64,000 nucleotides of DNA from Peredibacter starrii (GTDB lineage Bacteria > Bdellovibrionota > Bacteriovoracia > Bacteriovoracales > Bacteriovoracaceae), in assembly GCF_034259205.1 (NCBI RefSeq), contig NZ_CP139487.1, positions 2,356,001-2,420,000 on the forward strand, written 5' to 3'. The notes under the pieces were generated by a model that was not told the origin of the DNA, did no database searches, and worked only from the letters and a program-made list of their open reading frames with translations. Made by a program: the position numbers and the translations under genes. Shown in pieces: positions 1 through 64,000 of the stretch. Each line of letters opens with the position of its first letter. The stretch's first letter is position 1.

Positions 1-1
1 A

Positions 2-289
2 GAAGAAGATGCGCACGAAAGGGCCGGAGTGATGTTTCATGAGATCTCTCACTTCTGTGGGACGATCGATCATCAGTACTATTGGAAGTTAAATGATGCT
101 CCTAATGAAAAGAAGCTGGTTAAAAATTCTACTCGTCTGACCCGTCCAAATGGTGAGCCCATTTATCCGGATCACTTAAAACCACCGGCCTATTATCATG
201 AGGACATTGCTTGCACTAATGCAGATTCATATCGCTATTGGGCCGATAATGGTTTCTGTCTGCCTGGTTACGACTGTGCGAAACGATAA
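2..289 (+). CDS. Aspzincin (M35-like) metallopeptidase, C-terminal part only
   Basis: The reading frame is open from the first bases of the window, so the true start lies upstream. The visible part holds the zinc site HEISH followed at once by CGTIDH, which fits the aspzincin pattern (HExxH plus GTxD, where the Asp is the third zinc ligand). The C-terminal segment NADSYRYW resembles the NADSYE block near the C-terminus of Lys-specific metallo-endopeptidases. It ends in a Cys-containing tail (GFCLPGYDC) that is almost the same in the next gene, so the two are tandem paralogs. Probably secreted, by analogy with that neighbour. Substrate unknown. Confidence 0.72.
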   Translation, partial: EEDAHERAGVMFHEISHFCGTIDHQYYWKLNDAPNEKKLVKNSTRLTRPNGEPIYPDHLKPPAYYHEDIACTNADSYRYWADNGFCLPGYDCAKR

Positions 290-350
290 ATTAAAGCATA
301 AAAAGCAGTATTGCCGCTCTGGTTTTAAGTTCCCCAACTAGCACTCCGAA

Positions 351-1100
351 ATGATCTTTATGAAAGGTTTAACACTAATATTAAGTTTCATTCTGTTTGC
401 ACCGGCCTTTGCTGAGGAGCTTTTCCAATATCGGCCGGGCGATGATGTTAATCATATGGTGGAGCTCTTAGGTGGGCCGATTGAACCAACGGTCTATTGT
501 ATTGATGACTTTAAACGTTTTAAAGTTTCCAACTGTGGCAATCAAGAGAAAGATGCGGTTAATCTCTTTAATACCGCCCATTCAATGCTGCTTAAACTGG
601 AATTTGAGCTTTATGATTACTCCGTTCGTCCCGAGGTAAAAAATGATAAAAAAAGGGCGAGTGATCTGGAGAATATCTCTCAAAAAGTTTCATGCATTAA
701 AGACAAAATGAAGAACATTCAGATTACTTGCCAGGACGGCGGCAAGGTCTGTGCTAAGAACGCCACCGCTTATGTCACTCTTTTTAATCCCTTCCAAAAA
801 AAGAATAATTTAAATCTTTGCCCAGTTTATTGGCTGGGTCCGCAAGATTATAAATCAGCAGTGATCATTCACGAAATCAGTCACCTTTGTGGGACGAGGG
901 ACCATGAATATATCAGTGATCCTGGTTATGTTGTTGGGGTGCCTAAGAACATGAAAGAAGTGAATAAGAAATTTCGTCTTTGGAAGAAAAGTCCAAAGAC
1001 CAAGACTGTGAATATCGCGGCCGTTAATGCCGATTCTTATGAGTTCTGGGTCTTGTACGGGTTTTGTCTGCCTGGGTTTGATTGCGATAAGAAATATTAG
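351..1100 (+). CDS. Secreted aspzincin (M35-like) metallopeptidase
   Basis: A 249-residue protein with a signal peptide (hydrophobic core ILSFILFAPAFA, cleavage near AFA-EE). The zinc motif HEISH is at residues 174-178 and GTRD at 181-184, so D184 is the likely third ligand. NADSYEFW and a Cys-bearing tail follow. These features match the aspzincin/M35 Lys-specific endopeptidase group. The mature domain contains several Cys that may pair in the periplasm or outside the cell. An in-frame ATG at 360 (MKGLTL) is an equally plausible start; neither ATG has a clear ribosome binding site. It is a tandem paralog of the preceding partial gene and overlaps the opposing gene by 4 bases at the stop codons. 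Inferred role: secreted proteolysis, perhaps of prey protein. Confidence 0.75.
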   Translation: MIFMKGLTLILSFILFAPAFAEELFQYRPGDDVNHMVELLGGPIEPTVYCIDDFKRFKVSNCGNQEKDAVNLFNTAHSMLLKLEFELYDYSVRPEVKNDKKRASDLENISQKVSCIKDKMKNIQITCQDGGKVCAKNATAYVTLFNPFQKKNNLNLCPVYWLGPQDYKSAVIIHEISHLCGTRDHEYISDPGYVVGVPKNMKEVNKKFRLWKKSPKTKTVNIAAVNADSYEFWVLYGFCLPGFDCDKKY

Positions 1101-2233
1101 ATCTTTCTCACGTCCTGATACTGCTTAATCTTAAAATCATCAATGATCGCTGGCGCCAGTTCCGAATCCATGAACTGCTGACAATGAACAGTTGGGTTTC
1201 CTGACGGGAAACTGCCTTTACCACCGTAATAGAGCACACACTGATCCGTGTAGTAGCTCAGGTACTCAGGGAAATAAGTCTTAAAGTGATTCAAGATTGC
1301 GCGCTTTTTGCGTTCATCCAAAGAGGCCAGAATATCATCCGGTAGAGGATCAAGTTCGCGCATTTTCTTCATTACCGCATCTCGACGGGTGCTTTTTCCG
1401 GCAAGCTCTCTTAAACGATTCCATGAATAGTTAAAAAGCTCACCCTGAGAAGGATTGTCTAACAGGTAAACCGTGTAGAAGAAATCCTGCACGAAGGTAT
1501 CGGCCTTGCTTTGTGACTTTAGAATTTGAAACGCCAGCTCTCGATCAAGCATTTTTGGCGGCGAAAAGAGACGCTTACGGGCCTCGAGAATCAAAGACGG
1601 CATACAATCCGGGTGGATCGTCAGGTCGATCTTTCTCATCAGATCACCCTCAGGGCCGAGCTTAATATAGTCGATTTCGATTTTTCCCCATAGGGCGGTC
1701 ATTACGAACTCTTTTTTACAGTAGAATTCGGAAAGATTACTTTTCAGGGCCACTTCCAGGAAAGACCAACTGGAAAGAGGGGACTCTTTGTAGTTTACGG
1801 TCAGCTCGGAAAGCTTAAAGGCCACTTCCGGATCAGTTTTGTCTTTTTCCCAAAAGGCCTTAAGGTCATTCCAACAAGGATTGTCCCCTTTCAGGCAAGA
1901 TCTTAAAAAACGCTGCCCGATCTCCTGGCGGCGCCCCTTAAAGACGTCGTCGATTCTTAGGCTTGGCCAGTCATAAAGAGACTCGATCTTCTGGAAATCC
2001 TTACGGTTTATTTCGGATTTGGTAAGAATGCTGCGGCTGTACTGGTCTCCCATCTTGGAAACCATGGTCTTCCAGGCCTCCTGGCGCTCCGATGGTCGGA
2101 TATCCAGGGCGTGTTGGAAAAACTCAACGTGAGAACCCTCATTAGACAGAACTTCCAGGTCCGCCAAAGTATAGGTATCCGCCCCCACAAAAGTGGACCA
2201 GAAGTACGCCATGAATAATAAAAGTTGAGGCAT
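1097..2233 (-). CDS. Secreted protein of unknown function
   Basis: A 378-residue protein with an N-terminal hydrophobic stretch (LLLFMAYFWSTFVGA) that looks like a signal peptide. The rest is mainly helical and rich in Trp, Leu and charged residues, with scattered Cys pairs (CLKGDNPC, CVLYYGGKG...C). I recognise no domain. There is no ribosome binding site before the ATG; instead a strong promoter ends six bases upstream, so the mRNA is probably leaderless. Its stop codon overlaps the stop of the aspzincin gene on the other strand. Confidence 0.6.
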   Translation of the reverse strand: MPQLLLFMAYFWSTFVGADTYTLADLEVLSNEGSHVEFFQHALDIRPSERQEAWKTMVSKMGDQYSRSILTKSEINRKDFQKIESLYDWPSLRIDDVFKGRRQEIGQRFLRSCLKGDNPCWNDLKAFWEKDKTDPEVAFKLSELTVNYKESPLSSWSFLEVALKSNLSEFYCKKEFVMTALWGKIEIDYIKLGPEGDLMRKIDLTIHPDCMPSLILEARKRLFSPPKMLDRELAFQILKSQSKADTFVQDFFYTVYLLDNPSQGELFNYSWNRLRELAGKSTRRDAVMKKMRELDPLPDDILASLDERKKRAILNHFKTYFPEYLSYYTDQCVLYYGGKGSFPSGNPTVHCQQFMDSELAPAIIDDFKIKQYQDVRKI

Positions 2234-2239
2234 ACAATT

Positions 2240-2269
2240 ATTTTAGGCCGTCTCTCGTAAAGGCGTCAA
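2240..2269 (-). promoter_or_regulatory. Sigma-70-type promoter for a leaderless mRNA
   Basis: On the minus strand TTGACG (2269-2264) and TAAAAT (2245-2240) are separated by 18 bases. The -10 box ends six bases before the ATG at 2233, so transcription should start at or next to the start codon. No Shine-Dalgarno sequence is present. Confidence 0.6.
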
Positions 2270-2310
2270 TTTCTGGTTATAACTGGAGCATTCATTTTTT
2301 TGGAGGCCCT

Positions 2311-5300
2311 GTGAATCTTAAAGGTGTTCCTGTTGTTAAAAAACGGGTTGTTGGTCAATGGCAAATCGCTTTCTACGAAGAGTTTGATTCAGTTCTTTTC
2401 CCAGGTGGAAATCTTCACCACGAGGTGGAAGTTCTTATTAGTTTTGTGACAAAAAAAGGTTTTGGTTCAGGCTTCCGCCGTGAAGTGGTGATCAATGCTT
2501 TCCCATTTCTTTGCGCGGTAAGACCGGAAGAAAAATCGATCTATATCGGAACCAGACGTTTGTCTCGTGAACTTGCCCTTTTAAAGCTTCATGAAGTGAA
2601 CCCGGTTCTGATTGATCAGGACATTGAAAAACTTTTCTTCGCTCTGAAAGAGCATATTGAGAAAATCAGCACGATTTCTCCAACAAACTTCCCTTCAGAG
2701 ATTGAATGGGTTTCAGTTGAAAATAATCTTCCTCAGTACTGGAACAAAGAACAGTGGCAAGATGTGGATGATGAAGCGAAAGTCATCCTAAAGCAACTGG
2801 TGAAGAAAGTGGGCGACTACCGCTCAAGTTCTTTTGAGAAAGTTTCTGACTACGGTCTGACCCTGACTGCCCAGTATGACCTTATCCGCGTTCACCTTCT
2901 GAAGTTCCTTGCGGTTCTTCCTTCTCTTGATCACGACAAGCACGGAACTGAAGTGAAGCGTAACCTCCTTGAGAGTTTACGTCGCTTAGGTGAAGACTCA
3001 CGCGCGATCTCGATGGAGAAAAAGCGCGGAACTCGTCAGCTTCCGCTTTACTTAACACTTCTCTTCGGTGCCGCTTTCCATATCGCTCAAATGCTTCCGG
3101 CCAATATCCTGGCCGCAGTTGTTCGTTATATGGTTCGTATGATGGCAAAACGCTTTATTGCAGGGGAGAGTATCAATACTTCTCACGCCACTCTTCGTGA
3201 CCTTCGCGAAACCAATCGTGAAGCGACTCTCGACCAACTGGGAGAGTTAGTTGTTTCGGCGAAAGAAGCGGATGAATACTTTGAAAAAGTTCTTCAACTG
3301 ATCCACGGTCTAAAACAGCACGTGCCAAAAGGTGAGAAGAACAAAGCGGGCATTTTAAAGGCCCATGTATCAATTAAAGTTTCTGCTCTTTCACACGATT
3401 TCCGTCCGCAAGCTTTCGAGGCGACTTATGCTAAAGTTGCTCCAAGATTGCGTCGTATATTACAAGAGGCAGAACGTGAGGAAGTTTTCATCCAAGTAGA
3501 TGCTGAACACTATCACTACCGTGATCTGGTTCTTGCCATTTACGAGAAGGTCCTGCTTGAAACTCCGGAACTAAAAAACTACGACCAAACTGGTATCGTG
3601 GTTCAGGCCTATCTTCGTGACGGTTCAAAACACCTTAACGATGTGATTGAGCTTGCGAAAAAACGCAAACTTCCAATGCGTATTCGCCTTGTAAAAGGTG
3701 CTTACTGGGACGCTGAAACGATTGAAGGTGAAGCTCACCAATTTACTCCGCCTCAATTCTTAAACAAAGAAGAGTCGGATCTTCACTTCCGTCAGCTGTG
3801 CTACATTGCTCTTAAAAATCACGAGCACATTCACCTGGCCCTGGCCTCTCACAACCTTCAAGACCACGCGTTCGTTGAAAGTTTGAGAAACCTTCGCTTC
3901 CCGCAAGCTCCGGTGATCGAGCACCAATGTCTTCACATGACATATGAAGCTCTTTCTCATGGTCTGGCGAAAATGGGGTGGCCTACTCGTAACTATATGC
4001 CGATCGGGAACCTTCTGGTTGGTATGGCGTATCTGGTTCGTCGTATTATGGAAAACTCTTCTCAAGTGGGAGTTCTTTCAATCATGCGTTCTCACCAGAA
4101 GGCGAGTGGTCTTATTTCTCCAGTGGAAGTTCACAACACTAAGAAAAAAGCCCATACACTTCAGTTTGATAGCTTTATCACTCAACTTAAGAGTGATTTC
4201 GCTCCGGCCAGACCTCTTCGTCTGTTCATCAAAGATGAGCGTGAGGCCCTTGAAAAGAGCATCAATGAATTAACGGCAAAAATTGCGGCCAATCAGGACG
4301 CCTGGAAGAATTCATCTGAAACAAAAGTAATTTCAAGTTCTCGTCCGGATCTCGTGATTGGAACTTATAAAGCGAACACAAATTCTGAAGCGATTAAGAC
4401 CGTGGAAGAAGCTGAGGCCGCTCTTATGAACAACTGGTGGAGTAAGCAGTCACTTGCTCTTTACCGCGTATCTGTCCTTCTTAAGGCAGCAGATATCATG
4501 CTTTTAAAGCGAAATTCTCTTTCTGCTCTTATGATGTATGAGGCCGGAAAGACCATGACGGAAGCACTGGCCGACGTTGATGAGGCGATTGACTTCATTA
4601 ACTTCTATGCTCGTCAGGAAATCTCGCTTCAATTAAGTCATCAAAAACTTACTAACCGTGGTGTGATCACGGTGATCGCTCCATGGAACTTCCCGCTTGC
4701 GATCCCTTGTGGGATGACGGTAGCTCCTCTTGTGGCCGGTAACGCTGTTATCTTAAAGCCTGCTGAGCAGACTCCGCTTATCGCCATCGAACTTTATAAC
4801 ATCCTTATCGAGGCCGGAGTTCCGAAAGAAATTCTTTACTTGATCCAAGGTGACGGTGAAGTTGTGGGAGCTCCTCTTGTGACTCATCCAAAGACTGCCG
4901 GAATTGTTTTCACCGGTTCTAAGGGCGTGGGCCAATGGATCTACCGTCACGCGGGCCAGGAAACAATTCAGCACTACTATCACCAGATTCCTATGCAGAA
5001 GAAAGTGATCACAGAGATGGGTGGTAAAAACGCCATTATCGTAACGAATAACTGTGAGCTTGATGAAACAATCTCTGGCATTCTTTACGCGGCCTTCGGT
5101 CACTCAGGTCAGAAATGCTCGGCCGCTTCTCGTGTGATTGTTCACAAAGAAGTAAAAGACGCTCTGGTTGCTCGTCTCATGCAGGCGATCCGCGATCTTA
5201 AAGTTGGTGAGGCCCTGGATCCATCAACATCGGTAAACCCACTTATCACTCGCGAAGATCAAGAGCGCGTGAAGAAAGCAATTGAAGAAGCCAAAGATGA

Positions 5301-6465
5301 AGCGATTCGTTCTCAAGGTAAAATCCTGATCGATCGCTCGTTTGAAAAACTTCCTGGCTTCTGTGTAGGTCCGGCGTTGTTTGAACTTCCAGCGTTCCAG
5401 GCCCGCAAGAAAGATTCTTGGGCACAAAAAGAGATCTTTGGTCCAGTGATTCACATCACTGAATACGAATCAATGATTGAGGCGGTAGAACTCTTTAACG
5501 GCACTGAATACGCTCTGACTGGTGGTATTTACTCTCAGTCTCAGGACGATATTGATTTCCTGATCCGCTTCCTACGTGCCGGTAACCTTTATGTGAACCG
5601 TCCGAACACTGGTGCTCGTGTAGCCATTGAGCCATTCGGTGGTTTCAAACTTTCTGGTACAGGGCCTAAGGCCGGTGGCACTGATTATGTGAAGGAATTC
5701 CACTTCATTCTATCTGCTCAAGATACTCAACCTCATGAGGGGAAATGGGCACCAGACAGCGGTTATGCGCTTATGACTCCACGTCCATCTCTTATCTCAA
5801 CTGCTGGCCGCGTTTCTCGTTTTGAGCATTTCGCAAATAGTTTCGTTGATCAGTATGAACTATTCATGGGCACAGTGAATGAAAAAGAAAAGGCCCAGCT
5901 TCTGGGGTTCATCACATGGGTCAAAGGAAATCTAGGCGAGTACCTAAATGGTCACCACTTAAATTTCGTGATCCCTGGACAGCTTTCTTATAACGATAAA
6001 TCGATCATTAAAGATTCCGGTTTGTTCGTGACGGTTTCTGCTCGTCCAAGCCTTAAGTCGATTCACTATCTCTTTGGTGCACTTGCCCTTGGTTGTGGTG
6101 TATCTATCGCATGTCTAACTGAAGAATCTTATAAGACATGGAAGGGCATTCTGGATCTGGCCTGGAAAGCTGGTTTCTCGAAGACCAATATCGACATCAC
6201 TTTCATGTCGCAAACAACTCTTGCTGATCTGTTAAAAGAACCACACTACAGCTTCATCTATGCTGGCCATTATGTTCAGTACCGCGATCTTTTGTATAAA
6301 GGTGTCCTTGAAGGCAAGTCTTTAAGTGAAACAATGCGCTTAATTCTCTCTGAAGTTGACGGGGTTTCCCTTGAACCTTCACAGGTTTTAGATCAGTTTG
6401 TATGGACCCGTTCTCTGGCGATTAATACCATGAGACATGGAGCACCACTGGAGTTGAATGCATGA
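2311..6465 (+). CDS. putA: Bifunctional proline dehydrogenase / P5C dehydrogenase (PutA)
   Basis: Oxidises proline to P5C with FAD and then glutamate semialdehyde to glutamate with NAD. The 1,384 residues carry about 330 of N-terminal arm region, a PRODH barrel (RLVKGAYWD near 459; RRIMENSSQVG near 573-583), and an aldehyde dehydrogenase domain with Glu902 in TEMGGK and catalytic Cys936 in SGQKCS. A C-terminal extension of over 200 residues resembles the lid-type domain of long PutAs. No N-terminal ribbon-helix-helix repressor domain is seen, so it is not an autoregulating PutA of the E. coli kind. The start is GTG, supported by GGAGG eight bases upstream. It overlaps proC by 4 bases (ATGA). 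Confidence 0.96.
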   Translation: MNLKGVPVVKKRVVGQWQIAFYEEFDSVLFPGGNLHHEVEVLISFVTKKGFGSGFRREVVINAFPFLCAVRPEEKSIYIGTRRLSRELALLKLHEVNPVLIDQDIEKLFFALKEHIEKISTISPTNFPSEIEWVSVENNLPQYWNKEQWQDVDDEAKVILKQLVKKVGDYRSSSFEKVSDYGLTLTAQYDLIRVHLLKFLAVLPSLDHDKHGTEVKRNLLESLRRLGEDSRAISMEKKRGTRQLPLYLTLLFGAAFHIAQMLPANILAAVVRYMVRMMAKRFIAGESINTSHATLRDLRETNREATLDQLGELVVSAKEADEYFEKVLQLIHGLKQHVPKGEKNKAGILKAHVSIKVSALSHDFRPQAFEATYAKVAPRLRRILQEAEREEVFIQVDAEHYHYRDLVLAIYEKVLLETPELKNYDQTGIVVQAYLRDGSKHLNDVIELAKKRKLPMRIRLVKGAYWDAETIEGEAHQFTPPQFLNKEESDLHFRQLCYIALKNHEHIHLALASHNLQDHAFVESLRNLRFPQAPVIEHQCLHMTYEALSHGLAKMGWPTRNYMPIGNLLVGMAYLVRRIMENSSQVGVLSIMRSHQKASGLISPVEVHNTKKKAHTLQFDSFITQLKSDFAPARPLRLFIKDEREALEKSINELTAKIAANQDAWKNSSETKVISSSRPDLVIGTYKANTNSEAIKTVEEAEAALMNNWWSKQSLALYRVSVLLKAADIMLLKRNSLSALMMYEAGKTMTEALADVDEAIDFINFYARQEISLQLSHQKLTNRGVITVIAPWNFPLAIPCGMTVAPLVAGNAVILKPAEQTPLIAIELYNILIEAGVPKEILYLIQGDGEVVGAPLVTHPKTAGIVFTGSKGVGQWIYRHAGQETIQHYYHQIPMQKKVITEMGGKNAIIVTNNCELDETISGILYAAFGHSGQKCSAASRVIVHKEVKDALVARLMQAIRDLKVGEALDPSTSVNPLITREDQERVKKAIEEAKDEAIRSQGKILIDRSFEKLPGFCVGPALFELPAFQARKKDSWAQKEIFGPVIHITEYESMIEAVELFNGTEYALTGGIYSQSQDDIDFLIRFLRAGNLYVNRPNTGARVAIEPFGGFKLSGTGPKAGGTDYVKEFHFILSAQDTQPHEGKWAPDSGYALMTPRPSLISTAGRVSRFEHFANSFVDQYELFMGTVNEKEKAQLLGFITWVKGNLGEYLNGHHLNFVIPGQLSYNDKSIIKDSGLFVTVSARPSLKSIHYLFGALALGCGVSIACLTEESYKTWKGILDLAWKAGFSKTNIDITFMSQTTLADLLKEPHYSFIYAGHYVQYRDLLYKGVLEGKSLSETMRLILSEVDGVSLEPSQVLDQFVWTRSLAINTMRHGAPLELNA

Positions 6466-7250
6466 GAGTACTAGTTCTTGGCGCTGGAAAAATGGTTGAG
6501 GCCATCCTTACTGGATTTAAGGCCTCTGAAGATCTCTCGAATTGGATGATCTTTTCGCCATCTGGTATTTCGGCCAAGAATTTAGGAGCGAAGATCGGAG
6601 CACGTGTCGTGGCCGATCTTCAAAATGTAGAAACTCCGGATTGGATTCTGGTGGGGTGTAAACCGCAACAGCTTCCTGATCTGAAGAACCTTCTCGGTGA
6701 TAAATTTAAAGATTCATTATTCGTAAGTATCCTTGCCGCTGTGACTGAAGAAGAGCAGCGGCGAGTGCTTAACGCTAAATACCTGATTCGCGTGATGCCT
6801 AATCTTCCGGTTGAGCACAAAGAAGGTGTAAGTCTTCTGGCCTCGGAATCGGCCAAAGCGCGCTTAGGTTCATTTGAGGCCCTCTTCACAAAGCTTGGTA
6901 CGGCCCTGATTGTGAGTGAAACAGAGTTAGATGAACTGACTCTTCTCACTGGCTCTGGCCCGGCCTTCTTTTATGAATTTGCTAAAAACCTTTCCCATTC
7001 TTTTGAATCCATGTCTGAAGAGCAGCGTGAAAAGCTCATTCGTCAGGTGCTTTTAGGTGCGGCCAAATCGGGGAAAATGTCTAAGAAATCCCTCTCAGAA
7101 ATGACGGATGCCGTGACTTCAAAGGCCGGCGTGACCATCGCGGTGCTTGAGAACTGGCGCTCAAATGGATTTGCGGAATTCGTGAAGAAAGGAATCGAGG
7201 CCGGAAAAAAACGTACTGAAGAGATTAAGGCGCTTCTTCGTCAAAGCTAA
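6462..7250 (+). CDS. proC: Pyrroline-5-carboxylate reductase
   Basis: Reduces P5C to proline with NAD(P)H. A Rossmann N-terminus (VLGAGKMVEAIL) and the ProC block LTGSGPAFFYEF followed by TSKAGVTIAVLE are visible; 262 residues is normal length. Translationally coupled to putA by an ATGA overlap, so the enzyme that makes proline sits in the same transcript as the one that destroys it. The last 26 bases overlap the opposing lipoprotein gene. Confidence 0.93.
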   Translation: MRVLVLGAGKMVEAILTGFKASEDLSNWMIFSPSGISAKNLGAKIGARVVADLQNVETPDWILVGCKPQQLPDLKNLLGDKFKDSLFVSILAAVTEEEQRRVLNAKYLIRVMPNLPVEHKEGVSLLASESAKARLGSFEALFTKLGTALIVSETELDELTLLTGSGPAFFYEFAKNLSHSFESMSEEQREKLIRQVLLGAAKSGKMSKKSLSEMTDAVTSKAGVTIAVLENWRSNGFAEFVKKGIEAGKKRTEEIKALLRQS

Positions 7251-7749
7251 AATCCGCTTTCTCCTGATCCAATGTCTTATACAGATCACTGTCACAGAAT
7301 GTGCTTTGAACAAAGCTCATGCAGCGGTTTAATTCTTTATCCGTTTTCTTGGTGTTTAAGATCTTTCTTTGATTCTTAGACAGGGACACCTGATGCTCTC
7401 TTAAAAGCTCGTCTACATAGCCACAGGTGCAGTTCTGATCACAGGTCTTAACCAGTTGGTCCACTTCTTTTGGATCGTCTAAAAGGGCCTCCATATCGTC
7501 CTGAACCACTTCCATACGAGGTCTTATGGTGCGGAGGAGGAGGGAAGCTTCATCATGATCAGGCACGCAACTTAATGGCGCCATCTCTTCATCAAAAATT
7601 TTTGTCAGTAATTGGGTGCCGAGGATCAGTTCTCCACGAGAGAATTCTTTTGGGGCCACAGGCCTAGCTGGAGGAGTTTTTACTTCTTCCTTCTTAGCAG
7701 TGGAACAACCAACGAGAATAAACAAAACGAGCACTAAAATTTTGGACAT
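7225..7749 (-). CDS. Small lipoprotein of unknown function
   Basis: 174 residues with a lipoprotein signal and lipobox LVGC (Cys15), followed by a Pro/Lys-rich linker and a helical, acidic domain with a Cys cluster (CDQNCTCG) and further Cys near the C-terminus. No known family recognised. Its start overlaps the end of the deacetylase gene by 16 bases, so the two are probably translated from one mRNA. Confidence 0.65.
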   Translation of the reverse strand: MSKILVLVLFILVGCSTAKKEEVKTPPARPVAPKEFSRGELILGTQLLTKIFDEEMAPLSCVPDHDEASLLLRTIRPRMEVVQDDMEALLDDPKEVDQLVKTCDQNCTCGYVDELLREHQVSLSKNQRKILNTKKTDKELNRCMSFVQSTFCDSDLYKTLDQEKADFSFDEEAP

Positions 7750-9014
7750 ACGGTCTCAACACCTTCATTCATTTGAGTCACAATTTCACCCACTGTACAA
7801 ACTCTTCTGCCGTCCCCTGACACATGATTCATAAGTTCAAGTGAGGCCTGTACCGTGCGAAGGTTAGTGTCATGAAAAAGAAGAATACCCGAGTCTCGGG
7901 GAGTCTTTTTCATCATGGCCTTTGCCCTCTTTACTATCATATCTGGAGTTTGGGCCAGCCAGTCAAGGGTATCGATGTTGTAAACCACGTGAATTAAGTT
8001 TGAATCAGCGATTTGTTGCCTAACGTTGGGTGTGGTGATCCCAATGCCGTAAGGCAAACGGAAATACTTAATATCAATGTTAAGATTCTTTTCCATGTTT
8101 GCGGTGGCGGCCTTGATTTCTTTCTCAAGAGTCAAACCACCAACTGTCGTAAGAAGCTTGTGTGAGTAAGAATGAGAGGCGATCTCCATGCCGGCATCGC
8201 GGATGAGCTTGGCCGTCTTGGGGTCTTTCTCGACCTTCTGGCCCAATTGGAAGAAGGTCGCTTTAAGATTCTTTTCTTTAAGTTTATTCACAACCAGGGG
8301 AGACACTTTTGAATCCGGACCATCATCAAAAGTAATGGCCCACACTTTTGAAGGAAATTCCTGGCCCGTGATATTGCCGGTCTTACCTTCATGAGGAGCA
8401 AAGTGAATACCACTTGAGCGAATTTTTAGCTTCATCAAATGCGAAAGATGTTCAATGTTCTGCTCGTAGATTTGGAATTCTTTGCGGCGGTCCTGTTCTT
8501 CATATTCTTTTTTGATCTCAGCTTTTGAAGGAACAGTGACTTCTCTTAGAGTGAGATTAATTGTGGAAGCAAGATGTTCCATTGAAAGAGTGGCCATCAC
8601 AGACAGCATTGAAAACTCTCTGATACGCTCTTCCAAAATATTAATCTTCGGATCTTTGTTTTTATGCAGATACTGCCAGAGATCTTTTAGTTCATCGTGG
8701 ATCTCATCCATCTGAGTACGTGAAGCAACCAGACGAAGGTATGGGCCCTGAAGATAGAGCTCTTCCAGTGTCGTTCCCGGAATCGCATCATCAAATTGAA
8801 TGAGATTATCCTGGGCAATAACGTAATAACTGTGGATTGAAAGAAGCTTTTCATCGATTTCGGCCGAGAAAGACTGAGTCTCCTCCTGAAGAAGTTGCTG
8901 CATACTAAGGGAAGCGATCTCTCTTTTTTGTACAGTTGTCTTCGAGTTCCATAGCTTGAACCCACCACAACCTGTAATCACCATCATCGATAAAAGAAAA
9001 GGCCACTTCAGCAT
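7734..9014 (-). CDS. NodB-domain polysaccharide deacetylase lipoprotein
   Basis: A carbohydrate esterase family 4 protein anchored as a lipoprotein (lipobox ITGC, Cys16). The catalytic domain occupies about residues 220-420. The first motif is TFDDGP with Asp230/Asp231 and the metal-binding motif is HSYSH with His281 and His285; later motifs (RLPYGIG; LLFHDT) are also present. The N-terminal ~200 residues are helical and unassigned. CE4 enzymes remove N-acetyl groups from peptidoglycan or chitin-like polymers. In Bdellovibrio, related enzymes deacetylate prey peptidoglycan, which makes a role on prey wall plausible but unproven. CGGAG precedes the ATG. Confidence 0.88.
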   Translation of the reverse strand: MLKWPFLLSMMVITGCGGFKLWNSKTTVQKREIASLSMQQLLQEETQSFSAEIDEKLLSIHSYYVIAQDNLIQFDDAIPGTTLEELYLQGPYLRLVASRTQMDEIHDELKDLWQYLHKNKDPKINILEERIREFSMLSVMATLSMEHLASTINLTLREVTVPSKAEIKKEYEEQDRRKEFQIYEQNIEHLSHLMKLKIRSSGIHFAPHEGKTGNITGQEFPSKVWAITFDDGPDSKVSPLVVNKLKEKNLKATFFQLGQKVEKDPKTAKLIRDAGMEIASHSYSHKLLTTVGGLTLEKEIKAATANMEKNLNIDIKYFRLPYGIGITTPNVRQQIADSNLIHVVYNIDTLDWLAQTPDMIVKRAKAMMKKTPRDSGILLFHDTNLRTVQASLELMNHVSGDGRRVCTVGEIVTQMNEGVETVCPKF

Positions 9015-9025
9015 TACTTTCTCCG

Positions 9026-9057
9026 TAGAAACCCTGATGCCACCTTTTCGGTTTCTA
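9026..9057. promoter_or_regulatory. Inverted repeat upstream of the deacetylase gene
   Basis: TAGAAACC (9026-9033) and GGTTTCTA (9050-9057) form an 8-bp perfect inverted repeat with a 16-base loop, ending 12 bases before the deacetylase start and next to its CGGAG ribosome binding site. It could be an operator or an mRNA hairpin. Confidence 0.35.
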
Positions 9058-9163
9058 TGGGTAAAACTTGAGTTTAGTTGTCGTTTTTAGGCAGATTTTG
9101 CTTCTCAATGATATCTATTTGAACATTGCTGGGCCTTGGAGGATACTAAGGTCAGGAGGATCT

Positions 9164-9589
9164 ATGGAAGATATACGTTCGGTACTTTCGCAATTTCACT
9201 CCAAGAAAAGACAGGGTAACGAGGTTGAAAAATCCGGTATCGGTCCTTCTACCGTTGCCTCAAGCTCGGAAATCCCCGACGTTTTTTTCGATGAAATCCT
9301 TCAGAAATTCAAATTGAATCGTTCCGAAATCTCGCTTTTGATGTATCTTTACCGCCAGGTTTGGTGTCGCCCTAATCTTTATAAATCTCACGGAATTGGG
9401 CCTTTAAATTCTTATACAGAGCTTTGTTCTATCCTGGGCATTACCCATGAGGAACTAGGGCAGTATCTAAGAAACTTAGAGAAATTTGGTTTCATTGAAA
9501 CAGTTCGTGCCGGCCAGTATTTTGTGAGAAAGTTTTTTACCGAGACACTCGACAAGCAGTATGGCCAAAATTACGACGAATTCTTCTAG
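9164..9589 (+). CDS. Winged-helix-like protein of unknown function
   Basis: I start this gene at the ATG at 9164 because a strong AGGAGG lies just upstream; a longer frame from 9068 has no such signal. The 141-residue product has a polar N-terminus and then a region (about 45-125) with helix-turn-helix character: LNRSEISLLMYLYRQVW, a TELCSILGITHEELGQYLRNLEKFGFI segment split between recognition-like helices, and a wing-like end. This resembles replication-initiation or MarR-type winged helices. Target unknown. It overlaps the following methyltransferase gene by 29 bases. Confidence 0.62.
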   Translation: MEDIRSVLSQFHSKKRQGNEVEKSGIGPSTVASSSEIPDVFFDEILQKFKLNRSEISLLMYLYRQVWCRPNLYKSHGIGPLNSYTELCSILGITHEELGQYLRNLEKFGFIETVRAGQYFVRKFFTETLDKQYGQNYDEFF

Positions 9590-10229
9590 AGTAGGGGACA
9601 GTTCACTCTCTCTGCGCCTCAATTCTCTTCATCAATATTATCAAAATGAAGCAAGCATCTGGGACATTGGATGTGACCATGGTCTCCTGGGGCTGTCTTT
9701 CCTGAACTATGAACAGGTTCAACGAATTAATCTGGTGGATCCGGCAGCTCCAGTCATTGAGACATTAAGAAATAAGATTAAAGCTACGTATATTTCCAAC
9801 CCCAAATTATTTATACATCACCTACCAGGCCAGGAAATAAAACTAGACCCGAATTCTAACTGCATCTTTATTGCTGGTATGGGAGGAAAAGAGATAGGCG
9901 AGATCATTCTTAATCTCATTCCGCAGTTATCCTCAAACGACCGTTTAGTGATTTCGCCTCATCGTAAGATTCTTGAGCTCCGGGAGCTTCTTCATTCAAA
10001 GAATCTGGCGCTGTTAGATGAAGAAGTTCTGAGGGAAGACGGGCAGTTCTATCAGATCATAGTGCTCGCCAAGAGTGAGAAATCAGGCCAAATACCTCTA
10101 TATGGTGAGAAACTTTGGGCCTCTGAGACGGGAAAAGAGTATCGAAATCACCAACTGAAGCACTTTGACCTCCACCAAGATGTGGCATCTAGGCAGTACC
10201 TTTCTTTCCTGAAATCGCTAAATAGCTGA
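9561..10229 (+). CDS. TrmK-like SAM-dependent tRNA methyltransferase
   Basis: A 222-residue class I methyltransferase with SAM motif WDIGCDHGLLGLSFL and the FIAGMGGKEIGEIIL segment typical of the TrmK (tRNA m1A22 methyltransferase) family. LRELL and REDGQFYQIIVL follow in the usual order. TrmK is known mainly from Gram-positives and some Proteobacteria. The start lies inside the end of the preceding gene, suggesting coupled translation; the exact start is less certain than the family. Confidence 0.8.
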   Translation: MAKITTNSSRVGDSSLSLRLNSLHQYYQNEASIWDIGCDHGLLGLSFLNYEQVQRINLVDPAAPVIETLRNKIKATYISNPKLFIHHLPGQEIKLDPNSNCIFIAGMGGKEIGEIILNLIPQLSSNDRLVISPHRKILELRELLHSKNLALLDEEVLREDGQFYQIIVLAKSEKSGQIPLYGEKLWASETGKEYRNHQLKHFDLHQDVASRQYLSFLKSLNS

Positions 10230-10267
10230 AAACAACCCATCAATAAAAAAAGTGCTATACTTAATGT

Positions 10268-11902
10268 ATGGCAGGTAACCTTTTGTTCTACTATTTCGGT
10301 GACGATGAGGCCTACTTTAAAACACTTCAAGGGGAGATGAGGCAGCATTGTCGATTGGCCTTTGATCTGAAGAAGGTCTACGAGACTGATGAGAAAAAAA
10401 TCCAATCACTTTTCCTGACGATCTATAAAACAAAACCCTCTTGTATCTTTATCGATTTCTCAAAAAACACTCAGGACTATTTGCATCTGGCCCGTATTAT
10501 CGCTCGCACCACAATGGATCACACCATGGTGACCGTTGGTCTGGTGGATTATCTTTCGCCTCCGGAAGTATTGATGGAATCAGTGGCGACAGGTGTGAAC
10601 TTGACTCATATTAAGAGTGCTGAATCCTTTGATGTGGTCTATGACGTGATGACTTTATTGTCTCCTGGACAAATGTCCCACGGGTTTGCGACGGCCGGTT
10701 TAAAAGAAGAACTGCAGGCCGGAATTCCAGTGAAGGTCGGCTATATTCATAATGAAGGTCTTCATTTTGAAACTGATTACAAACTTAGTAAGGGTTCAAA
10801 GATTGTTTTAAATCATCACTGGTCGGCGAAAAAAACAGTGCCTTCTAAGACAGTGACCATTAATAACATCACATCCATGAACCTTTTCTACCAATTTAAG
10901 TATGCGGTAGACGCGGAATTTATGTTTATTGATGAGTTCTTGCCACCAGAAGGAATGGAACCCGCCACGATTGAAGAAAAAAAAGCCGAGAGAGATGATC
11001 TTATTCACTATCATCGTAAGCAACTTAGTCGCTGGATTGAGGACAACTTATCTCGATCATTTGAAAAACGCGCGAAAGTTCTCGTTGTAGATAGTGAATT
11101 TAAGTTTTATCAGGATCAGGCCCGCACTGATAAGCATCCATATACCATCCGATGTGTGCCATTCATGCAGGATGTGGGACTTGAACTTGATAAATTCCAA
11201 CCTCAGGTCATTGCTTTTGCCATTGATAAAAAAGAAAAAGACAATCCGAAGAACACTCAAGAGGCGCTTGATCATCTGGTGAATGCAATTAAAAACAAAT
11301 TCTCAGATATCAGCCCATATATCATTATTTTTAACACCGAACTTTCATCAAAGCAGTGTCAGGACAACCTTCAATACGCCAATATAATGGCCATTAAGGG
11401 CGAAATGTCGGTGGATTTACTGGTGCGTATGGCGGACGTTTTTGAGAAAAAACTCGCGAATATGCCTATTGCAGTCCCAAAAAATAATGAGAAACGCGTT
11501 TATATTAAAAAAACGAACTCTGCTTCCATCAGTGAAATCATGATTCCTGTGACGGTGGTTAAACTCTCCGAAACCGACATGATCTTTCAAACTGATATTC
11601 CACTTGTAGTTGGTTCAAATCTCCATTTGACCCAGCCGGTGGATATGTTTGTGAACGTGCAGCTGACAAAAAACCAAGGTAAAGTTCCGGAGTATCACGG
11701 CCTCATTCACTGTCTGGGTGAAGATGATAAAAAAGAACTTCGCCGCTACGTGAACACCATCTTTTTCCGCGACCATGATGCTCAGGTGAATGCAGAAGCG
11801 GAAGAATTCAAAAAATTAAACGAAGCAAAACTGCAAGAAAAACTTGAAAATACCGCCGCCACAGAGGAAACGAAAGAGCCAGAAACCGAAGGGGAGACTT
11901 AA
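10268..11902 (+). CDS. Receiver-like/PilZ-like multidomain protein
   Basis: 544 residues, no signal peptide, probably cytoplasmic. I read four parts: a receiver-like alpha/beta domain (about 1-130), a PilZ-like beta segment (about 150-220; GYIHNEGLHFETDYKL), a second receiver-like domain (about 265-400; KVLVVDSEF...), and a second PilZ-like segment (about 415-505). The receivers lack an obvious phosphorylation pocket and the PilZ-like parts lack the RxxxR c-di-GMP motif, so both may be degenerate. A Glu/Lys-rich tail ends the protein. The ATG has no ribosome binding site, but TATACT (10256-10261) lies six bases upstream. Confidence 0.6.
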   Translation: MAGNLLFYYFGDDEAYFKTLQGEMRQHCRLAFDLKKVYETDEKKIQSLFLTIYKTKPSCIFIDFSKNTQDYLHLARIIARTTMDHTMVTVGLVDYLSPPEVLMESVATGVNLTHIKSAESFDVVYDVMTLLSPGQMSHGFATAGLKEELQAGIPVKVGYIHNEGLHFETDYKLSKGSKIVLNHHWSAKKTVPSKTVTINNITSMNLFYQFKYAVDAEFMFIDEFLPPEGMEPATIEEKKAERDDLIHYHRKQLSRWIEDNLSRSFEKRAKVLVVDSEFKFYQDQARTDKHPYTIRCVPFMQDVGLELDKFQPQVIAFAIDKKEKDNPKNTQEALDHLVNAIKNKFSDISPYIIIFNTELSSKQCQDNLQYANIMAIKGEMSVDLLVRMADVFEKKLANMPIAVPKNNEKRVYIKKTNSASISEIMIPVTVVKLSETDMIFQTDIPLVVGSNLHLTQPVDMFVNVQLTKNQGKVPEYHGLIHCLGEDDKKELRRYVNTIFFRDHDAQVNAEAEEFKKLNEAKLQEKLENTAATEETKEPETEGET

Positions 11903-11939
11903 TCTTGCCTTTCCGGAAGCTCGGGTCTATGTTCTTTTC

Positions 11940-12134
11940 ATGAGATTATTAAAAATTATCTTCGTCTTTTTCCTGATCTATTTCATCCGTCGTTTTATGC
12001 AGATGTATAAAAACATGCAAAGGATTCAGGAGGCGCAGTTAAAGGCCCATGAAGACCTTTTACGCCGCCAAAGGACTGCAGAGCAAACTCAAGCTGGAAA
12101 CGTTGTTAACGCCGATTTTAAAGTCGTAGACTAG
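11940..12134 (+). CDS. Small single-pass membrane protein
   Basis: 64 residues from the ATG at 11940: one N-terminal membrane helix (LLKIIFVFFLIYFI), a basic stop-transfer stretch (RRFMQMYKNMQR) and a polar helical tail. It resembles DUF4834-type small proteins in layout only. A longer frame opens at 11844 but would run through the end of the preceding gene. No clear ribosome binding site. Its stop overlaps the stop of the transglutaminase gene by 4 bases. Confidence 0.5.
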   Translation: MRLLKIIFVFFLIYFIRRFMQMYKNMQRIQEAQLKAHEDLLRRQRTAEQTQAGNVVNADFKVVD

Positions 12135-14020
12135 AGATCCCGAATACGTTTGCGAAGCTCCATACTTGGGCCCTGGGTATTCCCGAAAGTTTCCTGGATT
12201 AATTGCGGCCAGATGCTCAGGACTTTTTCTTTGTCCTTTAACTTCGATTCTTTAATAAGATTTTCCGACTCTTCAAGGGATGTCACCGAGAGGTTGAGTC
12301 CCCGTTTATTCATTTTCTGATAAAACTCACGCCATAGGATCTGAAAGTCTGAATCCTTTTCTTTGCCCTTTAAGTAATACAAGTACCAGGTATACAGACC
12401 CATGAAGACCACAAGCATGATGGGAATAATTGAGAAGAGCCACTGACGTTTGAACTTATAACGAGAAAGCCAGGCGTCCTGAGTGTAATAATCCACCTGT
12501 TCCAGCCACGTATAAAATAGAAAATCCCACTGTCCAAACCACTGCTTCATGTCCGTGAAGATTCGAGGCATGCGGATAAAGCGATCTTTTTGATAAACGC
12601 CATTACGAACGGACTGCATGAAGATATCACCACCCAAACGCACACGGTCCGGTGCGATCCATTCGGTCGGATCTAGTCTTTGCCAGCGATTGTTTTCAAA
12701 GGCCTCGACCCATACGTGAGCATCGTTTTGAGTTACGAGATAAAAGTCCGCGAACTGATTATAAGTTCCACCCATAAAGCCTGATACCAGACGAGTGGGA
12801 ATGCCATTGGCCCGCATGATGATCGCAACCGCTGAAGCATAATGAGAACAAAGTCCCACTTTTTTAGTCTGCATGAATTCTTCGAAAGATGAACTTTTCC
12901 CTGGACTCAGGGAATAACTAAAACCTTTGTCATAGAAATAGCGCTGAATATTGCGACCCAATTCCCTAACATCAGAACCTTTAAAATTCTCCAGAATCCA
13001 GTTCTTGGTTTTCTTAGGTAATGGTAGACCCAGATACTGATCCATATGCTCTAAGGTTTCAAAAGGCCTCTCAGCACGACTGATGACCTCATAGCGTGGG
13101 ATCCATTGATAACGACGTTGAGTCATGGTCTTCATTTGCGGGAGTTCAAAAATGTCCTTACCAAAGCTAAGGGCCATCGGTGTATCCAGGGCAAAGAAAT
13201 AATCAGAGCGTTTATACAGTCTGAAAGTTTGTTTTAACTCTCCAGGATGGAGATCGAATTCTTGAAGTCGTTTTGGTTCACCACGCTCAATACTTGCGAG
13301 GTTCCAGTTCCAACCATCATTTGAGATAAGAGTATTTCCACGCCAGTACAAAGCTTCCTGATTAAGGGGTCTATTCACCAGGACTTGAAAGGCCGGAGAA
13401 TTGTTTCCTTCCAGGGACTCAATCTGAGAGATATTCACATCCGGGGTATACCCGATCTCCCCTGGCCCTGATTGTCCGCCCTGAAGAGGGATAGGATTTA
13501 AGAGGCGAGGGACTGAAAAGAACATAAAAAAGGTGAGGGGGAGGACCCAAATCACTGCCTTCCCTAGATCTTTCAAACGCCATTTCTGGCCCAGGAATGA
13601 ATAGAAATCTCGGATAAGAACCATGAAGCTTACGCCAAAAAACAAAACATAGGTGAGTGTCTTCTCAAATAGTGAGCCTGCGGAAATGAGGAGCAATAAT
13701 CCAAAGAAGATCATGTAACGGTCACGGTCCGACTCTTTCTCGAGGATTTTTAAAACGATGATGGAAGTTAGAAAGTTTAGCCCTACTTCTGGATCAATGA
13801 TTTTTCCATAGCTGATCCAATAAGATGCAAACACACCTAATGCCAGTAAATTCCTGACGAGTTTTGACGTCTTAATCCCGAAAGAAACTGCCACAATCCC
13901 GCCAATCACAAACACCATAGTCGCCGGTGTGAGAACTTCGTACATCAGTCCCGCAAATACCATCAGCACTAAATTCTGGCGCAGATCTTCTTTTAACATT
14001 TCGCGAGTTCCTTTAAGCAC
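12131..14020 (-). CDS. Membrane transglutaminase-like protein (TgpA/DUF3488 type)
   Basis: 629 residues. Several N-terminal membrane helices (to about residue 170) are followed by a periplasmic region with a transglutaminase-core domain whose triad is Cys391 (VGLCSHYA), His435 (DAHVWVE) and Asp450 (RLDPTEW). One more membrane helix (about 540-560) and a cytoplasmic tail follow. This is the standard TgpA architecture. It is the last gene of a moxR-DUF58-tgpA set and overlaps the DUF58 gene by 28 bases. The substrate of such proteins is not established. Confidence 0.88.
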   Translation of the reverse strand: MLKGTREMLKEDLRQNLVLMVFAGLMYEVLTPATMVFVIGGIVAVSFGIKTSKLVRNLLALGVFASYWISYGKIIDPEVGLNFLTSIIVLKILEKESDRDRYMIFFGLLLLISAGSLFEKTLTYVLFFGVSFMVLIRDFYSFLGQKWRLKDLGKAVIWVLPLTFFMFFSVPRLLNPIPLQGGQSGPGEIGYTPDVNISQIESLEGNNSPAFQVLVNRPLNQEALYWRGNTLISNDGWNWNLASIERGEPKRLQEFDLHPGELKQTFRLYKRSDYFFALDTPMALSFGKDIFELPQMKTMTQRRYQWIPRYEVISRAERPFETLEHMDQYLGLPLPKKTKNWILENFKGSDVRELGRNIQRYFYDKGFSYSLSPGKSSSFEEFMQTKKVGLCSHYASAVAIIMRANGIPTRLVSGFMGGTYNQFADFYLVTQNDAHVWVEAFENNRWQRLDPTEWIAPDRVRLGGDIFMQSVRNGVYQKDRFIRMPRIFTDMKQWFGQWDFLFYTWLEQVDYYTQDAWLSRYKFKRQWLFSIIPIMLVVFMGLYTWYLYYLKGKEKDSDFQILWREFYQKMNKRGLNLSVTSLEESENLIKESKLKDKEKVLSIWPQLIQETFGNTQGPSMELRKRIRDL

Positions 14021-14823
14021 TCACGCAGTTGATGCTCGGTTTTGCCAGATGAAGTTTTAAGAGAAAACGGAATGGATTTATCAGAGCAATATACCAGTTG
14101 GGTCGCAAGCTGTGATAATTGCCCTTCAGTTGGACCATGGAGTTCAAACTTAACTTCCGCTTCCTGGAGTTCTTCGCCTTCTTTAACCACTAACTCTCCG
14201 GAACGAGCGTAATGCTTCCAACTAATTTTGCGGGATTCTTCGCCCTGATATGGGCCCAGGTTCCACACATCATGGGGACCTTTATTCATGGTCGAGATTT
14301 CGCCCTCAGTATGGGACGGCGTTGATGGCAAAACACCCAGGTCTTTTGCTTTCACTGGATATGCATAGGCCGTGACATCCACATTGAAAGTAATCCACGC
14401 GCGGTACAGACCAAATGGCTGGGAGGTTGAAACTTTTAATTTTGAGAATTGATAAACGCCACGTTTAGGAAAAACCAGATGAGCATCTGAGCGTTCTTTG
14501 GTGTTATGAAAGGTCTTCACCGGAACTTTATCAAGTAATAGATCCCAACTAAGCGGACCTTCCGGGGCCTTTTTCCAATGGATACTCACTGATGTCAGAT
14601 CTTCCGCGAAATTGTCCGTGACTTGCACACTTCCAAATTTCAAACCATGAAGATGAAAATGAGTTTGAATCACCCAGATAAGGTTTAATCCGAATAGAAA
14701 GAGCGTAAATATTAGTAGGAGATTATTACTGTAACCAACGGAGAGTAAAAACATAAGAAAGATCAGGCCATTTAAATAGCCACCCATGCGGGTCGGAAGG
14801 ATGTAAATCCGTTCTTTCTTCAT
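13993..14823 (-). CDS. DUF58 domain membrane protein
   Basis: 276 residues: two N-terminal membrane helices (about 14-52), a beta-rich region, and the DUF58 core including GPHDVWNLGPYQGEESRKI and SWKHYARSGELVVKE. DUF58 proteins are regular partners of MoxR ATPases and TgpA-type transglutaminases. Here the gene lies between the two, with ATGA-type overlap to moxR and a 28-base overlap to the transglutaminase gene. Role: probably a chaperone-like or complex partner; exact function not known. Confidence 0.85.
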   Translation of the reverse strand: MKKERIYILPTRMGGYLNGLIFLMFLLSVGYSNNLLLIFTLFLFGLNLIWVIQTHFHLHGLKFGSVQVTDNFAEDLTSVSIHWKKAPEGPLSWDLLLDKVPVKTFHNTKERSDAHLVFPKRGVYQFSKLKVSTSQPFGLYRAWITFNVDVTAYAYPVKAKDLGVLPSTPSHTEGEISTMNKGPHDVWNLGPYQGEESRKISWKHYARSGELVVKEGEELQEAEVKFELHGPTEGQLSQLATQLVYCSDKSIPFSLKTSSGKTEHQLRECLKELAKC

Positions 14824-15743
14824 TTGTCTTTAACGAAGGCCACAGTTGAGATGAATTCGCGGGCCCTCATAAACTCCATATTGGCAGTTAGTGAATGCTG
14901 AGAAAACATGCGATGTCCGGACACATAAGGAAAGACGTTTTGGATATCGTCCGGGATGACGTAATTTCTTTTTTCAAAATAGGCCCAGGCACGGGCGGCT
15001 TCTAACAGATCAAGACCAGCACGAGGACTAAGGCCCCACATATCATCTTTTTTGCGAGATGCTTGCAGGACATCCGTTAAATATTCGAGCAAAGTTGGTG
15101 ATACAGTCACGGCGCGAATTTCAGCTTCCCATGTCTTAAGTTCCTGAGGCGCTATAAACGGTACCAGATCATCGAGTTTTTCTAAACGAGGACCAGTTGT
15201 CAGAAGCTCCATTTCTTCGGCCTTCGATAAGTGCCCCATGGAGAACTTAAAAAGAAAGCGATCTAGTTGGGATTCCGGTAGGGGATAGGTGCCGTACTGC
15301 CCTCTTGGATTTTGAGTGGCAAATAAACAGAACTTTTCCGGTAACTGGTGAGCTACCCCATCCACTGTCACGTGTTTTTCTTCCATTGCCTGCAGTAATG
15401 CACTTTGCGTTTTCGGAGTTCCGCGATTGAGCTCATCAGCGAGAATGAGTTCACCAAAAATAGGACCTGGTTTAAAGATGAAGCGCTCTGATTCTTTGTG
15501 AAAGATCGAAACGCCCAGGATATCTGATGGCAATAGATCACTGGTAAATTGAATACGACGAAATTCAAGACCTGTTGCCTTGGCGAAGAATTTTACGAGT
15601 GTGGTTTTACCCATACCAGGCACGTCTTCAATCAGGACGTTTCTATTCAGAAGAAGGGCCATTAGACCCAGGCGCAATTGAACCTTGTTTCCAGGGAGAA
15701 AACTTTCACCTTGGAATAAGAACTTATCCAGATTTTTTGACAT
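14820..15743 (-). CDS. MoxR-family AAA+ ATPase
   Basis: 307 residues. Walker A is VPGMGKTT (about 41-48), Walker B/sensor LILADELNRG, and the MoxR block KTQSALLQAMEE follows. C-terminal GLSPRAGLDLLEAARAWA matches the lid domain. MoxR ATPases act as chaperones for protein complex maturation. First gene of the three-gene operon. Confidence 0.93.
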   Translation of the reverse strand: MSKNLDKFLFQGESFLPGNKVQLRLGLMALLLNRNVLIEDVPGMGKTTLVKFFAKATGLEFRRIQFTSDLLPSDILGVSIFHKESERFIFKPGPIFGELILADELNRGTPKTQSALLQAMEEKHVTVDGVAHQLPEKFCLFATQNPRGQYGTYPLPESQLDRFLFKFSMGHLSKAEEMELLTTGPRLEKLDDLVPFIAPQELKTWEAEIRAVTVSPTLLEYLTDVLQASRKKDDMWGLSPRAGLDLLEAARAWAYFEKRNYVIPDDIQNVFPYVSGHRMFSQHSLTANMEFMRAREFISTVAFVKDK

Positions 15744-15942
15744 GAAGAAATCGTAACATGCCCCGGATAATTGTCAGAGAATAAAAAATAGGGGGGTTAT
15801 GAGGGGAGGAGATTTCGGGGGATAAGTCCCCTATCTTATTGATTCCTTAAAATACCTGATAAATTAGCTATAGTTCGCGGCCAGGCTGCCGATAAAATGG
15901 TCCATCAGCACGATTGTTGGCTGTCTAACACGGGAGGCACGT

Positions 15943-16173
15943 TTGAACGTTAGAAACTTAGAAAATTTCCAAGAGGCACTGGTATGTCAGTACCGTGATC
16001 TGATCCACGAGGCCATTCTTGAGAGTGAAACTGATCACAAAACAAGGATGGATCTAGGTAAGCTAAACGCCAAACTTAGAGTTATTTGCAAGGCCGCCCA
16101 ATATGACGGACTTTCTGAAGACGTTCTTTCTCAATTGATCGACGAAGCTATCCCGGCACCAAAAGCCGCTTAA
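15943..16173 (+). CDS. Small protein of unknown function, TTG start
   Basis: 76 residues, helical and acidic, no signal peptide. The start is TTG, fixed by GGGAGG at 15933-15938. It is followed by a clear hairpin terminator, so it is a single-gene transcript. No family recognised. The 199-base gap upstream holds the moxR promoter region and G/C-rich runs but no other gene that I can see. Confidence 0.6.
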   Translation: MNVRNLENFQEALVCQYRDLIHEAILESETDHKTRMDLGKLNAKLRVICKAAQYDGLSEDVLSQLIDEAIPAPKAA

Positions 16174-16197
16174 TTTTCACATCACATTCATTGAATT

Positions 16198-16237
16198 AAA
16201 GGTTTCTCCCATGATAAAACATGGAGAAACCTTTATT
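16198..16237 (+). terminator. Rho-independent terminator
   Basis: AAAGGTTTCTCC pairs with GGAGAAACCTTT across a short loop (one C bulged), followed by ATT. It closes the transcript of the preceding small gene. The longer reading frame of the next gene begins inside this loop, which argues for the downstream start at 16256. Confidence 0.7.
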
Positions 16238-16255
16238 CGTTTTCGGAGAGTTTAT

Positions 16256-16459
16256 ATGGAATTAGAACAGGCGATTGAGCTATTAAAAACGGTCGTGAAG
16301 GACAACGGAGTTAACGATGAAAGACACATCGATTTAGGGTTAATTCCGGTTGAAAAAAGGGCCTTATTTGAGAAGGCCATGGTTGTTTCTAAGATGGCCA
16401 TCATTGAAGGTAAATTGAGCCAAGAGGACTTTAAACGCCTGGTTCATTTGGATATCTAA
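16256..16459 (+). CDS. Small helical protein of unknown function
   Basis: 67 residues (MELEQAIELLK...). I chose the ATG at 16256 because CGGAGAG lies seven bases upstream and the frame's first ATG (16211) is within the terminator hairpin. Helical, with no signal peptide and no recognised domain. Confidence 0.55.
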   Translation: MELEQAIELLKTVVKDNGVNDERHIDLGLIPVEKRALFEKAMVVSKMAIIEGKLSQEDFKRLVHLDI

Positions 16460-16813
16460 TTGAAATCACCTAACGCTCTGCACGATAATCTTTCTTATCG
16501 TGCAGACACTTTTAGGCTTTTTAAGGCTTCTTTGATCACCTTTTCCCTGGTTTCCGGGCCCTTAATGGCCGCTGATATAGCGACTTTTGAGTTCAATAAG
16601 ACCTATCCCAATGAGATCTCCCTGGTTCTAACGAACCAAACTCTTCAGCAAAATATGGATAAGAATTTCGCCCAGATCCCGTGCAAACCTCGGATCATTT
16701 CCAACGGTCAAATTCAGGAGAATTATTTCCTGAAATCCTGCCGTGGTTATGTCACAAAATTTCTATTGGATTCTGGATATGAAATGAAAAACTGGCGGAC
16801 GTTCACTAAGTAA
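16460..16813 (+). CDS. Small secreted protein, start uncertain
   Basis: Up to 117 residues with a hydrophobic segment (ASLITFSLVSGPLMA) ending near a likely cleavage site MAAD, then a mature part with two Cys. The first possible codon is a TTG directly after the upstream stop (TAATTG), but a strong hairpin lies within the first 16 codons; an in-frame TTG at 16532 would avoid it. I cannot decide between them. Function unknown. Confidence 0.45.
   Translation: MKSPNALHDNLSYRADTFRLFKASLITFSLVSGPLMAADIATFEFNKTYPNEISLVLTNQTLQQNMDKNFAQIPCKPRIISNGQIQENYFLKSCRGYVTKFLLDSGYEMKNWRTFTK
16478..16505 (+). terminator. Strong hairpin, possible terminator
   Basis: CTGCACGATAA and TTATCGTGCAG form an 11-bp perfect stem with a 6-base loop, 18 bases after the stop of the upstream gene. 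The following bases (ACACTTTT) are only weakly T-rich, so it may end the upstream transcript or regulate the next gene. Confidence 0.5.
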
Positions 16814-16828
16814 CGCCCACCTTTTATT

Positions 16829-17134
16829 TTAGATCTGTTGGTTACCGGTGATATTTTCAGGAATCATAGGCATCATTTCACAGTTCTCAATTTGTTTCCC
16901 ATCATCTGAAAAATGAAGCTTAACTTTTACGTGTCCACGATAGGCATTCTTTAAACATTTCCCAGCGCGGCTGTCTTCAGCGATTTGATAAACACCATGT
17001 TTGTCTTCAAGGAATTTCACTGTCATTTCCTTGTAAGTATCATCGAATGTAATGGTTCTCACAAAGTCCGTTCCATACGGATCTCTAGCAAAGGCCGCTG
17101 CTGAAATAAAAAGTCCCAAGATTAAGTATTTCAT
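16829..17134 (-). CDS. Small secreted protein, tandem paralog A
   Basis: 101 residues with a signal peptide (LILGLFISAAAFA). The mature part shares a pattern with the product of the gene just upstream: an Asp-Asp..EM.V.F stretch, a CLKNA motif, a K(L/V)KL.F strand and a late Cys. Two conserved Cys suggest a disulfide. No family recognised. Only three bases separate it from its paralog, so they form one operon. Confidence 0.6.
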   Translation of the reverse strand: MKYLILGLFISAAAFARDPYGTDFVRTITFDDTYKEMTVKFLEDKHGVYQIAEDSRAGKCLKNAYRGHVKVKLHFSDDGKQIENCEMMPMIPENITGNQQI

Positions 17135-17137
17135 AAA

Positions 17138-17425
17138 TTACCTCACTGGAGCTGATGGACTAACGAGTTTGCATCCTTTTATATCATCTGCATTTTCCTC
17201 AAAACTGAGTTTCACCTGCATCTGTGCCTGGAAAGCATTCTTCAAACAAGGTGCCACGGCATCCCCTTCAGAAATTCGAAAAACCTTACCATTGCCCCAG
17301 AATGAAACAATCATTTCCTGGCGGCTGTCATCGTAATCAATTTCACGAACTTCTTCGACCACTGTGAATTTCTTCACAGCAAATGCAGAGGTTGAAAGTA
17401 ACAAAAGAGATAAAAGGTACTTCAT
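17138..17425 (-). CDS. Small secreted protein, tandem paralog B
   Basis: 95 residues from ATG 17425, chosen because AAGGAG lies just upstream. Signal peptide LLSLLLLSTSAFA, then a mature domain that repeats the pattern of the downstream gene (DDSRQEMIVSF; PCLKNAF; VKLSFEE; GC). Probably arose by tandem duplication. Function unknown. Confidence 0.6.
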   Translation of the reverse strand: MKYLLSLLLLSTSAFAVKKFTVVEEVREIDYDDSRQEMIVSFWGNGKVFRISEGDAVAPCLKNAFQAQMQVKLSFEENADDIKGCKLVSPSAPVR

Positions 17426-17495
17426 AAAAGTGCTCCTTAATCTCATTGTAGTTATGCGGGAAAGACTAATTCAATTTAAGAGGAAATTAAGTCAA

Positions 17496-18431
17496 TTATA
17501 AATCCAGAGAAAGCGACTGATGAATTTTTTGTCTTCTCTTATTATAGGCCTTCGTCATTGAGATATCTCTATGGCCAACAAAATCGGCCACTCTTTCCAG
17601 AGCATGTCCCTTATCTAATAACATACCAATTACGGTTGAACGGGCCGAGTGAATGGTGATGTCTCCCCTAACACCAATCATCTTGGCGTATCTTTTTATA
17701 ATGTAATTAAGAGTCTTGGGATCCAGTGGGCGATTCACATTATTCTTAGTACCTCTGAAAATGTAATCATCCTGGGTCATGGTGTATCCAGCGGATTCGG
17801 CCCACTGAAGATATTCGGAAAGTGCTGCTTCGGCCTTAGGGTTTAATGGTGTGACCATTTCACGATGTCCTTTGGCGAAATACTTCACAACTGTGAAACC
17901 ATTTTGTTCATCCAGATTTTTAAACTGCAGATGCGAGACCTCTCGGTGGCGCATACCTGTGGTGAAGAACAACGTAAGAATCGCTTTATGCAGTTTTCCT
18001 GAAGGTAGATCAGTATTGATAGCGGCCAGTAAATGAACTACTTCTTCATCTGAAAGATCCTGAGTTTTCACTTCTTTGGGGATGCTAAATCGCTTCACTC
18101 TCCCTACTGGATTTTTTTCAATTAAATCCAAATCCATCAAGTAATCATAGAAAGACCAAAGGGTCGCTAAAATGCGGTTCACGCTACGAGGTGAATAATC
18201 CTCTTTTAAAAGCAGATCTTTAAATGCCACCACATGAGCGTGTTCCACACGTGTCTCATCAATAAAGCGAAAATGATCCTGCAAAAAACCCAAAAATTTT
18301 CGAAGATCACGCGTGTAAGCATCACGCGTATGTTCAGAACTGAAGTTATGGATGAAGCCGTAATAGAGTTTGTTCCGATCAACACGGCCGGATTTGGTGA
18401 GTTTAAAATCACTAAAGACTTCGAGATTCAT
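17496..18431 (-). CDS. Tyrosine recombinase (XerC/D-like integrase)
   Basis: 311 residues with an N-terminal SAM-like core-binding domain (about 20-105) and a catalytic domain with all active-site residues visible: Arg161 (TTGMRHREV), Lys188, His261 and Arg264 (HSAR), His287 (VGHRDI) and Tyr296 (KAYNKRR). It would cut and rejoin DNA through Tyr296. It starts inside the upstream ribbon-helix-helix gene (4-base overlap). No integrated element or att duplication was seen, so it could be a site-specific recombinase that now has a chromosomal role. Confidence 0.88.
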   Translation of the reverse strand: MNLEVFSDFKLTKSGRVDRNKLYYGFIHNFSSEHTRDAYTRDLRKFLGFLQDHFRFIDETRVEHAHVVAFKDLLLKEDYSPRSVNRILATLWSFYDYLMDLDLIEKNPVGRVKRFSIPKEVKTQDLSDEEVVHLLAAINTDLPSGKLHKAILTLFFTTGMRHREVSHLQFKNLDEQNGFTVVKYFAKGHREMVTPLNPKAEAALSEYLQWAESAGYTMTQDDYIFRGTKNNVNRPLDPKTLNYIIKRYAKMIGVRGDITIHSARSTVIGMLLDKGHALERVADFVGHRDISMTKAYNKRRQKIHQSLSLDL

Positions 18432-18997
18432 AGAACGACTCTTTTATTAGAATTCCAATCCAGACAAAACGAGAGTAGGGCCCAGTCTTCACGAGGAAGC
18501 ATCTTCTGAAGGGCCTTTGGGGTATAGTTTAAAACTTTGAGAAGGAGCATGACCTGATCAACGGTCTTTGTAATCGTGGCCCTTTCCTTGATTGTAAGTT
18601 CAAGCTTTTCGCCCTTCTTTACTCTCCCCTCAAAACCTTTAAGCTCCAGTTGCACGGTCTTTAAGGACTCTTTTAAAACTCGCATGTGCCCAAGGCTGCG
18701 TTTTTCGTGCTCGATAAAGCGCTCAATAATAAAACGGATTTTGCGGCCGCGGCCCTGGATCTTAGTGTCTTTAACCACCATGCTGTCCAGGAACTTTAAA
18801 AATTCCGGTGCCAGACACAGGGTGAAATTACGGGCCTTCTTAGATTCTTCCTTGGCGGGACGCCCGGGTTTTCTCTGGGCTTTCTTTTTGAAGGCCGGTG
18901 CGGGTTTTGATTCAACGAAATGTTTTACGATGGGTTCAGCTGCTGCTGCCTCAGGCTTTTTCTGCAAAAGCCGCTTTAAAACTGATTCACTGCCCAT
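18428..18997 (-). CDS. Ribbon-helix-helix/AT-hook-like DNA-binding protein
   Basis: 189 residues from ATG 18997, chosen for the GGGAG upstream. An Ala/Lys-rich N-terminus carries an AT-hook-like RKPGRPAK. It is followed by FTLCLAPEFLKFLDSMV and GRKIRFIIERFIEH, which read as the strand and two helices of a ribbon-helix-helix fold. The C-terminal half is a coiled coil. It overlaps the recombinase gene, so it is likely its partner or repressor. A paired inverted operator-like sequence lies upstream. Confidence 0.6.
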   Translation of the reverse strand: MGSESVLKRLLQKKPEAAAAEPIVKHFVESKPAPAFKKKAQRKPGRPAKEESKKARNFTLCLAPEFLKFLDSMVVKDTKIQGRGRKIRFIIERFIEHEKRSLGHMRVLKESLKTVQLELKGFEGRVKKGEKLELTIKERATITKTVDQVMLLLKVLNYTPKALQKMLPREDWALLSFCLDWNSNKRVVL

Positions 18998-19087
18998 TTT
19001 TGAACTCCCTACATGCCCTATTTCCACAGAACAAAAACCTAAGACGCATCGTTCTGTCGCATAATTCCCCTTATGAGGTATAAAAAC

Positions 19088-19134
19088 AGTATAGAAAAAC
19101 TAAATCAGTTTTAATAGTAAAATTGATCTAGTTT
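19088..19134 (-). promoter_or_regulatory. Paired operator-like sites upstream of the recombinase operon
   Basis: AAACTAAATCAGTTTT (19097-19112) and, on the other strand, AAACTAGATCAATTTT (19134-19119) agree at 14 of 16 positions. Their centres are 22 bp apart, about two helical turns. The first site lies directly upstream of a minus-strand TATACT (19093-19088), so a bound protein would block the promoter. The likely binder is the ribbon-helix-helix-like product. Confidence 0.45.
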
Positions 19135-19193
19135 AAATATTGGCGAATGAGCATAAATGAACCGATGCGATTTGTCAGGTATTATTCAGGTAA

Positions 19194-19217
19194 TAAAAAA
19201 GGGCCCCGAAGGACCCT
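19194..19217 (-). terminator. Rho-independent terminator of asd
   Basis: On the minus strand AGGGTCC, a TTCG loop and GGGCCCT are followed by TTTTTATT. The C(UUCG)G tetraloop and one G-U pair make a compact, typical terminator 27 bases after the asd stop. Confidence 0.8.
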
Positions 19218-19243
19218 CATTTTGATGAATTTGTGAGTGAAAA

Positions 19244-20344
19244 TTAGCTTTGTAGCACTTGTCTTAAAACACAACGAAGTGGTTCAGCGGCACCCCAAAG
19301 AAGCTGATCACCAAGCGTGAAAGCGTTGAAGTAAGAGTCTCCGATAGTCATCGGACGGATACGACCGATTGGCACATGCATTTTGCCTGAAACCGCTGCT
19401 GGAGTAAGGGCCTTCAAAGTATCTGGCTTATTGTTTGGAACTAATCGAACCCAGTCGTTAGCTGAAGCAATGATCTCTTCAACCGTTGAAAGGTGAGCTG
19501 ATTTTTTCAATTTAATCGTTAGACCTTGTGAGTGACAGCGAAGAGCTCCCACGCGCACACATGTTCCATCGATTGGAATGATTGTTTGTGACTGAAGGAT
19601 CTTATTCGCCTCAACCTGAGCTTTCCATTCTTCTTTAGACTGACCAGAAGGCATTTCTGAATCGATCCATGGCAGAACGTTCAGGGCCAGCGGATGACCG
19701 AAGTTTTGAGTGGGAAATTGAGAACTCGTCATAAGAGACGTCATTTGTTTTTCAAGAGTCAAAGCATCGGCCGCAGGATTTGCAGAGAACGCAGTTCCTA
19801 CTGACTTCATCTGATCCAGAAGCTCGATCATGTTCTTAGCACCGGCACCTGAGGCCGCTTGATAAGTCATCGAGCTCACCCACTCCACCATGTTTTCTTT
19901 GAAAAGACCGTGTAAAGCAATCAAGAGTAGGGACACTGTACAGTTACCACCTACGAAATTCTTAGTGCCTTTATTAATCGCTTCCTGAATGTTGTTACGG
20001 TTAACCGGATCAAGCACGATCACGCTATCGTCTTTCATGCGAAGTGTACTGGCCGCATCGATCCAGATTCCATTCCATCCTTCTTTACGAAGAAGCGGAA
20101 ACATTTCTGTGGTGTAATCGCCACCCTGACAAGAGACAAGAATGTCCATCTTGGAGAGTTCTTTAGAATCCATTGCACTTAGAAGCTTATCGTGTGAATT
20201 GGGCATTTTGGGAGCCGCTTCACCTGTCTGAGAAGTAGAGAAGAAGTAAGATTCCATGTGAGAAAAATCATTTTCTTCCTTCATGCGTTCCATCAGAACT
20301 GATCCTACCATTCCACGCCATCCAATAAATCCAACTTTCTTCAT
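19244..20344 (-). CDS. asd: Aspartate-semialdehyde dehydrogenase
   Basis: Reduces aspartyl phosphate to aspartate semialdehyde, the branch point to lysine/DAP, threonine and methionine. The N-terminus VGFIGWRGMVGSVL matches the E. coli-type enzyme, and the catalytic Cys is in GGNCTVSLLL. 366 residues is normal. It is divergent from the riboswitch-led lysC operon and has its own terminator. GGAG precedes the ATG by nine bases. Confidence 0.96.
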   Translation of the reverse strand: MKKVGFIGWRGMVGSVLMERMKEENDFSHMESYFFSTSQTGEAAPKMPNSHDKLLSAMDSKELSKMDILVSCQGGDYTTEMFPLLRKEGWNGIWIDAASTLRMKDDSVIVLDPVNRNNIQEAINKGTKNFVGGNCTVSLLLIALHGLFKENMVEWVSSMTYQAASGAGAKNMIELLDQMKSVGTAFSANPAADALTLEKQMTSLMTSSQFPTQNFGHPLALNVLPWIDSEMPSGQSKEEWKAQVEANKILQSQTIIPIDGTCVRVGALRCHSQGLTIKLKKSAHLSTVEEIIASANDWVRLVPNNKPDTLKALTPAAVSGKMHVPIGRIRPMTIGDSYFNAFTLGDQLLWGAAEPLRCVLRQVLQS

Positions 20345-20414
20345 GTCTTAACTCTCCGTTTGAGTTTTAGAGATCTCTTAAATTAGATAGCTCGAAAAAA
20401 ATTTAAAAGTAAAC

Positions 20415-20443
20415 TTGGAATTTCAAATTTAATTGTCTATGAT
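20415..20443 (+). promoter_or_regulatory. Promoter of the lysC operon
   Basis: TTGGAA (20415-20420) and TATGAT (20438-20443) are 17 bases apart. Transcription would begin near 20450, exactly at the 5' edge of the lysine aptamer. Confidence 0.6.
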
Positions 20444-20450
20444 CTATTTG

Positions 20451-20714
20451 TTGCCTAGAGAGGCGCGATCGTTAGGTAGAAAGTTGGAAGGATTAAAAGC
20501 CGTTAAAACCAACTTTTGAGGGAAGGGTCGCCGAAGTGATTCATGAGTTTTAAATCAGCGAATCATTGGTTGTTGGGGCTGAATCCCCAAGACTGTCACT
20601 GAGATAATAAAGAATCAGTGGGGTGCTTTAGGTAGGTATAAGATTTTCTTACCTTTACCTATCCTATTTCTCCCCCACTACATATAATTTTTAGACTAAT
20701 TTCCAACTTGGAGA
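20451..20714 (+). promoter_or_regulatory. Lysine riboswitch (L-box) with leader
   Basis: The conserved L-box segments occur in order: AGAGGCGCGA (near 20458), GGGTCGCCGAAG (near 20525), GGGGCTGAATCCCC (20575-20588), a P5 stem CACTGA/TCAGTG and a closing TAGGTA that pairs with TGCCTA at the 5' end. The aptamer ends near 20635. No GC-rich stem followed by a T-run is present. AGTGGGG (20617-20623) can instead pair with CCCCACT (20673-20679); when lysine holds the aptamer closed, the freed TCTCC (20669-20673) could pair with the lysC ribosome binding site GGAGA (20710-20714). I therefore favour translational control. Confidence 0.9.
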
Positions 20715-20720
20715 TCTGAA

Positions 20721-22073
20721 ATGTCGCACGCACTTATCGTTTCGAAATTTGGTGGAACTTCCATGGGTGATCTAACTTCTATGCAAAGAAGTGCTCTCAT
20801 CAGTGCTGAACGTAAATCAACCGTCGTTGTGGTTTCTGCAACTTCTGGCACGACCGATAAACTCATTGAAATCGCGAAGTCAGCATCTCAAGGGCGCATG
20901 GATGATTGCGAGAAATTAGTTTTCTCAGTTAAAGAAAGACATTTAGGTCTTGCAGGACAAGCTGGTGGACAAGAACAGACTGTGGCCATGCTTCAAAGCT
21001 ATTTCACTGAACTTGATCTTCTTGTTCAGAATATTTCATTACTTAAAGAACTCACACCACGCGCTTACGATCACATCCTTTCATTAGGTGAGAGAATGTC
21101 GTCACTTATCTTCCGTGACGTTCTTCAAGCTGCTCTTCCTAACAAAAAAGTTACACTATTAGACGCTCGTACCGTCATTAAAACCGATTCAAACTTCGGC
21201 AAAGCTACTCCTCAGATTGACGTCATTGAAAGAGAAGCTATGGCGAGAATGAATCTTTCTGGAGATCAAGTTTATGTCACACAAGGTTTCATCGGCGGAG
21301 ACTCAGAAGGCAACACGACAATTCTTGGTCGTGGCGGCTCTGATTATTCTGCAGCTCTTTTCGCTGAAGGTATTTCAGCAAATGTTCTAGAAATTTGGAC
21401 AGATGTGGCGGGTGTAGCGACAACCGATCCGCGACTGTGCCCAACAGCTCGTATTATCCCTGAGCTTTCATACTCAGAAGCGGGCGAAATGGCCCAATAC
21501 GGGGCAAAGATTCTTCATCCTGCAACTATCGCACCGGCCGTTCGTAAGAATATCCCGGTCTTCGTCGGATCAAGTTTTGAAAAAGACCTCCCAGGAACCT
21601 GGATCAGAACTTCCGTGGATCACCGTCCGGCCGTACGTGCGATTACGAAAAGAAATGCTCAAGCACTTTTAACGATTACAACTCCTAGCATGTATAACGC
21701 TTACGGATTCATGTCAGGACTATTTGAAGTGTTTGGTCGTCACCGTGTTTCAGTGGACTGTGTAACGACTTCTGAGATCTCAGTTGCCGTGACAGTGGAC
21801 AATGCCACACTCGAAAACGAGAAGTTCATCCGTGACCTTGAGACTGTTGGAAATATCAACATTGAGGCCGGCTACTCGCTGATCTCGCTCATTGGTAACG
21901 AGCTCACACTGAAACCAAGCTTAGCAAAAACAATTTTCTCAACTATTGATGCAGTTAACATCCGTATGATGAGCTTAGGTGCTTCATCATACAACTTTAA
22001 CTTCCTGGTGAAAGAAGAAGATTCAAAATCTGTTATTCAGAAACTTCATAAAACACTTATCGAGGAAGTATGA
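20721..22073 (+). CDS. lysC: Aspartokinase, lysine-regulated
   Basis: Phosphorylates aspartate, the first step to lysine. KFGGTSMG at the N-terminus and the kinase block FIGGDSEGNTTILGRGGSDYSA are visible, followed by two C-terminal ACT-type domains for allosteric control. 450 residues matches the monofunctional LysC class (E. coli LysC 449). Preceded by the lysine riboswitch; overlaps dapB by 4 bases. Confidence 0.96.
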   Translation: MSHALIVSKFGGTSMGDLTSMQRSALISAERKSTVVVVSATSGTTDKLIEIAKSASQGRMDDCEKLVFSVKERHLGLAGQAGGQEQTVAMLQSYFTELDLLVQNISLLKELTPRAYDHILSLGERMSSLIFRDVLQAALPNKKVTLLDARTVIKTDSNFGKATPQIDVIEREAMARMNLSGDQVYVTQGFIGGDSEGNTTILGRGGSDYSAALFAEGISANVLEIWTDVAGVATTDPRLCPTARIIPELSYSEAGEMAQYGAKILHPATIAPAVRKNIPVFVGSSFEKDLPGTWIRTSVDHRPAVRAITKRNAQALLTITTPSMYNAYGFMSGLFEVFGRHRVSVDCVTTSEISVAVTVDNATLENEKFIRDLETVGNINIEAGYSLISLIGNELTLKPSLAKTIFSTIDAVNIRMMSLGASSYNFNFLVKEEDSKSVIQKLHKTLIEEV

Positions 22074-22732
22074 GAATAGCCTTACTCGGTAAAGGAAAGA
22101 CTGGATCAAAGGTCCTTGAGTTTGCTCAAGACGTAGAAGTCTTTGATTCAAGCAATGTTCCGACCTACGACAAATTGATTAAGCACGACGTGATTATATC
22201 TTTCCTCCCAGGAGAGGCCTTTGAGGCGCTAATCCCCGTTTTGCTTGAAACGAAGAAACCGGTAGTGACTGGTTCTACTGGTTTTAAGTGGCCTGTGAAT
22301 TTTGACAAGACTCTCCAGGAGAAAAATGTTTCGTGGATTTTTGCCACGAACTTTTCTCTTGGGGTAGTTGTCCTCAAACAATTAATCGAACGACTTCATC
22401 AGGTAGATGGGCTTTTCAAAGAGAAGACGCTTTCCATCCATGAAGTTCACCATACTAAAAAACTTGATGCTCCATCTGGAACTGCACTTTCAATGAAAGA
22501 GTGGCTACAGGAGCCTTGTGAGATTACCTCTGAGCGCACAGGCGATGTGGTGGGTCTCCATACGCTCACACTTGAGACTCCAGGAGAAATTCTACGCCTC
22601 GAACATGAGGCAAAAGACCGCCGACTGTTTGCAGAAGGGGCAGTTTGGGCCGCAAACTACATTACAAAAAACAATATGAAACCGGGCCTCCATGCTTTTC
22701 AAAAAGTAGTGGAAGGTCACTTATCCCTTTAA
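22070..22732 (+). CDS. dapB: 4-Hydroxy-tetrahydrodipicolinate reductase
   Basis: Reduces HTPA to tetrahydrodipicolinate with NAD(P)H. Rossmann motif LLGKGKTGSKV and the catalytic block EVHHTKKLDAPSGTAL are visible. At 220 residues it is shorter than the usual 240-270; the shortening lies in the N-terminal half. Start overlaps lysC, with GAGG just upstream. Confidence 0.92.
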   Translation: MRIALLGKGKTGSKVLEFAQDVEVFDSSNVPTYDKLIKHDVIISFLPGEAFEALIPVLLETKKPVVTGSTGFKWPVNFDKTLQEKNVSWIFATNFSLGVVVLKQLIERLHQVDGLFKEKTLSIHEVHHTKKLDAPSGTALSMKEWLQEPCEITSERTGDVVGLHTLTLETPGEILRLEHEAKDRRLFAEGAVWAANYITKNNMKPGLHAFQKVVEGHLSL

Positions 22733-22742
22733 AGGAGAAGTC

Positions 22743-23624
22743 ATGAACTTAAACAATTACGCACTTTGGACGGCCGTCGTCACTCCCCTACTGGAAAATA
22801 GCACAGTAGATTTTGAGTCACTCACTCGGGTAGTGAACGAACAGGACTCTTCAGATAACGGTCTACTGATCCTTGGATCTACGGCCGAAGCACTTAACCT
22901 GAACTTAGCTCAGAGAATGTCGATCATTGAGCACGTAGTGAAAATGAAGCCAGCTTCTCCAATTATGGTGGGTGTAGGTGGAAACCTTCTGGAAGAACAA
23001 AAAGAGTGGATCACGTATCTAGAGCGCCTGAATGTTCATGCGTATCTTTTAGTGACTCCTCATTATGCCAAGCCAGGTCCAATCGGACAATACAACTGGT
23101 TTAAAGCGCTGATGGATCACTCAACACGTCCTTGTATGCTTTATAACGTTCCAGGCAGAACGGCAGTTGCCATGTCGACTGAAGCGGTCTCTCGTCTGTC
23201 TAATCACAGAAACTTCTGGGCGATCAAAGAAGCTTCGGGCTCAGTTGAAAAATTCAAAGAATATCTTAAGGCCGCGGGCGGTAAAGCTGTTTACTGTGGT
23301 GACGATGCCCTTATGCCGGATTTTGCGAACGCGGGATCTGCAGGTCTGGTCTCTGTTGCTTCAAACGCCTGGCCTAAAGAAACACATCTGTATGTTGAAC
23401 AATGTTTGAAGAAAACTTTCGATGCAAAAGAACTTTGGACAAAAGCTTCGAATAGCCTATTCGTTTGCTCAAATCCAGTTCCGGTGAAACGTCTTCTGGC
23501 AGAACGTGGAGTGATCCGCACACCAGTGATGATGGCACCACTTTCGCATGAAGATATGACGTCAGCGACTCCAGTACTGGAAGCTCACGCCGCAGTTACA
23601 CGTTGGTACAAAGAGGTAAAGTAA
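22743..23624 (+). CDS. dapA: 4-Hydroxy-tetrahydrodipicolinate synthase
   Basis: Condenses pyruvate with aspartate semialdehyde. A TIM-barrel lyase of 293 residues with the Schiff-base Lys in WAIKEASGS and the catalytic Tyr in MLYNVPGRT. AAAGGAG lies just before the ATG. Third gene of the operon. Confidence 0.94.
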   Translation: MNLNNYALWTAVVTPLLENSTVDFESLTRVVNEQDSSDNGLLILGSTAEALNLNLAQRMSIIEHVVKMKPASPIMVGVGGNLLEEQKEWITYLERLNVHAYLLVTPHYAKPGPIGQYNWFKALMDHSTRPCMLYNVPGRTAVAMSTEAVSRLSNHRNFWAIKEASGSVEKFKEYLKAAGGKAVYCGDDALMPDFANAGSAGLVSVASNAWPKETHLYVEQCLKKTFDAKELWTKASNSLFVCSNPVPVKRLLAERGVIRTPVMMAPLSHEDMTSATPVLEAHAAVTRWYKEVK

Positions 23625-24361
23625 TGAACTGGCAAGAAACACTCGATCTATTAGAAAAAGGTCTCGTTCGTTCTGCTCAAAAAGTAGATGGTAAATGGGT
23701 CGCTCAAAAAGAAGTTAAAGAGGCCATTCTCGCGGCCTTCAAAGCTGGAGAGTTAAAAGAATTCGCAGGTGGATTCGTGGATAAGCACAACCTTCCTGCA
23801 CGTGAATTTAAAGTTGAAGATAAGGTTCGTATGGTTCCGGGCGGATCATCTGTCCGTAGAGGTGCTTTTGTTGCCTCAGGAGTGATCATCATGCCTCCGG
23901 CCTATATCAACGTGGGAGCTTACGTGGATTCCGGCACCATGGTCGACTCCCACGCCCTGGTCGGTTCTTGCGCTCAGATTGGGAAGAACGTTCACCTTTC
24001 AGCGGGTGTACAAATCGGTGGTGTTCTCGAGCCAGTTGGACAAACTCCAGTAGTAATCGAAGACAACGCGTTTATCGGTGCAGGGGCCGTGATTGTTGAA
24101 GGTGTGCAAGTTTCAGAGGGTGCAGTGATCGCTCCTGGAACAATTCTTTCTCGTGGTGTGCCTGTGTACGATTGCGTGAATCAACGTGTGCTTGAAATCG
24201 GTGAGCCGATCCCTCCATACGCCGTAGTTGTGACGGGATCTCGTCCAGCAACGAATGAGTGGGCAAAAGCTCAGGGTCTCTCTATGAGATGTGCCATGAT
24301 CATCAAGTACAAAGACGCTAAGACGTCGGCCGCTTTAGAACTAGAATCTCTTTTAAGGTAG
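23624..24361 (+). CDS. dapD: Tetrahydrodipicolinate N-succinyltransferase
   Basis: 245 residues; acylates tetrahydrodipicolinate. A left-handed beta-helix of hexapeptide repeats is evident (GAYVDSGTMVDSHALVGS; QIGKNVHLSAGVQIGGVLEP), matching DapD. The true start is the ATG at 23624 that overlaps the dapA stop (TAATG), with AGAGGT upstream. Using this enzyme implies the succinylase branch (with a DapC/ArgD and DapE encoded elsewhere). Confidence 0.93.
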   Translation: MNWQETLDLLEKGLVRSAQKVDGKWVAQKEVKEAILAAFKAGELKEFAGGFVDKHNLPAREFKVEDKVRMVPGGSSVRRGAFVASGVIIMPPAYINVGAYVDSGTMVDSHALVGSCAQIGKNVHLSAGVQIGGVLEPVGQTPVVIEDNAFIGAGAVIVEGVQVSEGAVIAPGTILSRGVPVYDCVNQRVLEIGEPIPPYAVVVTGSRPATNEWAKAQGLSMRCAMIIKYKDAKTSAALELESLLR

Positions 24362-24365
24362 TCCC

Positions 24366-25556
24366 ATGAATCGAACTGATCACGTCAGAGAAGTCATTAG
24401 CCGTTTCCAATCGTCTTTTTACTTTTACGACCTTGATCAGTTCGAAGCTCATATCCAAAGCATTAAAGCGATTCTTCATCCGGATGTTCGCGTGTGGTAT
24501 GCCACTAAAGCGAATCCCTTATCTGAAATCCTACGCATCTTAAACAAGAATGGTTTCGGTGCTGATGTGGCCAGCATGGGTGAACTTCAACAGGCGCGCA
24601 ATTCTGGTTTCGGTCCGAAGAACTTAATTGCCACTGGTCCTGCGAAAACCAAAAGCTATCTCGCAAGGCTTTTGGAAACTGATGTTGAGGCCATCGTCAT
24701 TGAAAGTATTAATCAATTAAAAGATCTGAATGAAATTGCTGGAAAATTGGGCCGCAAACAAGACGTTTTGTTACGGGTGCAGCTTGAATGGGAAGGCGAT
24801 AAAAGTATACTCGGGGGATCTGCTATTACTCCTTTCGGTTTGGGAGTGAGTGATTGGCAGGACGTGAACCTCGCAAATTTCAAGAACGTAAATGTGATGG
24901 GTGTTCATTGTTTCCAATGGGGCAATGTTCTTGATCTGGATAAACTTCGCGCTGTCTGGGAACACACCGTGGAAGTTTGTCAGAAGATGTCTCATGGAAT
25001 GGGTTTTGAAATGAAAGTCATTGATCTGGGTGGTGGCCTGGGTCTGTCTTATAAAGATGAGCGTGAGCTTCATTTTTCAGACGTTCACGCTCTCTTAATG
25101 GAAATCAAATCTAAATACGAACTACAAAAAATCTGGCTCGAGCTCGGGCGTTTTTCCATTGGAAAATTTGGTTCTTATTTCACACGTGTGGTTGATGTAA
25201 AAACTGTTCGTGGTGAAAACCTGGTGGTCACTGAAGGTGGTATTAATCACATGGCACGGCCCGCATTGGTCGGGGAATCTTTTCCTTGTGAGGCATTTAT
25301 GAACCAGGAGACATCTTTGTCTCGCTACCAGGTTCATGGACCGCTTTGCACGGCCCTGGATAATTTAGGAACGTTTCAATTACCTTCAAATTTGAAACCA
25401 GGGGACTGGTTAGAATTTAAACGAGCAGGGGCCTATGGTTTCTCGGAGAGTATGCCCTACTTCCTGTGCCATAACTTAGTAGGCGAGGCCATCCTGTATC
25501 AGGGCGAGCTTATGGTTCCAAGAGTTCCCAAAACAAACCTTGAGTGGATGGTCTAG
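24366..25556 (+). CDS. lysA: Diaminopimelate decarboxylase-like PLP enzyme
   Basis: Decarboxylates meso-DAP to lysine. A fold-type III PLP enzyme of 396 residues with the PLP Lys in WYATKANPL, the glycine-rich phosphate loop DLGGGLGL and the C-terminal HGPLCTALDNLG block. The usual EPGR motif reads ELGR here. The family also includes other decarboxylases, but its place at the end of the lysine operon supports LysA. Confidence 0.88.
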   Translation: MNRTDHVREVISRFQSSFYFYDLDQFEAHIQSIKAILHPDVRVWYATKANPLSEILRILNKNGFGADVASMGELQQARNSGFGPKNLIATGPAKTKSYLARLLETDVEAIVIESINQLKDLNEIAGKLGRKQDVLLRVQLEWEGDKSILGGSAITPFGLGVSDWQDVNLANFKNVNVMGVHCFQWGNVLDLDKLRAVWEHTVEVCQKMSHGMGFEMKVIDLGGGLGLSYKDERELHFSDVHALLMEIKSKYELQKIWLELGRFSIGKFGSYFTRVVDVKTVRGENLVVTEGGINHMARPALVGESFPCEAFMNQETSLSRYQVHGPLCTALDNLGTFQLPSNLKPGDWLEFKRAGAYGFSESMPYFLCHNLVGEAILYQGELMVPRVPKTNLEWMV

Positions 25557-25612
25557 GTCCAGAAGATATTACCCACCTTCATCTGAACTCCTTTATTCAG
25601 TAACCTTAAAGC

Positions 25613-26608
25613 ATGAAATGGTTAATTCTAATTGTTCTAATTTCATTACCATGCTTTTCCAAAGACATAGATCAGAGTGCTTGTCCTAACTTTGACTATT
25701 CCGATCGTTTTGGTCCAGTTCAGGATCAAGATGGACATGGTCTCTGCTGGGCATTTGCAAGTAGTGCTCTTCTCTCAGAAGACGCCTGTCTAAGGGATAA
25801 AAATAATTGTGGTATAAACATCTCCCCTCTGGATGTTTCAAGTTGCAGAAAAACTCTTTTGGCCAAAAACGAAGGCCGCTCTATAAGTATGGGACTTCAA
25901 TGTGCTCAATCTAATGGAGCTTGCTTTGAAAAAGACTTTTCCTTCGTGACCCAAGGAAGTGCTCTCTGTGGTCTATCCAATACTGGACCTCGATGTATCC
26001 ATGAAAAGTTAAGGGATCTTTACAAGGAGTACCAGGCACTTCAGATCACTCTGGAAAATTGTCAGGAAGAGGCCAACGCTAAAAAATTAAATAAATTTGT
26101 TGATGAGTTCAAAGACCTTCTTAAGCGCTCTATCTCAAGAACTGATGTTACTGATGAGACTGTAAAGGCCCTTCTTCTCGATCCAAAAATCAAAGACTGG
26201 AGCAGCTTTTTGTATAGCGCTCTCAAGAATGAGCGTTGTGCGACTGATAGAATTGATTACTCGCACATTGATCAAAGCAAGTTGTACAACATGACGATCA
26301 TTAAAGATATGAAAGAGAAAGTCCCTTTGGAGAAAAAAGTCGAGCTTGTAAAGACCATGCTCCAAAAGGGAAGAAGCATTGGCTACACCTTTTGCGCAAA
26401 TGAGTCTCTTCCAGGACTTTCCGGGCTTCTTGTTTCTGGTTCATGTGGTTCTCATGCCGTAGTGATCAATGGAATGAGATGGCACAAAGGGGAATGCCAG
26501 CTGAATATTAGAAATTCGTGGGGAAAAAACGGTCCTCTTCACGGATGGATTTCGGCAAAAAAGATTCTGAAACATTCAACCGGGTTACAACAAATTGAGA
26601 CGAAATAA
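25613..26608 (+). CDS. Secreted papain-like cysteine protease
   Basis: 331 residues with a signal peptide (LILIVLISLPCFS). Papain-family residues are present: Gln39 for the oxyanion hole, Cys45 in HGLCWAFAS, His281 in GSHAVVING, and Asn301 in RNSWGKNG. A long helical insert with several Cys separates Cys45 from His281. A secreted protease of this kind fits degradation of prey or environmental protein (inference). No ribosome binding site is seen; TAACCT ends six bases before the ATG. Confidence 0.85.
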   Translation: MKWLILIVLISLPCFSKDIDQSACPNFDYSDRFGPVQDQDGHGLCWAFASSALLSEDACLRDKNNCGINISPLDVSSCRKTLLAKNEGRSISMGLQCAQSNGACFEKDFSFVTQGSALCGLSNTGPRCIHEKLRDLYKEYQALQITLENCQEEANAKKLNKFVDEFKDLLKRSISRTDVTDETVKALLLDPKIKDWSSFLYSALKNERCATDRIDYSHIDQSKLYNMTIIKDMKEKVPLEKKVELVKTMLQKGRSIGYTFCANESLPGLSGLLVSGSCGSHAVVINGMRWHKGECQLNIRNSWGKNGPLHGWISAKKILKHSTGLQQIETK

Positions 26609-26981
26609 TTTTTTAATGATTTTTGTAGGTATAACCCTTGCTACTACTGCTCAATCAGCAGATATCTTCTTTCGCGACATGAATCAAAAAGAGAAAGTTC
26701 CCACTGAATTGGTTGATTCCATAAGAGTCTATCGCCCAGCAAGCTGTGCTTCGAAGTGCGTGGCATTGGAAAAGATCAAAATTAAAGATTTTAAGAAGCT
26801 GAAAAAAGTTAATGCAAAAGATTATGAAGACATCTTCAACCCAGCACTAATTCTCTGTGACCGCATGGAAGGGAAATTAAAGACGATCTTCGATGAAAAG
26901 AAAAACGCTTATTCAGTATGTGGCTTCAAAGACGAAAGCCTTTTCTTTGCCTGGGACTATTTGAACAAATTTACCGAATAA
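26595..26981 (+). CDS. Small secreted protein of unknown function
   Basis: 128 residues. I keep the TTG at 26595 because it gives a normal signal peptide with a basic start (RRNNFLMIFVGITLATTAQSA); the ATG at 26616 would lose the basic residues. Three or four Cys (PASCASKC; LCDR; VCGF) suggest disulfides. It starts inside the end of the protease gene, so it may be an inhibitor, chaperone or partner; this is only a guess from position. Confidence 0.55.
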   Translation: MRRNNFLMIFVGITLATTAQSADIFFRDMNQKEKVPTELVDSIRVYRPASCASKCVALEKIKIKDFKKLKKVNAKDYEDIFNPALILCDRMEGKLKTIFDEKKNAYSVCGFKDESLFFAWDYLNKFTE

Positions 26982-26998
26982 GTGACGCGCGTAAAAGT

Positions 26999-27028
26999 TT
27001 GCATAACTCTCATGGTCTTCCATAAAAT
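26999..27028 (+). promoter_or_regulatory. Promoter for a leaderless mRNA
   Basis: TTGCAT (26999-27004) and TAAAAT (27023-27028) are 18 bases apart, and the -10 box ends six bases before the ATG at 27035. There is no ribosome binding site. Confidence 0.5.
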
Positions 27029-27034
27029 GACCTG

Positions 27035-27535
27035 ATGAAATTAATGCTCATTTTTCTATTCATTGCTTCTTCTGTTCTTGCCCAATCTGACGCCAATTAT
27101 AATGTCCTTGCGGGAAAACTTCATAAAAGCGGTAAGGTCAGAGTCCACATCCTCCCTGAAACGGCCAAATTTAAAGTTCAAATGGACTATGATGTGAAGA
27201 AGAAGGACTGGGTCCCGGTTCCATCAAAGCTTCTAAAAGGTAAAACTGTCATGGAATTTCCTGACGAGTTTAAGACCGAGGCCGGATATCAGAATCTAGA
27301 AAATCAAAAGAGCCTGGCCATTCCCAAAGCTATTTTGAAGTTTGTGAAGAAAGCCGATTTTGGAAATTTGAAGAACGCTTATTTCATCCAGGTTCTACCA
27401 ACAAATAAGAAAACCAAGATTGATATCGTTTATCACCCAAGTCTTCCGTCTGTAGGATGGGAAAAAGTTCAGATCACTTTCATCAGCAAGATTCCCCTGC
27501 TGAATGGCTATCAGTTAATTGCTAAAATTAAATGA
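27035..27535 (+). CDS. Secreted protein of unknown function
   Basis: 166 residues with a signal peptide (LMLIFLFIASSVLAQS). The mature part is Lys-rich and predicted to be mostly beta strand, without Cys. No family recognised. Probably leaderless, see the promoter directly upstream. Confidence 0.6.
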   Translation: MKLMLIFLFIASSVLAQSDANYNVLAGKLHKSGKVRVHILPETAKFKVQMDYDVKKKDWVPVPSKLLKGKTVMEFPDEFKTEAGYQNLENQKSLAIPKAILKFVKKADFGNLKNAYFIQVLPTNKKTKIDIVYHPSLPSVGWEKVQITFISKIPLLNGYQLIAKIK

Positions 27536-27542
27536 AAACACG

Positions 27543-27869
27543 TTACGATTTTTTAAGTTCTCGATGAATGAGAAATAATGGAAACGTCACACTAATGGCG
27601 ATCACAAATCCAAACAAAATATAGGTCCAGACAAATTTCATTCCGAGCTTCTTTCCTTCTCTCCATATGAAAATTGACGCCGCAGTAAAGAAGAAAAAGA
27701 GGTCATAGGTCACGGATCTTGCCGCCGGATTGGCCTGCGTGTCCACGATAAACATCCACCAGCCTTCGATGAGACCAAAGCCAGCATAAGTAAAGTTCTC
27801 TTGCCAGCACAAAACCAGTGCAAGAATTGCGATAAGGCTATAGACGAAGATCAGTAATTTCTTTTGCAT
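27543..27869 (-). CDS. DUF2834 family membrane protein
   Basis: 108 residues with three membrane helices. The order YSLIAILALVLCW, an aromatic loop, SVTYDLFFFFTAASIFIWREG and a final helix matches the DUF2834 family. Function of the family is unknown. The start overlaps the preceding hydrolase gene by 32 bases. Confidence 0.75.
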   Translation of the reverse strand: MQKKLLIFVYSLIAILALVLCWQENFTYAGFGLIEGWWMFIVDTQANPAARSVTYDLFFFFTAASIFIWREGKKLGMKFVWTYILFGFVIAISVTFPLFLIHRELKKS

Positions 27870-28707
27870 AAAAGTTCTCTAGCGCCTGGTGAAATTCTTT
27901 AGCGCTCAAGATTCGATTATGCCCGAAGTTTTTGAATGTCACAAAGTTTTCACCGAAGATTTCCTTTGCTTCTGTGTGTAAGGTAAAAGGCACTTCACGA
28001 TCATTCTCATCGGCGACATACATGACAGGTAGTTTCACTGATAGCCTTCTCAAAGGAATGGTAGTCATTTTATCAGCACCATCAACCGTATTCAGGACAT
28101 TCTTCACTAAATACGGAACGGCCTTTTTATTCAGATTAATCTTCTTAGAAAACTGCTGAATCAAAAAATCAAATTGATTGGGAGAATTCACCATAACCAG
28201 GGCCTTCGCTCGAAGATTCATCTCTAAAATCCCATGTGTCACGGCAACTGATCCAAATGAATGGCAAACATAGATGGGATCATCATTATAAAGGCTTTCG
28301 GTCTTCTTCAAAATTTCAAACCATTCATGAAGATTCGTACTAAGTCCCGGTGATTCACCATGTGCCGGAAAATCAAAACAGGTCACCGGATGACCGTTCT
28401 TAATGAGAAAGTTTATGAGTTCAGAGAATTGATCCCATCGCCCACCCCAACCATGGACCATTACCAGCCGGGATTTCGTTCCCGATCTATTAAAATTTCG
28501 GATTGTAATATACGAATCTTTAAATGATATCTTTTGAACTTCACTTTGAGTGAGAAGATCTGAAAGGTTTTTATGGGGCCTCTTTATAAGGGGTGTGAAC
28601 CACAAAAAGGTCCCTAATTTACCAGTTATGAGAGGAGAAATATCTCCCAACACCTTTGTTCCGATGTAAGCAGTCTGTAAGGCCGTCATTCTAAATAGAT
28701 TTTTCAT
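27838..28707 (-). CDS. Alpha/beta hydrolase
   Basis: 289 residues. Oxyanion motif MVHGWGGRWDQF, acid-loop CFDFPAHGESPG and the nucleophile elbow VCHSFGS (Ser in S-F-G) are visible; a C-terminal His (FGHNRIL) completes the triad. An esterase or lipase-like role is likely, substrate unknown. TATTCT on the minus strand ends six bases before the ATG and there is no ribosome binding site, so the mRNA may be leaderless. Confidence 0.82.
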   Translation of the reverse strand: MKNLFRMTALQTAYIGTKVLGDISPLITGKLGTFLWFTPLIKRPHKNLSDLLTQSEVQKISFKDSYITIRNFNRSGTKSRLVMVHGWGGRWDQFSELINFLIKNGHPVTCFDFPAHGESPGLSTNLHEWFEILKKTESLYNDDPIYVCHSFGSVAVTHGILEMNLRAKALVMVNSPNQFDFLIQQFSKKINLNKKAVPYLVKNVLNTVDGADKMTTIPLRRLSVKLPVMYVADENDREVPFTLHTEAKEIFGENFVTFKNFGHNRILSAKEFHQALENFYAKEITDLRL

Positions 28708-28779
28708 ATTCTAAGAATAGCTTCTTTCAGGACTTGCTTAAATGTCATAAAATAACCTTTTTATGCCAAGGACGATACT

Positions 28780-29715
28780 ATGCGCACCATCGTTTTCATT
28801 GCCCACTCTCCTCTTCAAGGTCTAGATGTCTTCGGGCCAGTAGAAATATTCACTGCCGCAAACTTCTATAAAGAGAACTATAAAATTGTTCTTCTTTCTT
28901 CGACGAAATCAAAAACTCTTAAGGCCCATAGTGGAATTACAGTCGTTGCCGACAAATACTTTAAAGACTACAAAGGTCCCATCGATACATTGATTGTGAC
29001 GGGAAACCCGGATAAAAAACCTTCAAAAGAACTTCTCGATTGGATCAAGCTTAAATTCAAATCCACACGTCGCTTGTGTTCAGTTTGTACAGGTGCTTTC
29101 ATTCTCGCGGAATCGGGACTTCTCAAAAACAAGAAGGCCACCACTCATTGGATGTGGGAGCAGTCTTTTAAGAATCAGTTTAAAGATGTTGAGTTAGATA
29201 TCTCTTCCATCTGGACCAAAGACGGCAAGGTCTATACCTCCGCCGGAGTCAGTACCGGCATTGATCTGGCACTCGCTTTAGTGGAAGAAGATTTTGGTGC
29301 GGCAGCGGCCCTGCAAATTGCGAAAGGTCTAGTGCTGTTCCTGCGTCGTAGCGGAAATCAGAAACAGTTTAGCCAGATGCTTTTGAATCAGGAAAAAGAG
29401 AAAGACCAATTCACGGATTTGAATCTTTGGCTTCAGGAGAACATTAAGAAAGATATCTCTGTAGAGGAGATGGCCCAGCATATCGGCATGAGTCCACGCA
29501 ATTTTTCCCGTCAGTTTAAATTAATTTTTAATCATGGCCCGGCGGAGCACTTAAGAAAGCTCCGGATTGAGAAGGCGCAGAAGCTTCTGGAGGCCTCAAA
29601 TATGGATTGGAAACGCATTTCTTCCCTCTGTGGAATGCCAAATGAAGCATTACGGCGGGCCTTTATTCGAGAAACGGGCATTTCTCCTCAGGATTATAAG
29701 AAACGCTATAAATAG
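28780..29715 (+). CDS. GlxA-family transcriptional regulator (DJ-1/PfpI plus AraC)
   Basis: 311 residues: an N-terminal DJ-1/PfpI-like domain (CSVCTGAFILAESGLL at the nucleophile elbow) followed by an AraC-type double helix-turn-helix (VEEMAQHIGMSPRNFSRQF; SPQDYKKRY). Such proteins usually control amine or amino-acid catabolism, but the target here is unknown. AAGGA precedes the ATG. Confidence 0.88.
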   Translation: MRTIVFIAHSPLQGLDVFGPVEIFTAANFYKENYKIVLLSSTKSKTLKAHSGITVVADKYFKDYKGPIDTLIVTGNPDKKPSKELLDWIKLKFKSTRRLCSVCTGAFILAESGLLKNKKATTHWMWEQSFKNQFKDVELDISSIWTKDGKVYTSAGVSTGIDLALALVEEDFGAAAALQIAKGLVLFLRRSGNQKQFSQMLLNQEKEKDQFTDLNLWLQENIKKDISVEEMAQHIGMSPRNFSRQFKLIFNHGPAEHLRKLRIEKAQKLLEASNMDWKRISSLCGMPNEALRRAFIRETGISPQDYKKRYK

Positions 29716-29774
29716 TTGGCCTATCGGAACTCCAATTTTATAAGATTTCCCCACGTAAAATCCCGGAGTTTCCC

Positions 29775-32363
29775 ATGAAATTTTTATTCCTTTTAGTTCT
29801 CCTGTCTCTTTCTGCACTGGCCGCCACTCGACCATCGGAAGATAACATTACTCGCGATTTTGCGAAGATGAGAAGAGCTCAGATTAAGGACGTTAAATAC
29901 AACCTTTCCTTCGATCTGGATAAAAACCAGGACACTTACAGCGGTAAAGCGATTATTCGCCTAACCCTTAATGATCTCAAGCGCCCACTGACTTTTGACT
30001 GGAAAAATAAAAGCATTCAAAACCTTGAAGTCAACGGAGTTAAACTCACTGAGTATCCAAAACGAGAAGGAAGCTTTGATATTCCGGCCAAATTTCTGGC
30101 CCCAAAGACACTTATTACTATTTTCTTCGTGGGTGAATACAGCAAAGAGGCCTCAGGCTTTCAACGCGCTAAAGACCCAGAAGACGGTTCTGAATACGTT
30201 TACACAGATTTTGAACCTTACTATGCTCACTGGTTCTTTCCATGTTTTGACCAACCAGACTTAAAGGCGACCTTTGAAGTTAACGTGACTGCTCCCCTCG
30301 AGTGGAAAGTCATTCAGAACGAGATGATCGTTTCTGAGAATGTCGTAAATGGAAAGAAGTATGTGGCCTTTAAAGAGACCAAACCGATCAGCACATATTT
30401 ATTCTTCTTAGGTGCGGGCCCGTTTGTTGAATGGAAAGATAAATACGGCGATACACCTATCTACCTTTATGCCCGAAAGTCTCTTGAGAAATACGTTGAT
30501 GCCGACAACATCATGGAGAGCACTAAAAAAGGTCTTAAATTCCTCAACGAGTATTTTGGTTACCCATATCCGTTTACTAAATACGCACATGTGTTTGTTC
30601 CAGAGTTCGCTTGGGGCGGAATGGAAAATCCAGGTGCCGTGACAATGAGTGAGCGAAATATTTTCCGAGGCGCTGTTCCTGAGATTCGTTATGACAAAAG
30701 AAACTCACTGATCCTCCATGAAATGGCCCACATGTGGTTTGGAGATCTAGTGACCATGGAATGGTGGAATGATCTATGGCTCAATGAGAGCTTTGCTTCC
30801 TATCTGGCAAGTGTGGCACAAGACCGTGCTCTTAATGCTAAGGACACTTGGATCGATTTCTTCCACGGCAAGACCTGGGGCTACTGGCAGGATCAATTAG
30901 TAACCACTCACCCGATTGAGACCAATGTTCCTGACGTTAGAACTGCCCGCGGTAACTTTGATGGCATCACATACGCTAAAGGTGCAAGCGCCTTGAAGCA
31001 ACTTCATTTCTTTGTTGGTGAAGAAGGTTTCCGTGAAGGTCTGAGAGATTATTTTAAAAACTATGCTTTCAAGAACACTCGTCGCGAAGACTTTATCAAT
31101 GCCATTGCCAAGGCCTCTAAAGTTGATCTGAACGGATGGACAAAGAGTTGGTTACAGACTGCGGGACCAAACCGCGTGACTTTAAAACCAGAATGCACTG
31201 ATGGATCACTTACAAAGATTGTGATTACTCAAAAACCAAATGCTTCAAAAAGCTTTTCTCCTCACCGCGCGAAACTCGCTTTCTTTGACGAAAACTTCAA
31301 ACAAGTGAAGTCACTGGATGTGATGTTTGAGAAAGAATCAACTGAGGTCGCAGTGTCCGACACAAAATGCCCGGCCTTTATTCTTCCGAATGAAGGAGAT
31401 CAGGACTACGCCCTTTACTCTCTGGATGAAACATCAATCAAGAAAGTTAATGAGGCCCTTACGGCTCTTCCGGATCCACTTGCGCGTCTCATGGTATGGC
31501 ACAAGCTATCTCAGATGGTGAGAAACTCAGAGCTTAAGGCCCAAGACTTTCTAAACTCAGCGATTGTGGCCCTTAAAACGGAGAAAGATGACCAGTTACT
31601 GGGAAGCCTTCTTGGTCGCCACAGCTTCATGAAACAAACTTACCAATGGTATCTCACGCCTTCAGAGAGAGCCGCAGTTGCTCCAGAATTTGAGAAAGTC
31701 ATCTGGGAGCGCATGACAAGCGCGAAACCAAAATCAAGCACTCAAATGAGTTTCTATGATTACTACGTTGGCATGGCCCAGACCAAGGAATCTCAGGAAA
31801 GACTTCACTCAATCCTTGTGAAGAATGAACCTCCAAAAGGCATGACGCTGGATCAGGATCGCCGCTGGGCGATTATCTTGAACCTCTCAATTAACGGTCA
31901 CGCGGATGCTGAAAAGCTCATTAACGACGAATTAAAACGCGATGGCTCGACCATTGGGAAACGCACGGCACTTGCGGCACGATCGGCGATCCCGACCCAG
32001 GCCAACAAGAGTAAGATGTGGACTGATTTGTTCGAGAATAAGGATTTTACTTATAGTGATCTGGAAGAGGCCGGCCGCACCTTCAATGGTGTAAACTATC
32101 CGGAACTCACTCAGACTTTTGTGAAGGACTTCTTCAAACGCCTCTCTAACTTTGACTGGAAACAACAGGATAAAAAGTCTGAGATATATTTTGAAAGCCT
32201 CTTTCCTTTAAATCTTTGCAGCCAGGAAGTCCTGATCATGAGTGAAAAGCACATGAAGAGTGCTAAGAAGCTCACTGGTCTAGCGAAACGTGGCTGGATG
32301 GAAGCGCAGGATGAGCTTGCTAGATGTGTTAAGGTGAGAGCGTTTTCTACGGCAAACAAATAG
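29775..32363 (+). CDS. Secreted M1-family aminopeptidase
   Basis: 862 residues with a signal peptide (FLLVLLSLSALAA). The gluzincin site is complete: GGMENPGAVT exopeptidase motif, HEMAH at 315-319 and Glu338 in NESFA. An ERAP-like helical C-terminal domain follows. It would trim N-terminal residues from peptides outside the cytoplasm, fitting a periplasmic or secreted nutrient-release role. CGGAG lies upstream of the ATG. Confidence 0.93.
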   Translation: MKFLFLLVLLSLSALAATRPSEDNITRDFAKMRRAQIKDVKYNLSFDLDKNQDTYSGKAIIRLTLNDLKRPLTFDWKNKSIQNLEVNGVKLTEYPKREGSFDIPAKFLAPKTLITIFFVGEYSKEASGFQRAKDPEDGSEYVYTDFEPYYAHWFFPCFDQPDLKATFEVNVTAPLEWKVIQNEMIVSENVVNGKKYVAFKETKPISTYLFFLGAGPFVEWKDKYGDTPIYLYARKSLEKYVDADNIMESTKKGLKFLNEYFGYPYPFTKYAHVFVPEFAWGGMENPGAVTMSERNIFRGAVPEIRYDKRNSLILHEMAHMWFGDLVTMEWWNDLWLNESFASYLASVAQDRALNAKDTWIDFFHGKTWGYWQDQLVTTHPIETNVPDVRTARGNFDGITYAKGASALKQLHFFVGEEGFREGLRDYFKNYAFKNTRREDFINAIAKASKVDLNGWTKSWLQTAGPNRVTLKPECTDGSLTKIVITQKPNASKSFSPHRAKLAFFDENFKQVKSLDVMFEKESTEVAVSDTKCPAFILPNEGDQDYALYSLDETSIKKVNEALTALPDPLARLMVWHKLSQMVRNSELKAQDFLNSAIVALKTEKDDQLLGSLLGRHSFMKQTYQWYLTPSERAAVAPEFEKVIWERMTSAKPKSSTQMSFYDYYVGMAQTKESQERLHSILVKNEPPKGMTLDQDRRWAIILNLSINGHADAEKLINDELKRDGSTIGKRTALAARSAIPTQANKSKMWTDLFENKDFTYSDLEEAGRTFNGVNYPELTQTFVKDFFKRLSNFDWKQQDKKSEIYFESLFPLNLCSQEVLIMSEKHMKSAKKLTGLAKRGWMEAQDELARCVKVRAFSTANK

Positions 32364-32406
32364 TTATCATTATGTCGCGCAGTCTTAAAAAGCTAAAAGG
32401 TGTGAT

Positions 32407-32790
32407 CTAAGATTTACAATGACAATATCGGCCAATGATCTCCAGCAACTTATCCAGCTCGATGGGCTTACTTAAAAAACCACTTAAGCGTGGATGAATC
32501 TTATCAACGGTGAAGGCGGTCACCATCACAATCGTTAACTTCTCCTGCGAAAACACCGGATCGACATCGAGCGCCGCCAGGAAGTCCCGTCCATTCATCA
32601 CAGGCATCATGTAGTCCAAGAGGATCAAGCAGGGCCTAGGCGAAATGCGCATCCAATCAAGCGCCTCTTGGCCGTTGGCGACCGCAACTGCCTCATAACC
32701 TTCCATCTTGAAGGCCATAAGAAGCATTTCGCGAATATACTCGTCATCATCCACAATCAAGATCGTTTCAGATGTTTCCGGTAAAGACAT
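32407..32790 (-). CDS. Single-domain response regulator
   Basis: 127 residues from ATG 32790, chosen because AGAGGG lies seven bases upstream (another ATG six bases earlier is too close to it). A lone receiver domain: acidic pocket DDD, phospho-acceptor Asp59 in LLDYMMP, and Lys in LSKP near the C-terminus. There is no output domain. It is divergent from the adjacent sensor kinase, its probable partner. Confidence 0.9.
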   Translation of the reverse strand: MSLPETSETILIVDDDEYIREMLLMAFKMEGYEAVAVANGQEALDWMRISPRPCLILLDYMMPVMNGRDFLAALDVDPVFSQEKLTIVMVTAFTVDKIHPRLSGFLSKPIELDKLLEIIGRYCHCKS

Positions 32791-32854
32791 AGTCATGCCC
32801 TCTAACTTACTATTTCAATAATAGGAATGTCTTATTAATATTAAGAAACAAAAT

Positions 32855-34678
32855 ATGAATGCCCCGATTTCTTTAATAGCACTTTGGTTTGCATGTATGT
32901 CAGTTATTTGCCATGCAGGGGTAAAAGAACGTCCGGAAATTCTCATTCTTCATTCCTATTCCCAAAGCTTTCCCTGGACCAAGTTCCAGATGGAAGGGCT
33001 TCAGAATACTTTCGACAAGGCCTTCCCTGATAGAGAAATTCCGGTCGAGTATCTTGATTGGAAGAACTTCCCGCTGAAAGAAAACCTACAGCACTTCAAA
33101 AAACAGCTCAGCATGAAATATGCTCGCAAGAATTGGGACGTTGTGATCACCACTGATAATGCCGCCCTGGACTTGGCACTTGAATTACGACCCGTTCTTT
33201 TTCCTCATGCTTATCTCATTTTCACCGGCATTAATGATTACGATCCCAGAGATTACGCCGATCAGACGCGTTTGACCGGAGTCATCGAGACCGTAGATTG
33301 GAACTCGACCATCTATCAGATGTTAAAGATCCATCCTCGGGCAAGTGAAATTGCAGTCATCATGGACTCAACTGAGATTAGCGGGGTCTTGTTGAAGGAA
33401 TTTCAGCGACTGATGCCCCAATGGAAAAATAAAGTGCGCATCACGACGCTCCATGATTTAGATATGGATGAGATTTTGAACCGAGTGAATAAACTGCCGG
33501 ACGATGCCCTTATTCTGGTAACAAACTTTACCATGGACCATTCAAAGAAGATCTTCACCTCTCGTGAGGCCATTCGCTTGATTAGCCAGAGAGGAAATGT
33601 TCCTGTTTATGGAATGTGGGACATGCAACTTGGTTATGGGATCGTTGGAGGGTGGCTTCTGGATGGCCATTTACAAGGAAGCATTGCGGCCGATCTAACT
33701 CTCAAAGTTTTGGACGGACAGCACCCGCCGGTCGTTACTAAAAGTTCTTCTCGCTATTACTTAGATTATAAGCAAATGGAACGTTATAAAATTCCTCTGA
33801 GTGATGCCACAGACGGTGCCGTCATGATCAACTATCCTCTGCCTATTTATAAAAAATATCTTCCTCACATCATTGTGGCGATCATCATTATTTTGATTCT
33901 TTTTATCCTGAACATCTTTCTCATTCGCAATATTCGTAAACGTGAAGCGGCCGAAAGAATGGCAGAGGAGTCAAACCAGGCGCGAGAAACCTTCATGACC
34001 CTTTCCGCCCACGAGTTTAGGACTCCCCTCACTGTCTTGTTGTTTCAATTGCAGCTTTTATTGAAAATGAGTCGCGGGGAAACAAAAAAGAAATCTACTC
34101 CCCAAGATATGACTGATGCCGCCGATATGGCGCTGGTGCAGGGCCGTCGTATCCATCAATTGGTCGAGAATATTCTTCTAGCATCTAAAAAAGGCACATT
34201 CGGAGGTCTTTTAACCGTAAACGAAACTGATCTAAGAACAGTCATTGAAAAAGTGGCAAATGATTTAAAACATCCTCTTCAGAACAGTGGCTCTACTCTG
34301 GATTTAAAATTCGAAGGATCCTGCAAGGGCCAATGGGAAGAAAGAAAAATTGAAAAACTGATGTCTCATCTTTTAAGTAATGCCATTAAATTCGGAAATG
34401 GTGGACCGATTGAAATCTCTGCCGTGACTGAGGCCGAGGGAGTTACGATCAAAGTAAAAGACCACGGGATTGGAATCAATTTAGAAGATAAGACGAAGAT
34501 TTTTGAAAAATTCGGACGTGCGGTTTCTGAATATAACTTTGGGGGATTTGGACTTGGCCTTTATCTCTCTCAACGTATCGTTGCTCTTCATAAAGGGAAG
34601 ATCTCTGTAGAAAGTGAACCTAATCAGGGAACACAGTTCACCGTGTTTCTACCGTTTTCTCCATCACGAAATTCGTAA
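32855..34678 (+). CDS. Sensor histidine kinase with periplasmic binding domain
   Basis: 607 residues. Signal/first helix, then about 300 residues resembling the ABC_sub_bind periplasmic fold (ILILHSYSQSFPW; TRLTGVIETVDW; WGMWDM-like MYGMW), then a membrane helix (about 330-355). The HisKA domain has His386 in SAHEFRTPL, and the ATPase domain has LLSNAIKFG, DHGIGI and FGLGLYLS. A small-molecule sensor is likely. No ribosome binding site was found. Its 3' end overlaps the GNAT gene by 41 bases. Confidence 0.9.
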   Translation: MNAPISLIALWFACMSVICHAGVKERPEILILHSYSQSFPWTKFQMEGLQNTFDKAFPDREIPVEYLDWKNFPLKENLQHFKKQLSMKYARKNWDVVITTDNAALDLALELRPVLFPHAYLIFTGINDYDPRDYADQTRLTGVIETVDWNSTIYQMLKIHPRASEIAVIMDSTEISGVLLKEFQRLMPQWKNKVRITTLHDLDMDEILNRVNKLPDDALILVTNFTMDHSKKIFTSREAIRLISQRGNVPVYGMWDMQLGYGIVGGWLLDGHLQGSIAADLTLKVLDGQHPPVVTKSSSRYYLDYKQMERYKIPLSDATDGAVMINYPLPIYKKYLPHIIVAIIIILILFILNIFLIRNIRKREAAERMAEESNQARETFMTLSAHEFRTPLTVLLFQLQLLLKMSRGETKKKSTPQDMTDAADMALVQGRRIHQLVENILLASKKGTFGGLLTVNETDLRTVIEKVANDLKHPLQNSGSTLDLKFEGSCKGQWEERKIEKLMSHLLSNAIKFGNGGPIEISAVTEAEGVTIKVKDHGIGINLEDKTKIFEKFGRAVSEYNFGGFGLGLYLSQRIVALHKGKISVESEPNQGTQFTVFLPFSPSRNS

Positions 34679-35114
34679 AGAACACATTATTTCTTCCGAC
34701 CGTTTGTTCTTTCACCAAGACAAACCCCATCTTTTCAAAGAAAGGCCTTGCCGTAATACTCGCTTCAACAAACAAACGCTCGATCTTTTGCACTTTCGCC
34801 TTTTCTTCAATCGCCGCATAAATTAATCGCCCTACGCCTTTTCCTACTGCATGTTCTGCAATGTAGAAGCGATCAATGTGACCATTAGGTTCCAACTCTC
34901 CAAAGCCAGCGAGAACATCACTCTCCTGGGCCACAAAAACCCATTTATTTTCGAATTTCTTTTCCCAGCCCTGCATGTCCCATGAAGAAAGATCAGGCGC
35001 CCAGGCTTTTACTTGTTCATCAGAGTAATGGCTTCGATTCACCGTGCGGATGGTGTTAAAAAACAACTCCGCTAGCGGAAGTGAGTCCGATTTTTGATAA
35101 AGACGAATGTTCAT
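34638..35114 (-). CDS. GNAT-family N-acetyltransferase
   Basis: 158 residues from ATG 35114. A start at 35150 would fall inside a terminator hairpin, so I reject it. Acetyl-CoA binding motif GKGVGRLIYAAIEE and the following GNAT strands (LFVEASITARPFFEKMGF) are visible. Substrate unknown. Confidence 0.85.
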   Translation of the reverse strand: MNIRLYQKSDSLPLAELFFNTIRTVNRSHYSDEQVKAWAPDLSSWDMQGWEKKFENKWVFVAQESDVLAGFGELEPNGHIDRFYIAEHAVGKGVGRLIYAAIEEKAKVQKIERLFVEASITARPFFEKMGFVLVKEQTVGRNNVFFTNFVMEKTVETR

Positions 35115-35129
35115 GGTGTTTTTCCGGGC

Positions 35130-35158
35130 AAAAAAAAGGCCCACCTGCACAGTGGGCC
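35130..35158 (-). terminator. Rho-independent terminator downstream of the trypsin-like gene
   Basis: On the minus strand GGCCCAC and GTGGGCC form a 7-bp stem around a 7-base loop, followed by eight T. It most likely ends the transcript of the serine protease gene, whose stop lies about 185 bases upstream; that gap holds no gene, only an imperfect inverted repeat near 35250-35310. Confidence 0.8.
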
Positions 35159-35342
35159 AATTCGGCTAATCTTTTTAAGGCGAGAAATCCCTCTCTCGTC
35201 TGTAATCGTCCTTGATTCTTAAATGTATTGCTTACATCAATCTTAAGGTTAGCTAACGAAAAGAGGAAATAAATCTTTTCTTACATTAGCTGACAGATTG
35301 CGAAACCCCACTTAAGTTTTAGGAATCAATTAACATCTGGTC

Positions 35343-36113
35343 CTATAGGGCGCCAGTTGTTGTTTTAATCCACTCGTAAGCGCCAGAAACGTTCGAGTAA
35401 ACGCCATACTTGTTCGCACCCGCACAGCCTTCGCCCCAACTTACAACACCAATTTGAACAGCATCGTTACGGCCATCGAAAACAACTAGTGGTCCACCTG
35501 AATCACCTTGGCATGAATCCTTACCACCGGCCGCATAGCCAGCAGGGATCATTGTATCGTCGATTGCACCATCGTAAGACTCAGCACGGTTGGCCTCTTC
35601 GTGAGAAACGATTGGAACGATAACTTTGTTAAGGTCTTTCGTGTAGTTGTCACGGTTTTCAGCGATATCACCGAAGCCGTAAACAGTAGCGTCCACACCT
35701 GGAGCTTGATTACCTTCAGAAGCAAACTTTGGAGTCGCTAGCTTCACAGCTTTAAGACCAGTTGTTCTGAAATCGATTGATTCAGTAAGCTCAACCAGAG
35801 CGAAATCGTGGCTGAAAGTATTGCGGTTATATTCAGGGTGCTTGATCACTCTTTTCACTCTGTATGAAACACCTTGATCTTTAAGATTAAGGATTCCGCC
35901 TTTAGCTTGAGAGAAATAACCAGCACAGTGAGCAGCAGTTAGGACCCAGTTCTTCGCGATGATACTTCCACCGCAAACACCACTTAGGCTAACCATATAT
36001 GGAGCTTCTTTAAGATCTGTAACTTTAACACCACCAACGATTTTGTCGCCAGCGAGCGCCTGACCAGCAATGAGAGAACTGAATACAAGGGCACCGAACA
36101 ATTTTGTTTTCAT
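35343..36113 (-). CDS. Secreted trypsin-like serine protease
   Basis: 256 residues with a signal peptide and a short propeptide ending in K-IVGG (residues 24-28), the classical zymogen cleavage site. Triad His62 (TAAHC), Asp103 (SHDFAL) and Ser205 (QGDSGGPL). Asp199, six residues before Ser205, predicts cleavage after Lys/Arg. Cys pairs of the S1A fold are present. Secreted; a prey-protein digesting role is plausible. Bacterial S1A trypsins are common in Bdellovibrio-like predators. Confidence 0.93.
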   Translation of the reverse strand: MKTKLFGALVFSSLIAGQALAGDKIVGGVKVTDLKEAPYMVSLSGVCGGSIIAKNWVLTAAHCAGYFSQAKGGILNLKDQGVSYRVKRVIKHPEYNRNTFSHDFALVELTESIDFRTTGLKAVKLATPKFASEGNQAPGVDATVYGFGDIAENRDNYTKDLNKVIVPIVSHEEANRAESYDGAIDDTMIPAGYAAGGKDSCQGDSGGPLVVFDGRNDAVQIGVVSWGEGCAGANKYGVYSNVSGAYEWIKTTTGAL

Positions 36114-36208
36114 CTGAGACTCTTTTGAAAAAGTTTTCTAGGAGTCTTAATTGTCTCAGTGGAGTTTTATGACGCGTGAGATGCAGGAAAAATGAGACAG
36201 GGGGTTGT

Positions 36209-36237
36209 AAAAAACGGGGACCTGTGGCTGGTCCCCG
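36209..36237 (-). terminator. Rho-independent terminator of fadD
   Basis: On the minus strand CGGGGACC and GGTCCCCG form an 8-bp stem with a 7-base loop, followed by six T. It lies 10 bases after the fadD stop. Confidence 0.85.
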
Positions 36238-36246
36238 TGAAATGAA

Positions 36247-37926
36247 TTACTTTTTATCTGCGAGAACTTCAGCACGAAGATCTTTACGAAGGATCTTACC
36301 AACATTTGATTTCGGAAGCTCTTTACGGAACTCAATTTGCTTAGGAACTTTATAACTCGTAAGATTCTCACGACAGAACTTCATCAGCTCTTCTGTTGTC
36401 AGTGAATCGTCTTTTTTCACGACGAAAAGTTTCACCACTTCGCCTGACTTCTCATCAGGAATACCAATGGCCGCCACTTCAAGAACCTTCTCGTGCTGAA
36501 CAACCACATCTTCAAGCTCATTCGGATAAACGTTAAAGCCTGAAACAAGAATCATGTCTTTTTTACGGTCAACGATCTTAACAAAGCCTTGCTCAGTCAT
36601 GAAACCAAGGTCACCAGTCTTGAAGAAACCATCTTGAGTCATCACTTTCGCTGTTTCTTCAGGACGATTATAATAACCGGCCATCACTTGTGGGCCGCGA
36701 ATACAAAGTTCGCCGATTTCCCCAAGAGGAACCGTCTTACCATTATCATCTTTGATTTCAACATCAGTAGAAGAGATGGGTAGACCAATAAAGCCGTTAT
36801 AATCTTTCAATGTCATTGGGTTAATACAAGCGGCCGGCGACGTTTCAGTCAGACCATAAGCTTCAATCAGAGGCTTACCTGTCACTTGCTTCCAACGTTC
36901 AGCAACTGCTTTTTGAACGGCCATACCACCACCTAGAGTTAAACGTAGGTGAGAGAAATCAAGCTTTCTGAAGCCTTCATTGTTTAAGAGACCATTGAAA
37001 AGTGTGTTCACACCAGTAAAGGCCGTGAACTTCCACTTAGAAAGCTCTTTCACGAAACCAGGAATGTCTCTTGGGTTAGTGATCAGAACGTTAAGGGCAC
37101 CGATCGAACTGAAGATGAAGCAGTTCGCAGTCAAAGAGAAAATATGATACAGCGGAAGCGGAGTAATGATGATCTCCTGCCCTTCTGTGATATTGTTCTT
37201 GATCCAGGCGCGGGCCTGAACCATGTTGGCCACGATATTTTTGTGAGTAAGGATCGCACCTTTTGCTACACCAGTTGTACCACCAGTGTATTGAAGGAAC
37301 GCGATATCTTCGAGCTTCACTGCCGGCTTTCTAAATGATCCAGCATCACCTTTTTCAACAGCGGCCTTGAAGTCAATTGCACCTGGAATATCAAACTCCG
37401 GCACCATCTTCTTCACATTCTTAATCACGAAATTCACGATGTAGTTTTTCGGGAATTTTAGATAGTCACCGATCTGGGTGATAAGAACGTTCTTCACTGG
37501 GGTGTTTTTAATCACTTTTTGAAGAACGTGGGCCGAGTTGGCGAAAATAACAATCGTCTTAACGTCAGCGTCTTTTAGTTGGTGCTCAAGTTCACGTGGA
37601 GTATAAAGCGGGTTTACATTGACCGCAATCATACCAGCGCGAAGAATACCAAAAAGCGCCACCGGGTATTGAAGAATGTTTGGCATCATGATCGCTACAC
37701 GATCACCCTTCTGAAGATGAAGATCATTTTGAAGGTAGCTTGCGAATTTACGGCTCAGTAAATCGATTTCACCGTAAGTAAGAGTTGTTCCCATATTGTG
37801 AAAAGATGGGTTGTTCTTGTACTTTGTGAAACTGATTTCTAGAACTTCGTTAATTGAAGAGTACTCAGCGGGATTAATCTCGTGAGGGACTCCTGAATCG
37901 TAAGCTTTGTGCCAGATTTTCGTCAT
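36247..37926 (-). CDS. fadD: Long-chain acyl-CoA synthetase
   Basis: Activates fatty acids to acyl-CoA with ATP. 559 residues; AMP-binding motif YTGGTTGVAKGA and the fatty-acyl signature DGFFKTGDLGF...VDRKKDMI typical of FadD. Follows raiA by 13 bases, with CGGAG before its ATG, so it is part of the same transcript. Fatty-acid specificity is inferred from the family. Confidence 0.92.
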   Translation of the reverse strand: MTKIWHKAYDSGVPHEINPAEYSSINEVLEISFTKYKNNPSFHNMGTTLTYGEIDLLSRKFASYLQNDLHLQKGDRVAIMMPNILQYPVALFGILRAGMIAVNVNPLYTPRELEHQLKDADVKTIVIFANSAHVLQKVIKNTPVKNVLITQIGDYLKFPKNYIVNFVIKNVKKMVPEFDIPGAIDFKAAVEKGDAGSFRKPAVKLEDIAFLQYTGGTTGVAKGAILTHKNIVANMVQARAWIKNNITEGQEIIITPLPLYHIFSLTANCFIFSSIGALNVLITNPRDIPGFVKELSKWKFTAFTGVNTLFNGLLNNEGFRKLDFSHLRLTLGGGMAVQKAVAERWKQVTGKPLIEAYGLTETSPAACINPMTLKDYNGFIGLPISSTDVEIKDDNGKTVPLGEIGELCIRGPQVMAGYYNRPEETAKVMTQDGFFKTGDLGFMTEQGFVKIVDRKKDMILVSGFNVYPNELEDVVVQHEKVLEVAAIGIPDEKSGEVVKLFVVKKDDSLTTEELMKFCRENLTSYKVPKQIEFRKELPKSNVGKILRKDLRAEVLADKK

Positions 37927-37939
37927 TTTTGTCTCCGGT

Positions 37940-38200
37940 TTACTTCATTTGATTCTGTATTTTTTGAACGATCATATCGAATGTTTTATAAAGATCATCT
38001 GAGTGTGCTTTGGCAAAGTACTCTTGGTGACCAGCGTGAACAGAAACCTCTGAACAGTGATCAACACCGTCTTTCCAGCAAGTCCAACGAATATCGGCCG
38101 AAGGACCGAACCACTTCACGAACTTCTCAGACTTATCGCGAATAACTTGATCAAGGGCCGGTGTGTGTTCCATGTGGCGAAAAGTGATATTAACGTTCAT
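37940..38200 (-). CDS. Ribosome hibernation factor (RaiA/HPF short form)
   Basis: 86 residues from ATG 38200, fixed by AGGAG upstream. The order of strands and helices matches the HPF/RaiA fold: VNITFRHMEHTPALDQVIRD, KFVKWFG and a C-terminal helix DLYKTFDMIVQKIQNQ. Binds the 30S A/P-site region and stops translation in stationary phase. The promoter -10 is embedded in a palindrome. Confidence 0.8.
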   Translation of the reverse strand: MNVNITFRHMEHTPALDQVIRDKSEKFVKWFGPSADIRWTCWKDGVDHCSEVSVHAGHQEYFAKAHSDDLYKTFDMIVQKIQNQMK

Positions 38201-38219
38201 TGTTTGCTCCTGGTTGAGT

Positions 38220-38234
38220 CTTCTATTATAGAAG
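38220..38234 (-). promoter_or_regulatory. Consensus -10 within a palindrome before raiA
   Basis: On the minus strand CTTCTA-TAA-TAGAAG contains a perfect TATAAT. A protein bound to this palindrome would cover the -10. A -35 match is poor (CTAAGT), which suggests an activated or alternative promoter. Confidence 0.4.
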
Positions 38235-38296
38235 CTCAAATCCCATGACTTAGAGTATTAACAGTATAAAATTAAAAATATTTTACCAATTCCAGA

Positions 38297-39037
38297 CTAA
38301 GATACTTTGTTTTGTAGAACCATTCGAACTGCTGCTGGCAGGATTTCCGCTGGGATGTCCATGAAGCTTCGATGAGGAACAAAACCGTACTGTCCATAAT
38401 AGTAAAAATACACAATGTTGAAATGGGCCTCATTGAGTTCTCTTTCTAAATCCAGAGAATCAAGAATGCGTCTCACCGGTGTCCACTTCCCAAACATTTG
38501 CCATAAAACATTTCGCTCATCGAACATAAACCCGTCCGGGATGAAAAGTTTCTTCCGATGAACCATGGTCTCGGCAACAAAGATCCCATTGGGTGCCAGG
38601 TGATCAGTAATGAGGCGATAGTAACTGGCCCGGTCCGGGTCTTCAGTTAAACAATGAAGGAGATGTGAGTCTACAATCAGATCATACTTCTGATTGAGTT
38701 CAAGATCAGGATGAGTGACGTCCCCCACAACTGTTTTTACCTCGAAGCCTTCAAGCGCGAAGATATTTTTGGCCTGATCTAAGGCAGTAGGGGAGAAATC
38801 TACGAGAGTGACATCAGCGCCGAGACGAGCAAGGAGTAATCCAACTCCTCCCCTACCCGCTCCTGTTTCAAGAACCTTCAAACCATTCCAGTCAAGATTA
38901 GGTAAGAAGCGGTCTTTTGATTCAGTCACCAAATTGAAAAGGCCCTTCGAATAAGTCGTTACTTCATGCAGAAGATCTGATGCTCCTCGACCGCGCTCCA
39001 TATTGTATGAATCTTCGTAGTATTCCTGTAAACTCAT
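38297..39037 (-). CDS. SAM-dependent methyltransferase
   Basis: 246 residues, class I fold: ETGAGRGGVGLLLARLG, then acidic strand VTLVDFSPTALDQA and VGDVTHPDL. Resembles UbiE/small-molecule methyltransferases; substrate unknown. No ribosome binding site; the minus promoter shared with the divergent hydrolase ends six bases before the ATG. Confidence 0.82.
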   Translation of the reverse strand: MSLQEYYEDSYNMERGRGASDLLHEVTTYSKGLFNLVTESKDRFLPNLDWNGLKVLETGAGRGGVGLLLARLGADVTLVDFSPTALDQAKNIFALEGFEVKTVVGDVTHPDLELNQKYDLIVDSHLLHCLTEDPDRASYYRLITDHLAPNGIFVAETMVHRKKLFIPDGFMFDERNVLWQMFGKWTPVRRILDSLDLERELNEAHFNIVYFYYYGQYGFVPHRSFMDIPAEILPAAVRMVLQNKVS

Positions 39038-39043
39038 AGAAAA

Positions 39044-39072
39044 AGTGTAGAATGCTACCCATGACTAAGCAA
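39044..39072. promoter_or_regulatory. Overlapping divergent promoters
   Basis: For the minus gene, TTGCTT (39072-39067) and TACACT (39049-39044) are 17 bases apart, ending six bases before its ATG at 39037. For the plus gene, TAGAAT (39048-39053) ends seven bases before ATG 39061. The two -10 boxes overlap, and both mRNAs would be leaderless. Confidence 0.5.
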
Positions 39073-39810
39073 AAACATTTTTATCTAATTCGTGGCCTTA
39101 TCCGTGAAAAAGGACATTGGGGTCACTTCATCCATCATCTGGAAGAGGCCTTTCCTGGATCTCGTATCACGACGATTGATATTCCAGGTGCAGGTGACTA
39201 CTTCAAGTCCCAATCCCCACTTTCCGTCAGTGAAATGGTTGAAGAAATGCGTCGGGATTATTTAAAAAGTTTTGATTCAAACTTCGAACCAAACCTCATC
39301 GCTATCTCCCTTGGTGGCATGATCACTGTTGAGTGGTTGAAGAAATACCCAACTGACTTTGCCAAAGCGACACTGATTAACACAAGCTTCGGGGGAATTT
39401 CGCCGGTCTATAAGCGTCTTATGCCTCGGGCCTTTTTGCATTTAATGAAAGTTCCGGTTCTAAAAGGCAGGATCAAAGAGTCTCGCATTTTGGAATTAGT
39501 GACTAATCACAAAGATATTTTCAATGAGACCCTGGACTCCTGGGAAGTGATCCAAAGAGATCGACCTGTGAGTACTGCAAATACCTTCAGGCAACTCCTG
39601 GCCGGAGCTCGCTTCAGCGTGGGTACCTTCACTCCACCTATTCCTTTACTGATTATTGCTTCTACCAATGACCGCATGGTGAGTGTTGAATGCTCACGGG
39701 CCATTGCCGAGAAATGGAAACTTCCTATAAAAGAACACCCAACGGGAGGTCATGACCTCACCGTGGATGATCCGAAATGGGTCGCTTTAAGTGTTAAGGA
39801 TTTTTCTTAA
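39061..39810 (+). CDS. Alpha/beta hydrolase
   Basis: 249 residues from ATG 39061. The ATG at 39052 lies within the -10 region. Nucleophile elbow AISLGGM (Ser in S-L-G), then a catalytic Asp (SVECSRAIAEKW region) and His (GGHDLTV). An esterase-like enzyme of unknown substrate. Its 3' end overlaps the opposing gene by 17 bases. Confidence 0.78.
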   Translation: MTKQKHFYLIRGLIREKGHWGHFIHHLEEAFPGSRITTIDIPGAGDYFKSQSPLSVSEMVEEMRRDYLKSFDSNFEPNLIAISLGGMITVEWLKKYPTDFAKATLINTSFGGISPVYKRLMPRAFLHLMKVPVLKGRIKESRILELVTNHKDIFNETLDSWEVIQRDRPVSTANTFRQLLAGARFSVGTFTPPIPLLIIASTNDRMVSVECSRAIAEKWKLPIKEHPTGGHDLTVDDPKWVALSVKDFS

Positions 39811-40117
39811 CGGCCATTTTAAGGGCCTCTAACGTCGCACCAGATTTTCTCACCGGTTTAAAGAAAAGCTTACTGCCTTCTTTAACCACGAAGAACTCCA
39901 GTGGTTCTTTCTTATCAGACTTCACCACCATTCGAACTGGCTGGTTAGAGTCCATGCTGCTCAGAAGTTTTTCTTGGTAGCGCTTAAGTGTTTCAACGTT
40001 CTGAGATTCAAATCCCATATAGTCTGCAGCTGGAACACTAATTGAATAATCATTTGTTCCGCTGGCCGCATTACTCATTGATTTGAGGATTGGAGTTTCC
40101 GCATCACTTGCGATCAC
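39794..40117 (-). CDS. C-terminal fragment of a frameshifted secreted protein
   Basis: This frame is the natural continuation of the large gene upstream on the same strand. It stays open from the frameshift site at about 40402 down to 39794, coding a Gly/Ser-rich linker (SSYGGTAGGTGGGSTGG region) and then a domain of about 110 residues with the segment VRMVVKSDKKEPLEFFVV. The GTG at 40117 is only the first codon a gene finder can use, not a real start. Confidence 0.6.
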   Translation of the reverse strand: MIASDAETPILKSMSNAASGTNDYSISVPAADYMGFESQNVETLKRYQEKLLSSMDSNQPVRMVVKSDKKEPLEFFVVKEGSKLFFKPVRKSGATLEALKMAVKKNP

Positions 40118-40170
40118 AATTGAACCATCGACTGATTTTTGAATTTTACCAGTCTTGGCTTCCTGGGCCT

Positions 40171-42936
40171 CTAAAAGAGCAGTGTTGAAGTTCCCCGCCG
40201 CGCGACTTGCACCACGTGTAGTTGACGAAACTCGGGCAGAGCTGCTTCCACCAGAACCACCTGTTGAACCACCACCTGTACCACCGGCAGTACCTCCATA
40301 AGAAGAGTCGCCATAGCTTGAAGGTGAGCGATTACTTTGATTATCGAAATTTTCAAAATCAGGGCCTGCCTGGAAATTATTTGAGGCAGGCTTCTTAGGG
40401 CTTTTTCTGCTTTAGCAGCAAGTGCCTTTTCTTCAACCTTAGAAAGTTCATCTGTCTTCTTACTTAACTGTTCAATCAGTTTCTGATATTTAGACTCATT
40501 CTCAGTCTTCTGGGCCAGAAGCTCTTCCATCATCTTCATGCGAGCTTCAAGACTCTCTTTTTGGGCCGCAGAAGTTGCTGAAGCAATTTCCTTCTTTGAC
40601 CTCAGAATCTCGTCCTGTGCCTCAGCACGGATTTTTTCTTTTTCATCATCAGAAAGTTTTTTATCATCAGTGGCAGCACTCGCTGTCGTTGGAGAGATCG
40701 TTGAAGAACTTAAATATTGAGTAGAACCATCATCAACAACAGGGACACCGGCAACTCCGCCCATTGAGGTAGCAAGGTTGTCCATTCCCTTAGCGAAACT
40801 AGAAAAAGCAGAGCCTTCACTTGAAGTTGGTACGGCCACAAAATTCTCAGTCGCTTCTTTATCTTTTCCTTCTCTAGTGCCACTTCCGAATAGTTCGTTA
40901 ATTTTATCGAAGATAGTACCACCAGAACCATTTTCCATTCTATTGGCCACTTCTTTGGCGGCAGACTGGTCCATGGCCTTTTCTGCACTATAAGCATTAC
41001 TTACCGAGGCCAGTGTACGAGACGCCTTAGCATCTTCGGCCTTATTAGCACTTCGTTCAATTTCAGTATATTTCGCCTGGAAAGTTTTACGAAGTTTGAT
41101 AATGTCTTCGTTGCTCGGGTTTCTAATACAAACCGAGTCTCTTGGATTCGAACGACAGTGATCATTTTTAAAGTCAAAAAAGTTTTGAGATTTTTTTGAC
41201 GATGAATCTTGAGTCAACCATCTTTCATTACACATTTTATCATTGAATTTTTTAAACTCAGGGTTTGTAGCAATGTTTGGGTCAAAGTTATCCAGGTTTT
41301 CAAATGTCACGTCACCAGAAAGGCCTTCCGCTCCGAAATCAGCGTCATCCATTTGTCTTTCAGCATCTGACAGAAGACGACAGTAAGAAGCATATGACTC
41401 TACACATTTTTCAACATTGGCCCCACCGTTATTACATTCAGCAGGTGAAATGAGCTTTGTACCTTCCGCAAACTTCGCCTCCAACTCTTTTTGAGTTGTA
41501 GGAAGTTTCGCCGGCATAAGGTTCACGGGATTTTTAAGATGATCAATCTCACGATAGATTGATTTTTCGGCCTCTAGGTTCGTAAGAAATGCAACGTCCG
41601 GATCTTTGAAAAACTCAGTCGCTTTCTTTCTGAATTCATCAATACTTTTTGGATTTTCAGGATTCAGACTTGCGATGATATTGAAAAGCTTGCCTTTTTT
41701 CGCGTCAAGGTTGGTCCAGCCTTTATTCTCAATGATCTTTGCCTGTTCTTGCTGGCTGATTTTTGCCGTTTCAAAATAGGCCGCATTGGAACCGAGATTG
41801 GCCATCAGGAAGTTTTTAATCATCGGATTTCGATTCAAAAACTCCATCTTGGCACGAACAGCGTTAATCTGTTGTTTGTTGCGCTCACGACTCTCACGAG
41901 TGTCCGCAAGAATTTTTAACTCCCCTTCGAGGACCGTATAGTTCCAGTCAGATTGCATGAAGCCACGAGATTTCACGGCATCATAAAATTCTTTCTTATC
42001 AGGAATCTGTTTATAAACCAGATACTCACGTGGAGAGATACACTGGCCTGGGGCCATTGGAGCGTCCGTTAGAAGAGTCATATCTGCCGGAGGAATCGTG
42101 AAATCTCTCATAACATCTGAAAGACCTTCAGTTAATTGTGCCTTATCTGAACGTGCGTCAGAATTGATAAATCCTGTGAAGGCATTAAAACCTTTGCTCT
42201 TATTGAAATCAGAAGTAAGAGACTGGATGTTATTTCTTTGAAGGCTTCTTATTTGTTCAATTCTTTCGGTCATCCCTTTAGAATCTGCTTTTTGGGGAGC
42301 TCTTTCAGAACTAAACAATCTTCTCATTTGAGTCTGAGAATAAGCTTCGGTAAATTTCTTATCCGATTCTGATAGAATCGATGCCTGGAACATCATACCG
42401 TTTTGTAGATCTTGTAATCTTTTTTGAGAGAGGGCCACGTTATCGCGGAAGTTTTTAACCGCTTCTGCAGAGGCCGAAGGAATCGCACGGATGCTTCCCC
42501 CGATCATGCGGCTTTTCACGTGAACGTTGGTAGATTCCCCTAAACAAGCGCAAACCGCTTTATCTGATTCAAGAATTTGTCTTTCAGTTAATTCAGGATC
42601 CTCGTCTTTTGATTTTTTCTTGTCCCAACAAGTAATTGCTAAATGAGTAAGTTCCGCTAATGGCAAATAATCCGGACCACAATTGAGGTCCTGCTTTTGC
42701 TGCTTTATAATTTCACTATAGGCCTGACGGCTGCTTTCACGAATGGATTCTTTAACTTCAGAACGAACCTGCTCTTTATCTAGTGCTGTCGGAGTTATGG
42801 AAATCTCTTCTTTATTGGAAGTTGGATTCACTGGTGCCGCGTCTTCCATATTGGAAAGATCATCGGCCACTGCTGAAAAAGCAAGGAGACAGGAAATCGA
42901 GAGACTCGCAATTTTATGCATAAATACTCTTTTCAT
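40171..42936 (-). CDS. Large secreted coiled-coil protein, N-terminal part (frameshifted)
   Basis: A secreted, highly charged helical protein: signal peptide (MHKIASLSISCLLAFSAVA), several Cys early on, long coiled coils near residues 770-845. The last ~80 residues of this frame are low-complexity and unlike the rest (ALILKISIIKVIAH...). A -1 shift at the five-A run (40402-40406, T on the plus strand) joins it to the neighbouring C-terminal frame and yields a product of about 1,050 residues with a Gly/Ser-rich linker. Either a true frameshift mutation, a sequencing error in a homopolymer, or slippage. AAGGTG precedes the ATG. No family recognised. Confidence 0.7.
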   Translation of the reverse strand: MKRVFMHKIASLSISCLLAFSAVADDLSNMEDAAPVNPTSNKEEISITPTALDKEQVRSEVKESIRESSRQAYSEIIKQQKQDLNCGPDYLPLAELTHLAITCWDKKKSKDEDPELTERQILESDKAVCACLGESTNVHVKSRMIGGSIRAIPSASAEAVKNFRDNVALSQKRLQDLQNGMMFQASILSESDKKFTEAYSQTQMRRLFSSERAPQKADSKGMTERIEQIRSLQRNNIQSLTSDFNKSKGFNAFTGFINSDARSDKAQLTEGLSDVMRDFTIPPADMTLLTDAPMAPGQCISPREYLVYKQIPDKKEFYDAVKSRGFMQSDWNYTVLEGELKILADTRESRERNKQQINAVRAKMEFLNRNPMIKNFLMANLGSNAAYFETAKISQQEQAKIIENKGWTNLDAKKGKLFNIIASLNPENPKSIDEFRKKATEFFKDPDVAFLTNLEAEKSIYREIDHLKNPVNLMPAKLPTTQKELEAKFAEGTKLISPAECNNGGANVEKCVESYASYCRLLSDAERQMDDADFGAEGLSGDVTFENLDNFDPNIATNPEFKKFNDKMCNERWLTQDSSSKKSQNFFDFKNDHCRSNPRDSVCIRNPSNEDIIKLRKTFQAKYTEIERSANKAEDAKASRTLASVSNAYSAEKAMDQSAAKEVANRMENGSGGTIFDKINELFGSGTREGKDKEATENFVAVPTSSEGSAFSSFAKGMDNLATSMGGVAGVPVVDDGSTQYLSSSTISPTTASAATDDKKLSDDEKEKIRAEAQDEILRSKKEIASATSAAQKESLEARMKMMEELLAQKTENESKYQKLIEQLSKKTDELSKVEEKALAAKAEKALRSLPQIISRQALILKISIIKVIAHLQAMATLLMEVLPVVQVVVQQVVLVEAALPEFRQLHVVQVARRGTSTLLF

Positions 42937-43100
42937 AATTCACCTTTACCCACATGCTTTTCGTCAGTTTTTCCTTAATACTTAACCATTCTAACGGGAA
43001 CCCCTCGAAACTACAGTGCCCCACCAAAAAACGGTCTTTTAGAGCGAAAAACGTGCCACCGAATGATGGCATTTAAGATATCTTGAGCTAAACTTTGGCC

Positions 43101-43883
43101 ATGAGTAATGGAATTTTACCTCCCGGACATACACTAGTTGAGACTCAAGATGGGTCCTTCACACTCTTCTCTGAGGCCTTTCAAGAGGCCTGTCATTCGA
43201 CTACTGGAGCTCGAGCAGAAACGCTTCTTCACTATGTAGAAGGTTGTCAGATCGTGAGCAAACTAAGGCAGCATTCTCCCTTGAACATTCTTGAAGTTGG
43301 TTTCGGTTTGGGGATTGGGTTTCTCACGACTCTTGAAGTTGTTGGCACTGAAAGACCTTGGCATTTTATTTCCATGGAAATTGATCGAAACCTTCTTGAA
43401 TGGTTTCGCCAAAAATTCAGTGATCATTCATTTCTCAAAAATTTACAGTGGAAAAAGTTGGGCGACTTGGAAGTTCTTGAGGCCGAAGCGCTTGGCTGCA
43501 AACTCACCATTCTATGTGGAGATGGAAGAAAGACCCTTCCGATGTACGTGAGTTATGTGGCCGTAAAGTGGCATGCCATTTACCAGGACGCATTCTCTCC
43601 AAAGAGAAATCCCATTCTCTGGACCAAGGAATGGTTTAAATTTTTAAAAGAGCACGCCGATCATGACGTAATTCTCTCGACCTATTCGGCCAGTACTTCT
43701 ATCCGAAAAAGTCTCACTGCTTCAGGGTGGCAAGTTAAGAAAGGTGAGAAGTTTGGTCCAAAGCGCACCAGCACTCGCGCAACGCTTACGGGTGAAACAG
43801 ATCCTGAGATCATTCTTCAGATGGAACGCTCTCCAGCATTGGTACTCTCTGATAGCAACATAAATGATTTTCTGACAAAATAA
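43101..43883 (+). CDS. MnmC1-like methyltransferase (DUF752)
   Basis: 260 residues. The SAM motif ILEVGFGLGIGFL and the DUF752 block DAFSPKRNPILWT...LSTYSASTSIRKSL...FGPKR match the methyltransferase half of tRNA 5-methylaminomethyl-2-thiouridine synthesis (MnmC). No oxidoreductase half is attached, so it would need a separate partner. ATG 43101 is preferred over the TTG at 43095; TAAACT ends six bases before it and there is no ribosome binding site. Confidence 0.85.
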   Translation: MSNGILPPGHTLVETQDGSFTLFSEAFQEACHSTTGARAETLLHYVEGCQIVSKLRQHSPLNILEVGFGLGIGFLTTLEVVGTERPWHFISMEIDRNLLEWFRQKFSDHSFLKNLQWKKLGDLEVLEAEALGCKLTILCGDGRKTLPMYVSYVAVKWHAIYQDAFSPKRNPILWTKEWFKFLKEHADHDVILSTYSASTSIRKSLTASGWQVKKGEKFGPKRTSTRATLTGETDPEIILQMERSPALVLSDSNINDFLTK

Positions 43884-43887
43884 GCCT

Positions 43888-44838
43888 ATGAGAAAAACTA
43901 TCTGTGATTTATTGCCTCTTGAGTACCCTATTGTCCAGGCCGGAATGGTTTGGGTATCGAGTGGAAAACTTGCCGCCGCTTCTGCCAACGCAGGCATCCT
44001 GGGAGTGGTTGGTGCGGGTTCCATGAAACCAGACCTGCTTGAACATCATATTTTAAAAGCAAAATCTCTAACAAATCATCCGGAGAGATTGGCCGTTAAC
44101 GTTCCCCTTCTCTATGAGAAAACCAAAGAGCAATTAGAAGTTGCCTTGAAACATGGAATTAAAACCATCATCTCTTCTGCTGGTTCTCCGAAGACCTATA
44201 CATCTTGGTTAAAAGATCAGGGCTGTACGGTGATTCACGTGACATCGAGTCCGGAACTCGCTCTTAAATGTGAGCTGGCCGGATGTGACGCCGTTATTGC
44301 TGAAGGTTTTGAGGCCGGAGGACACAATGGACGTGAAGAGATCACAACTCTGGCACTAATTCCTCAGGTAGTTGATGCGGTAAAAATTCCCGTCATCGCT
44401 GCCGGTGGTATCGGAGATGGTCGCGCAATTGCGGCAGTCATGTGCTTAGGTGCGGCCGGTGCTCAACTTGGTACTCGTTTTGTTGCAACCGTTGAATCAA
44501 GCGCGCACGACAATTTTAAAAATGCCATAATCAGTTCGAACTCAGCGAGTACTATGCTCATGATGAAAAAGTCAGTCCCTGTTCGTTTATTTAAAAACAG
44601 ATTCTTTGAGGAAATTAAAAAACTCGAAGACGCTGGTGCCAGTAAAGAAGAACTAGAGGCACACCTTGGTCACGGCCGTGCTAAAAAAGGCATGCTGGAA
44701 GGTGATATGAATGACGGTGAAATTGAAGTGGGCCAGATTTCTGGTCTCATTAAAGATGTTCCGACTGTTGCCCAATTAGTGGAAAGACTAATCGAAGAAC
44801 AGCGCCGGGCCCTGCCATCAAACGGACGTTTTTTCTAA
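43888..44838 (+). CDS. FMN-dependent FabK/nitronate monooxygenase-like protein
   Basis: 316 residues of a TIM-barrel flavoprotein: PIVQAGMVWVSSGKLAAA, GLGxx-like AGSMK, GFEAGGHNG and IPVIAAGGIGDGRAI with GTRFVATVES. The family includes enoyl-ACP reductase II (FabK) and nitronate monooxygenase, and sequence alone does not decide which. Starts four bases after the methyltransferase stop. Its stop overlaps the stop of the opposing kinase gene. Confidence 0.85.
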   Translation: MRKTICDLLPLEYPIVQAGMVWVSSGKLAAASANAGILGVVGAGSMKPDLLEHHILKAKSLTNHPERLAVNVPLLYEKTKEQLEVALKHGIKTIISSAGSPKTYTSWLKDQGCTVIHVTSSPELALKCELAGCDAVIAEGFEAGGHNGREEITTLALIPQVVDAVKIPVIAAGGIGDGRAIAAVMCLGAAGAQLGTRFVATVESSAHDNFKNAIISSNSASTMLMMKKSVPVRLFKNRFFEEIKKLEDAGASKEELEAHLGHGRAKKGMLEGDMNDGEIEVGQISGLIKDVPTVAQLVERLIEEQRRALPSNGRFF

Positions 44839-46499
44839 TAGCCCCATGGATTCATTCTAGGAAGTCTCACTCTAAAAGTTGTGTTCTTAGAGTCTTTCAT
44901 GACACTCAGAGTCCCGTGATGAATTTCAATAATGTTCTTAGAGATTGAAAGACCCAATCCAGTTCCTTGATGGGCCTCTTTCGTTGTGTAGAATGGCTCC
45001 ATTAATCGCGCATGGAGTTCAGGTGGAATTCCATTTCCTGAATCGACCACCAAAATATCACACCATTCAAAGTTCGGCTGATAGTGAATTTCGATCCACC
45101 TCTCGTTCAATTCTTGAACGGCGTCGATGGAGTTTGCAATAAGATTCATGATGACCTGGCTAAGCTGGATTTCATTCCCAAAAAGGGCCACATCACTTTC
45201 ACTTTTAATTACTCGAAGTTTAATTCCCGCAGAATCAAGTTTGCCTTTGCTGATCTCAATAATGGGTTCAATGATCGAATCAAAGGAAACGTTTTTGAAT
45301 GGTTCTTCTTCTGCGTCCGTTGAAAGCGTTCGAAGCGACTTAATGATTTTGGCAATTCTTTGTGAGGTATCAATGACCTTGTTCGCGGCCAGGTCCAATG
45401 AGGCAACATCCTCAGGAGTGTCCTTAATGATGATCTTCATCAAATTGGCCGCACCTTCGATAATTGTAAGTGGATTGTTCACCTCATGAGCAATTCCCGC
45501 CGAGAGCTCTCCAAGTGAAGCGAGTCTTGAAGCATACTGAGAACGGGCCTCCTGGATTCTGAGGTCGTTCTTCGCCTTCACAAGATCATTAATAGGCAGA
45601 ACAACCGCAAGAATTCCATCCAATGGTGACGAAACCTTTTTGAGGTTCACCATGTACCAGTTCTCACCGGTAAGATCTTCCGCGTACATCTCTTTTACAA
45701 TGTGCTTTTCTTCACTCTTCAGGAAATCAAGAATGAGTTTAGAAAGCGGATTATTAGGTAACGTCGTTCCGACCTTTGTGCCTAAGATTTTATTTTTAAC
45801 AGTCCCATCGAGGAAGTTGTTAAGCATGACATACGTGGCATTTCGATCTACAAATCCTACGATTCCAGGAATGGCATCAATAAATTCCTGAAGCGCGTCC
45901 TTCTGCTCGAGAGCGCGGGCCTCACTAACGATGGACTCAATGAGATATCGACGAGAGATCGTTGTGTGATAGAACTGGTAAATGAGATTAATGAGGTAAA
46001 GCGATCCCAGGATAAGAGAAGCATGGTTTGTATCGGTGAAGAAAAAGGCCACTGGCAGGACAGACACTGAGGTAAAAAAAACTGCCGCGACTGTGAGTGA
46101 TGCCGCAAAAGCAGTTACACCACCGGCCATCAAAGTAATAATGACACCCAAGCAATACAGCGATTCCACCGCAAAGAAACCATGAATGGCCTCAACTTGC
46201 CAAAACATCCAAGACCAACTTAAACCTGTGGTCGCTACAAAGAAAAGAAAGGCACAGTAATAAAACTTGTCTTTTCTGAGTGCAAGTTCCTTCTTGCTCG
46301 AAATATAAATTCGCATGAGAAGCGAAAAAATAATTATGACATAAGGAACAAATGTCAGCGGGTGAGTTTGATGAGTTTTGAAAAGCAGCAGAACACTCAG
46401 AATAATAAGAGCAACATGGGGAACCATGAGTCGTTTATTACGAACTCTGAGCTCTCCTATTAATCGCTTTTCTACAAATTCTTTCAGTTTATGACCCAT
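44835..46499 (-). CDS. Membrane sensor histidine kinase, paralog 2
   Basis: 554 residues: N-terminal membrane helices (about 25-190), a PAS-like segment (IPGIVGFVDRNATYVMLN), HisKA with His338 in IAHEVNNPLTI, and the ATPase domain (LIANSIDAVQ; DSGNGIP; GTGLGLSISKNII). Very similar in architecture to the next kinase upstream, with which it overlaps by 11 bases. No response regulator is adjacent. Confidence 0.9.
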   Translation of the reverse strand: MGHKLKEFVEKRLIGELRVRNKRLMVPHVALIILSVLLLFKTHQTHPLTFVPYVIIIFSLLMRIYISSKKELALRKDKFYYCAFLFFVATTGLSWSWMFWQVEAIHGFFAVESLYCLGVIITLMAGGVTAFAASLTVAAVFFTSVSVLPVAFFFTDTNHASLILGSLYLINLIYQFYHTTISRRYLIESIVSEARALEQKDALQEFIDAIPGIVGFVDRNATYVMLNNFLDGTVKNKILGTKVGTTLPNNPLSKLILDFLKSEEKHIVKEMYAEDLTGENWYMVNLKKVSSPLDGILAVVLPINDLVKAKNDLRIQEARSQYASRLASLGELSAGIAHEVNNPLTIIEGAANLMKIIIKDTPEDVASLDLAANKVIDTSQRIAKIIKSLRTLSTDAEEEPFKNVSFDSIIEPIIEISKGKLDSAGIKLRVIKSESDVALFGNEIQLSQVIMNLIANSIDAVQELNERWIEIHYQPNFEWCDILVVDSGNGIPPELHARLMEPFYTTKEAHQGTGLGLSISKNIIEIHHGTLSVMKDSKNTTFRVRLPRMNPWGY

Positions 46500-48135
46500 G
46501 CACCGCCGGCAATCTCATCCTGAAAGTCGTATGCGGTTCATCCGCCATGAGTGTGAGTTCACCCCCATGGTCACGAAGAATGTTCTTCGAAATGGATAGC
46601 CCGAGCCCGGTTCCCTGATTGAGTTCTTTTGTCGTGAAAAAAGGTTCCATGATTTTCTGTTGAATTTCAACTGGAATCCCCGGGCCTGAATCAATTACAA
46701 ATATATCCACCCAATTTTTGTCCTTAGAAACTTTAAGTTCGATCCAAGGATTTGTGGCATTTTTAACAGCATCGATAGAGTTTCCTAATAAATTAAGAAA
46801 AACTTGTCCAATCTGTACCTCACGACAATTTATCTTAAGGTTCGGAGAAATCCGGGGATAGTGAAGCTTCACCCCTCGGGTGAGAAATCGTTGAGCAGAA
46901 ATATCCAGGCACTCATCGATGATTTTGATGACAGCAACAGGAGTCATAGGATCGTTTTCACCATTTCTTGAAAGCGATTTTAGACTTCGAATGATCTTAG
47001 AAATGCGCTCGCTTGTTTCAACCATCTTCCCACTGAGGGCACTGATGTTCTCAATGTCCAGAGGCTCTTCTTTGATCATAGATTGAATTAATCGCGCGGA
47101 TCCTTGAACAATGGTGAGAGGATTATTTACCTCATGAGCAATACCTGCGGCCATCTCCCCTAGTGAGGCAAGCTTGGCAGAATACTGGGCCTTCGCTTCT
47201 TGCTCACGAAGTTTTTTACGGGCCTCAACTAATTCGTTGATTCGCATGGATACTACAATCGCTCCCCCGTCTTCTAGTTTTTGCAACTTGGTCAGTAGAA
47301 AAAGTTCATTCCCATTGATGTTTCTTGAGGCCTCATAGATGGTTTCTTTAAGATCAGATTCTAAAAAACTAATCGTTTTTTCTTCCCAACCAGCATTCAA
47401 ATCAACTTCACCAATTCTTTTCCCCACGATGTCAGGGTAGATGGTTAGAACCGCAGAATTGGCCATGTATATCACCCGTTGATCATCGATTAAGGAAACG
47501 AAACCAGGAACGGCGTTGATGAGTTTATTCATGCGCTTTGTTTCTAAATCGGATTTAGTCTGGGCATAAATCAGGGAGATCAACTGTTTTCGGCTGAGGC
47601 GATAATTAGCGATACTAAAAACCAGAAAGATCAGAATGAAAAAGACCACGTAGATATGAGAGTGATCCGCAGTCGCTATGTAAGTCAGAATTGCCATGAT
47701 GGAAATAGAAATCACGTAAGAGTAATAAGAGTACTTATTTCCAATCATGGTGGTGGAAGAACTGGTCATGAAGGCGACCAGGATCAAAAGAGTAAAAATG
47801 ACGTTCTGAGAATTGGCCCCATAATGAGAGTGAACATCATAAAAATGAAGTCCCCAACCAATTCCCAACCCGCCATAAACAAAAATATTGAAGAAGTGCA
47901 AAGGAACACTACCTTCTGACCACCTCTTGAAGAGCGGACCAGAAAGGATCAATCGAAAGACACAAGTCGTGATGATGATCAAGATTGTCACAATCCAGAG
48001 ATCATCAACGATTAATTTTTCTCTTTGAATGAAGATGGAAGCCAGAGCGACAAGTAACGCAGGAAGGATACCTACACGACTGCGGTGTTTATGAAGCTCA
48101 CATAATTTTTGTTCAACGGTTTTTTGTATATCCAT
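46489..48135 (-). CDS. Membrane sensor histidine kinase, paralog 1
   Basis: 548 residues with the same plan as its downstream neighbour: membrane region, PAS-like segment (VPGFVSLIDDQRVIYMAN), His334 in IAHEVNNPLTI, and LLGNSIDAVK/DSGPGIP/GTGLGLSISKNIL in the ATPase domain. The initiation region is unusual: a 10-bp stem hairpin ends one base before the ATG and there is no other ribosome binding site. Probably cotranscribed with htpX. Confidence 0.9.
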   Translation of the reverse strand: MDIQKTVEQKLCELHKHRSRVGILPALLVALASIFIQREKLIVDDLWIVTILIIITTCVFRLILSGPLFKRWSEGSVPLHFFNIFVYGGLGIGWGLHFYDVHSHYGANSQNVIFTLLILVAFMTSSSTTMIGNKYSYYSYVISISIMAILTYIATADHSHIYVVFFILIFLVFSIANYRLSRKQLISLIYAQTKSDLETKRMNKLINAVPGFVSLIDDQRVIYMANSAVLTIYPDIVGKRIGEVDLNAGWEEKTISFLESDLKETIYEASRNINGNELFLLTKLQKLEDGGAIVVSMRINELVEARKKLREQEAKAQYSAKLASLGEMAAGIAHEVNNPLTIVQGSARLIQSMIKEEPLDIENISALSGKMVETSERISKIIRSLKSLSRNGENDPMTPVAVIKIIDECLDISAQRFLTRGVKLHYPRISPNLKINCREVQIGQVFLNLLGNSIDAVKNATNPWIELKVSKDKNWVDIFVIDSGPGIPVEIQQKIMEPFFTTKELNQGTGLGLSISKNILRDHGGELTLMADEPHTTFRMRLPAVHGS

Positions 48136-48136
48136 A

Positions 48137-48161
48137 TTGGGGAGCCATCAAGGCTCCCCAA
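48137..48161 (-). promoter_or_regulatory. Strong hairpin between htpX and the kinase gene
   Basis: On the minus strand TTGGGGAGCC and GGCTCCCCAA form a 10-bp stem with a 5-base loop. The stem begins six bases after the htpX stop and ends one base before the kinase ATG. There is no T-run, so it is not a standard terminator; it could pause transcription, protect the htpX message or restrict kinase translation. Confidence 0.5.
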
Positions 48162-48166
48162 AGATA

Positions 48167-49057
48167 TTAATAAGAACGTTCTAAAGCAGCAATACGATCT
48201 TCAAGACTTGGGTGAGTTGAAAGGAAATTCATGAAACCTTTCTTAGAAGAAATTTTCATGGCCTTCATAGCGTCTTGAGAGTCATCCACCATATCAATTT
48301 TTTGTTGCAGGCGTCTTAATGCGGCAACCATTTTATGTTTACCTGCATACTTAGCGCCCCCTTGGTCTGCGCGAAACTCACGCATTCTAGAAACGTAAGC
48401 AACCACAAACATACCCAGGAATGAGAAAAGAATCTCACAAACCATAACAGTTAAATGGTAACCCATGCCGCTTGTTACTGGTCTGTCATCATCTCTGTCG
48501 CCACTCATCGCTTGTGACAAAGCGAAAGCAGCAACACGCGCGAAGAACATAACAAAGGCGTTCACTACACCCTGAACCAGGGCCATCGTTACCATATCGC
48601 CGTTTGCTACGTGAGCAACTTCGTGAGCGAGCACACCCTCAACTTCTTCAGTGTTCATCTGTTGAAGAAGACCAGTAGACACCGCCACAAGTGCGTTGTT
48701 TTTTGTAGGCCCAGTCGCGAAGGCGTTTACTTCTGGAGAATGATAAACACCTACTTCAGGCATTTTCTCGATACCAGCTTGTTTTGCCAGAAGGTGAACT
48801 TTACGAACAAGGTCACCATATTGAGAACGTTCATCAACGATCTCAACACCCATCATTCTCTTGGCCATGAATTTTGAAAGGAGAAGGGAAATCCCCGATC
48901 CAACAAAACCCCAAACCAAACAGAACACCATGAGGGCCTGATAGTTAATTCCCGATGCTGTGAGATAATTTCCAACGCCTAGAACCGAAAGGATAATAGA
49001 CACAGAAACCATCACTAAAATGTTAGTGAGAACGAATAAGAAAATACGTTTAAACAT
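48167..49057 (-). CDS. htpX: Membrane zinc protease HtpX
   Basis: 296 residues, M48B family: N-terminal membrane helices, zinc site His145, Glu146 and His149 in LAHEVAHVANGD, two more membrane helices (near 160-220), and FLSTHPSLEDRIAAL near the end. Degrades misfolded membrane proteins. TAGGAG precedes the ATG. A 14-bp palindrome lies in its leader. Confidence 0.95.
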   Translation of the reverse strand: MFKRIFLFVLTNILVMVSVSIILSVLGVGNYLTASGINYQALMVFCLVWGFVGSGISLLLSKFMAKRMMGVEIVDERSQYGDLVRKVHLLAKQAGIEKMPEVGVYHSPEVNAFATGPTKNNALVAVSTGLLQQMNTEEVEGVLAHEVAHVANGDMVTMALVQGVVNAFVMFFARVAAFALSQAMSGDRDDDRPVTSGMGYHLTVMVCEILFSFLGMFVVAYVSRMREFRADQGGAKYAGKHKMVAALRRLQQKIDMVDDSQDAMKAMKISSKKGFMNFLSTHPSLEDRIAALERSY

Positions 49058-49073
49058 TATGAAACTCCTAAAT

Positions 49074-49087
49074 TGTTCCTTGGAACA
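49074..49087. promoter_or_regulatory. Palindrome in the htpX leader
   Basis: TGTTCC-TT-GGAACA is a 14-bp palindrome about 17 bases upstream of the htpX start. It could be a repressor operator. The binder is unknown. Confidence 0.4.
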
Positions 49088-49160
49088 TTTTAAAGTTAAT
49101 ACTTTTTAATCGAACGTCAAGGTTAGTGAACCTAGAGTATTAGAATTATTAGCGCCCAGG

Positions 49161-49198
49161 CCTCTGCAAGTAGGCTTGTTTGCGGAGTTCGCCAGAGG
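49161..49198. ncRNA. Possible small structured RNA (three-way junction)
   Basis: In the 260-base gap between htpX and the next gene, CCTCTG (49161-49166) pairs with CAGAGG (49193-49198), and two inner stems, CAAG/CTTG and GCG/CGC, fit between them. This would form a compact three-way junction of 38 bases. No known family matches. Short inner stems make it only suggestive. Confidence 0.25.
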
Positions 49199-49317
49199 GT
49201 AAAACAAAGAGGGCCTTCATGGATCGAATGGCCGAGTGAGTCACATTTAATTCCTTGTCGACTGACCTGCGGATTGTTACGCTTTGAGTCTCACGAATTA
49301 TTAAAAGGACTTATCGC

Positions 49318-50550
49318 ATGAAACATTGGATGTCGCTTGCACTTATGTTCGTATTTCTCCCACTTGCCTGGGCCACTCCAAATGAAGATCAGGTTCTGGA
49401 AGAAACTCTTTACCAAGATTTCAAACAACTTATTCATAACAACACCATTAACCAGAGATCAGGGCTAGTTGCTTTTGATCAGTCTTTGTTTGTGGATGCG
49501 CTTTGGGACGCTCTGGATGAAGGAGACCCGAATGCCAAGGACGTTTTGGATAGTGTGAAGACTTATCACTATGAACTAGTGGAGAAGCTTCGTGTGGCGA
49601 TTTTAAGAATTAAGTATAGCCGTACGACAACTCTCCCGGCAGAACTAGTGAATGAACTGATTAATGTTCTTCGTACTCCGGAAGTTGAAATTAAACTCAT
49701 TTACACTCTGGCCGCCTACGAGAAAGAAATCCTGACAGCGGGACACACTGATGTCGTTGAGCTTGCGAAAACTCACCCTGAGTATTTTGATATTGCAGAA
49801 GATGAAGTTCGCAGAAAAGAAATCACGGATGATCTCATTGAAGATCTTTTCCATAAGACTCCAGATGCAACGACTTATATGAACGGTGAGTATGTGAAGA
49901 GTGTAAAAATCTTCATGTTCTGTCGTGAGAACCGTTTGTATCCGTGTCTCATGGTCATGAGAAACATTCATGGTGAAGTCGTAAGAGAAGCTGACGGTTC
50001 AATCTGGAATCATCCGTCTCTCGCTTCTTCGGCCCATGGACTTCCGAGCTACACTCGTAACGGAAACACTCCAGCGGGTATCTTTACAATTGATTCAGTA
50101 ATGCCGGCGGCCGATCAACAGATCTCGTTTGGTAAGTTCCGTCGTATGATGCTGAACTTTGTTCCGAAATCAAAAGACGAGGTTCTTTTTAAGTCTCTAC
50201 TTCCGGCTTCATCTCATGATCAGGACTGGTGGAGAACTTCAACAGTTGCTCGTGACGCCGGAAGAAACCTGTTCCGTATTCATGGGACTGGGAAAATCAA
50301 TAAGGATCCAACGACGCCTTACTTCCCTTTCATGAGAACCAGTGGCTGTATCGCTCAACGTGAGAACACCTACGGTACAATTACTTACAGAGATCAGCGC
50401 GAACTACTTGACGATATTATGAAAGCAATGGATCTTCGTCCTTCTTTCGAAAACGAAGTAAAAGTAAAAGGCATTCTTTATATCGTGGAAATCGATGATA
50501 AGGCAGCACCTGTGACAGCTGATGATCTTGCTCTTAGAGGCATCCTATGA
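49318..50550 (+). CDS. YkuD-like (L,D-transpeptidase fold) secreted protein
   Basis: 410 residues with a signal peptide (LALMFVFLPLAWA). A C-terminal YkuD-like region has GNTPAGIFTI, His322 in FRIHGTG and Cys344 in RTSGCIAQ. The catalytic His/Cys arrangement of L,D-transpeptidases is present, but the Arg that usually follows (SHGCIR) is replaced by Ala-Gln, and the substrate loop is altered, so it may be a divergent wall-remodelling enzyme. Overlaps the next gene by 4 bases. AAAGGAC precedes the ATG. Confidence 0.8.
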   Translation: MKHWMSLALMFVFLPLAWATPNEDQVLEETLYQDFKQLIHNNTINQRSGLVAFDQSLFVDALWDALDEGDPNAKDVLDSVKTYHYELVEKLRVAILRIKYSRTTTLPAELVNELINVLRTPEVEIKLIYTLAAYEKEILTAGHTDVVELAKTHPEYFDIAEDEVRRKEITDDLIEDLFHKTPDATTYMNGEYVKSVKIFMFCRENRLYPCLMVMRNIHGEVVREADGSIWNHPSLASSAHGLPSYTRNGNTPAGIFTIDSVMPAADQQISFGKFRRMMLNFVPKSKDEVLFKSLLPASSHDQDWWRTSTVARDAGRNLFRIHGTGKINKDPTTPYFPFMRTSGCIAQRENTYGTITYRDQRELLDDIMKAMDLRPSFENEVKVKGILYIVEIDDKAAPVTADDLALRGIL

Positions 50551-51221
50551 AGTATTTAATTGTTCTTCTTTTTTCGGTGGCTGCATTTGCCGACGATCCT
50601 GAGATTTCAGTTCAGGGTAACTGTGAGATCAAGGTTACTCCTGATCGTGGGGCGATTACGTTCACGGCCGAGAATCAGGCACGTGATCAGAAAGATGCTG
50701 TTAAAAAGACGACAGAACAGATTAATCAGCTTAAGGAAGAAATTAAAAAATTAAACCTTGCTGACCTTGAACTTAAAAACACAAACTACAATGTGTTCCC
50801 GGTTCGTGAGTACGAGAAAGAAAAAATCGTAGATAAAGGCATTCGGGCCACTCTTTCGTTAGAAGTTACAACTTCTGAGATTGCCCGCATTGGCGAGGCG
50901 ATGCAGTCTGCTGCGAAAGTTGGTGTGATTAACGTAGGGTCTCTTACGACCTTTCTCTCTTTAGAGAAGTCGCAGAAAGAATACTTAAAGTGCCTTGATA
51001 TCGCGGCCGACGATGCAAAGGGCAAGGCCCAACAACTTGCTAAGAAGCTCGGCTTTAAACTTGGCGACGTTATTAAATTAAATGAAGTCCCGCAGATGCC
51101 TCAACCGGTTCCAGTCATGGAACGCGCGATGATGAAATCTATGGACGCAGCTCCTGCTCAGATTGAGCCAGGAACACAACAATATTCAACTAACATTCAG
51201 GTCACATTCAAAATTAAATGA
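50547..51221 (+). CDS. SIMPL/DUF541 domain periplasmic protein
   Basis: 224 residues with a signal peptide (LIVLLFSVAAFA). The domain begins EISVQGNCEIKVTPDRG and includes the family's DLELKNTNYNV... strand and CLDIAADDAKGKAQQLAKKLG. Members (e.g. E. coli YggE) are envelope proteins of unclear role. Coupled by 4-base overlaps to both neighbours. Confidence 0.87.
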   Translation: MKYLIVLLFSVAAFADDPEISVQGNCEIKVTPDRGAITFTAENQARDQKDAVKKTTEQINQLKEEIKKLNLADLELKNTNYNVFPVREYEKEKIVDKGIRATLSLEVTTSEIARIGEAMQSAAKVGVINVGSLTTFLSLEKSQKEYLKCLDIAADDAKGKAQQLAKKLGFKLGDVIKLNEVPQMPQPVPVMERAMMKSMDAAPAQIEPGTQQYSTNIQVTFKIK

Positions 51222-52099
51222 TTACGCAAAACCTTTCCCACTATCAACTCCTGGACTCTGGTCTGGGCCGTAAACTTGAAATTATCTCAGGTCTAAAAGT
51301 AAACCGTCCAAGCCCTCAGGCCATCTGGAAGCCCATGCTGAAAGATTCTGAGTGGAATCAGGTCACATCTAATGTGATCCGCACTAAAGATGGCGGTGGG
51401 AAATGGGAACACAAGAAAGAGCCTGCAGAGAATCTCTCTCTGCCTTTTACTATCGATGGGAAACAACTCTCTTTCCGTTTGAAATTCACTTCATTCGGGC
51501 ATTGTGGAGTTTTCTTTGAGCAGATTCCGGTGTGGATGTGGCTCTATGAAGAAGTTAAATTTCTAAAACAAAAACTAGGTCGCGCTCCCAAGGTCGTGAA
51601 CCTTTTTGGTTACACCGGATGTGCAAGTATCGTCATGGCCGCGGCCGGTGCTGAAGTTTTCCACGTGGACAGCTCTAAGGGTGTCCTTGATTGGGGGAAA
51701 GAGTCTCAGGCCCAAAGTAAGATCAAAGCGGACGCTATTCGCTGGGTCCAGGGTGATGCTCAGGAATTCATTCGTCACTCTTTTAAAAAGAACTTCATGT
51801 ATGACGGAATCCTCGCCGATCCTCCTAGCTGGGGCCATGGTGTAAAAAAAGAAGTTTGGGATTTTGAAAAGCACATTCATCTTCTAGTGGATGGAATGCT
51901 GTCCGTGATTAATCGCGAGAACAGCTTCCTGTTCCTATCAAGTCATACCCACGGTGTTCAACCTGAGGCCCTGAGAAACCTCATTTGGGACAAGCGGTGG
52001 AAGGACATTGAGGCAAGTGAGCTGGGTGTAAGGCATCAAAACGACGCCCGCATTCTTCCGGCCGGTATTTATGCCGCCGCTCGAAGCTACCAGAAGTAG
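51218..52099 (+). CDS. RlmI-like rRNA methyltransferase (short form)
   Basis: 293 residues, class I fold: VVNLFGYTGCASIVMAAAG, acidic strand VDSSKGVLDWGKE, and the catalytic DPPSWGHG. This NLFGYTG/DPPSWG pattern marks the RlmK/RlmI 23S rRNA methyltransferase family. It lacks an obvious PUA domain. Target base unknown. Cotranscribed with the two preceding genes. Confidence 0.85.
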   Translation: MITQNLSHYQLLDSGLGRKLEIISGLKVNRPSPQAIWKPMLKDSEWNQVTSNVIRTKDGGGKWEHKKEPAENLSLPFTIDGKQLSFRLKFTSFGHCGVFFEQIPVWMWLYEEVKFLKQKLGRAPKVVNLFGYTGCASIVMAAAGAEVFHVDSSKGVLDWGKESQAQSKIKADAIRWVQGDAQEFIRHSFKKNFMYDGILADPPSWGHGVKKEVWDFEKHIHLLVDGMLSVINRENSFLFLSSHTHGVQPEALRNLIWDKRWKDIEASELGVRHQNDARILPAGIYAAARSYQK

Positions 52100-52156
52100 T
52101 TTCAAGAACTTAAGCACAATTAAAGCATTCTACTCAAGTATCCGATAAGCGAGACC

Positions 52157-54055
52157 ATGAAGGTCTTAATTATCATTCTCTTGAGTGCGTTCTCTCTTCA
52201 TACGTCAGCAAAAGATCGGGCCACGGTAGAGTCTTTGACCTCACTGATGGAAGAAACCCGCAATCCAGTCATCGATCAAAAAACACGACTGGAAAGTCTT
52301 CACTTCAGTCGCCGAATGATGGAGCAGCTCCTTTCAAAAGATGTTGGAGTTCCAGTTAAAGACCTCAATCGTTATTTCCTACAAAGTGCTACTGCTGTTC
52401 AATCACTCTACTCCGATGATTGGTATGATCTCCAAACAGAGTTCTACACGACTCTCCATCAAGAAATTTTTTATCAGCGCTTAGAAGCGATGAAGAAGAA
52501 CTATAAAATCACTGAGTACGGAACTAACATTGCCACCAGCATGATTGGCCACTTGGGAGATTTTTCTCCTCGGGCGGAAGGGCGATTTTACATTCGCACC
52601 AACAAGGTCTCGGTCGGAGTGGTTCAAGGTAAATCACGCTCAAGTAATGTGCCCTTCTTTCTTATGTCCTCCAATATGAATGATCTTCTGGCCATGGACG
52701 CTCACACTCCCTTTGAAGAGTTGTTCCCGACTGCTAAGAATGAAACCACGACTAATCCGAGTCTTGATACTTTCATGAAGCACACGCCAATCACGACTCG
52801 TGCGCTTAATCAGGAACTCGCGGAGAAGATGCAGATCAATCACCGCATCGGAATTCGCGCGGCCGCCAATAGTGCCAAGACCATTGCGAGTATTTACTAT
52901 CTCACGAATGAATTAAATCGAAGCCAGACGGAAAACAAGGTCGCTCGGTTTGTGAATGCGAACTGTGAAGGATGTACTCCTCGCGAGAAATCAGATTTCA
53001 CCAAAGGTGCCATGACCTATGTGGATAACATGAGAAAAGTTATTCAGGTCGTGAGTACAGAGAACCTTGCAAAGAACTTTTGTTCTTCGCTTAAAAAGAA
53101 CGGTTATATCTGGGACCTTGATAAGAGCAAACCTCACGCTCTTGAGATGATTGCGGACGGGCGAAATATTGTTCGTTACGTAAAACATAGAAAGCTCTCT
53201 AAGAAAAATCAGGAAATCCTCACCATGTCCATCATGGAACAAGATATGGGGATTCTCTTTTTGACTCGTTCTATGAATGAGATGAATAACTTTAATGAGC
53301 CCGCTGGAACAAACCTTCGCTGCGTACCTTCGACTCTAAAAAAAGACGCTGAACTCATTCGTCTGGCGATTAAAGAGGCCGAGGCCAATGTTGAAGAATA
53401 CATGACTCGCGTGAATGTAAAGATCCTGAAAGCGCGCTATGACCGTCATGCCTCTCAAAGAGCACTGGAATATTTTATTCAAACCAATCAGGCCGCGACT
53501 GCTGAGGCATTGGTGCATTTCCCTCAAGGCATTAAGGATTTCGCGAAAGCTGTGATTGAAGTTGATAAAGACGTTAAACGTCGTGAGACCACAGATAACG
53601 TCATCACCTGGGGTGGTAATATTATCGGTGTGGGTCTTATTCTCACTGGTATCGGTGCACCCGAAGGTGCCGCGGTCCTGATCGCCACGGCAGGAGTGGT
53701 AAAAAGTGTCAGCTCGGGAACTTACTTTGCCATTCGCTCTCAGCAAGAAAAGAAATTTGCCCGTGAGATTTTGCTTGCGAAAAAAGGTACTGAGGATTTT
53801 TTAATCGAGGCCAATTTAAGAAAGCACTACTCTGAATACATGAAACTCAAGGTTCAATATATTAAAGAGTTTGCATCAACCGGTATTAGCTTTTTCCAAC
53901 TACAAAAAACCGCTCTCGCTGCCACTGGCGGAAGTGTTGAGGAGTCCCACAAACTTCTTCACAAAGTTTTTGATGCAGCAAAAAGCCAGGGCCAGGACAT
54001 GGCCCAGGAAAAGATATCTGAAATGGTGATTCAGTTTGCTTTAAATATGCGCTAG
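52157..54055 (+). CDS. Large secreted protein of unknown function
   Basis: 632 residues with a signal peptide (VLIIILLSAFSLHTSA). Mostly helical. A pair of Cys (ANCEGC) lies near residue 275, and a Gly/Ala-rich hydrophobic hairpin (about 485-520; NIIGVGLILTGIGAPEG) could insert into a membrane. No family recognised. There is no ribosome binding site; GATAAG ends seven bases before the ATG. The stop overlaps the SpoU gene stop. Confidence 0.6.
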   Translation: MKVLIIILLSAFSLHTSAKDRATVESLTSLMEETRNPVIDQKTRLESLHFSRRMMEQLLSKDVGVPVKDLNRYFLQSATAVQSLYSDDWYDLQTEFYTTLHQEIFYQRLEAMKKNYKITEYGTNIATSMIGHLGDFSPRAEGRFYIRTNKVSVGVVQGKSRSSNVPFFLMSSNMNDLLAMDAHTPFEELFPTAKNETTTNPSLDTFMKHTPITTRALNQELAEKMQINHRIGIRAAANSAKTIASIYYLTNELNRSQTENKVARFVNANCEGCTPREKSDFTKGAMTYVDNMRKVIQVVSTENLAKNFCSSLKKNGYIWDLDKSKPHALEMIADGRNIVRYVKHRKLSKKNQEILTMSIMEQDMGILFLTRSMNEMNNFNEPAGTNLRCVPSTLKKDAELIRLAIKEAEANVEEYMTRVNVKILKARYDRHASQRALEYFIQTNQAATAEALVHFPQGIKDFAKAVIEVDKDVKRRETTDNVITWGGNIIGVGLILTGIGAPEGAAVLIATAGVVKSVSSGTYFAIRSQQEKKFAREILLAKKGTEDFLIEANLRKHYSEYMKLKVQYIKEFASTGISFFQLQKTALAATGGSVEESHKLLHKVFDAAKSQGQDMAQEKISEMVIQFALNMR

Positions 54056-54813
54056 AGACCCTGACGGAACCATTCAGTCAGAATGGCGGTCGTGGCATTG
54101 GAAACGTTTAAGCTTTCCACTTCGCCGGTACCAGGAATCGAAAGAAGCTTATTCATCTTCTTCATCATAGAGTTTGAAAGACCCTCGCCTTCCGCACCCA
54201 GGAAAAGAATCGCTTTTTCAGGAAATTCAAAATCAAAAATCGACTCTCCATCATGAGATGAAGTGGCGAGTGTTTTAAAATTGTTTCTCTTCGCCAGATC
54301 CAGAACATGGGCCCAGTCAGTCACTTGAATGGCCGGAACAACTTCTGCTCCACCTTCCGCCGTTCTCATGGCAGCACCGGAATTTGCAACCGGTACCTTC
54401 GCTTCATAAATAATTCCGCTGATTCCAAAGTGAGCAGCAGAACGCATGATCGCACCCAAATTATGCGGATTAGAAACTTCTTCCAGGGCCAGGATCAGAG
54501 TTCGGTAAGGGTTCGCGTGAAGGAGTGTTTTAAGCTCCGGAAGCTCTTTATTCTTCACGATGAGGCAAATCCCCTCATGGTGAGTGGCCTTAGTAATCCC
54601 CTCAATTTCATCATTATTCACAATATGGTAAGCGAGCTTTTGATCGGCCAGAAATTTCATGAGGTCTTTGTATAAGAACACTCCATCCTGGTTTACATAG
54701 GCCCTAACGATGTCTTCGCGACGTTTTTCAAATACTTTAAGGCAGGCATTGCGGCCATAGACCTTGGTTTCTTGGTTTTTTTTAGCATGTTTCATAATGC
54801 GCTCTTTTAACAT
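54052..54813 (-). CDS. SpoU/TrmH-family RNA 2'-O-methyltransferase
   Basis: 253 residues from ATG 54813, supported by AAGGG upstream; the longer frame begins with Cys-rich residues that look unlike the family. SPOUT motifs: ALEEVSNPHNLGAIMRSA, LFLGAEGEGLS, and SLNVSNATTAIL (the knot). An N-terminal substrate-binding domain precedes them. RlmB (23S G2251) is the likeliest member, but TrmH-type cannot be excluded. Confidence 0.9.
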   Translation of the reverse strand: MLKERIMKHAKKNQETKVYGRNACLKVFEKRREDIVRAYVNQDGVFLYKDLMKFLADQKLAYHIVNNDEIEGITKATHHEGICLIVKNKELPELKTLLHANPYRTLILALEEVSNPHNLGAIMRSAAHFGISGIIYEAKVPVANSGAAMRTAEGGAEVVPAIQVTDWAHVLDLAKRNNFKTLATSSHDGESIFDFEFPEKAILFLGAEGEGLSNSMMKKMNKLLSIPGTGEVESLNVSNATTAILTEWFRQGL

Positions 54814-54826
54814 AAGGGGCCCTTGG

Positions 54827-54834
54827 TGTATAGA
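54827..54834. promoter_or_regulatory. Overlapping divergent -10 boxes
   Basis: TATAGA on the plus strand (54829-54834) ends six bases before ATG 54841, and TATACA on the minus strand (54832-54827) serves the SpoU gene. The two overlap by four bases in a 27-base gap between starts. The -35 elements are weak. Confidence 0.35.
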
Positions 54835-54840
54835 AGACCC

Positions 54841-55764
54841 ATGACAGTTTACACAGGTTATTTGGCCATTCATAAATTTGAGGCGGAGCTCGAGCGCGAG
54901 CTGGAGATTCGTGGTCTGAAAGTGGCCATGAAGAAAGATCGTTTATACCTGGTTGAGGGCAATCACCCTCAGCTCATTTGGGCCCAAATGACGGCCTTTG
55001 ATCTGGAGTTCATTAATATCACGTCGATTAACGACGGAGCTAAGAAGCTTAAGGCCCTTGGTCGCAACTGGGGTCTCTTTACGGTGGGTCACCACCGTCG
55101 TGCTCAATTGATCCAGGACGAGCTTCCGAAAATCAATAAAAAGCCCATTCCTTTTCGTCACGCCTTACCGTCGATGCCGATGGGGTTCTGGACCCTGTGG
55201 GGGCCGGATCAAATGCTTGCCACTCAGAAGACCTCTTCGCCCTTTGCTTTGGGTGAGATGGATTTTCAGGAAGACAAGGAAATGCCTCCTTCTCGGGCCT
55301 ATTTGAAGCTCTGGGAGTTCTTCACGGTGTACGCGCCTGAGGCGATTCATGGTGGAGTTTCAATTGACGTGGGATCTTGCCCTGGCGGTTGGACTTGGGT
55401 TCTTCGCACATTGGAATTTGATAAAGTGTATTCCGTGGATAAAGCACCGATTGAAAAACGTATTATGGATTTGGGCCGCATTGATTTCAGACAGGAAAGT
55501 GCCTTTGGTCTTGATCCAAAGAACTTCGAAGAAATCGATTGGTTCTGCTCAGATATTATTTGTTATCCAGAGAGATTATTAAATCTTGTGAACCGCTTCC
55601 GTGAAGCGGGCAAGGTGAAAAACTTTGTTTGTACTATTAAGTATCAAGCGGAAACTGACTGGGAGAATACTCTGAAGTTTTTGGAGATTCCTGGTTCTCG
55701 CATTGTTCACCTTCATCACAATAAACACGAAGTGACGTGGTTTTTGAAAGGAGCTAACTCGTGA
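54841..55764 (+). CDS. RlmM-like ribose methyltransferase
   Basis: 307 residues from ATG 54841. The order IDVGSCPGGWTWVLRTL, YSVDKAPI and the DWFCSDIICYPERL/IKYQAE segment matches the RlmM (23S C2498 2'-O) and FtsJ-type fold, with an N-terminal RNA-binding region. Catalytic Lys is in CTIKYQAE. Overlaps the next gene by 4 bases. Confidence 0.85.
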   Translation: MTVYTGYLAIHKFEAELERELEIRGLKVAMKKDRLYLVEGNHPQLIWAQMTAFDLEFINITSINDGAKKLKALGRNWGLFTVGHHRRAQLIQDELPKINKKPIPFRHALPSMPMGFWTLWGPDQMLATQKTSSPFALGEMDFQEDKEMPPSRAYLKLWEFFTVYAPEAIHGGVSIDVGSCPGGWTWVLRTLEFDKVYSVDKAPIEKRIMDLGRIDFRQESAFGLDPKNFEEIDWFCSDIICYPERLLNLVNRFREAGKVKNFVCTIKYQAETDWENTLKFLEIPGSRIVHLHHNKHEVTWFLKGANS

Positions 55765-56963
55765 AATACTTTTCCTTTGATAAAACACAACGTTTAAAAC
55801 TCACTCGTGATTTAACCAAGCATATTAAGCGAGGAAACCCTTGGGTATTTTCAGATGCCGTTGAAAAGATCAAGGCACCGGAAGGTACATACGTTCTTCT
55901 TGTAAGTCACAAGAACGAAGTTCTGGCCCATGGTTTCTACTCTCCCAATATTAATCTTTCGTTTCGTATGCTCACTCTGGGCGATAAGAAATTTAACGAC
56001 GCCATGGTGGAAAAACGTTTCCGTCAGGCGATTGAAAATAAAAAGCACCTCTTGTCTCAGGAGAATAAATGCTTTCGCCTTTTAAACGGTGAAGGCGATG
56101 AGCTTCCTGGCATGGTGGCCGATTTCTATGATGGGGTTCTGGTATTAAAGCTTGATGGAGCTGCCGCCGAGGCCTTCTGGAAAAAAGAAGCGGTCGCTGA
56201 ATTCTTCATGCAACAAACTGATCTTCCGGTAAAGTGCGTTTACTTCAAACGTAAGAACCGTGAAGAAGAAAAGGGTCTTATCCTTGCTGGTGAATGCGAT
56301 AACCTAACTGATCTCGAATTCCTCGAGCACGGTGTGAAGTTCCGCACAAACATCATCGATGCCGCCAAGACTGGTTTCTTTTTAGATCAGCGTGAAAACC
56401 GAAATTTCATCCGTTCCGTTTCAAAAGATAAGTCACTCTTAAATCTCTTTGGTTATACCGGCGGATTTTCGATTTATGCCGGTCTTGGTGGTGCCTCTAA
56501 GGTTACTACTGTCGACATCGCTCCGAACGCTATTAAGGCCTCTGAGGTGAATTGGCAGATCAACCTCCTGTCACCTGAGAAGCACGAAGCTCTGTGCGAA
56601 GACGCTTTTGAATTCGTAGCGGAAGCTCAGAAGGCAAAGCGCCAATGGGACATCGTAATCACTGATCCTCCTAGCTTTGCTCCAAATCAAAAGGCGGTTG
56701 AATCGGCACGTGAGGCATATACGAAGATATTCGCCGATTCACTGCGCCTCGTGAAAGACGGCGGCTTCTTTGCTGCTTCAAGTTGTTCGGGCCACATTAG
56801 CTTTGAGTCTTTCCTCGAGATCGTTCAAGAGGCCCTTTCAAAGTCCCGTCGCCGCGGAAAAGTGCTTTTAATTAAGGGTCAGCCGGAAGATCATCCCTTC
56901 CCTTTCGCTTTGCCTGAAATGCGTTATCTGAAGTTTGTTTATCTTCAGGTTTTTCAGGATTAA
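55761..56963 (+). CDS. RlmI-like 23S rRNA m5C methyltransferase
   Basis: 400 residues. An N-terminal PUA-like domain (HIKRGNPWVFSDAVEKI) is followed by the methyltransferase with NLFGYTGGFSIYAGL, VTTVDIAPNAI and ITDPPSFAPNQ. The product of this family modifies C1962 of 23S rRNA. The catalytic Cys appears in SSCSGHIS. A long insert region precedes the core. Confidence 0.9.
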   Translation: MKYFSFDKTQRLKLTRDLTKHIKRGNPWVFSDAVEKIKAPEGTYVLLVSHKNEVLAHGFYSPNINLSFRMLTLGDKKFNDAMVEKRFRQAIENKKHLLSQENKCFRLLNGEGDELPGMVADFYDGVLVLKLDGAAAEAFWKKEAVAEFFMQQTDLPVKCVYFKRKNREEEKGLILAGECDNLTDLEFLEHGVKFRTNIIDAAKTGFFLDQRENRNFIRSVSKDKSLLNLFGYTGGFSIYAGLGGASKVTTVDIAPNAIKASEVNWQINLLSPEKHEALCEDAFEFVAEAQKAKRQWDIVITDPPSFAPNQKAVESAREAYTKIFADSLRLVKDGGFFAASSCSGHISFESFLEIVQEALSKSRRRGKVLLIKGQPEDHPFPFALPEMRYLKFVYLQVFQD

Positions 56964-56998
56964 TAAAGCTGCGGGTTTTAAACCTTCAATGTAATCAT

Positions 56999-57018
56999 GG
57001 TCTCCCTCAAAGGAGACC
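56999..57018 (+). promoter_or_regulatory. Hairpin that hides a ribosome binding site
   Basis: GGTCTCC (56999-57005) pairs with GGAGACC (57012-57018) with loop CTCAAA. The ribosome binding site GGAG is inside the 3' arm, five bases before the ATG at 57021. Confidence 0.5.
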
Positions 57019-57020
57019 TC

Positions 57021-57380
57021 ATGAAAATCCTCTTCCTGGTTTTCACCTTCCTTGCTCTCATGCTCACTGGCCATGCTCAAAAACAAACTTCGCAGTACAC
57101 CTGCCAGGCCTCACACAAACACTCTGAAGTGGGTTTTGTGATGGACATTGGCGCCACTCGCACAGTTAATGTCGGCGGCTGGGACCTTAAAATCAGTATC
57201 GAGCGAGTCAATAAAATGATCGAGGTCTCAGTTTCCCGCGCGGTAAATGTCTTGGATGCAACTTATCGCCGAGAGGCCAAGCGCAGTTATCCAACAACTG
57301 CTCGCACTCTCCCGGTAGAGTTAGTGCACGATTTCGGTGGCAAACAGGACGTATTTAACGTTATCTGCTTTCCTCGTTAA
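57021..57380 (+). CDS. Small secreted protein of unknown function
   Basis: 119 residues from ATG 57021, chosen because of GGAG just upstream. Signal peptide (ILFLVFTFLALMLTGHA), then a beta-rich mature domain with two Cys (TCQA near its start; ICF at its end). No family recognised. The stop overlaps that of the anti-sigma gene. Confidence 0.6.
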   Translation: MKILFLVFTFLALMLTGHAQKQTSQYTCQASHKHSEVGFVMDIGATRTVNVGGWDLKISIERVNKMIEVSVSRAVNVLDATYRREAKRSYPTTARTLPVELVHDFGGKQDVFNVICFPR

Positions 57381-57901
57381 TACCTGAGTGTGGCGTGCTT
57401 TAAGAACATGGTACTTCTCATTTTAAGGAGTGCCCATTGGGCCACCACTGCCGATACAATCCACATCACGTGATAAGAAATTGATTCACCTGTCAGATCG
57501 AGTGAAATATTGGTCAACATCAGCCCACTCCAAAGAATGGCCGGAAGAAAGATAAGTGAAAACTTATAACGGTTCCAAACCCACCAAAGCTCTTCGCCCT
57601 TCATTCCAATGAAGGCCACCATGAGTCCGGCAGATAAGAAGAGAGATCCACAAAAGGCCGCACAGGCCCAATCACCAATCATACGCACCATATGAGTGAT
57701 GCCGTGACCATCCACTAGTCCTAGTCCAAATTGCGGACACACCGACATTGAAAACAATGCCCCTAAAAGCTGGAAGCCCAAGAACTTAGCAATAATAGAT
57801 TTCGCGTGGAAGCTTAAGAGAATGTCTTTCTTTGCCAGAGACTTTAAATGCTCCGGGACACTTTCTTTTCCAGTCATAAATTCTAAAAATTCTTTATTCA
57901 T
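57377..57901 (-). CDS. Membrane anti-sigma-like protein (NrsF-type)
   Basis: 174 residues with a short cytoplasmic N-terminus (MNKEFLEFMTGKESV...) and about five membrane helices. Two Cys in or near helices (SVCPQF; ACAAFCG) recall the paired Cys of NrsF/DUF1109 anti-sigma factors. It overlaps the ECF sigma gene by 8 bases, which is the usual place for a cognate anti-sigma. The assignment is from context and topology rather than a clear motif. Confidence 0.65.
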   Translation of the reverse strand: MNKEFLEFMTGKESVPEHLKSLAKKDILLSFHAKSIIAKFLGFQLLGALFSMSVCPQFGLGLVDGHGITHMVRMIGDWACAAFCGSLFLSAGLMVAFIGMKGEELWWVWNRYKFSLIFLPAILWSGLMLTNISLDLTGESISYHVMWIVSAVVAQWALLKMRSTMFLKHATLRY

Positions 57902-58397
57902 AGAGTTTGTTCCTTAAACCTCTAAGTGTTCTAGATAGACGTTGGCGAAGGTTCGCTTGTGACAACCCAGTTTCCATTTCTAATTCTTCGTAACTAAATC
58001 CCTCAAGATAGTACTTACGAACCAAATCTTGAGATTCCTTTGGAAGAGTCTCCAGGAGTTCTTCCAGACCATCATCTTTGAGGTCCTGATGATAGATTTT
58101 TTCAATCAATTCATCCTGGAACTCTTGTTTATTAAGCCTTCCTAACGATCGATACTCATCAATCAATAAGTGCTTCATCATAACAAAGAACCACGGTGCA
58201 AATGGCTGATCCTGATAGAGATGTCTCTTCTCATGGAGCTGCCGCCAGACCTTTTGATAAAAGTCTTCTGACTCCGAAGTTCGCAAACGTTTTCTGATGA
58301 ACCCGTAAACCATAGGGGAGTATTTTTCATAAAGTTGCCCGAAGGCCACTTCACTCCCCTTTACGTATTCGCGCATCAGCTGTTCATCAGTTTTCAT
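57894..58397 (-). CDS. ECF-family RNA polymerase sigma factor
   Basis: 167 residues. Region 2 is visible (FGQLYEKYSPMVYGFIRKR; EDFYQKVWRQLHE) and region 4 carries the helix-turn-helix (YYLEGFSYEELEMETGLSQ). Regions 1 and 3 are absent, as in ECF sigma factors. It is cotranscribed with a membrane anti-sigma and with metal-binding proteins. It likely recognises the ECF-like promoter before the operon. Confidence 0.92.
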   Translation of the reverse strand: MKTDEQLMREYVKGSEVAFGQLYEKYSPMVYGFIRKRLRTSESEDFYQKVWRQLHEKRHLYQDQPFAPWFFVMMKHLLIDEYRSLGRLNKQEFQDELIEKIYHQDLKDDGLEELLETLPKESQDLVRKYYLEGFSYEELEMETGLSQANLRQRLSRTLRGLRNKLYE

Positions 58398-58411
58398 AGA
58401 CCCCTATTGTC

Positions 58412-58786
58412 TCACATTAATTTTGGGAGAACAAAGGCGTAAAACGCGCCGATAAGATTAATCACCAAGGTGACGTAGAAGAGCGGCTTCGACCAATTCT
58501 TGGTATTTTGACAGTCTTCTTTCTTATCAATGGGACAGACTTGTTTCTCTGCGTATTTTTGTCCAGCAAAGGACACCGCAAGCATGAAAAAGCTCAGTCC
58601 AAAAACCAGTTCTTTATTTTCAGAGAGCCAAATGAGTTGCGGGAACTCGCCCAAAAAACTCGCTAGACTTGCTCCGAAACCTAAAAGCACCAACGTCGAT
58701 GGAATCGCACAACAAATGAGCGTTCCAAAAGACGAGAACAAGCTTAGGTAGCTTATAATTTTATTTTCTTTCGATCGAAGCAACAT
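58412..58786 (-). CDS. MerT-like membrane protein
   Basis: 124 residues with three or four membrane helices. A vicinal Cys pair lies in the first helix (GTLICCAIPS) as in MerT-type metal importers, and two further Cys are in the loop (VCPIDKKEDC). Its start overlaps the preceding MerP-like gene by 26 bases. Metal identity is unknown: Hg, Cu and others are possible. Confidence 0.75.
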   Translation of the reverse strand: MLLRSKENKIISYLSLFSSFGTLICCAIPSTLVLLGFGASLASFLGEFPQLIWLSENKELVFGLSFFMLAVSFAGQKYAEKQVCPIDKKEDCQNTKNWSKPLFYVTLVINLIGAFYAFVLPKLM

Positions 58787-59030
58787 TGTATCCTGCCTCT
58801 GTAATTAGTTTTGTGATCGTCTCATTTGAAACATCCTGGTCACCTGTTTCAAATTTTACAAATTTATTTGATAGGTCCACATTTAAATTTTTTACTCCAA
58901 GGCCAGAAAATTTCTTTTGAATTCCCTGAGCACACATGGAACAAACCATACCATTTACTTTTACATTTATTTCCGTAGCCATAACGTTCATTGCTCCTAA
59001 CATTAAAAATACTGCTAATAATTTCTTCAT
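58761..59030 (-). CDS. Periplasmic heavy-metal-associated (MerP-like) protein
   Basis: 89 residues: signal peptide (LLAVFLMLGAMNVMA) and an HMA domain with the metal site GMVCSMC (CxxC). Ends like a MerP/CopZ ferredoxin fold. It would bind a soft metal in the periplasm and pass it to the membrane protein encoded next. Confidence 0.88.
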   Translation of the reverse strand: MKKLLAVFLMLGAMNVMATEINVKVNGMVCSMCAQGIQKKFSGLGVKNLNVDLSNKFVKFETGDQDVSNETITKLITEAGYNVASIERK

Positions 59031-59037
59031 ATGCCCC

Positions 59038-59658
59038 CTAATAATGAACCATGAGATTTAGCATCCAGTCGCCGCGGGTCGAGGATCCAATTTCCCATAA
59101 TACATTCTGATAAAAAAATCTAAGCATCGGCGTGATCATGACGGTTTCATTTAAGTCATCAATGACCATCCCTTGCACCATGAACCAAGTCTGAAGACTG
59201 TTAAAGTCCGCAATCGCCGGAGAAAATCCCACACGTGCTTGGGTCATGGATAAATCTGAAAACTGATAGTACTTCAATGCTGTGTAAAGGACGCGGGTCT
59301 CCCAGTCGGCCTCAGCACCAACTACATAATCTCCAAAGGTCCCACGAGGCTGCCATTCCTGATCTCGAACACCCACGCCACCATGGACATAAAGATTGGC
59401 CTGGTAATCTTCGCCATTAGCACGCCAAAGAAGATGATTCAGTTTTAAAAAACCCATTTCAGTGTTCGCCTTCTCCTGAGAGAAGCGCCAATGATCTACT
59501 CCAATGGCAAATTTATTGGTGAAGGAATACATGACATAGTTATTCGAGTAATCCTTCATATTGGATGAGCTTATGGCCCAGCCATCCTTATAAATCACCG
59601 GATGGGCGAAACTTTTAAATGAGAACAACAGAGCTGCAAATGTGATTAGCTTTTTCAT
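59038..59658 (-). CDS. Outer-membrane-like protein of unknown function
   Basis: 206 residues: signal peptide (LITFAALLFSFKSFA) and a mature part of alternating aromatic beta strands ending in Y (MLNLMVHY), which suggests a small outer-membrane barrel. No known family. First gene of the sigma/metal operon. An ECF-like promoter ends seven bases before the ATG. Confidence 0.6.
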   Translation of the reverse strand: MKKLITFAALLFSFKSFAHPVIYKDGWAISSSNMKDYSNNYVMYSFTNKFAIGVDHWRFSQEKANTEMGFLKLNHLLWRANGEDYQANLYVHGGVGVRDQEWQPRGTFGDYVVGAEADWETRVLYTALKYYQFSDLSMTQARVGFSPAIADFNSLQTWFMVQGMVIDDLNETVMITPMLRFFYQNVLWEIGSSTRGDWMLNLMVHY

Positions 59659-59665
59659 GCACTCT

Positions 59666-59694
59666 ATAACGGTGGGGGCCTCCTTTTTGTGACA
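59666..59694 (-). promoter_or_regulatory. ECF-type promoter of the metal operon
   Basis: On the minus strand TGTCACA (59694-59688) and CGTTAT (59671-59666) are 16 bases apart, the layout of ECF promoters. The -10 ends seven bases before the first ATG, implying a leaderless mRNA. Likely target of the sigma factor encoded in the same operon. Confidence 0.5.
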
Positions 59695-59697
59695 GCT

Positions 59698-59723
59698 ACT
59701 TTCGCCAGCGAAAGTATTTTTTT
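59698..59723 (+). terminator. Terminator-like hairpin without an upstream plus-strand gene
   Basis: ACTTTCG and CGAAAGT pair across CCAG and are followed by A and eight T. It reads as a terminator on the plus strand, but the only upstream DNA is the start of a minus-strand operon. Confidence 0.55.
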
Positions 59724-59729
59724 TAATAC

Positions 59730-59758
59730 TTGACCATTCCGTATCTTTTCCGTATTGT
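59730..59758 (+). promoter_or_regulatory. Promoter of a leaderless HNH gene
   Basis: TTGACC (59730-59735) and TATTGT (59753-59758) are 17 bases apart, ending seven bases before ATG 59766. A longer frame would start with the TTG of the -35 box, which I reject. Confidence 0.55.
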
Positions 59759-59765
59759 TTCTAGC

Positions 59766-60623
59766 ATGAGACTAAATCATGTTGCAAATAAAATTTTACT
59801 AAGTGACACAAAAAAATTGGCGGGTGCTGAAAGAGAAGCAACTGTAAAAGTGCTTCATCATTTGAAAGAAATAGATAAAAGAAAGCTTTATTGCGATTTG
59901 AAGTATTCCTCTCTATTCGCCTATTGTGTCCATGAATTAGGTTATTCAGAAGGAGCGGCCCAAAGAAGAATCGTCGCCGCCCGAGCTATTGCTGAGATGC
60001 CAGAGATTGAAAAGAAAATCGAAAACGGAAGCTTGAATCTAACTAATATTTCATTAGTGAATCAATTTATTGAAGATCCTATTCAAAAGCGTGAAGTCTT
60101 TAAAGAAGTAGAGAATCTAACTAAGAATGAATGCGAACAAAAACTATTTGAAATAACAGGTAAGGAAGCAAAACCTAAAGACAAAAAGAAGCGCGTATCA
60201 AAAGACAAAATCCAAGTTGCGTTTGTACTTAAAGATGAGACCCTGGCCTTGGTGGACAAGCTCAAAAATCTTATCGGCAGAGAAATGGAAATGGATGAAC
60301 TCGTCCAATTTATGGCGAAGAAGGCCATAGAAGCGGTCGAAAAAACAAAGTTCAAACAAACAAAACCTCGCAAATCACTTCCGCCAGCGAAAGTAGGAAG
60401 AGTCATTTCTGCATCGGTAAAACGGGAAGTGTATACGAGAGATAAGAAATGCACGAACTGTGGATCAACTCGTAATCTTAATTATGATCATATTCTCCCC
60501 TACTCGATGGGAGGGCCAAATACCAAAGAGAATTTGAGATTATTGTGCTCTCCTTGCAATCAAAGAGCGAGGATTAAGGCGGGACTTTTGGCCCCGCCCG
60601 GGAAACTACATGTCTACAAGTAA
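59766..60623 (+). CDS. HNH endonuclease-domain protein
   Basis: 285 residues. A helical N-terminal part (YSEGAAQRRIVAARAIAEMP) recalls DUF222-type proteins, and the C-terminus holds the HNH core: CTNCGSTRNLNYDHILPYSMGG split by paired Cys (CTNC, CSPC) with the NxxxLCSPCN end. Related multicopy HNH proteins are common in Bdellovibrio-like genomes. DNA target unknown. Base composition is more A-rich than its neighbours. The stop region overlaps the opposing gene by 18 bases. Confidence 0.85.
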   Translation: MRLNHVANKILLSDTKKLAGAEREATVKVLHHLKEIDKRKLYCDLKYSSLFAYCVHELGYSEGAAQRRIVAARAIAEMPEIEKKIENGSLNLTNISLVNQFIEDPIQKREVFKEVENLTKNECEQKLFEITGKEAKPKDKKKRVSKDKIQVAFVLKDETLALVDKLKNLIGREMEMDELVQFMAKKAIEAVEKTKFKQTKPRKSLPPAKVGRVISASVKREVYTRDKKCTNCGSTRNLNYDHILPYSMGGPNTKENLRLLCSPCNQRARIKAGLLAPPGKLHVYK

Positions 60624-61049
60624 ATCGTAAGAGTAATTTGAAGTGCGAGATAAACAAGCATCATCAGCACTTGTTACAGAAATTGTTTTAGAGAACTTAG
60701 GTAGGATCGCTTTGAAAATCGCAACGTTCAGACCACATGATGGATTACGACGGTTACCAGTGATTGTCATGCGACGAGCTTCATCGCGGCCAGTAGGTGC
60801 TGGAACATCGAACTCCGCAACGATGCGAACTGGGCCCTGCATCCAAATATCGATGCCGCCAGAGCAAGTTACATCGATGTTTGTGGCACCAAGAGTTTTA
60901 AGGTGCTTGATGGTTTGAGATTCAGCGTAAGTACAAGCATAGAATGAGCGTCCCCAGGACTCCATTCCAGCATAGGAGATAAAAGCACGTTCAGAAGCGA
61001 AAGAAGATAAAGAAAATACCAGGGCCGCGAAAGTGAGAAGCAATTTCAT
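60606..61049 (-). CDS. Secreted Cys-containing protein of unknown function
   Basis: 147 residues, signal peptide (LLTFAALVFSLSSFA). Mature part with four Cys (FYACTY; VTCSGG; SCGLN; DACLS) likely forming two disulfides. No family recognised. GGAGG precedes the ATG. Confidence 0.6.
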   Translation of the reverse strand: MKLLLTFAALVFSLSSFASERAFISYAGMESWGRSFYACTYAESQTIKHLKTLGATNIDVTCSGGIDIWMQGPVRIVAEFDVPAPTGRDEARRMTITGNRRNPSCGLNVAIFKAILPKFSKTISVTSADDACLSRTSNYSYDLLVDM

Positions 61050-61073
61050 AGAACCTCCAGTTGAGTTTATCGA

Positions 61074-61766
61074 CTAGTGTGTTCTAGCAAGTTTCTTAAA
61101 GTTAAGCCACACCTGAGATTTTAAGAAATCGAGATCCAAGTGAAGACATTCGGCAGCACGAAGAAAGATATCGTGAATGTCGAGGTGCTTCTGAGAATCC
61201 GTTTCTAGGAATAAGTTTTGAAGAGGAACAGAAGGCAGGAGTTCTCGCACTTGCGGAGAATTATCCAGAGATAAACCAAAGGAGAAATAACATTGAGAAT
61301 GTAAGCGTAAAAAATCTTTCATGAGTTGTTCGTTGCCGCGAAAATCGTGGAATATCCACGGAGTCGTCGGTTTGCGCTCTTTCATGATTTGTAAAAAATC
61401 TGCGCCGGCGCGGACATTGTGAATCACTAAAGGCAGCTGATGCTTCTCAGCTAACTCCAAGTGCCATGTGAACAGCTCTTTTTGCTGCTCAAGGTACTCT
61501 GGATAAGTGCGATCAATTCCGGATTCGCCGACGGCCCAAAGTTTGTTGGCCTCTGCGAGATTTTTTACATGGGATTTAAAAACTTCGATGTCTTCCGGAA
61601 AATCTTCCAGCCACCAGGGATGGACCCCGGCGGAAGTGTATTCGGCCGATTTTTCGGTTTTAAGTTCTTTTTCGGAGAGACACTGAACACTCACAGAGGG
61701 ATCGTAAAAATCCCGTCTGTGAGTATGAATATCAAGATAAGGAGTCTGATTCAAAATTAGAAACAA
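61074..61766 (-). CDS. TatD-family metal-dependent hydrolase
   Basis: 230 residues of a TIM-barrel amidohydrolase: metal-binding LDIHTH, VGESGIDRTYP, LPLVIHNVRAG, IFHDFRGN and LETDSQ. The family includes DNase-like TatD. The start is TTG at 61766, inside the end of the upstream gene (10-base overlap), so translation is probably coupled; a few residues either way is uncertain. No ribosome binding site. Confidence 0.85.
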   Translation of the reverse strand: MFLILNQTPYLDIHTHRRDFYDPSVSVQCLSEKELKTEKSAEYTSAGVHPWWLEDFPEDIEVFKSHVKNLAEANKLWAVGESGIDRTYPEYLEQQKELFTWHLELAEKHQLPLVIHNVRAGADFLQIMKERKPTTPWIFHDFRGNEQLMKDFLRLHSQCYFSFGLSLDNSPQVRELLPSVPLQNLFLETDSQKHLDIHDIFLRAAECLHLDLDFLKSQVWLNFKKLARTH

Positions 61767-62056
61767 GAAATGTTGTGAGAAACGCTTTGGATTCTGTCGT
61801 TGAGGTCACGAGCGTAGAATGTTCTGAAAGAAGAACCGCGAGCGAAGACCCAGTCAGAATAGTATTCTGAGTATGATTTACCAGATTGAGTTCTCATCCA
61901 AAGAGTTCCGTTACAGTGAACATTACGGGCATCATGGTTCCAAACCTGAACCTGAACTTGTGAACCATAGTTATAAACGTTAGGGAAAACAGCGTCCTTG
62001 GCCGCGAATACTGATCCTGAAACGAGAAGAGCGAGAACCATCGTTAAATTTTTCAT
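61757..62056 (-). CDS. Small secreted protein of unknown function
   Basis: 99 residues with a signal peptide (NLTMVLALLVSGSVFAA) and a small beta-rich mature part with two Cys (HCNGTLW; ISCF). Preceded by AAGGAG. Overlaps TatD by 10 bases. Confidence 0.55.
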   Translation of the reverse strand: MKNLTMVLALLVSGSVFAAKDAVFPNVYNYGSQVQVQVWNHDARNVHCNGTLWMRTQSGKSYSEYYSDWVFARGSSFRTFYARDLNDRIQSVSHNISCF

Positions 62057-62134
62057 TGGAATCTCCTTTTCTATAATTAAACCAATGGTTATAAAGAAGG
62101 TCTATAGATTTATACATTGCACGGAGTTAAAAAA

Positions 62135-62770
62135 ATGGGACTTATATCAGCTGAAATTGAAAAATATTGCATCGATCATTCAACCCGTCCAAGCGCTGAT
62201 GCGAAGGCCCTAGAGGATCACACTCGCGCTGGCATTCACGGAAGTAACATGCTGATTGGAGAGATGGAAGCATCTGTGCTGACGTTCCTCATTAAGCTTG
62301 GGAAAGTAAAAAACATCGTGGAGTTTGGAACCTATACTGGCTATTCAGCATTAGTGATGGCAGAGCAAATTCCAGCTGACGGAACTGTGACGACAATCGA
62401 TATCAATCCGGCCACCACAGCAATTGCGAAAGAATACTGGGCCAAGTCAGCACACGGTAAAAAAATTCAACAGATTTTAAAACCGGGTCTGGAAGCAATG
62501 AAAGACTTAGACGGAAAATACGATCTGGTTTTCATCGATGCCGATAAAAACAATTACTCAAACTATCTGGACTGGGCCCTTGAGCACCTAAGCCCGAATG
62601 GTTTCATTGTTGTGGATAATACTTTGTGGGCAGGAAAAATTCTGACTCCGGGACTGGATAAGCAAACTGACTCAATCATCGCTCATAATAAAAAAGCGCG
62701 GGATCTAGAAGGGTATACGAAAACACTTCTTCCGATCAGAGATGGAATGTTCCTGATTCAAAAAAACTAA
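62135..62770 (+). CDS. SAM-dependent O-methyltransferase (CCoAOMT-like)
   Basis: 211 residues from ATG 62135 (GGAG at 62123-62126 upstream). Motifs VEFGTYTGYSALVMAE, TIDINPATT, DLVFIDADKNNY and GFIVVDNTLWAG match the caffeoyl-CoA O-methyltransferase-like family, which includes many bacterial small-molecule O-methyltransferases. Substrate unknown. Stop overlaps the opposing lipoprotein stop. Confidence 0.93.
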   Translation: MGLISAEIEKYCIDHSTRPSADAKALEDHTRAGIHGSNMLIGEMEASVLTFLIKLGKVKNIVEFGTYTGYSALVMAEQIPADGTVTTIDINPATTAIAKEYWAKSAHGKKIQQILKPGLEAMKDLDGKYDLVFIDADKNNYSNYLDWALEHLSPNGFIVVDNTLWAGKILTPGLDKQTDSIIAHNKKARDLEGYTKTLLPIRDGMFLIQKN

Positions 62771-62931
62771 TAACGTCCGCCTGGTTGTTGAACGCGCATG
62801 GTTTCGACTTGCTCTTGCATTTGCTGTTGGTCATAGGCCCTCTGCGCGTCTCCGCCGGAATCCCAGTTTTTTCTTTCTTGTGAAGCACAACCGATTAGAA
62901 TGAATGCGGCCATGATAATGAAGTGTTTCAT
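62767..62931 (-). CDS. Small lipoprotein
   Basis: 54 residues from ATG 62931, supported by AAGGAG. Lipoprotein signal with lipobox LIGC (Cys15), then a polar Gln-rich tail (QQQMQEQVETM). No family recognised. A longer frame is not supported by a ribosome binding site. Confidence 0.6.
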   Translation of the reverse strand: MKHFIIMAAFILIGCASQERKNWDSGGDAQRAYDQQQMQEQVETMRVQQPGGRY

Positions 62932-63100
62932 GACTAAACTCCTTCTCGATTCTTCTATTTTATATGGCTTCACATTCCGCTTCATATGAATTCTCCATGA
63001 AGCATGTCTCACTCACCTAATTACTCGGGCATAATTTAGTTTTATTATATTTTCATTAAACCATTCCCCTCATTTAATTTGATTGGAATGGAGGTCTCTT

Positions 63101-63505
63101 ATGAGATTAACTGAGTTCGTAGTTGTCGTGATGGCCGCACTTCTCTTTCTCATCCCGACCATGAGGCAAGAGAACAGGCCGATGGAGCGCCAGGAACAGG
63201 AAGAGGCACCCATGGAACAAGTATTGGAGGAATCTAATACCTTTAAGATCACCTATGAGGTTCAAAAACCGGAAGAAGAGAGTCTCGCCGATATTATCTG
63301 GATGAAGAGAGCGGCCGAAGTGGCCAAGGACGAGGGCATTCCCTACTTCAATGTGCTTGAACAACATACAACGAAACGATTCGTAGATTCATACAACATG
63401 GAACTTTCAGTTGTAGAAGGTGTGATTCAATTGGATAAAGATCCTATGCGGGCGGAGTTCGATGCTAACGAGATAGAAAGCCTAGTGCTAACTGATTCTC
63501 CATAG
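63101..63505 (+). CDS. Membrane-anchored protein of unknown function
   Basis: 134 residues from ATG 63101 with GGAGG upstream. One N-terminal membrane helix (VVVVMAALLFLIP), then a Glu/Gln/Pro-rich stretch and a polar domain. No family recognised. It overlaps the opposing gene by 41 bases. Confidence 0.55.
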   Translation: MRLTEFVVVVMAALLFLIPTMRQENRPMERQEQEEAPMEQVLEESNTFKITYEVQKPEEESLADIIWMKRAAEVAKDEGIPYFNVLEQHTTKRFVDSYNMELSVVEGVIQLDKDPMRAEFDANEIESLVLTDSP

Positions 63506-64000
63506 CTCCCACCGTTCGGTTATGAATCTCAAGTGCCAACAACGCCGCAAATCCACCGGCAATGGCATCGTAAACATAGTGCTGACCGATCGCTAAGGCC
63601 GAATAACTAATCAATAAAGCAAACACCGTGAAAATTAAAAAGAGTCTTGGATGTTGGCGGACACTTAAGGCCGCTATGAAAGACGTGCTCACGTGAGTAC
63701 TTGGCAAACAAGTAAACGGTTTATCCGCAGAAAACAAAATTTCAAAGGCGAGCTTTGTAAGATCATTCACTCCTTCCATCGGAACCGGAATTCGATCGAT
63801 CGAACTCGGAAACAGAAAGAACACAATATTGGTAATAATAGTAAGGATAAAAAACAATTGTAGAAAATGAAGATGAAGTCCCAATCGAATCAAAAAGAAA
63901 AACATCGCGACTGGCATGAGATAGGCCGACAAATAAATCCAAATCCAGTTCGGTGAAAACACCACGATCTCATCAAAGGCCGTGCGAGGAATGTTCCAGA
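63465..64000 (-). CDS. PAP2-family membrane phosphatase, N-terminus off window
   Basis: The frame continues open to the right edge (upstream residues include WNIPRTAFDE) and has no ATG, so the protein begins beyond the window. Visible parts are several membrane helices and the phosphatase residues CLPSTHVSTSF (second motif) and GQHYVYDAIAGG (third motif); the first motif is less clear. PAP2 enzymes remove phosphate from lipid or undecaprenyl phosphates. The substrate is not determined here. Confidence 0.82.
   Translation of the reverse strand, partial: WNIPRTAFDEIVVFSPNWIWIYLSAYLMPVAMFFFLIRLGLHLHFLQLFFILTIITNIVFFLFPSSIDRIPVPMEGVNDLTKLAFEILFSADKPFTCLPSTHVSTSFIAALSVRQHPRLFLIFTVFALLISYSALAIGQHYVYDAIAGGFAALLALEIHNRTVGAMENQLALGFLSR

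Follow-up and report, generated by a model that had tools for sequence, protein, structure and literature searches.

A predicted copper-stress sigma factor operon in Peredibacter starrii, with a putative internal promoter for the candidate anti-sigma gene

The stretch of Peredibacter starrii DNA analyzed here, referred to as the window, is 64,000 nucleotides long and contains five open reading frames that, as a preliminary description of this DNA had it, run in one direction, all on the minus strand. They encode an outer-membrane beta-barrel protein (59038 to 59658; 206 amino acids [aa], with a signal peptide and 12 predicted strands), an exported HMA protein resembling MerP and CopZ (58761 to 59030; 89 aa, with the motif GMVCSMC), a MerT-like membrane protein (58412 to 58786; 124 aa, with CC in helix 1 and a CPID..DC loop), an ECF sigma factor (57894 to 58397; 167 aa, regions 2 and 4), and a membrane protein that is a candidate anti-sigma factor (57377 to 57901; 174 aa, with N-terminal helices followed by four long, presumably transmembrane [TM], helices). 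The MerT-like gene overlaps the MerP-like gene by 26 bases and the start of the anti-sigma candidate overlaps the end of the sigma gene by 8 bases, as expected for one transcript. The divergent neighbor of the operon is an HNH endonuclease gene (59730 to 60623, plus strand) with weak similarity to DUF222. In relatives (loci L079 to L081 and L102), a TatD-like gene is instead the direct neighbor, and the HNH gene therefore looks like a local insertion.

The predicted operon promoter, P1 (59666 to 59694, minus strand; TGTCACAAAAAGGAGGCCCCCACCGTTAT), consists of a -35 element TGTCACA, a 16-bp spacer, and a -10 element CGTTAT. It is present as previously noted, with 7 bases between its end and the first ATG, a distance from which the operon mRNA may be nearly leaderless in this species. 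The sequence TGTCACA-N16-CGTTAT is unique in the 4.15-Mb genome, and the 64-kb window has two copies of the shorter pattern GTCACA-N16-CGT, compared with 0.2 expected. Both copies belong to this operon, one at its start and the other within the sigma gene.

To place the operon among its relatives (named genomes of the Bacteriovoracaceae and other Bdellovibrionota), 116 genomes of the class were searched, and 60 regions were fetched and mapped with iterated profiles. In the fetched loci, the three genes for the barrel, MerP-like, and MerT-like proteins make up one fixed module, present in 37 copies, and the sigma factor and the membrane protein form a fixed pair at all but a few incomplete loci; module and pair are each almost always whole. 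The two units are joined head-to-tail at 12 loci and divergently at 11, and the divergent arrangement recurs in other families of the phylum. P1-type sites were counted with one fixed pattern within 200 bp of a gene, with expectations taken from shuffles. Such a site precedes the barrel gene at 26 of 37 loci and the sigma gene at 18 of 40 (0.2 expected in each case), and the spacer is exactly 16 bp in 41 of the 45 sites. All 23 linked loci carry the site before the barrel gene: at the head-to-tail loci it lies before the barrel gene in 12/12 cases and before the sigma gene in 0/12, and at the divergent loci it lies before the barrel gene in 11/11 cases (L068 was read by eye, the automatically assigned start being too early at this locus). 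Stand-alone sigma genes often have the site before them (e.g., L103 to L105 and L111 to L116). The preliminary description had named two outcomes that would speak against it, namely, a match of the anti-sigma candidate to an unrelated family and a loss among relatives of both gene order and promoter site; many genomes conserve the gene set along with the promoter, in head-to-tail or divergent linkage, and thus neither outcome was seen.

In four genomes without a detected anti-sigma candidate (G011, G018, G019, and G035), the module has no P1-type site. Two observations count against reading the operon as a sigma-controlled switch: genome G048 retains the site even though no anti-sigma candidate was detected in it, and in G015 and G016, where a homologue of the candidate is present, some module copies have no site.

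The proteins of the module, which is conserved as a unit in Bdellovibrionota, largely bear out what had been proposed from the sequence. An AlphaFold2 model of the suspected barrel protein gives 12 strands (pLDDT 91.5). The protein has an invariant HPV after the signal peptide and matched no Pfam or NCBIfam family; in structure comparison its fold is like that of 12-stranded barrels in general (autotransporter domains, KdgM, and NanC), a likeness that says nothing about function. The periplasmic HMA protein matches PF00403 above the Pfam cut-off, and its score against the MerP model TIGR02052 is 26.2 bits, under the equivalog cut-off of 92.55 bits. The vicinal Cys pair noted in the MerT-like protein (C25 and C26, in helix 1) and a further pair in the loop (C84 and C92) are invariant in 37 sequences. 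The resemblance to MerT models is weak: the protein scored below every Pfam and NCBIfam cut-off (E value of 0.011 with the NCBIfam MerT model), and PF02411 was matched by 11 of 37 homologues (best E value, 9e-6). L064, L068, L069, and L072 have an additional promoter-like site, which falls within the barrel gene or at its end and precedes the MerP gene by about 20 bp. Exported proteins of 130 to 180 aa with the pattern CPM(A/I/V)K..W...ML(D/E)CG are found beside the module or in the regulon at L062 to L064, L066, L068, L072, and L137; the two tested had no Pfam match, and we assume that these proteins are possibly DUF3347-like.

The sigma factor was assigned as such by PF04542 (Sigma70_r2) and PF08281 (Sigma70_r4), both above the Pfam cut-off, and by TIGR02937 above its cut-off. 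It has no regions other than 2 and 4, extends 13 residues past L154 of region 4, and contains no Cys. The Cys-bearing membrane protein in the anti-sigma position, as it had been described, does have three invariant cysteines and keeps company with the sigma factor in relatives. The suggested check against NrsF/DUF1109 turned out negative. The protein matches neither, none of 46 homologues has a PF06532 match at an E value of ≤1, and hhalign against six NrsF-type sequences gave a probability of 0.9%, on which membership was rejected. PF06532 has no match in the P. starrii genome and is present in six other genomes of the same family. Against the six TM helices and two conserved cysteines of NrsF, the protein has four long helices and three invariant cysteines. 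It belongs to no family in Pfam or NCBIfam and matches no known anti-sigma family, and its homologues, found in 164 of 291 genomes of the phylum, form a separate, uncatalogued four-helix family. Invariant in this family are C55-P-Q, C80, C84, and W147. The AlphaFold2 model (pLDDT 90) has two N-terminal helices and then four long ones. No solved relatives were found by sequence and no significant match to the fold by Foldseek, and the best VIA-align match (Z score, 6.5) was set aside as within the background for helical bundles. According to the distribution of Lys and Arg, the N terminus, the loop between helices 2 and 3, and the C terminus are cytosolic. With this topology, the three cysteines, of which C55 is at the end of helix 1 and the other two are where helix 2 begins, probably lie together at the periplasmic face.

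Gene position, co-occurrence with the sigma factor, membrane topology, and the cysteines point to the membrane protein as a candidate anti-sigma factor. It could instead be a copper transporter or redox partner, with the sigma factor set by its own level or by another protein, since no known anti-sigma family was matched and the cysteines could serve transport. We regard this as improbable, because the protein accompanies the sigma factor almost without exception in the fetched loci, where the pair occurs also at loci without the transport module, because N-terminal helices precede the membrane part in the model, and because the putative internal promoter discussed below would supply the membrane protein in a sigma-dependent manner.

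The regulon was sought with fixed sequence patterns, using the reversed pattern as a control. The strict motif gave 34 sites in 13 genomes, compared with 0 for the control. With a looser pattern, the P. starrii genome had 14 sites and the control 3, so several of the 14 are due to chance; a strict-motif site at genome position 3165733, which falls within a gene and is followed by no gene start, is probably a chance match as well. In P. starrii, strict sites also lie upstream of genes for a multicopper oxidase whose N-terminal part has TIGR01480 as its best NCBIfam match, for an exported CPM...CG protein that has no Pfam match and looks DUF3347-like, for a TauE protein, and for a lipoprotein of 46 aa. 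Across the 13 genomes, other genes behind strict sites encode two more multicopper oxidases, two DUF411 proteins, an outer-membrane efflux protein (OEP), a haem-binding protein (Haem_bd), and a Cys-rich small lipoprotein, and MerP, barrel, and sigma genes also stand behind such sites; the multicopper oxidase matches include TIGR01480 and Cu-oxidase_3. At L172 (G112:C42), a 76-aa lipoprotein with a very high content of Cys, His, and Lys stands behind a perfect promoter site and is a possible periplasmic metal binder.

Some module copies without the sigma-type site carry other signals. The sequence ATACCCC-N3-GGGGTAT is found at L094, in a genome without the anti-sigma candidate, and at the copies in G016 and G015 (L087 and L096), and ACCTTCC...GGAAGGT is found at copies beside CueR/CopA-type genes. 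We take these palindromes to be CueR-like or CsoR-like operators. The copies that bear them adjoin genes for CueR (TIGR02044 above cut-off), Cu-ATPase-like, and CsoR-family proteins, and across the phylum the pair or the module adjoins Cu-oxidase and CsoR-family genes. Given the copper genes in the regulon and the copper-type regulators where the sigma factor is missing, the metal sensed is most likely copper. The Cys architecture of the MerT-like protein and the weak MerT and MerP model matches would also fit a mer-like mercury system, with inward transport of Hg(II) by MerP and MerT and a sigma factor that responds to mercury or general thiol stress. We rejected this as very unlikely, because none of the 26 genomes of the genus has a MerA above the TIGR02053 cut-off, because the regulon and the neighboring genes are copper genes, and because module copies without a sigma site can bear what we take to be CueR- or CsoR-like operators. 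The comparison supports the proposal of an autoregulated metal operon with a sigma factor and a candidate anti-sigma factor, and the metal is narrowed down, most likely to copper.

At seven loci of one genus, g6 (L088, L089, L091, L092, L093, L095, and L098), the region between the sigma gene and the metal module holds TACGTCACA-N10-TGTGACGTA with identical geometry. With such geometry, each half of the palindrome would be the -35 element in one direction and the -10 element in the other; alternatively, the site may be the operator of a dimeric regulator. Other lineages have back-to-back divergent sites with offsets of -3 to -24. At L086, the module retains the palindromic promoter although its genome, G048, yielded no homologue of the anti-sigma candidate.

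Beyond the preliminary description, we predict an internal promoter, P2 (57936 to 57964, minus strand; TGTCACAAGCGAACCTTCGCCAACGTCTA), inside the sigma gene. It sits in codons S146 to L154, i.e., in the recognition helix of region 4.2, 34 bp before the ATG of the anti-sigma candidate. All 16 members of this sigma subfamily, a sample largely from one genus, carry TGTCACA(A/G)-N15-CGT(C/T)T at 31 to 45 bp before the anti-sigma start, and their recognition helix reads (L/M)SQxxLR(Q/K)RLS. S146 is TCA and R153 is CGT in 16/16 sequences, and the codon for L/M145 ends in TG in 16/16, while identical residues in the subfamily share a codon in 46% of pairwise comparisons. Among 13 invariant six-fold codons, S146 and R153 are the only two with zero changes on the protein tree; the remaining 11 changed 4 to 10 times. 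Other sigma subfamilies are without the site, with one weaker exception (L069), and their codons and residues at these places vary.

The simplest reading, which parallels rshA inside sigH of Corynebacterium glutamicum, would be that P2 is a promoter for the anti-sigma gene alone, and it is probably sigma dependent and acts as feedback. The fixed bases TG-TCA-CAA...CGT might otherwise have been kept for RNA structure, for translation coupling to the anti-sigma start, or by recent ancestry. The distance of 34 bp to an overlapping start codon and the relatedness of the 16 sequences fit that explanation, which we nevertheless think unlikely: the fixed bases are exactly those of the -35 and -10 elements at 16-bp spacing, neighboring invariant six-fold codons changed repeatedly on the same tree, and other subfamilies vary at these places. 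P2 is confined to one small sigma subfamily, so its feedback role would not be general. With moderate confidence, we propose that the sigma gene encodes its own target, in that the DNA for the helix that recognizes the -35 element would be a promoter of that same sigma factor, kept by codon-level selection for a negative loop through the anti-sigma factor, as part of a copper regulon that spans the Bdellovibrionota and is governed by an undescribed family of anti-sigma factors, with the divergent promoter of one lineage now a palindrome.

The computation establishes the conservation of genes and promoters, the regulon content, and the codon-level constraint on P2. On this basis, we consider it quite likely that the operon is a self-amplifying copper-stress switch built from P1, P2, and a membrane anti-sigma factor. 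At rest, the four-helix membrane protein would hold the ECF sigma factor at the inner membrane. Excess periplasmic copper, probably Cu(I), would bind C55, C80, and C84 and release the sigma factor, which with RNA polymerase would fire P1 (TGTCACA-N16-CGTT) and yield the barrel, the HMA carrier, the MerT-like carrier, more sigma factor, and more anti-sigma factor. It would also fire matching promoters elsewhere, for the multicopper oxidase, the CPM..CG exported protein, the TauE protein, and the small lipoprotein, and P2 in its own gene, producing the anti-sigma factor alone so that the response is damped or ended quickly. We infer the anti-sigma activity, copper as the ligand, sensing by cysteines, the direction of transport, and the feedback role. 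Bdellovibrionota, which are predatory and have few known stress regulators, would thereby gain a predicted copper regulon whose promoter code is clear, and a family of polytopic membrane candidate anti-sigma factors absent from Pfam and NCBIfam is added. P2 may be a rare case in which the DNA-reading part of a regulator and its own target site share the same bases, and the MerT/MerP-plus-barrel module suggests a copper counterpart of the mer transport pair, linked to the outer membrane.

No description of this operon system was found in the open-access literature. SigF-NrsF of Caulobacter responds to metal stress with a small, autoregulated regulon (PMC3511200), and the NrsF pair is found also in bufferin clusters, which serve copper tolerance (PMC12452194). 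As in SigF-NrsF, an ECF sigma factor is paired here with a polytopic membrane protein bearing conserved cysteines. However, the anti-sigma sequences are unrelated by profile, four long helices and three cysteines stand against the six TM helices and two cysteines of NrsF (PF06532), the effector genes differ, and the promoter is TGTCACA-N16-CGTT rather than GTAACC-N16-CGAA. Like merTP, the module places the gene for a periplasmic HMA protein ahead of that for a MerT-like membrane protein, which carries CC and a pair of cysteines in its loop; unlike merTP, it comes with no merA above cut-off, with an added outer-membrane barrel, with ECF instead of MerR control, and with copper neighbors. CorE of Myxococcus xanthus controls copper genes, including multicopper oxidases, and detects copper with a Cys-rich domain at its own C terminus, with no known anti-sigma factor. 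The P. starrii sigma factor resembles this copper-dependent ECF sigma factor (PMC3107203) in its predicted control over copper genes including multicopper oxidases and differs from it in stopping after region 4, with no Cys and no CorE-type C-terminal domain. In sigH-rshA of C. glutamicum, experiments showed that the anti-sigma gene alone is driven by a sigma-dependent promoter located within the coding sequence of the sigma factor (PMC3489674), and the promoter predicted here likewise lies within the sigma gene and would serve the anti-sigma gene alone. That system is actinobacterial and, in the cited study, unrelated to metals, whereas the site described here coincides with recognition-helix codons and is conserved at the codon level across species.
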